Shown here: piece after piece, positions 1 to 22,967 of the stretch | How positions within the stretch are numbered: the stretch's first letter is position 1 | How the letters are laid out: the number at the start of each line of letters is the position of its first letter | Virus record (IMG/VR): IMGVR_UViG_3300045950_000327 | Coordinates: 1 to 22,967 of that record | Length of the DNA: 22,967 nt | Strand: one strand, 5' to 3' | DNA from: a virus | Translations under genes and position numbers: made by a program | Notes under the pieces: generated by a model | The model's input: the letters and a program-made list of their open reading frames with translations, nothing else | Told to the model about the DNA's origin: nothing | Database searches by the model: none

Positions 1-90
1 GCCGAGTGGCTGATCGAGAAGAACGGCTATCTCAGCCCGCTCGACGCGCGCGCCGCACGCCTCAACACCAACCTCAGGCGCGCCGCATAG
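1..90 (+). CDS. C-terminal end of an unidentified protein (5' truncated by window)
   Basis: Reading frame 1 is open from the first base and gives 29 residues ending in a TAG at 88-90. Third codon positions are almost all G or C, matching the codon use of the confident genes in this window, so this is probably the genuine end of a gene that starts upstream. The peptide ends in a basic, Ala/Arg-rich tail (NLRRAA). It is too short for me to assign a family. It lies immediately upstream of a multicopper-oxidase remnant in another frame, which suggests that a recombination junction lies just after it. Confidence 0.4.
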   Translation, partial: AEWLIEKNGYLSPLDARAARLNTNLRRAA

Positions 91-125
91 TGCAACCGCG
101 TGTCCAGGAAACCGGGTGCGATACA

Positions 126-344
126 ATGGCACATCCGATGCACCTTCACGGTCATGTCTTCCAGGTGGTCGGCTTTGGGTCACAACGGTTTGTGGGGCCC
201 GTTCGGGATACCATTCACGTCCCAGCGATGGGACGTGTCTCGATCGCCTTCGACACCATTAATGCCGGGCAATGGATGTTCCACTGCCATCACATGCCAC
301 ACTTGGCCGTGGGCATGATGACCGAGCTTCGCTACGTCGGGTAG
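126..344 (+). pseudogene. Multicopper oxidase C-terminal remnant
   Basis: The 72-residue frame starting at an internal ATG carries both copper-ligand signatures of the last cupredoxin domain of multicopper oxidases. These are HPMHLHGH near its start and HCHHMPHLAVGMM near its end, the latter providing the HCH tripeptide plus the downstream His and Met axial ligand. Family members are normally 400-600 residues with two or three cupredoxin domains and a signal peptide. Here everything before the HPxHLHGH motif is gone, and the residues just upstream do not resemble the family. The ATG has no convincing ribosome site. I read it as a gene fragment left by recombination at about position 100-125. 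Base composition is visibly less GC-rich than in the phage genes. Confidence 0.75.
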
Positions 345-455
345 CGACCTTCGCGCGATGCGGCGTTGCCGCGAGCCTTGTATTGGAAGCGGCGCGACCG
401 TCGCCGGTGGCGCCAAGTCGTAGGGCTGGATTATCAGTCTGCCCAAAGGAGCAGC

Positions 456-461
456 AGGAGG
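456..461 (+). promoter_or_regulatory. Ribosome binding site for the 470-766 gene
   Basis: A perfect AGGAGG lies eight bases before the GTG at 470. It is the main reason for choosing the GTG start and for believing that the short reading frame is translated. Confidence 0.6.
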
Positions 462-469
462 TCGCTTAG

Positions 470-766
470 GTGCTGTACCATCGACATGGCACGCTGGAAG
501 ATCGAATCTTGATCGCACTCCGGCAGGCAATGGTTGAAGGTCGCTTCGACGTTGCCGAGCATTTGCTGCGTGCAATCGAGACCCTCGCAACTGGTCCTGT
601 CCCAGGATCCGTCCTGGCCGAAGCCTACCTAGCCATCGCCGCCTCGTCGGCGCCCTCGACGAGCCTCAATGCGTCGGAGCCAGATATGTCGGCGGCACGA
701 CCGCGCAGGGCATCGGCCTGTGTAGCCGCGCATCCAGGCTCCGGAGGCCGGCGCCGACCGCGCTAA
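470..766 (+). CDS. Small hypothetical protein
   Basis: The gene encodes 98 residues from a GTG start preceded by AGGAGG at ideal spacing. The first ~55 residues look like a folded helical segment (EDRILIALRQAMVEGRFDV, then AEHLLRAIETL). Similar short helical proteins are, to my knowledge, annotated only as hypothetical in Acetobacteraceae-type genomes. The last ~40 residues are Ala/Ser/Pro/Arg-rich and less protein-like, so the 3' end may be frameshifted or fused to unrelated DNA. Codons are less GC-biased than in the phage genes, so it probably belongs to older flanking DNA or another element. It points towards the phage tail genes, which run the opposite way, so they do not share an operon. 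No function can be assigned. Confidence 0.5.
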   Translation: MLYHRHGTLEDRILIALRQAMVEGRFDVAEHLLRAIETLATGPVPGSVLAEAYLAIAASSAPSTSLNASEPDMSAARPRRASACVAAHPGSGGRRRPR

Positions 767-858
767 GCAAGGCCCACACGCTGCCGACATCCGTGCTGGC
801 GGCCACATGCCGACGCTCTTCACGCGTAGTGAAGTCAGTGCGCTGTTGGAGTGGACGA

Positions 859-2685
859 TCAGGGGATTCGACGCTTTCTGGCCGCGACCGAAAGCGTCGC
901 GGCGCCAAGATCGAAGGTAGCGGCGGAGATGTTCCTGGCCACGACGCGAACGGTGTTGTTGGACCAAGCTGTCGCGTCGAGCTCGATAAAGCGCGTCGAC
1001 GAGGCCAGCGCCGCATAGGCGAGGTCGCCCTGACGCGCGCCGTTGACGGTGACGTCGAGCAGGCTGGTTGCCCCAGGTGCCAGTGACGGCAGGTCCCACG
1101 GCACCTCCGCTGCGAACTCCCGCTGCCCGACCGGCAGCGCGGGTGTGCCGCACAGCAGCGCCGGTGCCGCCTCCGGCAGACCATAGAGCCGCATCGCCTC
1201 GACCTCGATCTGCCCGTCGAAGCCGACGATGCCGATCTGCGCAAAGGCCACGCCGGCGCCGAGCCGCACCGTCATGCGCTTGTTCAGCGAGGCATCGGCC
1301 ATCGCAGCCCCGCCGGTCCAGGCCTTGGACGGGATGTTCCACAGCAGCGTCGTGATGGAGGCCAGCGCGTCGCCGGCGACGTTCTCCCGCACATTCATCG
1401 CCGCGTCGAAGCAGCGCACGAAGATCCGACCGCCGTCCGCGCCACCAACCAGCGAATGCACCAGCGCGAACTCCTTCGCCTGGCTGCACTCCACAACGAA
1501 GGCGAGCCCCCGCTGCGCCTCGAGCAGCAGCCCGCGGGCGGTCGCCGTGATGTCGTCCAGCCCGTTGAAAGACAGCCCGGCGAGCGTCGTGGCGCTGGTC
1601 GTGGACGTGGCGACCACCGCCAGCCCCGCGACGCCGATCTCCGTCGCGCTGTGCCGGAAGGACTGGGCCCGAACATTCGGGACGGTGCCCAGCAGCCGCA
1701 GATGTCGCGACGCCGGCGCGCGATGGCGGTTGATCACCGCATTGCCGCAGCGGGTTGCGGTCGCCGTGTAGTCGATGCCGACCTGGTAGGTGTTGGACCA
1801 GGCGACCTCATACTCACAGTCCTGCGCCGCGGCGGTGTGCCGGGCGACAACCGGCGAGCAGGCCTCCATGCGCAGCGCCCGGCCGATGATCGCCGAGCCG
1901 CTGGTCTGGTTGAGGAAGGGGATCGCCACATTGGGGTCGAGCTGGCGCAGTTCGAAGTTCGGCGCGTCAAAGACGTGCCGGTTGTGGTTGTTGTAGGCAC
2001 CGTCCGCCTTGGACAGCCGGATCCCGAAGCGATCGATGGTGGGATTGATCCCGGTCGCGATGGCGAAGTGCCCACCATAGTAGCGGATGGAGGTGTTCCA
2101 GGCGGTGGCGGTGGCGCAGTGGATGTCGAGGCCGATGCGGTTGTTGAGGATGCGGCCCAGGTGGAAGGTGCTGTCCTCGACGCCACGGCCGTCGCCTAGG
2201 GTGCGCATGCCGATGGTGAAGCCCGAGACCAACCGCAGCTCGACCACCGAGGCATCGATGTTGCGCACCAGGATGCCGATATCGGCCTCGTCGAGCCAGT
2301 CCGACTGGGTCTGCCGTATGACCTGCAGTCCGGCATACTGCTTTTCGCCGTTGCGGACGGTGCCGCCATCGCCGAGGGTCAGCACGGTGGCCGCTGCGGT
2401 GCCGGTGTACCGAATGATGCCATGCATGATCAGGCCGCGGGCGCCGCCACCGAGGACGACACCGGCGGAGACGTTCCAGGTGCCGGGCGGGATGACGGCG
2501 AACTTCTGATCGGCCGCCGCGCGGTCGAACGCCGCTTGGATGGCGGCGCGATCGTCGGCGACGCCGTCGCCGAGGCCGCCGAAATCGGAGGGCAGCACGG
2601 TCTCGCGGTCGCGCAGGTACTTGGCGAGGTCGGTCTTGCTGACTGCGGTGTCGAGCACCAGCAGGTCGTCGATGCGAGCGGGCAT
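859..2685 (-). CDS. Phage tail-spike-like protein with pectate-lyase/beta-helix domain
   Basis: The protein has 608 residues. Near residues 34-75 it carries the entry signature of the pectate-lyase-3/GH-type beta-helix family: DFGGLGDGVADDRAAIQAAF followed by VIPPGTWNV. Asn/Gly-rich stretches of alternating hydrophobics (for example IGMRTLGDGRGVEDSTFHLG) continue to about residue 330, consistent with a right-handed parallel beta-helix. The remaining ~280 residues are beta-rich with no motif I recognise, and end in a basic tail. In tailed phages such proteins are trimeric spikes that bind or cleave surface polysaccharide. Whether this one is an enzyme is not visible. It starts 16 bases after the tail-tip fragment ends, on the same strand, the normal position for a receptor-binding protein. 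It appears intact although its upstream partner is truncated. Confidence 0.75.
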   Translation of the reverse strand: MPARIDDLLVLDTAVSKTDLAKYLRDRETVLPSDFGGLGDGVADDRAAIQAAFDRAAADQKFAVIPPGTWNVSAGVVLGGGARGLIMHGIIRYTGTAAATVLTLGDGGTVRNGEKQYAGLQVIRQTQSDWLDEADIGILVRNIDASVVELRLVSGFTIGMRTLGDGRGVEDSTFHLGRILNNRIGLDIHCATATAWNTSIRYYGGHFAIATGINPTIDRFGIRLSKADGAYNNHNRHVFDAPNFELRQLDPNVAIPFLNQTSGSAIIGRALRMEACSPVVARHTAAAQDCEYEVAWSNTYQVGIDYTATATRCGNAVINRHRAPASRHLRLLGTVPNVRAQSFRHSATEIGVAGLAVVATSTTSATTLAGLSFNGLDDITATARGLLLEAQRGLAFVVECSQAKEFALVHSLVGGADGGRIFVRCFDAAMNVRENVAGDALASITTLLWNIPSKAWTGGAAMADASLNKRMTVRLGAGVAFAQIGIVGFDGQIEVEAMRLYGLPEAAPALLCGTPALPVGQREFAAEVPWDLPSLAPGATSLLDVTVNGARQGDLAYAALASSTRFIELDATAWSNNTVRVVARNISAATFDLGAATLSVAARKRRIP

Positions 2686-2701
2686 GGCGGATGGCTCCGG
2701 T

Positions 2702-3487
2702 TCAGAGCGCAGTGGCGGAGACCGGTCCGGTCAGGGCCGAGACGTTGCCCTCGGCCGAGACGGCGCGCAGCCAGTACCAGCGGGTGTCGCCCACGGCCAA
2801 GCCGGTGCGGTCCCAAAAGAGGCTGGTCGGCTCCTCGGGCAGCTTGGTCGCCGCGCTGAGGCTGCTGCTGGTCGCCTCGAACACCTGCAGCCGCACAGCG
2901 TCGGCCGGGAAGCCGCCGGAGAGACGGATGCCGCCCACGATGCCGGTGGCCGTGGGCGCCGCCACCGCCGCGGGGACGAGGGCCTGCCGCCAGCCCGACA
3001 CCGCCCCACTGCGCGCCACCGCGCGCACCCGGAAGCCGGTCGGCTCGGCGGTGGGGATGGCGGCCGCGGTGGCGCCCAGCGACCCGCCGTAGCCCTGCCA
3101 GGCCGCCACGGAGGCGGGGAGGAACTCGACCTGGTAGCCGGCGAGGTGCGAGGAGCCGACCACCGTCCAGGTCACGGCCAGGACGGCGAAGACCGTCGTC
3201 GTCGGCGTCTCCACCGTGATGCTGACCGGGGCGGCGATGACGCCCGGGTTGGGCAGCACCACGGCGGGGTTGGCTCCGGTGGCGCGCTCATCGACCGCCG
3301 GGTTCCAGTCCCACACCGCGGTGTCCTCCTCCTCCAGGGTGAGGTCGACCCCGCCCTCGGCGGCGAGCGACCAGGCGGTGACCCGCGCCGGGAAGGGGGT
3401 GAGGCGGTCGAGGGCGACCGTCGCCGCCTCCCAAGGCCGATGGGGTTGGCCGGTGATGGCGGCACCAGCAGGAAGCGCAAGAAGCAT
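2702..3487 (-). pseudogene. Tail-tip / host-specificity protein, C-terminal part only
   Basis: From about position 3457 leftward the frame encodes a protein typical of the end of phage tail-tip (gpJ-like) proteins. It begins with a segment reading GQPHRPWEAATVALDRLTPF, followed by fibronectin-III-like repeats (VTWTVVGSSHLAGYQVEF near the middle, LFWDRTGLAVGDTRWYWLRA near the end). Complete proteins of this class are usually over 1,000 residues and start with baseplate-hub domains; only ~255 remain. The upstream end does not continue into tail-tip sequence but runs into the portal gene in another frame. An in-frame ATG at 3487 could still allow translation, but a working tail tip is not expected. 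It is followed directly by the tail-spike gene. Confidence 0.7.
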
Positions 3488-3843
3488 TCGCCGCTCTCGA
3501 CCACCGCCCGCATCACCAGCGCCTGCAGCCCGTAGAGGTCGAGCCGCCCCTCCGCATCGCAGGCGGTGCTCTCCGCCCAGCGCTGCCAGGTGCGGCCGTG
3601 CGCGTCGTCCGGCCAGCGGGTGGTGATCCCCGCGCCAATGGCATTCCCGGTCCACAGGTCGACGATGCGGCTGGCGTAGGGATCGTTGCGGACGGCGTCG
3701 CGGGCACGGCGGGCGACCGTAGCCGCAGCCATGCCCACCTCGGCATTGGCGCTGCCGCCGGATGGCGCCCAGGCGGAGCCTCGGTGGTCCTGCGCCGCGG
3801 CATAGCCGCGCAGGGCGTTCCAGGCATCCCGGAGCCGGCCCAT
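3172..3843 (-). pseudogene. Lambda-type phage portal protein, N-terminal part, frame-fused to tail DNA
   Basis: The ATG at 3843 overlaps the gpW stop (TGATG), so the start is firm; a GTG three bases earlier is the alternative. The first ~128 residues match the lambda/gpB portal family: ARDAVRNDPYASRIVDLWTG, then a GAGITTRWPDD stretch and VVESGECFLRF. Portals form the dodecameric DNA gate of the capsid and are about 500 residues long. Homology stops near 3455-3470. Beyond that the frame is only the wrong-frame reading of the tail-tip gene (Arg/Pro/Ser-rich), ending at 3172. The product would be a ~223-residue chimera without the portal core, so it should be non-functional. The break marks a large deletion of the head and tail genes. 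Confidence 0.75.
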
Positions 3844-4079
3844 CACCTGCTTCCCTCGCGTGAGAAGCTGGCGAAGGTCACGCCGGGACGGCGCGCCGCC
3901 GAAATCTCCGCGCCGCGCAGCACCACCAGCGCCCGGCCGAGCTCATCGAGGCTCCGATACTCGACGGTGCGCCCGTCGAAGGTCACGCGCGTGGTGCCGC
4001 CCGTATACGCCGCGGCCAGCACTGCCGCGCGGCTGCTGGCCGGCTGCGCCAGCGCCCAAGCCAGAACAGCGGGGTCCAT
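3843..4079 (-). CDS. gpW-like head-tail joining protein
   Basis: The 78-residue protein contains the gpW core (RVTFDGRTVEYRSLDELGRA). In lambda, gpW is a 68-residue protein that plugs the portal after packaging and prepares the head for tail attachment. The ATG at 4079 overlaps the preceding stop by one base (TGATG), which fixes the start; longer in-frame extensions upstream are only shadows. It lies directly before the portal gene, as in lambda (order A-W-B), which supports the identification. It looks intact, but its structural partner, the portal, is truncated. Confidence 0.8.
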   Translation of the reverse strand: MDPAVLAWALAQPASSRAAVLAAAYTGGTTRVTFDGRTVEYRSLDELGRALVVLRGAEISAARRPGVTFASFSREGSR

Positions 4080-4687
4080 CAGGCGGCCCGCAGCGTCGGC
4101 AGCGGCGTCGCTGCGTTCACGAGATACGACAGCCCGGTGGGCGGGTTCGCCATGATCGGCACACCGGCCTGATGCGTCAGCGCCGCGAAGAACCCGTTCT
4201 CGCTGCCGGTCGTGCCACCCCCGGCGCCGCCATCCGCCGCGGCCGAGCCGAGCAACAGCGTGTTCCCCCCGCTGAACGCCTGGGTGCTGGTACCGCGCAC
4301 CGAGGGCACCCCGGAGAAGCACAGCAGCAACCACCAGACCCCGGCCGAGATCCAGCGCGGCTGCGCGAAGGGGCAGAGCGCATTGCCGGCGGAGGTGGTG
4401 TCGGCGTCCGGTATCGGCTCCTCGATAAGGCGCCCGGGATGCCCCGTTCCATCGTCGGCAGCCAAGGCCATGCGCAGGAAGCCAGCGGCGCCCGTCGTCA
4501 CGCTCACCGCCATGGCCGAGAATAGCCCCGGCCGCGCGAGGACATAGGGCGCGCAGTACAGCCGGTTCGCCGTCATCGCGACGGCGCCGCCGACGGCGCG
4601 CGCATGCTGCGAGGCATAGAACCGCCCCGACACGTAGGGCAGCATCGCCGACGCCGGCGGCAGGTAGTGCTGAAACAGCGCGGTCAT
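4079..4687 (-). CDS. Probable phage virion protein (202 aa)
   Basis: I do not recognise a named family. The 202-residue protein is rich in Ala, Gly, Thr and small beta-strand stretches, without charged helices or nucleotide-binding motifs. It begins MTALFQHYLPPASAMLPYVS, and the Gly/Ser-rich middle and aromatic patches (WISAGVWWLLLCFSG) suggest a beta-structured virion or decoration protein. The start overlaps the previous gene by four bases (ATGA) and its stop overlaps gpW by one, so it is translationally coupled within the packaging operon. Lambda has nothing between its terminase and gpW genes, so this gene and its 118-residue neighbour are additions peculiar to this phage lineage. Confidence 0.6.
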   Translation of the reverse strand: MTALFQHYLPPASAMLPYVSGRFYASQHARAVGGAVAMTANRLYCAPYVLARPGLFSAMAVSVTTGAAGFLRMALAADDGTGHPGRLIEEPIPDADTTSAGNALCPFAQPRWISAGVWWLLLCFSGVPSVRGTSTQAFSGGNTLLLGSAAADGGAGGGTTGSENGFFAALTHQAGVPIMANPPTGLSYLVNAATPLPTLRAA

Positions 4688-5037
4688 GCGAGGGGCCGGA
4701 TGCCGAGGGTGAGCAGCCGCTCCGCGGCCTGATTCACCGGCGCGGCGGCGAGGCCCGAGCGCAGCCGCAGCCAGCGCCAGCCGAGCAGCAGCGTGGGCGG
4801 CAGCGTGAGGGCGCGGCCTGCGGCGACCATCAGCACCACCTCATTGCCGAGGTGGTCGTAAAGGTCCGCCCAGCCCGATGGCTCGCCCTCGTCGAGCGAG
4901 CCCTGCAGGGTGAGCGGGGCGTCGGTCCAGGCGGCGGGCAGCAGCAGCAGGCAGACACCGTAGCCGACGCTGGCAACGGGTCCGCTCAGCGCCTGGCCGG
5001 CGGCGATGCTGGTGCGCACCGGGACGATGGCGGTCAT
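4684..5037 (-). CDS. Probable phage virion-associated protein (117 aa)
   Basis: Two adjacent ATGs occur at 5040 and 5037. The second lies seven bases after GGAG and is preferred. The protein is beta-rich with regular hydrophobic alternation (SVGYGVCLLLLPAAW, then ALTLPPTLLLGWRWLRLRSG), resembling a single beta-sandwich domain such as those of small capsid or tail accessory proteins. The C-terminus (AAPVNQAAERLLTLG) is helical. I cannot name a family. It starts 12 bases after the large terminase stop and overlaps the next gene by four bases, so it belongs to the packaging operon. A role together with the 202-residue protein is likely but is inferred only from coupling. Confidence 0.6.
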   Translation of the reverse strand: MTAIVPVRTSIAAGQALSGPVASVGYGVCLLLLPAAWTDAPLTLQGSLDEGEPSGWADLYDHLGNEVVLMVAAGRALTLPPTLLLGWRWLRLRSGLAAAPVNQAAERLLTLGIRPLA

Positions 5038-5051
5038 CATGATCTCCAGGT

Positions 5052-7010
5052 TCAGCGCAGCCAGCCACCACGCGGGGCAAGCCAGGCGCGAGGGCGGGTC
5101 GGCGGTGCAGCGGCGGACGATGTCTGCGCCGCCGCGGAGGATGATTCGTCGGCCGGCAGCGACAGCGCATCCGCCATCCGCGCCCAGCGTCCCTCGCCCC
5201 AGCCATCCATCCCCAGGGCGGCCGCGGCGGCGCGCGCATAGACGCGGCAGTCCAGCGCCTCATTGCGTTCGCGGGTCTTCACCCATTCTAGCCGGCGAAA
5301 GCCATTGCGACCGGCGCGCGCAACCAGCTGCTCGGCGGTGAGCTGGCGGCAGAACTCCTCGCCCGCGGCGTGCAACGGCAGGTGCACGAAGCCGGCCGGG
5401 AAGGGATCCCCACTTTCCTCGGTCGGGCGGTCGAGCTTGAGCCAGCCATAGGTCTCGGCCTTGAGAAAGGACGAGCCCACCGGCCAGACCTTCAGCCCAC
5501 CGAGCTTGCGCCCGTTCCGCCGCACCTCCGTCGCGGCAGGCTGTCCGACCGCGGCGCGCAGCCCATCCTGGCCCTTGACCGCGATGGCGCGTCCCGCACC
5601 GGCCCGCCGCACGAAGGCGTAGACCTCGGCGGTGGTCATGCCGTCGCCGCTGTCGATCGCCGCCATGGCGATGGGCAGGCGATGGCCGCTGGCGTGCCGC
5701 CAGGTCTCACCCAGCAGCCGCCGCAACTCCTCCCAGACCGCCGCCTCGAACGGGTTCCCCACCAGAACGCGGTGCTCGACCAGCCAGGATTGGCGGTCCT
5801 CTCCCCAGGCCCAGATGCTGGCCTCGAGGCGGTCGCGCTGCACGTCGACGCCGGCGGTGAGCAGCAGCCCGCCCAGCGGGACGGCGCCGACCGGCCAATG
5901 CTCGCGGCGGTCATAGAGCCGCTGCCAGTCCGGCGCCTCGCCCGCCTCCTGCCAGGTCTCGCCGAGGACGGTGTTGCGGAACGTCTTGATGGCACGGTCG
6001 TCGCCCTGCGCGGCGAGCCAGAGCCGGGCGATTTCCGACCAGGGCATCCAGCCGGGCGGCGAGTAGAGTGCCGAGATGTGGAAGCCGACCGCGTGGGGAT
6101 CTGTCGGCTCCGCGGTCGCTCGCCAGACACCGCCGGCCAGCATCGCCGCCTTGTGCTGTTCCCCGATCGCCTGGTCGCAGGCCTCGCAGAGGTAGCGGGT
6201 GGTGTCGGGTGCTCCCTCGTCCCAGACGAGGCGCTCGAAGCGCAGCCACTGCATCGCGCCGCAATGCGGGCACGGCACGAAGTAGCGCCGCTGGTCGGTG
6301 GCGAGATACTCCCGTTCGATCCGCGACAGGCCGGCGATGGTCGGCGTCGAGACCAGCAGCATCTTGCGCCGCCAGCCGAAGGTCCGCGCGCGGGCCTCGG
6401 CCAGCGCGATCGGATCGCCCTCGCCCTCGACGTCGCCGGGATAGGCGTCGATCTCGTCCAGGAACAGGAAGCGCGCCGACATGGAGCGCAGGCCGACCGC
6501 GCTGTTCGCACCGGTCATCACCAGTTGGCCGCCGGGGAACTCCTTGCTGAGCTGGCGGTTGCCACTGTCTCGTGACCGCGCTGGCGCGACCCGCTCGCGG
6601 ATTGCCGGCGTCTCCTCCACCAGCGGGTCGATACGCTGGTCCGAGAAGCGCTTGGCCAGTTCGGTGGTTGGCTGCACCGCGAGCATGGGCCCGGGCGCGT
6701 GGTGGATCACATAGCCGATCCAGTTGTTGCCGCACTCGGTGCCGCCGACCTGGGCGCCTTTCATGAACACGACACGCCGCGCCGCATGGGCCGGCGACAA
6801 AGCATCCATGATCTCGCGCAGATAGGGCGTGCGCGCCGTGCGCCAGGGTCCCGGCTCGGCGGAGCCCCGTGAGCCAAGCTGGCGATGCCGATCCGCCCAT
6901 TCTGAGACCAGCAGCGCAGGCTCGGGCGCCATGCCGTCGCGCCAGGCCTGCAGGATCTCGGCGTCGCCGTCGAAGCGGCCGAGTTCCTCCAGCAGATGCT
7001 CGCCCGCCAT
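5052..7010 (-). CDS. Phage terminase large subunit, GpA family
   Basis: This is the ATP-driven packaging motor and nuclease. At 652 residues it is close to lambda gpA (641). An ATPase P-loop-like segment (FMKGAQVGGTECGNN) lies at about residues 82-96 and a Walker B FLFLDEID at 181-188. A treble-clef-like cysteine set (CPHC at 247-250, CEAC at 275-278) follows. The nuclease half begins with GVDVQRDRLEASIW near 387, whose Asp is the expected metal ligand. The ATG at 7010 overlaps the small-subunit stop (TGATG), supporting this start over a GTG at 7013. The C-terminal ~35 residues are a Ser/Ala-rich tail. The gene appears intact although the particle genes downstream are deleted. Confidence 0.92.
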   Translation of the reverse strand: MAGEHLLEELGRFDGDAEILQAWRDGMAPEPALLVSEWADRHRQLGSRGSAEPGPWRTARTPYLREIMDALSPAHAARRVVFMKGAQVGGTECGNNWIGYVIHHAPGPMLAVQPTTELAKRFSDQRIDPLVEETPAIRERVAPARSRDSGNRQLSKEFPGGQLVMTGANSAVGLRSMSARFLFLDEIDAYPGDVEGEGDPIALAEARARTFGWRRKMLLVSTPTIAGLSRIEREYLATDQRRYFVPCPHCGAMQWLRFERLVWDEGAPDTTRYLCEACDQAIGEQHKAAMLAGGVWRATAEPTDPHAVGFHISALYSPPGWMPWSEIARLWLAAQGDDRAIKTFRNTVLGETWQEAGEAPDWQRLYDRREHWPVGAVPLGGLLLTAGVDVQRDRLEASIWAWGEDRQSWLVEHRVLVGNPFEAAVWEELRRLLGETWRHASGHRLPIAMAAIDSGDGMTTAEVYAFVRRAGAGRAIAVKGQDGLRAAVGQPAATEVRRNGRKLGGLKVWPVGSSFLKAETYGWLKLDRPTEESGDPFPAGFVHLPLHAAGEEFCRQLTAEQLVARAGRNGFRRLEWVKTRERNEALDCRVYARAAAAALGMDGWGEGRWARMADALSLPADESSSAAAQTSSAAAPPTRPRAWLAPRGGWLR

Positions 7011-7606
7011 CACGACACCTGCACGCGGACGTCGTGGCGCGCGGCGAGATGCGCGCGCAGGCGGGTGTCCATCATGGTCTGCAGCTGGTGCACGTCGACG
7101 CCGAGCTCGGCCGCCATCTCGGCGGCGACACGGGCGGGCCAGGCGAGGATGGCGTCGCGTTCCTCCTTGGCGAGGCGGTGCACCAGCAGCAGGGCGCGTG
7201 CCTTATCGACCAGCTTGCCTTTGCGTTCGTCGAGCCGCAGCCGCCGCTCCTGCGCCTTGAGTACCTCGTTCGCGGTCCGCGCATCGTGGAAGGTGTTCTG
7301 GGCGGCGCGCGGCAGCGGCTCCGGCACCGGCGCGGAGATCGGTGCGGGCGACGGTGCTAGCGCTTGAGGTCGCGGCGCCGGCGGCATCGTCGGCGACGCC
7401 ACACGAGCCAGCGTCGCTGTCTTGCGGGTCGGGTCGCTGCTGTCCGCCAGCCGGGCGCGGACCTTCTCAATGTCCCAGCTGCCGTCGGCCTCGGGCGCGA
7501 TTCGTCCGGCGCGTTGAGCTTTCTGCAGGGCGGTATGAGAGATGCCGAGGCGGCGTGCCACCTCGCGCTGCGAGGCCACGCGGCCCGGCGGCGCGGTGGC
7601 GATCAT
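7010..7606 (-). CDS. Phage terminase small subunit (Nu1-like)
   Basis: The 198-residue protein has an N-terminal helix-turn-helix (VASQREVARRLGISHTALQK, residues ~10-29) followed by a Pro/Ala-rich linker (~75-105). A helical C-terminal part (NEVLKAQERRLRLDERKGKL, then EERDAILAWPARVAAEMAAE) fits the DNA-recognition plus oligomerisation architecture of Nu1-type small terminases. Small subunits bind the packaging site and load the large subunit. Here the gene immediately precedes, and overlaps, the large subunit gene, the standard order. The ATG at 7606 has only a weak GAGGGG upstream. It is the first gene of the leftward packaging operon, so its promoter should lie in the 175-bp gap before the divergent DUF3489 gene. 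Confidence 0.8.
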   Translation of the reverse strand: MIATAPPGRVASQREVARRLGISHTALQKAQRAGRIAPEADGSWDIEKVRARLADSSDPTRKTATLARVASPTMPPAPRPQALAPSPAPISAPVPEPLPRAAQNTFHDARTANEVLKAQERRLRLDERKGKLVDKARALLLVHRLAKEERDAILAWPARVAAEMAAELGVDVHQLQTMMDTRLRAHLAARHDVRVQVS

Positions 7607-7743
7607 GATGTGATCGAAACCCCTCGAACAACGCCGTCAACGAACCGGCGATGGCGCTTGGCTCAGGACCCGTCGCAGCGCGAAGCATGCGTCACGCGCT
7701 GCTGTCCGGCGCCGCATCGCCCCGCACGGGGCTCGGGGCCGTA

Positions 7744-7763
7744 GCACCCGGATCATCGGGTGC
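7744..7763 (+). promoter_or_regulatory. Hairpin in the DUF3489 5' leader / divergent promoter gap
   Basis: GCACCCG and CGGGTGC form a perfect 7-bp stem with a six-base loop GATCAT, itself containing GATC, 18 bases before the DUF3489 ATG and just ahead of its AGGAG ribosome site. It lies in the 175-bp gap between the divergent terminase small-subunit and DUF3489 genes, so it could be an operator, an attenuation hairpin or a translation-control element. No run of T follows it, so it is not a standard terminator. Confidence 0.4.
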
Positions 7764-7781
7764 GGAGCCAGGAGCCCCGAG

Positions 7782-8609
7782 ATGAAGCTCTCCGACACCC
7801 AGCGGATCATCCTCAGCCAGGCGAGCCAGCGCGACGACCGCCTGGCGATCCCGCCCGAGCGTCTGCCTGCCGCGGCGCGGCAGACGGTGGCGAAGTCCCT
7901 GATCAAGCAGGGGCTGGTGAGCGACGAGCACGCCAGCGCCTGCAACGCGCGCGACGCCTGGCAGATCGACGGCCAGACCTGGCTGCTGCGGATCACCGAG
8001 GCGGGGCTCCGCGCCATCGGCGTCACGCCCGAGGGCGAGGCGGAGGAGGTCGAGGACACCGAGCCCTCCACGGTTGCCGACACGGCGCCGACGGGCGGGG
8101 AGGACACGCCGCCGCACGACACCCCCGCGGGTAATGCCGAGGCGGCCCTCTACCCCACCCGGACGGAGGAGGTGGCGCTGCTGGACCGGGCCCTCGCCAC
8201 GCCGCGCCCGGCGCGCAACGTCACGCTGCGGGAGGTCGCGCAGCGCGTCCTCGATGCCTGGGACGACGAGGGGAACCAGCGCACCGACCTGCCCGGCGCG
8301 ATCGACGCCCTGCGCGCCGCGCTGGAGACGAAGCCGGGCCGGCTGACCCGCGAGCCGGGAGCGCCGCGCAAGCCGCGCGAGGGCACGAAGCAGGAGACGG
8401 TGCTGGCGATGCTCCGCCGTGAGGAGGGCGCGACCATCGCGCAGATCTGCGAGGCGACAGGCTGGCAGCAGCACACCGTGCGCGGGTTCTTCGCCGGCCT
8501 GAAGAAGCGCCAGGGGATCACCGTGATCGCCGCCGAGCGCATCCGCCAGGTCGGACCGAACAAGGAAGGCGCCCGCGGCTCCTACAGCATCTACAAGGTC
8601 GCCGACTGA
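7782..8609 (+). CDS. DUF3489 domain-containing protein
   Basis: The 275-residue protein begins with the N-terminal segment usual for this family (MKLSDTQRIILSQASQRDD) and ends with the DUF3489 domain. That domain is a winged-helix-like fold (TKQETVLAMLRREEGATIAQ, ICEATGWQQHTVRGFFAGL, then GSYSIYKV). An acidic, low-complexity linker occupies ~85-130 and a helical region ~130-195. The family is found in mobile elements of proteobacteria and is presumed DNA-binding; its biochemical role is not established to my knowledge. The start is supported by AGGAG seven bases upstream. It is one of few plus-strand genes among leftward phage genes and has its own leader hairpin and a downstream inverted repeat, so it is probably an independent unit. 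Confidence 0.85.
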   Translation: MKLSDTQRIILSQASQRDDRLAIPPERLPAAARQTVAKSLIKQGLVSDEHASACNARDAWQIDGQTWLLRITEAGLRAIGVTPEGEAEEVEDTEPSTVADTAPTGGEDTPPHDTPAGNAEAALYPTRTEEVALLDRALATPRPARNVTLREVAQRVLDAWDDEGNQRTDLPGAIDALRAALETKPGRLTREPGAPRKPREGTKQETVLAMLRREEGATIAQICEATGWQQHTVRGFFAGLKKRQGITVIAAERIRQVGPNKEGARGSYSIYKVAD

Positions 8610-8649
8610 GGTGGGATAGCTGGGCGTTCCCGACCTCGAAATGTTCTCC

Positions 8650-8692
8650 CGAAGGGGCAGGGTTCTGCACCTTCGGGGCGGAATTCTGCCCC
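8650..8692 (+). terminator. Nested inverted repeats between convergent genes
   Basis: CGAAGG (8650-8655) pairs with CCTTCG (8670-8675), and alternatively GGGGCAG (8654-8660) pairs with CTGCCCC (8686-8692). The two stems are mutually exclusive. They lie 41 bases after the DUF3489 stop and 59 bases before the stop of the convergent DUF1810 gene, a natural place for a bidirectional terminator. No long T-run is present, as is common in GC-rich genomes, so function is inferred from position. Confidence 0.45.
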
Positions 8693-8750
8693 CAGAACAA
8701 GGGGCGAACTGGCATGGACGCGCGACGTGGGACCGTCGCCGCGCCACATA

Positions 8751-9179
8751 TCACTCCGCCGTCAGCAGCTCCGTCGTGCGCTCGTCCGGCGCGCCCCCGT
8801 AATACTGAGCGATGACCGTATTGAAGGTCGGTGTGTCCGGGGCGGCCGTCGCGAACAACGTCATGCAGGAGCGGAGCTTCATGTCGTCAGGACTGCCGAA
8901 GATGTCGTGCGCGGACCGTCCCTGCACTGCCAGCACCAATTCCGCGCACTCGGTGAGCCGCGGCCCCAGCACTGGATGGGCCATGTAAGCTCGCGCCTCC
9001 GCCAGGGAGGAGATGCCGTAGTGCTGCGCCGTCGCGCTGCGTCCGAGCGCGCGCAACTGTGGAAACACGAACCACATCCAGTGCGTGCGCTTTCGGCCGG
9101 CGCGCAATTCGCGACGGACATCGTCCATCACGGCATCCTGCGCCTGGACGAAGCGCTCGAGGTCGAAGGGATCTGCCAT
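8751..9179 (-). CDS. DUF1810 domain-containing protein
   Basis: The 142-residue protein matches the DUF1810 family over its whole length: N-terminal FDLERFVQAQDAVMDDVRREL, then KRTHWMWFVFPQLRALGRS, AQHYGISSLAEARAYMAHP and the conserved DDMKLRSCMTLF. Members are small stand-alone cytoplasmic proteins of unknown reaction. The strongly conserved HWMWFVFPQ segment suggests a ligand-binding or catalytic site, but I do not assign one. It begins 42 bases after the stop of a DNA methyltransferase gene on the same strand, so it is probably the last gene of that operon. Its presence in a phage context may be accidental cargo or may indicate a link to nucleic-acid modification. Confidence 0.85.
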   Translation of the reverse strand: MADPFDLERFVQAQDAVMDDVRRELRAGRKRTHWMWFVFPQLRALGRSATAQHYGISSLAEARAYMAHPVLGPRLTECAELVLAVQGRSAHDIFGSPDDMKLRSCMTLFATAAPDTPTFNTVIAQYYGGAPDERTTELLTAE

Positions 9180-9221
9180 CGCCCTGCAGACTACATGCGC
9201 GCCCGGGTCCTCCGCACATCA

Positions 9222-10490
9222 TTATGCTGCGCACGCCACCCCACGAGCGGCAGCGACATCGTCGAATACCCGATCCTCGCCGGCCAGCACCGCCGCCTTG
9301 CCCGTCAGCGCCTGCCAGCGCAGAACGGCCACGTCGACGTAGCGCGGATCGAGCTCCATCGCGGCGCAGATGCGGCCCGTGGTCTCGGCTGCGATGATGG
9401 TGCTGCCGCTGCCGCAGAAGGGCTCATAGATGGATTCGCCGACCGCGCTGTTGTTGACCATCGGCCGGCGCATGCACTCGACCGGCTTCTGCGTGCCGTG
9501 CACGGTGGCCGCATCCTCATCGCCGCCGTTGGAGATCGCCCACAGCGTCGCCTGGTCGCGCGCACCCTGCCAATGGCCCGTCGCGCCTTTTCGCACGGCA
9601 TAGAGGCAGGGCTCGTGCTGCCAATGGTAGTCCCCGCGCCCCAGCACAAAGCGCGATTTCGCCCAAACGATCTGGCTCCGCACCGCGAAGCCGGCCGCCT
9701 CGAGGCTCTCGATGACGGTGCGCGCATGCACGCCCGCATGCCAGACATAGGCGACGTCACCAGGGAATAGGGCCCAGGCGGCGCGCCAATCGGCACGATC
9801 GTCATTCGCCACCTTGCCGGTGCGCATCGTCGCCGAGACGCCGGCCTCGTTCCGCCATTCCGGATCATAGTTCACGCCATAGGGCGGGTCGGTCACCATC
9901 AGATGCGGCCGCGCGCCGTCGAGCAGCCGAGCAACATCTGACGCGCTGGTGCTGTCGCCGCAGAGCAGGCGATGCGGTCCGAGCAGCCAGAGGTCACCGG
10001 GGCGCGTGACGGGCGCTACCGGTGGCTCCGGCGCCGGAGCGTCGGGATCGCCACCCGCCGTCCCTGGTGCCTCGCGCGCCGCATCGACCAGCAGTCGATC
10101 CAGCATCGCCCCATCGAAGCCGATCAGCCCGAGATCGAACTCCTCGGTGCGCAATGCGCGCAGCTCGGCTGCCAGGAGGCTCTCGTCCCAGGTCGAATTC
10201 AGCGCCAGCTGGTTGTCCGCGAGGCGATAGGCTCGCACCTGCGCTTCGGTGAGATGGCCGAGGCGGATGGCCGGGATCTCCTGCAGCCCGAGCGCCTTCG
10301 CAGCGAGAACCCGGCCGTGCCCTGCGATCAGGACCCCGGCGTCGTCGACCAGCACCGGCACGTTGAAGCCGAATTCGGCGATCGAGGCGGCGAGTTGCGC
10401 CACCTGCTCGGTCGGGTGCAGCCGGGCGTTCGCCGCATAGGGCGCGAGGGCGGCAACCGGCATCGTCTCGACGCGAAGGTCAGGCTGCAT
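9222..10490 (-). CDS. ParB-N / DNA N6-adenine methyltransferase fusion (DPPY type)
   Basis: The 422-residue protein has an N-terminal ParB/Srx-like domain (residues ~5-100, with IAGHGRVLAAKALGL at 55-69) and a conserved helical connector to ~135. A Pro/Ala linker (~140-163) leads to a beta-class amino-methyltransferase. Motif IV DPPYGVNYDPEW starts at 201 and the AdoMet-binding motif I EPFCGSGST is at 356-364, with the target-recognition part between them. DPPY is usual for N6-adenine enzymes. No restriction endonuclease is adjacent, so it is an orphan. Fusions of this kind are common in alphaproteobacterial prophages, where they methylate phage or host DNA. It overlaps the preceding paralogue by 11 bases and probably shares its transcript. 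The ParB-like part may steer the enzyme to particular DNA sites. Confidence 0.88.
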   Translation of the reverse strand: MQPDLRVETMPVAALAPYAANARLHPTEQVAQLAASIAEFGFNVPVLVDDAGVLIAGHGRVLAAKALGLQEIPAIRLGHLTEAQVRAYRLADNQLALNSTWDESLLAAELRALRTEEFDLGLIGFDGAMLDRLLVDAAREAPGTAGGDPDAPAPEPPVAPVTRPGDLWLLGPHRLLCGDSTSASDVARLLDGARPHLMVTDPPYGVNYDPEWRNEAGVSATMRTGKVANDDRADWRAAWALFPGDVAYVWHAGVHARTVIESLEAAGFAVRSQIVWAKSRFVLGRGDYHWQHEPCLYAVRKGATGHWQGARDQATLWAISNGGDEDAATVHGTQKPVECMRRPMVNNSAVGESIYEPFCGSGSTIIAAETTGRICAAMELDPRYVDVAVLRWQALTGKAAVLAGEDRVFDDVAAARGVACAA

Positions 10491-11949
10491 TCGCCGTGAC
10501 CTCCGGTGCCCGCTCGGCGGCGACCGCGTCGTAGCCGCGTCCGTCGCCGTCCAGCGTGACGCTTAGCTCGGGGAACAGCACGCGGTAGCGCGCGATGGCG
10601 AGGTCGATATAGGCAGGCGCGAGTTCGATCGCCCGCACGTTCCGGCCCGTCCGCTGCCCCGCGAGGATGGTGGTGCCGGACCCGGCGAAGGGCTCGAACA
10701 CGGCGTCACCGAGATTGGCGTAGGTCTGCAGGAGCAGTTCTGGCAGCGCCACCGGGAACACTGCCGGATGCTCGGTCTCGATCCCCCGGCCCTTGTGCCG
10801 CGTGATGCGCAGCACGGCGTCCGGGATGCGCATCTCCTGCACCGGCAGCCCGGCATGGGTGTAGGCCTTTACCTCGCCATCCGCGGCGCGCAGCCCGCTG
10901 CCCTTGTTCTCCGTCCCCGCCCATTTGCAGGGGATGATCTTGTTCGGCTGGCGGGACTTCCGGTTGAAGTGGAACACCAGCTCGAAGGCCGGCGCGAGGC
11001 GGCCGTTCCAGTCGCCCGGCAGTCCGGGGCCCTGGTCCCAGGCGTACAGCCCGAAGCGCCGCCAGCCCTGCGCGCGCATCCATTCCGCCCAGCCCTGCCA
11101 ATAGGGCTGCCATTCCCCATCGCGGTGGATCAGGCCCAGGTTGACCAGCGCCTGGCCGTCCTCCGCGAGGATGGCGGGAAGGTGCTGGAACACCCCCTGC
11201 ATCAGCGCGTCCCAATCCGAGATACCGCCGGTGGTGTAGGCGCGCTGGTTGCCATAGGGCGGGGAGGTGAGGAGCAGCGTCGCACGCTCGTCGCCGATGA
11301 CGCGGGCGACCGCCGCAGGGTCAGTGCTGTCGCCACAGAGCAGGCGATGCTCGCCGAGCAACCAGAGGTCGCCGGGGCGGGTGACGACCTGACGCGGCGC
11401 TTCGGGTTCCGCGTCGGCGGGATCCGGCTCGCTATCGGTCCCCGGATCGGCGGCCGGGTTGCCAGCGGCAGGCTCGGCACCGCGGGCAACCGCCGGGGTG
11501 GCAACGTTGCCAGTTTCGGTTTCCAGTCCCGCCAGCAGCCGGTCGATCTCGGTGCCATCGAAGCCGGTGAGCGCAAGGTCGATGCTGCCCATCTCCTGCA
11601 GCTTGGCGACCTCGGCGGCGAGCAGCGCCTCGTCCCAGCCAGCATTCAGCGCAATGCGGTTGTCCGCCAGCCGATAGGCGGCCTTCTGGGCTTCTGTCAG
11701 GCCGGCGCGGACGATGGTGGGGACGACGTCGAGGCCGAGCGACTGCGCGGCCAGCAACCGACCGTGGCCAGCGATGATCTCGCCGCGCTCGTCGACCAGC
11801 ACGGGCGCGACGAACCCGAACTCGAGGATGCTCGCCGCGATCTGCGCCACCTGCTCGGCGGAATGCGTGCGCGCATTCCCGGTATAGGGCAGCAGCGAGG
11901 CGACCGCGCGCGCCTCAACGGCGCTCGCAGCCCATGGGGTCTGGAGCAT
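10480..11949 (-). CDS. ParB-N / DNA methyltransferase fusion (SPPY type, probable N4-cytosine)
   Basis: The 489-residue protein is a clear paralogue of the next gene. Its ParB-like domain (IAGHGRLLAAQSLGL at 59-73) and connector (AYRLADNRIALNAGWDEALL at 91-110) align without gaps. The linker is longer and acidic (~140-186). The catalytic motif is TSPPYG (228-233) and the AdoMet motif is EPFAGSGTT (419-427), so it is also beta-class, but SPPY favours N4-cytosine methylation. The target region between these motifs is unlike that of its neighbour, implying a different recognition sequence. It is the first gene of the three-gene leftward set (this gene, the DPPY paralogue, DUF1810). Three TGGCAAC repeats lie 39-62 bases upstream of its start. 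Confidence 0.88.
   Translation of the reverse strand: MLQTPWAASAVEARAVASLLPYTGNARTHSAEQVAQIAASILEFGFVAPVLVDERGEIIAGHGRLLAAQSLGLDVVPTIVRAGLTEAQKAAYRLADNRIALNAGWDEALLAAEVAKLQEMGSIDLALTGFDGTEIDRLLAGLETETGNVATPAVARGAEPAAGNPAADPGTDSEPDPADAEPEAPRQVVTRPGDLWLLGEHRLLCGDSTDPAAVARVIGDERATLLLTSPPYGNQRAYTTGGISDWDALMQGVFQHLPAILAEDGQALVNLGLIHRDGEWQPYWQGWAEWMRAQGWRRFGLYAWDQGPGLPGDWNGRLAPAFELVFHFNRKSRQPNKIIPCKWAGTENKGSGLRAADGEVKAYTHAGLPVQEMRIPDAVLRITRHKGRGIETEHPAVFPVALPELLLQTYANLGDAVFEPFAGSGTTILAGQRTGRNVRAIELAPAYIDLAIARYRVLFPELSVTLDGDGRGYDAVAAERAPEVTANAA
11499..11512. repeat. 14-bp perfect palindrome inside the SPPY methyltransferase gene
   Basis: TGGCAACGTTGCCA reads identically on both strands and lies in the linker-coding part of the gene, where amino-acid constraint is low. 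Its half-site TGGCAAC is the same heptamer that is repeated three times just upstream of the gene and also occurs in inverse orientation at 11458-11464. It may be a secondary operator, a recognition site, or chance. Confidence 0.35.
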
Positions 11950-12560
11950 CGGAACCTGCGTGATGTTCGAATGGAGAGCGCCGCGGTTGGCAACCTGGCA
12001 ACGCTGGCAACCTGGAAATCGGGGCTGACACTAGCCGCCTTGCGCGCTTCCGCCCCCCGCATACGCCGGGCCAAGGAAGGAACCATCGGCTCGCGAGCCA
12101 CGCTGCGGATTGTCTAGCTGCGTGGCTCGTTCGCCACCGCAGTGTCGGCGCATCTCCTCGACGTTCCGCAGACCTAGCACCAGCGATTCACGTGCCGCCA
12201 CGGGGTGAATTGTAACAGCGTCAGCGGGCATCCGAGCGAAGCTAACTGCGGCGTCGTCGCCGACGCGTTCAGCGCGTGGGCAGCGTGGCGAGGCTGGCTT
12301 GAGGCTGCAGGCTAATCTGCGCGTTCGAGCATAAGCCAAAGGCTGACAGGAGAGTGAGATCGGACTGACCGACTGATCGCGTGGCTTGCGGGGGCCTGTT
12401 GGCGCCCACGCCGAAGGAGGGCGGCGCTGTGGCATGCCTGCTCCAACTACCACATCGTTCTCGGCGTTCCCTGCGGGGAGCGCTATCGGGATGCGCTGCG
12501 CGGAAGCGCAGGTCCGGCAAGGCGCCGCGCTGGTCCGCCGCACCCGCCGGCCGAACGGGC
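11950..12560. other. 611-bp intergenic region without a supported gene
   Basis: The part nearest 11950 should contain the promoter of the leftward methyltransferase operon, including the TGGCAAC repeats. The remainder (about 12020-12560) is less GC-biased, has no frame with phage-like codon use and no recognisable tRNA. A short plus-strand stretch around 12428-12500 reads WHACSNYHIVLGVPCGERYR in one frame but has no credible start or family match. The region separates the phage methyltransferase genes from the LysR/LysE pair and may be a scar of cargo insertion. Confidence 0.5.
11988..12011 (+). repeat. Three tandem TGGCAAC repeats upstream of the methyltransferase operon
   Basis: Exact TGGCAAC copies start at 11988, 11996 and 12005 (spacings 8 and 9 bases). 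They lie 39-62 bases upstream of the methyltransferase ATG at 11949, where a promoter and operator are expected. Same-strand copies at near-constant spacing suggest binding of a repeating DNA-binding protein; the ParB-like domain encoded downstream is an obvious but untested candidate. Confidence 0.45.
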
Positions 12561-13490
12561 TCAGCGCCGTGCGCGCTTGGTGGGTCCGCCGCCCTGTACC
12601 AGGCTGCCGCGCGCCGCCGCCAGCACCTCCTCCGTCAGCGCCGCCAGCAGCCCCGCGCCGAGCCGCGCATGCTGCCAGTGCAGCGCGACATCCAGCCGTT
12701 GGCCGGGCACCAGCTCCACCAGCCGGCCGGCCGCTAGGTGCTCAGCGACGAGCGGCAGCGGGTTCATCGCCCAGCCAAGGCCTACCAGGACTCCATCCAG
12801 GAAGCCCTGCGTGGCGGGCACCCAGTGCACCGGCGCCTCGAGCGACGCGATCCCCAGCGCCTCCCGCGCCCAGCGGGCCTGCAGCCCGTCGCGCCGGTCG
12901 AAGCGCAGCATCGGCGCCCGCGCCAGTGCGCCCGGCTCCACCCCGCCGGGCAAGTGGCGGCGCAGGAAAGCGGGGCTCGCCACCGCGGCGTAGCGCAGCG
13001 CGCCGAGCGGGACGGTGCGGCAGCCCTGGACCGACGCGGGATCGGCCGTCACCGCGGCCAGCACCGCCCCGGAGCGCAGGCGGTCGGCGGTGTGGCCCTC
13101 ATCCTCAACCACAAGGTCGAGCTGCGCGCCGCTGCGCTCCGCGAAGCGGGCGGCGGCGGGCAGGAACCAGGTGCCGAGGCTGTCGGCGTTCACCGCGACG
13201 CGCAGGGCGGCCGGGCCATGTAACCCGGCGGCGAGGGCGGGCATCGCAGCAGCAAGCTCGCCCTCCAGCAGCCGCACCTGCTCGGCATGGGCACAGAGCT
13301 TCGCCCCGGCTTCGGTCGGCACCGGCGGCTGGCCGCGCACCACCAGCACGGCGCCCAGCCGCTCCTCCAGCGCGCGGACGCGCTGCGACACGGCGGAGGG
13401 CGTGACGCCGAGAACCGCGGCCGCGCGCTCGAAGCCACCTTCGCGGATGACGGCCGCAAGCGCGGCCAAGGCAGGGTAGTCGAGGGACAT
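12561..13490 (-). CDS. LysR-family regulator, ArgP/LysG type
   Basis: The 309-residue protein has an N-terminal winged helix of the ArgP (IciA)/LysG subfamily (LDYPALAALAAVIREGGFER, then AAAVLGVTPSAVSQRVRALE at ~22-41). An effector-binding domain follows, with typical elements (LRVAVNADSLGTWFLPAAAR, then GCRTVPLGALRYAAVASPAF). The ATG at 13490 begins MSLDYP, where family members normally start; an ATG two codons upstream is possible. ArgP/LysG regulators sense lysine or arginine and activate a divergent LysE/ArgO exporter, which is exactly the neighbour here, 69 bases away. The ~20 C-terminal residues are a basic extension. It is not a phage family and is probably cargo or inserted host DNA. 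Confidence 0.88.
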   Translation of the reverse strand: MSLDYPALAALAAVIREGGFERAAAVLGVTPSAVSQRVRALEERLGAVLVVRGQPPVPTEAGAKLCAHAEQVRLLEGELAAAMPALAAGLHGPAALRVAVNADSLGTWFLPAAARFAERSGAQLDLVVEDEGHTADRLRSGAVLAAVTADPASVQGCRTVPLGALRYAAVASPAFLRRHLPGGVEPGALARAPMLRFDRRDGLQARWAREALGIASLEAPVHWVPATQGFLDGVLVGLGWAMNPLPLVAEHLAAGRLVELVPGQRLDVALHWQHARLGAGLLAALTEEVLAAARGSLVQGGGPTKRARR

Positions 13491-13559
13491 AAGCATGGCT
13501 TCATATCTGTTAGAAAAATAAGCTAGCCTACATCGCCGGGGAATGCCAGGACAACCGCC
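13491..13559. promoter_or_regulatory. Divergent lysR-lysE promoter region
   Basis: The 69-bp gap between the divergent regulator and exporter genes contains an AT-rich core (CATATCTGTTAGAAAAATAA at about 13502-13521) that stands out in GC-rich surroundings. By analogy with lysG-lysE and argP-argO pairs it should hold the exporter promoter, the regulator promoter and the LysR-type binding site. The exporter has AGGA eight bases before its ATG. I could not define a clean T-N11-A dyad, so the operator itself is not placed. Confidence 0.6.
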
Positions 13560-14183
13560 ATGATCGACCCCGGCGCCTTCCTCAACGGCTTCGCCCTCTC
13601 CGCCGCGCTGATCGTCGCGATCGGCGCCCAGAACGCCTTCGTCCTGCGCCAGGGGCTGCGGCGCGAGCATGTCGGGCCGGTCGTGGCCTTCTGCGCGCTA
13701 GCCGACGTTGCGCTGATGGGAGCCGGCGTTGCAGGCCTCGGCGCGGCGCTCGATCGGCTGCCGGGGCTGGCGGCAGCGCTGACACTGGGCGGCGCGCTCT
13801 TCCTCGGCTGGTACGGGATCTCGGCGCTGCGCCGCGCCGCCCGTCCGGCCAAGGGCCTCGACGCGGAGGGACGCGGGGAGGCGCTGTCGCTCGGCGCGGC
13901 GCTGGCGCGCACCGCCGGGTTCACTCTACTGAACCCGCATGTCTATCTCGACACCGTGCTCCTGGTCGGCGTGGTGGGTGCATCGCAGCCGTCTGGGGGG
14001 CAGCCCGCATTCGTGGCCGGCGCGGGGCTGGCCAGCGCGCTTTGGTTCGCGCTTCTCGGCTATGGTGCGCGGCTACTTGCGCCGCTGTTCCGCCGGCCCG
14101 CCGCTTGGCGCCTGCTGGACGGGCTAGTTGGCGCGACGATGCTGGCGCTCGCTGCCGGCCTGGTCGCGCATGGGCTGGGCTGA
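13560..14183 (+). CDS. LysE/ArgO-family amino-acid exporter
   Basis: The 207-residue inner-membrane protein has the family's usual length and six predicted hydrophobic segments. The N-terminal signature GFALSAALIVAIGAQNAFVL contains the conserved GAQNAFVLRQG motif of LysE/ArgO (RhtB/LysE superfamily). The central NPHVYLDTVLLVG matches the conserved NPHxYLD motif. Members export basic amino acids, typically lysine or arginine, using the proton gradient. Pairing with a divergent ArgP/LysG-type regulator supports induction by the exported amino acid. Codon use is like that of the phage genes. It converges on the phage genes to the right with a strong inverted repeat between them. Exact substrate is not visible in the sequence. 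Confidence 0.9.
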   Translation: MIDPGAFLNGFALSAALIVAIGAQNAFVLRQGLRREHVGPVVAFCALADVALMGAGVAGLGAALDRLPGLAAALTLGGALFLGWYGISALRRAARPAKGLDAEGRGEALSLGAALARTAGFTLLNPHVYLDTVLLVGVVGASQPSGGQPAFVAGAGLASALWFALLGYGARLLAPLFRRPAAWRLLDGLVGATMLALAAGLVAHGLG

Positions 14184-14244
14184 CCCTTCCTTCTGCTTCC
14201 CCCGACTCCATGTCCCGTCGTCGGCGCTGAGTGAGGCAGCCCAA

Positions 14245-14270
14245 TCACGCCGCGCGCTGCCGCGGCGTGA
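14245..14270. terminator. Perfect 10-bp inverted repeat overlapping a stop codon
   Basis: TCACGCCGCG and CGCGGCGTGA pair perfectly around the loop CGCTGC. One arm contains the TGA stop of the leftward gene ending at 14245, and the repeat lies 61 bases past the convergent LysE stop. Its symmetry and position suggest a bidirectional terminator or an mRNA 3'-end stabiliser. No T-run follows on either strand. It also encodes the last residues of the leftward protein. Confidence 0.5.
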
Positions 14271-14799
14271 GCCCGAAGTGCATTGCCAGCGTCCCGAGTG
14301 CCGCTACGAGAATGCCCTGCGCCACCGGCCCGTGTACCGGCCGCCCCGCCCAGCCCTGGCGCATCGCCCATTCCCGCACCGAGAACTCCAGCCCGATGAC
14401 GAACCAGGCGCAGGAGCCGCCGGGGCTGTCGTGACCCCCGAGCGCGTCCAGCGCCGCCGCGATCCTACAGCGGGCATCGAGCTGCAGCGTCGAGAGCATG
14501 TCCTTGCCGGCGCCTGGGATGCGAAGCAGCTGCGACGTCGCCATGCCGTCGAAGCAGGCGATGCGGAACAGCCTGCGGAAGATCTCCGCCGCCTCGTGCA
14601 TCTCCGGCGTGATGGTGCCGTTCGCGAGCATCAGCCCGAGCGTGTCCGCCGCGCGGCGGTGCAGCACAGGCGTGCCGGTCTCCGGGTCCGCCTCGCGGAT
14701 CGGCTCGGAGAAGCCGCCGTGCTGCAGCCGCCACTTCGAGGGCCTGGACAGATCCTCGCCGACCGCGCCGCCGCGCCTTGCCTTGCGCCTACCGGCCAT
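14245..14799 (-). CDS. Phage-associated protein resembling DUF6456 (184 aa)
   Basis: I chose the ATG at 14799 because GGAGG lies eight bases upstream; an ATG at 14805 is too close to it. The protein has a basic N-terminus (MAGRRKARRGG) and a helical core with well-formed motifs (HEAAEIFRRLFRIACFDGMA, LSTLQLDARCRIAAALDALG, EFSVREWAMRQGWAGRPVHG). Its C-terminus GILVAALGTLAMHFGL resembles the DUF6456 ending found in alphaproteobacterial regulators, though I hold this only tentatively. It is the last gene of an operon with the RuvC-like resolvase and overlaps the 75-residue gene by 11 bases. A DNA-linked accessory function in replication or late regulation is plausible but unproven. Confidence 0.65.
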   Translation of the reverse strand: MAGRRKARRGGAVGEDLSRPSKWRLQHGGFSEPIREADPETGTPVLHRRAADTLGLMLANGTITPEMHEAAEIFRRLFRIACFDGMATSQLLRIPGAGKDMLSTLQLDARCRIAAALDALGGHDSPGGSCAWFVIGLEFSVREWAMRQGWAGRPVHGPVAQGILVAALGTLAMHFGLTPRQRAA

Positions 14800-15016
14800 G
14801 ACCATGTCCTCCCTGCCGCTGTCCCCAGCGGCGGTTGGCCTCGTTGGTGATCGCCTGGCGCAGCCAGGGGTCGGCGATCTCGTCCACCGACAGGGCGGCG
14901 ACGCCGTGGCGGTGCCAGGCCGCGGCACGCATGGCGGTGAGCTCGGCCTCGGTGGTCGGGCTGCGCAGCCGGGCGAGCGGGCTGCGCGCGAGAATGGGTG
15001 CGCCGGGGAGGCTCAT
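14789..15016 (-). CDS. Small phage protein (75 aa)
   Basis: The ATG at 15016 overlaps the resolvase stop (ATGA) and the stop overlaps the next gene, so it is translationally coupled on both sides, good evidence that it is real. The core reads AAAWHRHGVAALSVDEIADP and WLRQAITNEANRRWGQR, a compact helical protein with conserved-looking Trp residues. The C-terminus is Gly/His/Arg-rich. I know of no named family. Similar short proteins accompany RuvC-like genes in related prophages as far as I recall, but that is not verifiable here. Confidence 0.65.
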   Translation of the reverse strand: MSLPGAPILARSPLARLRSPTTEAELTAMRAAAWHRHGVAALSVDEIADPWLRQAITNEANRRWGQRQGGHGHGR

Positions 15017-15561
15017 GCGCGGCCTCCCCGCGCGTCGGTCACCCAGAGCAGCAGGGCGATGGCGTCGGCCTCGTTGTCGTCGGCCGGCGCAAAGCCGCGC
15101 GCCCGCATGGCCGCGATCATCGCCGCCTTGTCGGCGTTGCCCTTGCCGGTGGCGAAGCGCTTGATCGTCCCGACCGGCACGCCCTCGTAGGCGATGTCGC
15201 GCTCCTCACACCAGGCCGACAGGTGGGCGAGGAAGCCGCCGTAGAGATGCGCGGCGTCGGTGCCGGCGTGGGAGCGCACCTCCTCGAAGGCGATGCGCGT
15301 GAGGCCGCCGGTGAGCGTCGAGACCTCACCGAGCCAGCTGCGAAAGCGCAGGTAGCGCATGCCGCCACCCTCGAAGCGGCTGGGACGGAAGGTGACGGTG
15401 CCGGAGGTGATGCCACCGTCCTGGCCGCGCAGCGCCCATCCAGTCGTGGTGCCGAGGTCGAGGGCGAGGACGGCGGGGCGGCCGAGGGCCACCGGCAGCG
15501 GAGCCGCGATGGGCGGGCCGCTTGCGCCGGCGGCGGGCATAGGGAGAGTCACGGGAGCCAT
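15013..15561 (-). CDS. RuvC-like Holliday junction resolvase (phage type)
   Basis: The 182-residue protein shows the RNase-H-fold layout of RuvC-family resolvases. The first strand VLALDLGTTTGWAL carries catalytic Asp35, a second acidic site lies in IAFEEVRSHAG (Glu93/94), and the C-terminal DDNEADAIALLLW (161-173) supplies the last aspartates. The segment KRFATGKGNADKAAMIAAM is also typical. Such enzymes cut branched DNA made during phage replication before packaging. A ~28-residue Ala/Pro-rich leader precedes the domain. It is the first gene of a three-gene overlapping operon and lies just downstream of the GTGGGAC repeat field, so its promoter is probably inside or beside that field. Confidence 0.85.
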   Translation of the reverse strand: MAPVTLPMPAAGASGPPIAAPLPVALGRPAVLALDLGTTTGWALRGQDGGITSGTVTFRPSRFEGGGMRYLRFRSWLGEVSTLTGGLTRIAFEEVRSHAGTDAAHLYGGFLAHLSAWCEERDIAYEGVPVGTIKRFATGKGNADKAAMIAAMRARGFAPADDNEADAIALLLWVTDARGGRA

Positions 15562-15705
15562 GGGATCTCCGAGAGGGGATGGCTGTGGTGAGGGCGGCGA
15601 CGGCGCGGTTCTTGGCGGAGCTCGCCGTCGCTGCCCGGCTTCAGGGGGCGCGCTGCTGGTCTGGGCGGACCGGTGGCTCGGTGCGCCGAGCGGGAGCGCC
15701 GGGAC

Positions 15706-15994
15706 GTCCCACGCGTCCCGCCTCGTCCCACCCCTGCGACCGAAGTGGGACGGCGAAATGCGATCGAATTCAGATGTTTGCGCGGCCTTGTCCCACCTGT
15801 CCCACTCCAGGACGGCCCGCCTAAACCCGTATAGGAGAATGTATGTCCCGACCCATCACACCCTTCGCGTATGGCTCTAAGGAGCAGGTGGGACAGGTGG
15901 GACAGTGGGACAGACGTCCGCAAACCCGCTGAAAAGCTGGGCTTGCGCGTGTCCCACTTCGCCAGCGGAAATCGTCGAGGTGGGACAGTGGGAC
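15706..15994. repeat. Array of GTGGGAC / GTCCCAC heptamers between vapE and ruvC genes
   Basis: Eleven exact copies occur in 289 bases. GTCCCAC starts at 15706, 15725, 15790, 15799 and 15951; GTGGGAC starts at 15745, 15888, 15897, 15905, 15980 and 15988. Neighbouring copies are 8 or 9 bases apart. Two 16-mers are exact reverse complements: GTCCCACCTGTCCCAC (15790-15805) and GTGGGACAGGTGGGAC (15888-15903), separated by 82 bases. Chance would give well under one copy. The array occupies most of the 466-bp gap between the helicase and resolvase genes and contains the locally AT-rich stretch 15755-15780. An origin of replication with iterons or a multi-site operator is the most likely role. Confidence 0.75.
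15843..15932 (+). CDS. Possible 29-codon leader peptide within the repeat array
   Basis: An ATG at 15843 follows AGGAG (15833-15837) at workable spacing and opens 29 codons ending in TGA. The peptide starts MSRPITPFAYGSKEQ and then reads VGQVGQWDRR through three consecutive GTGGGACAG-type repeats. It is antisense to the surrounding operons. It could be a leader peptide or simply a product of the repeats. The ribosome site and the stretch before the repeats are the only positive evidence. Confidence 0.25.
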   Translation: MSRPITPFAYGSKEQVGQVGQWDRRPQTR

Positions 15995-16027
15995 AGAACG
16001 GCGGCCAAGTGAGGTGCCGGAGGGACA

Positions 16028-17494
16028 TCACGCGCCCTCCTCTGACGGGGAGGGCCGGCGGTAGCGCCATTCGCGAGCGACGCCGTCCTTGGCGGAGCCG
16101 GTCGTCTTGTAGCGCTCCCACCTCTTCGCCTTGAGGTAGGCGCCCACGCGCATCTGGTCGCCCTTCGTCCACTTCGCCGCTTCGATGCCGAGTGCCTGCT
16201 CCAGCACCTCGCCGATCGAGACGTCGGTCAGTGGCTTTGCCCTCGGCACGAAGCGCTCCTGCCAGTCCTCGAAGTGTCCGACGCCGACATTCACCGGCCT
16301 GCGCTCGGAGACGAGCCAGCGCTCGATCCGCGCGTCCCAGGCGTCGCCCAGGTAGCGCGCCTCCTGCGCCGCACTCGCTTCGGCGACGAGCGCGCGATCC
16401 TCGATCCACCAGGGCGCCCGGGCGCGATAGCGCGCGACGGCTTCGGCCCAGAGCTGGTCGCGATCGCGCCGTAGCCCGTCGAGGTCGATGTCGCCGCAGC
16501 GGAGCGGCCAGAAGCGCCGGTTGCCGGTCTCGTCGCGCAGATAGGTGTCCGGGTTCACCGTGCCGGCGAAGACGCATTGCCGCGGGACAGTGACCACGTA
16601 GCGTTCGTAGGGCGGCCGGTATCGGTCCGTGGTGCGGCTCAAGAAGGCCTTGATGCGCGACACGTCCGCTTGGCCGATGGCGTCGAGCTCCGCCATCTCG
16701 ATGATCCAGATGCCGCGCATCTGCTGCGCCGCGTCCTTCGAGCCGAGCTCGGCGAGCTCGTCGGTGAACCAGGGCTCGGAGGCCAGCACCTTCAGGGCGG
16801 TCGACTTGCGGATGCCCTGCGGCCCTTCCAGGATCAGCATGTGGTCGGCCTTGCAGCCGGGCTGCATGATCCGCGCCACGGCGGAGACCATCCACAGCGC
16901 GGCCATGCTGCGGTGGAGCGGCGTGTCCTCGGCGCCGAGATAGGCGACGGCCCAGGTGTCGAGGCGCGGCGTGCCGTCCCAGGCCAGCGCTTCGAGGTAG
17001 TCGCGCACCGGGTGGATGCGGATGTTGCGTGACACGGCGACGACGCTGCGGCCGACCACCACGGGCGGGACATTGATCTCGTGCCGCTGCAGCCATTCGG
17101 CGCAGCGCACGTCGTCGGCCTCGCCCCACGGGCGGGGGTGCACCGTGCCTGCCGGATCCCAGGGCAGCGCCCGAGCGACGATGATCTCCTGGCTGAATTC
17201 GTCGAACATGAGCGCGCCCGTGAAGGCAGCGTCGAGCGACAGTGCCGTGATGACATTGGCCTCGTTGCGCTCCGGCGCGCCGCCAGCGTCGATCCGCAGC
17301 AGTGAGGCCCAGGGCGGCCGGACGGGCGCGCGGCGGACGTCACCGGTGGCGTTCATGCGCTTGGCGGCCTCGACCGCCTCGCGCGCTTCGGCCTGTAGCA
17401 GGGCGAGGTGCTCGGCCGGCAGCGCGATGATCTCGCCCACCGGCAGGTGGCGCAGGCTGTCGAGGGTGGGGCGGTTCAGTGCGGGGGTGAGCAT
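16028..17494 (-). CDS. VapE-family replicative helicase/ATPase
   Basis: The 488-residue protein matches the virulence-associated E (VapE) family, SF3-like ATPases used for replication by prophages and phage satellites. The Walker A motif GPQGIRKST is at 224-232 and a Walker B-like IWIIEMAELD at 262-271. The signature GTVNPDTYLRDETGNRRFWP (311-330) carries the family's conserved Arg pair. The N-terminal ~130 residues are a less conserved adaptor and the C-terminal ~80 look like a winged-helix tail (MRVGAYLKAKRWERYKTTG). The ATG at 17494 overlaps the previous stop (TGATG). No separate primase is visible, so it probably recruits host primase or acts at an origin, with the adjacent repeat array the natural candidate. 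Confidence 0.9.
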   Translation of the reverse strand: MLTPALNRPTLDSLRHLPVGEIIALPAEHLALLQAEAREAVEAAKRMNATGDVRRAPVRPPWASLLRIDAGGAPERNEANVITALSLDAAFTGALMFDEFSQEIIVARALPWDPAGTVHPRPWGEADDVRCAEWLQRHEINVPPVVVGRSVVAVSRNIRIHPVRDYLEALAWDGTPRLDTWAVAYLGAEDTPLHRSMAALWMVSAVARIMQPGCKADHMLILEGPQGIRKSTALKVLASEPWFTDELAELGSKDAAQQMRGIWIIEMAELDAIGQADVSRIKAFLSRTTDRYRPPYERYVVTVPRQCVFAGTVNPDTYLRDETGNRRFWPLRCGDIDLDGLRRDRDQLWAEAVARYRARAPWWIEDRALVAEASAAQEARYLGDAWDARIERWLVSERRPVNVGVGHFEDWQERFVPRAKPLTDVSIGEVLEQALGIEAAKWTKGDQMRVGAYLKAKRWERYKTTGSAKDGVAREWRYRRPSPSEEGA

Positions 17495-17844
17495 CAGGCC
17501 GCCTCCGCCAGGATGCGCGGGAGGAGCAGCGGCGAGATCCGCCGCGGCCGGCGTCGCGCGATGGCAACGTAGTCGTAGTCCTCGAAGCCGCGGCGGCGCT
17601 GCACGAGATGGACATGGCCCGCCTCGGCGAGCTTCAGCGCACGGCTCGACAGCCGCGCGACACGGACGCGCTCGTCCGCCGACAGCAGGTTCAGGCTCGG
17701 GCAGGTCTCCCGCGCGAGCGCGCCGCGGTGGTAGATGATGGCATCGCCGCTGGCGGCGGTGCCGAGCCATGCGCAGAACGCCGCCTCAGTGAGCGGCGCC
17801 GGCGGTGGGATGGGGATCGGAGAGCAGGTGGCCATGACCAGCAT
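17494..17844 (-). CDS. Small phage protein upstream of vapE (116 aa)
   Basis: The reading frame ends in a one-base overlap with the vapE start, indicating translational coupling. After a Pro-rich N-terminus the core reads AAFCAWLGTAASGDAIIYHR, then ARETCPSLNLLSADERVRVA and HVHLVQRRRGFEDYDYVAI. This helix-rich protein with a beta-hairpin-like end is, to my knowledge, typical of hypothetical proteins next to phage replication genes. Two starts are possible, ATG at 17844 or 17835, and neither has a strong ribosome site. The gene begins 24 bases after the sigma-like gene stops. No function is assigned; a helicase accessory role is a guess from position. Confidence 0.65.
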   Translation of the reverse strand: MLVMATCSPIPIPPPAPLTEAAFCAWLGTAASGDAIIYHRGALARETCPSLNLLSADERVRVARLSSRALKLAEAGHVHLVQRRRGFEDYDYVAIARRRPRRISPLLLPRILAEAA

Positions 17845-17868
17845 TACTCAGGCGCCGCGAAATCCGTA

Positions 17869-18441
17869 TCAGGCCGCCGAGGCGATGCCGGCCGCGAGCA
17901 GACGCAGCCGCATCTCGCGGATGCGCCGGTAGATCCGCATGCGCGGCATCGTCCCCTGCTCGCCGAACTCGTGCGGCGTGTGGCGGCTCAGCGCGGCGCA
18001 GAGGGGGTGATCCTCGGGGTCGATGGCGCCGACGGCGCTCTCGAGGTCGAGGCGGCGCTCCAGCGCGGCGAAGGCGTCGGAGGGCTGGCCGCACCAGCTC
18101 CCGTAGCTGTCCGCTTCGGTGAGGACGTCGGCGAAGGTCAGATCTTCGCTGCCCGGCAGCCGGTCGTCGAGCGAGACGGCGTGCGCGCGGCGCCGGCGCT
18201 GCCGGTGCTGCTCACCGATGCGGAGGGCGGCGTGACGCATGCAGACGCGGGCGAAGGCGCCGAGCGTGCCCTTGGCCGAATCGTAGGCCGGCAGTCGCGA
18301 CAGGAGGTCCGCCAGCAGGTCGTGGCGGAGGTCATCGCGGTCCTGGTGCGGTAAGCCGAGGCTGCGCCCCAGCCTCCGGGCTTCCTCGGCAGCGACGGTC
18401 TGGATGGTGCTGAGATCGGCGGGCGTGATCGGGCGAGACAT
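17869..18441 (-). CDS. Sigma-70-like factor (phage-encoded)
   Basis: The 190-residue protein contains a region-2-like segment: RDDLRHDLLADLLSRLPAYD, GTLGAFARVCMRHAALRIGE, followed by the basic QHRQRRRRAHAVSLDDRLPG. This corresponds to the core-binding and -10 recognition helices of small sigma factors. The C-terminal part (MPRMRIYRRIREMRLRLLAA) could be a shortened region 4, but its helix-turn-helix is not clear. It may redirect RNA polymerase to late or replication promoters, or act as an anti-host factor. It sits between the 332-residue regulator and the replication genes on the same strand, with a 108-bp gap upstream that could hold its own promoter. Confidence 0.7.
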   Translation of the reverse strand: MSRPITPADLSTIQTVAAEEARRLGRSLGLPHQDRDDLRHDLLADLLSRLPAYDSAKGTLGAFARVCMRHAALRIGEQHRQRRRRAHAVSLDDRLPGSEDLTFADVLTEADSYGSWCGQPSDAFAALERRLDLESAVGAIDPEDHPLCAALSRHTPHEFGEQGTMPRMRIYRRIREMRLRLLAAGIASAA

Positions 18442-18549
18442 TCGGGCTGGGCTCCATCGAGGTCGATGGCCACAGCCTCGTGCGGGCAGCCGGAGGAATC
18501 CTCTCGCCTTCCTCCCCCGATGCTCCCCGAATCCTCTCCGCCGCGCTGG

Positions 18550-19548
18550 CTAGGCGAGCACCACCCGGATGGGGGGCGATGCCAGGCGGTATCCGCGCCG
18601 CCTCACACTGACGATCAGCGTCCGGCCCTCGGTGCGCGGCAGACCCGCGGCAGTGCACAGGGCTTCGCGTATCCGGCTGATCGACTTCTCCAGCTGTTCG
18701 TCAGCGATTGGCTCCGCCCTGTCATCGCCACCCGACAGGGCCCGCAGCAGGTCGTCCTGCTGCGCGAGCGCTCCGCCATCTGCCGCCTCGCGGGCAAGCA
18801 CAGCGAGGACGTCGAAGTCACGCGCGCGAAGCCGCAACTGCGCGCCGGCGAAGCTGGCGGTGACGCCGAGGACATGGACGGAGAGCAGCATGCCATCGCG
18901 GTCGGTCCTGGGGGTGCGCAGCGCCGACGGCGCCAGCCGATTGCGCTGAAGGCTCAGCTCGGTCGGATGCAGCGCGTCGAGCAGCCCGACGAGGTGGTAG
19001 CGCATGTCGAGAAACGGGCGCCGTGTATCGGCGTCGACGCCGGGAGGCACGAGGAGCGTGGTGCTCGGTGGCGGCGGGGCCGCCCGCAGGACGGGGAGGA
19101 GCACGGACGGCTGGAATGCGAGCGGATCCACGACCAGAACCACGGCTCGGCCTTCGGCTAGGTCTCCGAGCCGCCAGACGCCGGCCGCGAGCCGTTCGGG
19201 TGGGTCAAGCCAGCCTGTTCCCGCAGCCAGCATTTCAACGAGGCGATCGACGGCGATGGCGAAGCTGCGAAGATCGGCAGCGTCGAGCACGGTGCCCGCG
19301 TTCGCGTCGTCAGGGCAATCGGCGACGAGCCGGCCGTCGATCTCCACGATCCGTCGCTCGCCGAACCCACAGGCGCAGCCCGCGCAAGGCGGCCAGCTTG
19401 AGGCAGGCGGCAGCTCCGTGAGGATGCCTTTCGCGAGCAGTCGAGCGAATACCGGCCCCAGGAACGGCGCCGCGTCGCGCCCAGAGAGGATCGGCTCCGG
19501 CCCCGCGGCGCTACGCCGCAGCAGCAGCTTCGCCAGGCTGTCGTTCAA
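18550..19548 (-). CDS. Unknown protein: cysteine cluster plus OmpR/PhoB-like winged helix
   Basis: The 332-residue protein starts at a TTG, the only start codon before an upstream stop in this frame, and overlaps the preceding gene by 38 bases, implying coupled translation. Residues 53-78 contain a cysteine cluster (PPCAGCACGFGERR, then a Cys at 78) resembling a small metal-binding knuckle. Residues ~135-200 have an alpha/beta pattern (AVVLVVDPLAF, TTLLVPPGVD). The last ~95 residues are a PhoB/OmpR-type winged helix (LRLRARDFDVLAVLAREAA, EQLEKSISRIREAL, and the closing TLIVSVRRRGYRL). There is no receiver domain. It is therefore probably a DNA-binding regulator with an unusual sensory part. 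I know no named family for the full architecture. Confidence 0.75.
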   Translation of the reverse strand: MNDSLAKLLLRRSAAGPEPILSGRDAAPFLGPVFARLLAKGILTELPPASSWPPCAGCACGFGERRIVEIDGRLVADCPDDANAGTVLDAADLRSFAIAVDRLVEMLAAGTGWLDPPERLAAGVWRLGDLAEGRAVVLVVDPLAFQPSVLLPVLRAAPPPPSTTLLVPPGVDADTRRPFLDMRYHLVGLLDALHPTELSLQRNRLAPSALRTPRTDRDGMLLSVHVLGVTASFAGAQLRLRARDFDVLAVLAREAADGGALAQQDDLLRALSGGDDRAEPIADEQLEKSISRIREALCTAAGLPRTEGRTLIVSVRRRGYRLASPPIRVVLA

Positions 19549-20752
19549 GGCAGAAGCCGTTCCGACGGAGGAGCTCCATGATGCGGGCCTCGAAGCGGAG
19601 CCGCTTGAACACCGCGAGCGACGGCGGCTTGATCTTCACCGTCACGCTCGTTGCGCGCTTCCTGCCGGCGAAGTGGATGCGCAGCACGACATGCCCGATA
19701 CGGTACCGGCCGGGGCCGAACGCCACACGGTCGGTGTGCTGCTGGACGCGCATGAGTGCCGAGCCGCTGAAGGAGCGCGTGACGTGCGTCGCAAGGACGA
19801 TGGGGTGGCCATCGTGCGTCTCGCTATCGAGCCTGTCCAGCTGGACCTCGATGATCTCGACGCGCTGGATCCCGGGGTCGAAGGCGTGATCGACACCGAA
19901 GCCGAGGCCGGTCCGCTCGATGCGCTCCAGGGTGTAGAGGTCCTGGCAATCCTCGCCGGCGAAGAAGCCGGGCCGCCGCAGAATGTGGCGCGCGAAGAAC
20001 TCCGCGAGATCCGCGCGCAGCGCTTTGCGCAGCCCGGCGATGCCGAGCCGGCCCGTGCTCACCTGGTAGGAGAGGACCGCGTATTCGAGTCGCCGGAACC
20101 GGATCACCTCCTCGCCCCCGCGCCCCACCACCGGCAGGACCGAGACGGGCGCCCCGTGGGTGACGACAGCGCGCAACGTATCGCCGTCCTCATACCAGCC
20201 GACGCGGCAATGGGCGCCGCGGTGATCGCGCTTGAACATCTCCCCCGCCGCCGCCTCGAAGGCGTCCTTCGCCGGGCTGCCCAAGTCGGGCTCGACGCTC
20301 TCGTCACGACCGACGTACTCCGCGAAGGACGACCGCGCCTGGAGCGCCGCGAGGTCCGACGCAGCCTCGAACACCCTCGGATAGCGGAGATACGCCATCA
20401 GCGCGAAGTGCTTCGGGTCGAGCGGGACAGCGTCGTCGGTGCCATCGTCGGCGGGGGCGGCGATGGTGACCTTCAGGCGCGCTGCGCGCTCCTGCAGCAG
20501 CACCATGCCCGCCTCGGTGCCGAGCTCCGCGACGTGATGGAGATCCGCCACCAGCCCGCTCGGCAGCGCGTCCTCAGGCCCCTCGAACAGCTCTGCCAAC
20601 GCGGCTCGCGCCTCCGGCTCCGGCAAGTCAAAGAGGGCCAAGTCGGGCCGCTCGGCGCCAGGCGCCTCGCGCTCGAACAACTCCCGGAACAGCTCCAGGC
20701 TCACGGTGCGCAGGAACTTGGGATTGACGAACTTCCTCAAGTCGGAGGCCAT
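19511..20752 (-). CDS. Unknown 413-aa protein, first gene of LexA-box operon
   Basis: I do not recognise the family. The N-terminus MASDLRKFVNPKFLRTVSLE leads into an acidic helical region (~20-100). A mixed middle region contains FKRDHRGAHCRVGWYEDGDT and a striking IRFRRLEYAVLSYQVSTGRL. Further on are FFARHILRRPGFFAGEDCQD and VTRSFSGSALMRVQQHTDRV. The C-terminal ~90 residues are basic with alternating strands and helices (VVLRIHFAGRKRATSVTVKI), consistent with nucleic-acid binding. No signal peptide or membrane segment is seen. It overlaps the Cys-cluster/winged-helix gene by 38 bases, so the two are co-translated and probably work together. A perfect LexA box lies 47 bases upstream of the start, suggesting DNA-damage induction. 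Confidence 0.75.
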   Translation of the reverse strand: MASDLRKFVNPKFLRTVSLELFRELFEREAPGAERPDLALFDLPEPEARAALAELFEGPEDALPSGLVADLHHVAELGTEAGMVLLQERAARLKVTIAAPADDGTDDAVPLDPKHFALMAYLRYPRVFEAASDLAALQARSSFAEYVGRDESVEPDLGSPAKDAFEAAAGEMFKRDHRGAHCRVGWYEDGDTLRAVVTHGAPVSVLPVVGRGGEEVIRFRRLEYAVLSYQVSTGRLGIAGLRKALRADLAEFFARHILRRPGFFAGEDCQDLYTLERIERTGLGFGVDHAFDPGIQRVEIIEVQLDRLDSETHDGHPIVLATHVTRSFSGSALMRVQQHTDRVAFGPGRYRIGHVVLRIHFAGRKRATSVTVKIKPPSLAVFKRLRFEARIMELLRRNGFCLERQPGEAAAAA

Positions 20753-20798
20753 GGGCGGGGTCTCGCTCGACGGGCGAAGGTTGGGGGGATGGGAACGC

Positions 20799-20813
20799 GT
20801 TCCGCGTTTGTTC
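20799..20813. promoter_or_regulatory. LexA (SOS) box, alphaproteobacterial type
   Basis: GTTCCGCGTTTGTTC is a perfect GTTC-N7-GTTC direct repeat, the LexA site established for alphaproteobacteria. It lies in the 141-bp region between divergent operons, 47 bases before the 413-aa gene (minus strand) and 80 bases before the 70-aa gene (plus strand). A perfect 12-bp palindrome GGAACGCGTTCC (20792-20803) overlaps it. A TTGTCT -35-like element for the minus-strand promoter would abut the box. Matches to this pattern are expected less than once by chance in the whole window, so one in this promoter-sized gap is meaningful but not conclusive. Confidence 0.6.
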
Positions 20814-20893
20814 TAGACAAGCGCCCCGCCCGGAGTCGAATCCTATTTCGCGACCGCGATACGGTTCGGCGAGATGGTGAGTAAGGGCGGGGC

Positions 20894-21106
20894 ATGGCAG
20901 CGCCCATCCCGCCAAACCCTCACCTTCCGCCCCGCCTCCGCGAGGTCTGCGACCTGCTGGCGCGCGGCCTGCTGCGGCTCCGCAGCCGCGCGGCCGAGGA
21001 TGTCGCGCGCGACGCCGAAGAGGCCCGCGGGCCCGGAGACGTTCGCCTACACTCCACCGCCCGGCAGCGCCGTCATGTGAACCCCAGGATAGAGGGAGTC
21101 GCATGA
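20894..21106 (+). CDS. Small protein preceding DUF2924 (70 aa)
   Basis: The ATG at 20894 follows a purine-rich GGGCGGGG stretch, and the TGA overlaps the DUF2924 start (ATGA), so it is coupled to the recombination operon. The first ~30 residues form a helix-rich, Leu-rich segment (LPPRLREVCDLLARGLLRLR), followed by an Arg/Glu/Ala-rich tail. From memory, short proteins starting like this recur upstream of DUF2924 genes in alphaproteobacteria and are annotated as hypothetical. Its size and charge would suit a small DNA-binding or recombinase-accessory protein, but no motif proves this. Confidence 0.65.
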   Translation: MAAPIPPNPHLPPRLREVCDLLARGLLRLRSRAAEDVARDAEEARGPGDVRLHSTARQRRHVNPRIEGVA

Positions 21107-21617
21107 CCCGAGCATCCATGACCCACCGCCGGCGGCAGGAGGCAGCCCAGCCGGCGCCCACCATCCCGAAGATCCCGGCCACGCAAGTCCTGTCGCGGCT
21201 GGCAGCGCTGCAGACAGCCACAGCCGCCGAGTTGAAGGACCAGTGGCGGGCCCTGTTCGGGAAGGAGCCGCCGCCCTTCAACCGGCCCTACCTGGTCAGT
21301 CGGCTGGCCTACCGCGTCCAGGAACTGGCCTATGGCGGGCTGAAGCCGGAGACGCGGGCACGGCTCGAGGCGCTGGGTGAGCAGCTCGACGGTGGCAACG
21401 TGGTGCTGCGCCGGGTCCGCGCCGACAGCCGGCCGCTGCCTGGCACGCGGCTCATCCGCGAGTACGACGGCGTGCAGCATGTCGTCACCGTCCGGGCCGA
21501 CGACTTCGAGTACGAGGGCCGGCCCTATCGCTCGCTCTCCGCCATCGCCCGGCACATCACCGGCACGCACTGGAACGGCTGGGTGTTCTTCGGGCTGCGG
21601 CAGCCGGGAGGCAGCGC

Positions 21618-21621
<4 letters not shown>
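21103..21621 (+). CDS. DUF2924 domain-containing protein
   Basis: The 172-residue protein shows the DUF2924 family pattern. An N-terminal helical part (VLSRLAALQTATAAELKDQW, then RALFGKEPPPFNRPYLVSRL, then AYRVQELAYGG) leads into a compact beta-rich C-terminus (RLIREYDGVQHVVTVRADDF, YEGRPYRSLSAIARHITGTH, WNGWVFFGL). The C-terminal part resembles the small DNA-binding folds that follow recombinases. Family members almost always precede a large serine recombinase gene in alphaproteobacterial islands and phages, as here, where the two genes overlap by four bases (ATGA). A role as recombination directionality or accessory factor is a reasonable inference but not established. GAGGGAG upstream of the ATG supports the start. 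Confidence 0.88.

Positions 21622-22967
<1,346 letters not shown>

Follow-up and report, generated by a model that had tools for sequence, protein, structure and literature searches.

At one point in the window, by which we mean the whole 22,967-nucleotide stretch of the virus record analyzed here, the beginning of a portal gene meets the end of a tail-tip gene, and the question is what brought the two together: a deletion in a prophage, a fault of assembly, or reduction to an element that is kept in this form. The explanation that we favor, with a probability of about 0.86, is that the window holds a defective prophage from a Roseomonadaceae bacterium and that this prophage arose, by one internal deletion of ~16-17 kb, from a lambda-type prophage of ~43 kb. 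Its lambda-type character is seen in a gpA-type terminase gene that adjoins gpW and lambda-family portal genes (PF05876, PF20454, phrog_2545, and PF05136), and its chromosomal location is seen at one end, where the 3' end of a host multicopper oxidase gene (3..344, plus strand; PF07731, E=1.5e-23) represents flanking chromosome that matches, and likewise adjoins, the prophage on contig 29 of Neoroseomonas eburnea; the other end lies off the record.

Both genes at the joint are on the minus strand and both are incomplete. To the right, only the N-terminal ~136 codons of the portal gene are present (3439..3846; PF05136, E=1.8e-29), and they are 94-95% identical to the portal of N. alba and N. 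soli; the open reading frame that contains them (3846..3172) matches PF05136 over residues 22-127 only, as well as the portal family phrog_21. To the left, only the C-terminal ~245 codons of a J-like tail-tip gene are present (2702..3434), with no internal stop and with 90% identity to intact J. The open reading frame ending at 2702 matches phrog_31, "central tail fiber J" (E=2e-16), at profile positions 812-1061, and the piece that was kept is the C-terminal third of a protein that has 668 residues in full-length form in N. soli. The initial annotation had recognized a lambda-type portal start and, in another frame, a tail-tip end; both identities stand, although the portal piece is about 136 residues long rather than the ~128 given there. 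The two reading frames differ at the joint (the distance 3846-3430 is not divisible by 3), which rules out a portal-J fusion protein read in one frame.

The initial annotation had also placed the junction within 3430-3490 and had proposed to fix it by comparison with intact related prophages and to look for microhomology there. Side-by-side comparison with N. soli and N. eburnea puts the joint at 3434..3439 (minus strand), where homology to the relatives breaks. Homology to N. soli extends up to window position 3434 (88.4%) and resumes from 3439 (87.3%), with 17,127 bp between the two parts in N. soli; for N. eburnea contig 29 the corresponding positions are 3436 (89.0%) and 3438 (87.5%), with 15.9 kb between them, and in most related loci the homology stops at 3434. 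The sequences at this point are CCCATCGGCCTTGGGAGGCGGCG in the window, CCGATCGGCCTGCGCCTG in the N. soli portal, and CTGCGGCCGTGGGAGGCGGCG in the N. soli J. The portal and J sides overlap there by the microhomology CGGCC, or CGGCCT depending on the alignment ends (5-6 bp); when points of the portal and J genes are joined at random by computation, 1.3% of the joints have an overlap of 5 bp or more, and 0.5% have one of 6 bp or more. When 299 family genomes were searched with a 301-bp DNA query over the joint, practically all strong matches broke at query positions 157/152, and none of the 299 contained the joint contiguously. A 40-mer over the joint was absent from all other searchable IMG/VR contigs; records very near the window were possibly left out of both collections.

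What is missing from the window can be read from the intact relatives in N. soli and N. eburnea, which are colinear with it on both sides of the joint (87-89% identity) but have 17.1 kb and 15.9 kb, respectively, of additional sequence at exactly that point. In N. soli, this block begins with the rest of the portal gene and a fused protease-major head protein (phrog_4523, E=7e-162). It also contains an endolysin (phrog_465) and an Rz-like spanin (phrog_456), a conserved 102-residue protein, a tail terminator (phrog_4204), a minor tail protein (phrog_290), a tail assembly chaperone (phrog_313), a tape measure (phrog_339), and a distal tail protein (phrog_1302), and it ends with the first ~420 residues of J. 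The initial annotation had foreseen the loss of the remaining portal, protease, capsid, connector, and tail genes, and these are indeed what the intact relatives carry between the two sides, together with the start of J; to be added are that J is still represented by its C-terminal ~245 residues and that, with endolysin and spanin inside the block, lysis was lost along with head and tail. The 15-25 kb that it had assumed between the two sides compares with 16-17 kb, at the low end of the guess. Protein searches of the 299 genomes with the portal part and the J part yielded 26 portal/J pairs on the same contig and strand: 25 are 13.9-21.5 kb apart, and the 26th, a decayed copy, spans 11.0 kb. 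For the exact size of the deletion, relatives with 87-89% identity are the only guide. Capsid, connector, tail, and tape measure genes and a complete J, all present in the colinear relatives, are absent from the window, and with this 16-17 kb block and its essential virion genes gone, the prophage would, judging from its gene content, be unable alone to build a capsid or tail or to lyse the cell.

On either side of the block, the tail spike, the gpW-like gene, and the terminase large subunit are intact; the initial annotation had stated that terminase, gpW, and tail-spike genes were spared. The spike (859..2685, minus strand; 608 residues) matches tail-spike PHROGs and PF12708 and is 93% identical to its N. 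soli counterpart over the full length. The gpW-like head-tail adaptor (3843..4079, minus strand) matches phrog_2545 (E=2.4e-10) at residues 105-159 of open reading frame 4334..3843, and homology in relatives starts at 4079-4081. Two genes for proteins of 202 residues (4079..4687, minus strand, between terminase and gpW) and 118 residues (4684..5040, minus strand) have no Pfam or PHROG match and are shared with only some relatives. The terminase large subunit (5052..7013, minus strand; PF05876, PF20454) shows 95-98% identity to its counterparts in prophages of N. alba, N. soli, N. eburnea (98%), and Roseomonas rosulenta, and the small subunit follows at 7010..7606 (minus strand; phrog_57, E=2.3e-24). 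In Rubritepida and Caldovatus relatives, the large subunit has an in-frame insertion of ~364 residues after residue 91 (AQVGG) in four loci (L028, L030, L027, and L102; for example, L028:8636-10297). With its LAGLIDADG domain and THN/T end, the insertion is probably an intein, with proline where the first residue is usually cysteine or serine; the terminase of the window does not have it. Further away are a gene for a VapE-like replication protein (16028..17770, minus strand; PF05272, E=2.3e-85) and a large serine recombinase, the integrase, which runs off the record end (21618..22967, plus strand; PF00239, PF07508) and matches those of N. eburnea contig 29 and N. soli.

Several other genes of the prophage deserve mention. 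Two adjacent, mutually similar genes for proteins with ParB and N6/N4 DNA methyltransferase domains (9222-11949) are conserved in this prophage family, and a DUF1810 gene (PF08837; 8751-9179) is found in only some relatives. Neither of two divergent genes at 12561-14183, one for a LysR-type regulator and the other for a LysE-type amino-acid exporter, was detected by tblastn in ~280 related loci, one of which (L107) has just 125 bp there; the pair looks like a cargo insertion of host origin.

Taken together, the favored history would start from a ~43-kb lambda-type prophage like that of N. eburnea contig 29, in which portal codon ~136 would have been joined to J codon ~424, most likely by end joining at the 5-6 bp of microhomology, and in a single step rather than several. 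The event would also be recent relative to the split of this prophage from its relatives, because neither the portal nor the J fragment contains stop codons and the dN/dS values of both are near those of intact copies. For the portal, the fragment gives 0.05-0.16 versus 0.00-0.15 for intact copies; for J, the fragment gives 0.15-0.18 versus 0.00-0.14 for intact pairs, a slight increase that is based on few pairs and fits recent relaxation. The remainder of the prophage still looks to be under purifying selection, which likewise suggests a young deletion.

Losses from the same block are found in other members of the family. In the prophage on N. terrae contig 3 the block is partly deleted and, as in the window, the right end of the deletion is inside J; its left end differs, with the end of the capsid gene joined to J residue ~377. 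The prophage on N. eburnea contig 36 likewise has a right end inside J, but what is gone there is a portion of the protease-capsid gene together with the lysis genes and the majority of the tail genes, and the capsid region with the 102-residue gene is joined to J residue ~568. On G068 contig 13, tape measure residue ~500 is joined to J residue ~514, and the IMG/VR contigs L235 and L280 carry further variants. That the right ends fall inside J is partly a consequence of searching with the J C-terminus. Because the breakpoints differ, these deletions are independent losses. L235 (IMGVR_UViG_3300001918_000039), where J residue 96 comes closely after endolysin residue ~39, with a chaperone copy in inverted orientation downstream, is another rearranged copy of the head-lysis-tail block. 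Portal fragments of 53-62 residues (G164, G026, and G169) were rejected as further truncations, as they sit at contig ends. In F. bella, on G190 contig 3, and on G116 contig 144, the portal breaks off at residue ~148 or ~234 and unrelated genes come next; these are separate remnants that do not have the joint of the window. The F. bella end lies 18 bp further than that of the window, but two cases are too few to make this part of the portal gene a hot spot for breaks.

Could the joint be an artefact in which two parts of an intact prophage were connected, either in a chimeric molecule of the library or by an error of scaffolding? What counts against the deletion is that the joint is known from the assembly of one record alone; moreover, genomes of this family hold several such prophages and isolate contigs often end inside the portal or J gene, which points to fragile assemblies. 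On the other hand, misassembly induced by repeats is unlikely, because portal and J, in N. soli as in N. eburnea, have no exact 18-mer in common on which a k-mer assembler could join them. A chimeric molecule or scaffold error is a possible source; however, the joint is seamless, with no run of N, and isolate contigs carry independent deletions of the same block. We therefore regard an artefact as improbable.

Alternatively, the deleted prophage could be a satellite-like or domesticated element, kept through packaging by co-resident intact relatives or through a benefit to the host (for example, from the spike, the methyltransferases, or exclusion). The retention of integrase, replication protein, both terminase subunits, and spike would suit this, as would the presence of deleted and intact relatives side by side in other genomes, such as N. 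eburnea with contigs 36 and 29. However, the retained genes are what a random deletion of recent date would be expected to leave, and no capsid-resizing or hijacking gene was seen. P4- or PICI-type elements have a compact gene set that is conserved as a unit in many hosts, whereas this joint was absent from the 299 family genomes and the other IMG/VR contigs searched and the deletions of relatives have other ends. We consider this reading highly improbable, and we give even less credence to its extension to the whole family, by which these prophages would repeatedly shed the head-lysis-tail block, keep integrase, replication, terminase, and spike genes, and form a nascent satellite lineage with derivatives packaged by intact co-residents.

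Among known elements, the closest intact relatives of the defective prophage are those of N. eburnea and N. soli. The one on N. eburnea LMG 31228 contig 29 is colinear with almost all of the window, from 22947 to 126, apart from the missing block and replaced early genes, and has the same flanking multicopper oxidase and the same type of serine integrase; it differs in having the 15.9-kb head-lysis-tail block and another, larger early region. The prophage on N. soli LMG 31231 contig 10 is colinear in the terminase-portal and J-spike segments (87-88%) and has the 17.1-kb block. The nearest isolated phages are those of Rhodobacter capsulatus (e.g., RcKemmy), with a terminase large subunit 57% identical; the J fragment matched no isolated phage in the phage collection searched, and no isolated phage there is a close member of this prophage family. 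No match to the window was found in E. coli genomes, which is what one would expect of a prophage with high GC content from an alphaproteobacterium.

The loss of head, tail, and lysis genes is a common way for prophages to die, and the window is ordinary in kind; it stands out as a clear, base-resolved example of what is probably inactivation in one step. Furthermore, the independently deleted and intact copies in the same genomes are convenient for asking whether such remnants only decay or are still mobilized. According to Khan, Burmeister and Wahl (2020, PMC7744054), the losses of incomplete prophages fall preferentially on portal, capsid, lysis, and terminase genes, and tail-fibre and integrase genes are overrepresented in them. 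Like these cryptic prophages, the window has lost structural, portal, and lysis genes and has kept genes of the integrase and tail-fibre type; unlike them, it has one clean joint rather than the marks of gradual loss, and it keeps its terminase, as expected from a single recent deletion.

Follow-up and report, generated by a model that had tools for sequence, protein, structure and literature searches.

A two-lobed repeat array next to a phage VapE helicase gene as a probable replication origin read by the helicase tail

The locus studied here raises two questions, namely what a dense array of GTGGGAC heptamers between a helicase gene and a resolvase gene is for, and which protein reads it. 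The window (the whole stretch of 22,967 bases that was analysed) is a tailed-phage record from IMG/VR, whose other genes include ParB/methyltransferase-like genes, terminase subunits, tail proteins and a recombinase annotated as integrase. Two further observations were made in this record: two adjoining ORFs at 9222-11949 (minus strand) match the same ParB/DNA-methyltransferase families (phrog_498 and phrog_620) and form an apparent tandem pair, and an ORF at 12561-13670 (minus strand) resembles a LysR-family regulator (HTH_1, LysR_substrate; phrog_3736). With regard to the array, comparative analysis makes it highly probable that it is the replication origin of the phage, recognised by its own VapE initiator helicase through the C-terminal winged helix.

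The array and the genes around it

The gene order on the minus strand is vapE, array and RuvC-like resolvase, with about 30-34 bp between the vapE stop and the first array site, and the array therefore sits between helicase and resolvase genes, as stated in the original prediction. The features are as follows.

15013-15561, minus strand: RuvC-like resolvase, downstream neighbour of the array
15706-15805: left half of the putative origin, six sites (one with a mismatch) as three outer, one reversed and two inner, at 15706 (-), 15715 (-, GTCCCGC), 15725 (-), 15745 (+, reversed), 15790 (-) and 15799 (-)
15806-15887: centre between the innermost sites, 82 bp, candidate unwinding element
15888-15994: right half of the putative origin, six exact sites as three inner, one reversed and two outer, at 15888 (+), 15897 (+), 15905 (+), 15951 (-, reversed), 15980 (+) and 15988 (+)
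15789-15805 with 15888-15904: 17-bp inverted repeat, 82 nt apart (TGTCCCACCTGTCCCAC / GTGGGACAGGTGGGACA)
16028-16167, minus strand: VapE C-terminal winged-helix region, from about residue 535 to the end of the 580-aa ORF
16028-17494, minus strand: vapE, initiator helicase (PF05272, 2e-85; phrog DNA helicase; Walker A GPQGIRKS)

Eleven exact GTGGGAC/GTCCCAC heptamers are present at 15706-15994, six on the plus strand and five on the minus strand, versus approximately 0.07 expected by composition in 289 bp. The whole window contains 14 GTGGGAC matches, versus 3.3 expected in shuffles and above all 100 shuffles, which confirms that the density in both orientations is beyond chance. A twelfth site with one mismatch (GTCCCGC) was found at 15715-15721, and no second array of such kind is present in the window. 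Counted from each innermost site, the offsets are 0, 9, (17), 54/63 (the reversed site) and 74-100; the spacing of 8-9 bases noted previously holds for the tandem sites and not for these further offsets.

The two copies of the inverted repeat are indeed 82 bases apart, as had been reported, but are 17 and not 16 nt long. They represent the two innermost tandem site pairs, one per half, in mirror orientation. A cruciform reading was considered and set aside, because the mirrored inner site pairs already account for the repeat. The 82-bp centre has 43% A+T versus 29% for the window, and it holds blocks CTTAGAGCCATACGCGAAG, TCCTATACGGGTTTAGG (minus strand) that are conserved across relatives with different heptamers. 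A search for structured RNA gave no Rfam match.

The start of vapE is more likely at M93 (17494) than at the start of the mechanical ORF, which runs to 17770. Structure prediction gave a winged-helix fold for the VapE C-terminal region and a motor of low confidence. The best PDB match of the protein was 7pds, PriRep1 with dsDNA in six chains (phmmer E 4e-46; Foldseek E 6e-17), and the superposition had a VIA Z of 15.2 and an rmsd of 10.5 over 291 residues; PriRep1 is the initiator of SaPI1. Two inverted half-arrays around an AT-richer centre, the position 3' of the helicase gene and the homology to SaPI1 PriRep1 together argue for the origin of a self-loading helicase. VapE-type helicases are common in phages, with matches in 991 of about 50,700 phage records.

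At the other end of the protein (17327-17494, minus strand), the N-terminus of the window VapE before residue 130 is a short, alternative one. In four close relatives (L131, L134, L140 and L154), VapE extends upstream with a longer region resembling a TOPRIM-type primase, and identity of the window VapE to them starts abruptly at RMNATGDVRRA.

Array letters and the VapE tail

A first set of 80 VapE relatives was obtained by protein homology search. In the closest relatives of the window and many others of the 80, one heptamer was strongly enriched in the gap that follows vapE; in the 4.2 kb upstream, GTGGGAC was very rare. The letters of the array change as a whole set among relatives, including GTGGGAC, GTTGGAC, GTAGGAC, GTTGGGAC, GTTGGTGAC, GTGGTGAC, GTGGTGCA and others. 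An exact GTGGGAC search was rejected as a conservation test, since it misses switched arrays. For the same reason, it is misleading to regard the absence of the heptamer from close relatives as evidence against an origin, as the original prediction had done: relatives with 92% identity lack GTGGGAC because all of their sites have switched to another letter set. Between the window and L153 or L140, which belong to the same class, the sites are 100% identical and the inter-site DNA only 44-53%, implying that the sites are under selection.

For some VapE relatives with 61-70% motor identity, the 0.9 kb scanned after vapE contained no array that could be recognised, so the origin may there be elsewhere or degenerate, and no clear array was found in the small plasmid pGO128 and phage VarioGold. 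In the plasmids Roseomonas p1318-5 (L217) and Komagataeibacter pKNA06 (L220), vapE is followed by dense arrays (GGTTGGG, GGTGGCA), and VapE together with its array therefore probably drives plasmids too. GTGGGAC arrays were also seen beside a terminase small subunit-like gene in eight contigs (L003, L021, L050, L059, L062, L082, L087 and L108), with no helicase recognised nearby.

Which protein follows these letters was examined in VapE pairs with motor identity of at least 0.95, divided into pairs with matching and with differing array letters. Identity of the winged helix was 93.6% in pairs with the same heptamer versus 57.5% in pairs with different ones, whereas the adjacent VapE segment (97.3% versus 97.4%) and RuvC (89.4% versus 88.0%) hardly differed. 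With motor identity corrected for, the effect in the winged helix amounted to 0.159, and 0 of 1000 label permutations gave one as large, while the adjacent segment and RuvC were near chance (59 and 198 of 1000 permutations, respectively). None of the 409 alignment columns before residue 530 distinguished arrays, versus 24 from residue 536 on.

An alignment of distant VapE relatives served to retrieve a second, independent set of 156 loci, most of them Pseudomonas prophages whose VapE is approximately 40% identical to that of the window. Joining of both sets resulted in 155 non-redundant loci in two lineages that are about 40% identical, and residues were counted from a conserved W/F. Of 112 loci with Arg at W+2, 111 have G at heptamer position 3, and all 43 with Lys have A, T or C there, a rule that fits 154 of the 155 loci. 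Similarly, Gln at W+4 is found with a longer core, GGTGAC (11/11), and Lys or Arg with GGAC (144/144). Replacement of Gly by Ser, Thr or Ala after R-V goes with T at position 1 (21/21 in lineage I), and that of Met by Ile in Q-x-R with A at position 1 (7/8). The latter is seen in a minimal pair, L234 and L254: one of 44 winged-helix residues is changed (Met to Ile) and, in arrays whose DNA can otherwise be aligned, G is replaced by A at position 1 of almost every site. For the window, the specificity residues M540, G543, R553 and K555 predict GTGGGAC, which is the heptamer observed. Fisher P for the association is 1e-37, a value that ignores relatedness and should not stand alone. On the motor-domain tree, about 10 changes were counted for the W+2 residue and 11 each for the base and for the joint label; thus, the rule does not reflect one inherited event.

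The covariation and the residue rules together indicate that the C-terminal winged helix of VapE is the protein part that reads the array, presumably by direct binding, whereas the lack of covariation between RuvC and the heptamer implies that RuvC is not the reader. This lends strong support, from comparison of sequences, to an iteron-type origin bound by the VapE tail, one of the readings originally put forward. With the reader encoded by the last part of vapE, right beside the sites, the two would form a compact module.

On the other hand, reader and sites are physically linked, and part of the covariation could therefore be hitch-hiking. In a rival reading, a separate host or phage protein would bind the array and the linked VapE tail would covary through joint swapping by recombination, in line with the winged-helix codons ending about 30 bp from the first site and with the much inter-site divergence that comes with class A to B changes. 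We consider this improbable: RuvC, on the other flank of the array, shows no covariation, the same Arg-to-Lys/G-to-notG rule is found in two lineages with some ten independent switches, gene and array are separated by a small ORF plus about 380 bp in lineage II, and one Met-to-Ile substitution is matched by a base change in almost every site of otherwise alignable DNA.

Slightly less probable still is the second reading offered originally, in which a sigma-like or winged-helix regulator of the phage would occupy the array as a multi-site operator and so control transcription of the ruvC operon. The many sites and the position upstream of ruvC would suit it, but no covariation with the heptamer is seen for RuvC, helicase genes of phages in which no RuvC match lies nearby are followed by arrays with this geometry too, and the covariation points to VapE itself. 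An operator array should accompany the regulated gene and have a promoter within or beside it; here, arrays track the helicase and not ruvC, and neither a sigma-70-like promoter nor a terminator was found in 15400-16100. VapE may autoregulate through the array as a side effect.

Array geometry across helicase families

When every array was aligned on its innermost sites, a similar layout, with arrays 3' of the helicases, was observed for VapE classes A to G, distant VapE, DUF927/HTH_56 (Cch-like) and D5/DUF5906. Innermost in each half are tandem sites at 0 and 8-9, in some arrays also at 17-18. A single reversed site lies at roughly 33, 42, 53 or 63, the outer sites are at some 63-105, and the two halves mirror each other about a centre of approximately 80-125 bp, whose A+T content exceeds that of the flanking DNA in almost every system compared. 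The alternative site distances differ by about 10 bp, or one helical turn; the tandem spacing of 8-9 bases, which had seemed odd because it is not one turn, is accounted for by this two-lobed and helically phased layout. Heptamers point inward in DUF927 systems and outward elsewhere. The presence of GTGGGACA in several helicase families is partly a product of how the loci were found, but the common geometry is not.

Two other groups of loci were noted. Arrays of GTGGGAC without clear common geometry accompany AAA_25 (RecA-like) helicases in L007, L053 and partly L020, three loci that were found by heptamer search and have a C-terminal HTH of another kind. In DUF927 helicases, the motif varies too between L203, L205, L208 and L201, L204 (TGTGGGACA, TGTGGAACA, TGTGGTACA), and the C-terminal domains of these loci differ slightly as well (RGRN to RGRA, KSNG to KSND), which suggests a second, putative code.

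The number of sites per half peaks at six in the first set (46 of 93 unique half layouts, which are related by descent and not independent), and six-site halves are arranged as 3+1+2 or 2+1+3. Permutation of inner versus other counts gave 27.8 (sd 3.7) six-site halves versus the 46 observed, and 9 halves with more than six sites versus 1. The strict count of six was not reproduced in the independent Pseudomonas set, in which sites are degenerate; there, six positions make up one side of the positional template and five the other. Six sites per half suggest one site for each subunit of a double hexamer, and two such halves are compatible with, although no proof of, an initiator that loads as two hexamers.

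Based on these data, each GTGGGAC heptamer would be the docking site for one winged helix, and one VapE hexamer would assemble on each half-origin with one site per subunit. The two hexamers would then open the A+T-richer centre and unwind in both directions, and a few residue changes together with a set-wise change of the sites would create a new origin specificity. Whether VapE, DUF927/Cch and D5/DUF5906 share one origin architecture with exactly six sites per half, one for each subunit of either hexamer in the double hexamer, and whether the C-terminal winged helix follows a simple residue-to-base code through which phages repeatedly switch specificity, is in our opinion an evenly balanced question.

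Comparison with known replication systems

Classical iteron plasmid origins (RepA/pi/RepE) have direct repeats of about 17-22 bp, in one orientation and helically phased; the present array has a core of 7-8 bp, both orientations and a tandem spacing of 8-9 bp, and does not belong to this type. The alpha protein of P4 is a primase-helicase with a Pox_D5-like C-terminal winged-helix origin-binding domain and ori1/crr iterons, and P4 needs two separate loci, unlike the present array. The P4 iteron GGTGAACAG resembles AGGTGGGACAG; the P4 origin-binding domain was absent among the structural matches. Equally doubtful as the operator is a role of the array in replication incompatibility or copy control, on the lines of P4 crr or handcuffing iterons, in place of initiation itself: twelve sites are many, and iteron arrays often serve both initiation and copy control or incompatibility, but the window has no other such array and this one is symmetric about an A+T-richer centre. 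It also follows the initiator gene immediately on the 3' side, an arrangement shared with SaPIs (PMC7581432).

An origin read by the VapE tail has its closest counterparts in SaPIs. The C-terminal domain of SaPI Rep binds short repeats just downstream of its own helicase gene, apparently as two hexamers (PMC7581432, citing Ubeda 2007). Structures are available for SaPI1 PriRep1 (7pds), SaPIbov1 Rep (8tch, DUF927) and SaPI5 Rep (7om0, D5 type). The phage locus likewise carries an array of short repeats just past the helicase gene, conserved in relatives, a helicase homologous to a SaPI Rep (the 7pds match) and, judging from covariation and residue rules, a helicase C-terminal domain that sets origin specificity. 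It differs from SaPI Rep in that it occurs in tailed-phage genomes of proteobacteria, that heptamer and residue code are resolved, and that the layout is two-lobed, with up to six sites per half, one of them reversed, and common to VapE, DUF927 and D5/DUF5906. In SCCmec, the repeats to which the C-terminal domain of Cch2 binds adjoin the 3' end of the helicase gene (PMC7581432), but the putative origin has three AAGTG iterons in one 23-bp block, versus twelve sites in two mirrored halves here. In PLE satellites of Vibrio cholerae, the RepA_N DNA-binding domain and the origin covary while the rest is conserved, specificity swaps are repeated and cognate pairing is needed (PMC8263062). The present system is similar in the covariation of DNA-binding domain and origin and in the recurrent swaps, but PLE iterons are semi-palindromic and about 30 bp long, and their reader is an N-terminal RepA_N domain and not a helicase tail.

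The kind of system is known from SaPIs and SCCmec, and covariation with specificity swaps from PLE satellites (PMC8263062). Among the open-licence papers searched, neither this array (by its heptamer or as VapE with iterons) nor an origin of a VapE-type helicase or its recognition has been described. What seems new is the phage VapE origin, the residue-to-base code and the two-lobed architecture common to three helicase families.

For these phages, the array would mark the origin and the covariation would name its reader. The residue rules make origins predictable from protein sequence and testable by single substitutions, and an arrangement of six sites per half is relevant to the question of how two hexamers of a self-loading helicase come to be placed around duplex DNA facing each other. 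That specificity switches so often suggests that origin identity is under selection, which has been shown for PLE satellites (PMC8263062), and phages perhaps switch repeatedly to escape interference by related replicons. The joint change of the sites and a few tail residues would thus amount to a readable code for finding the start point.
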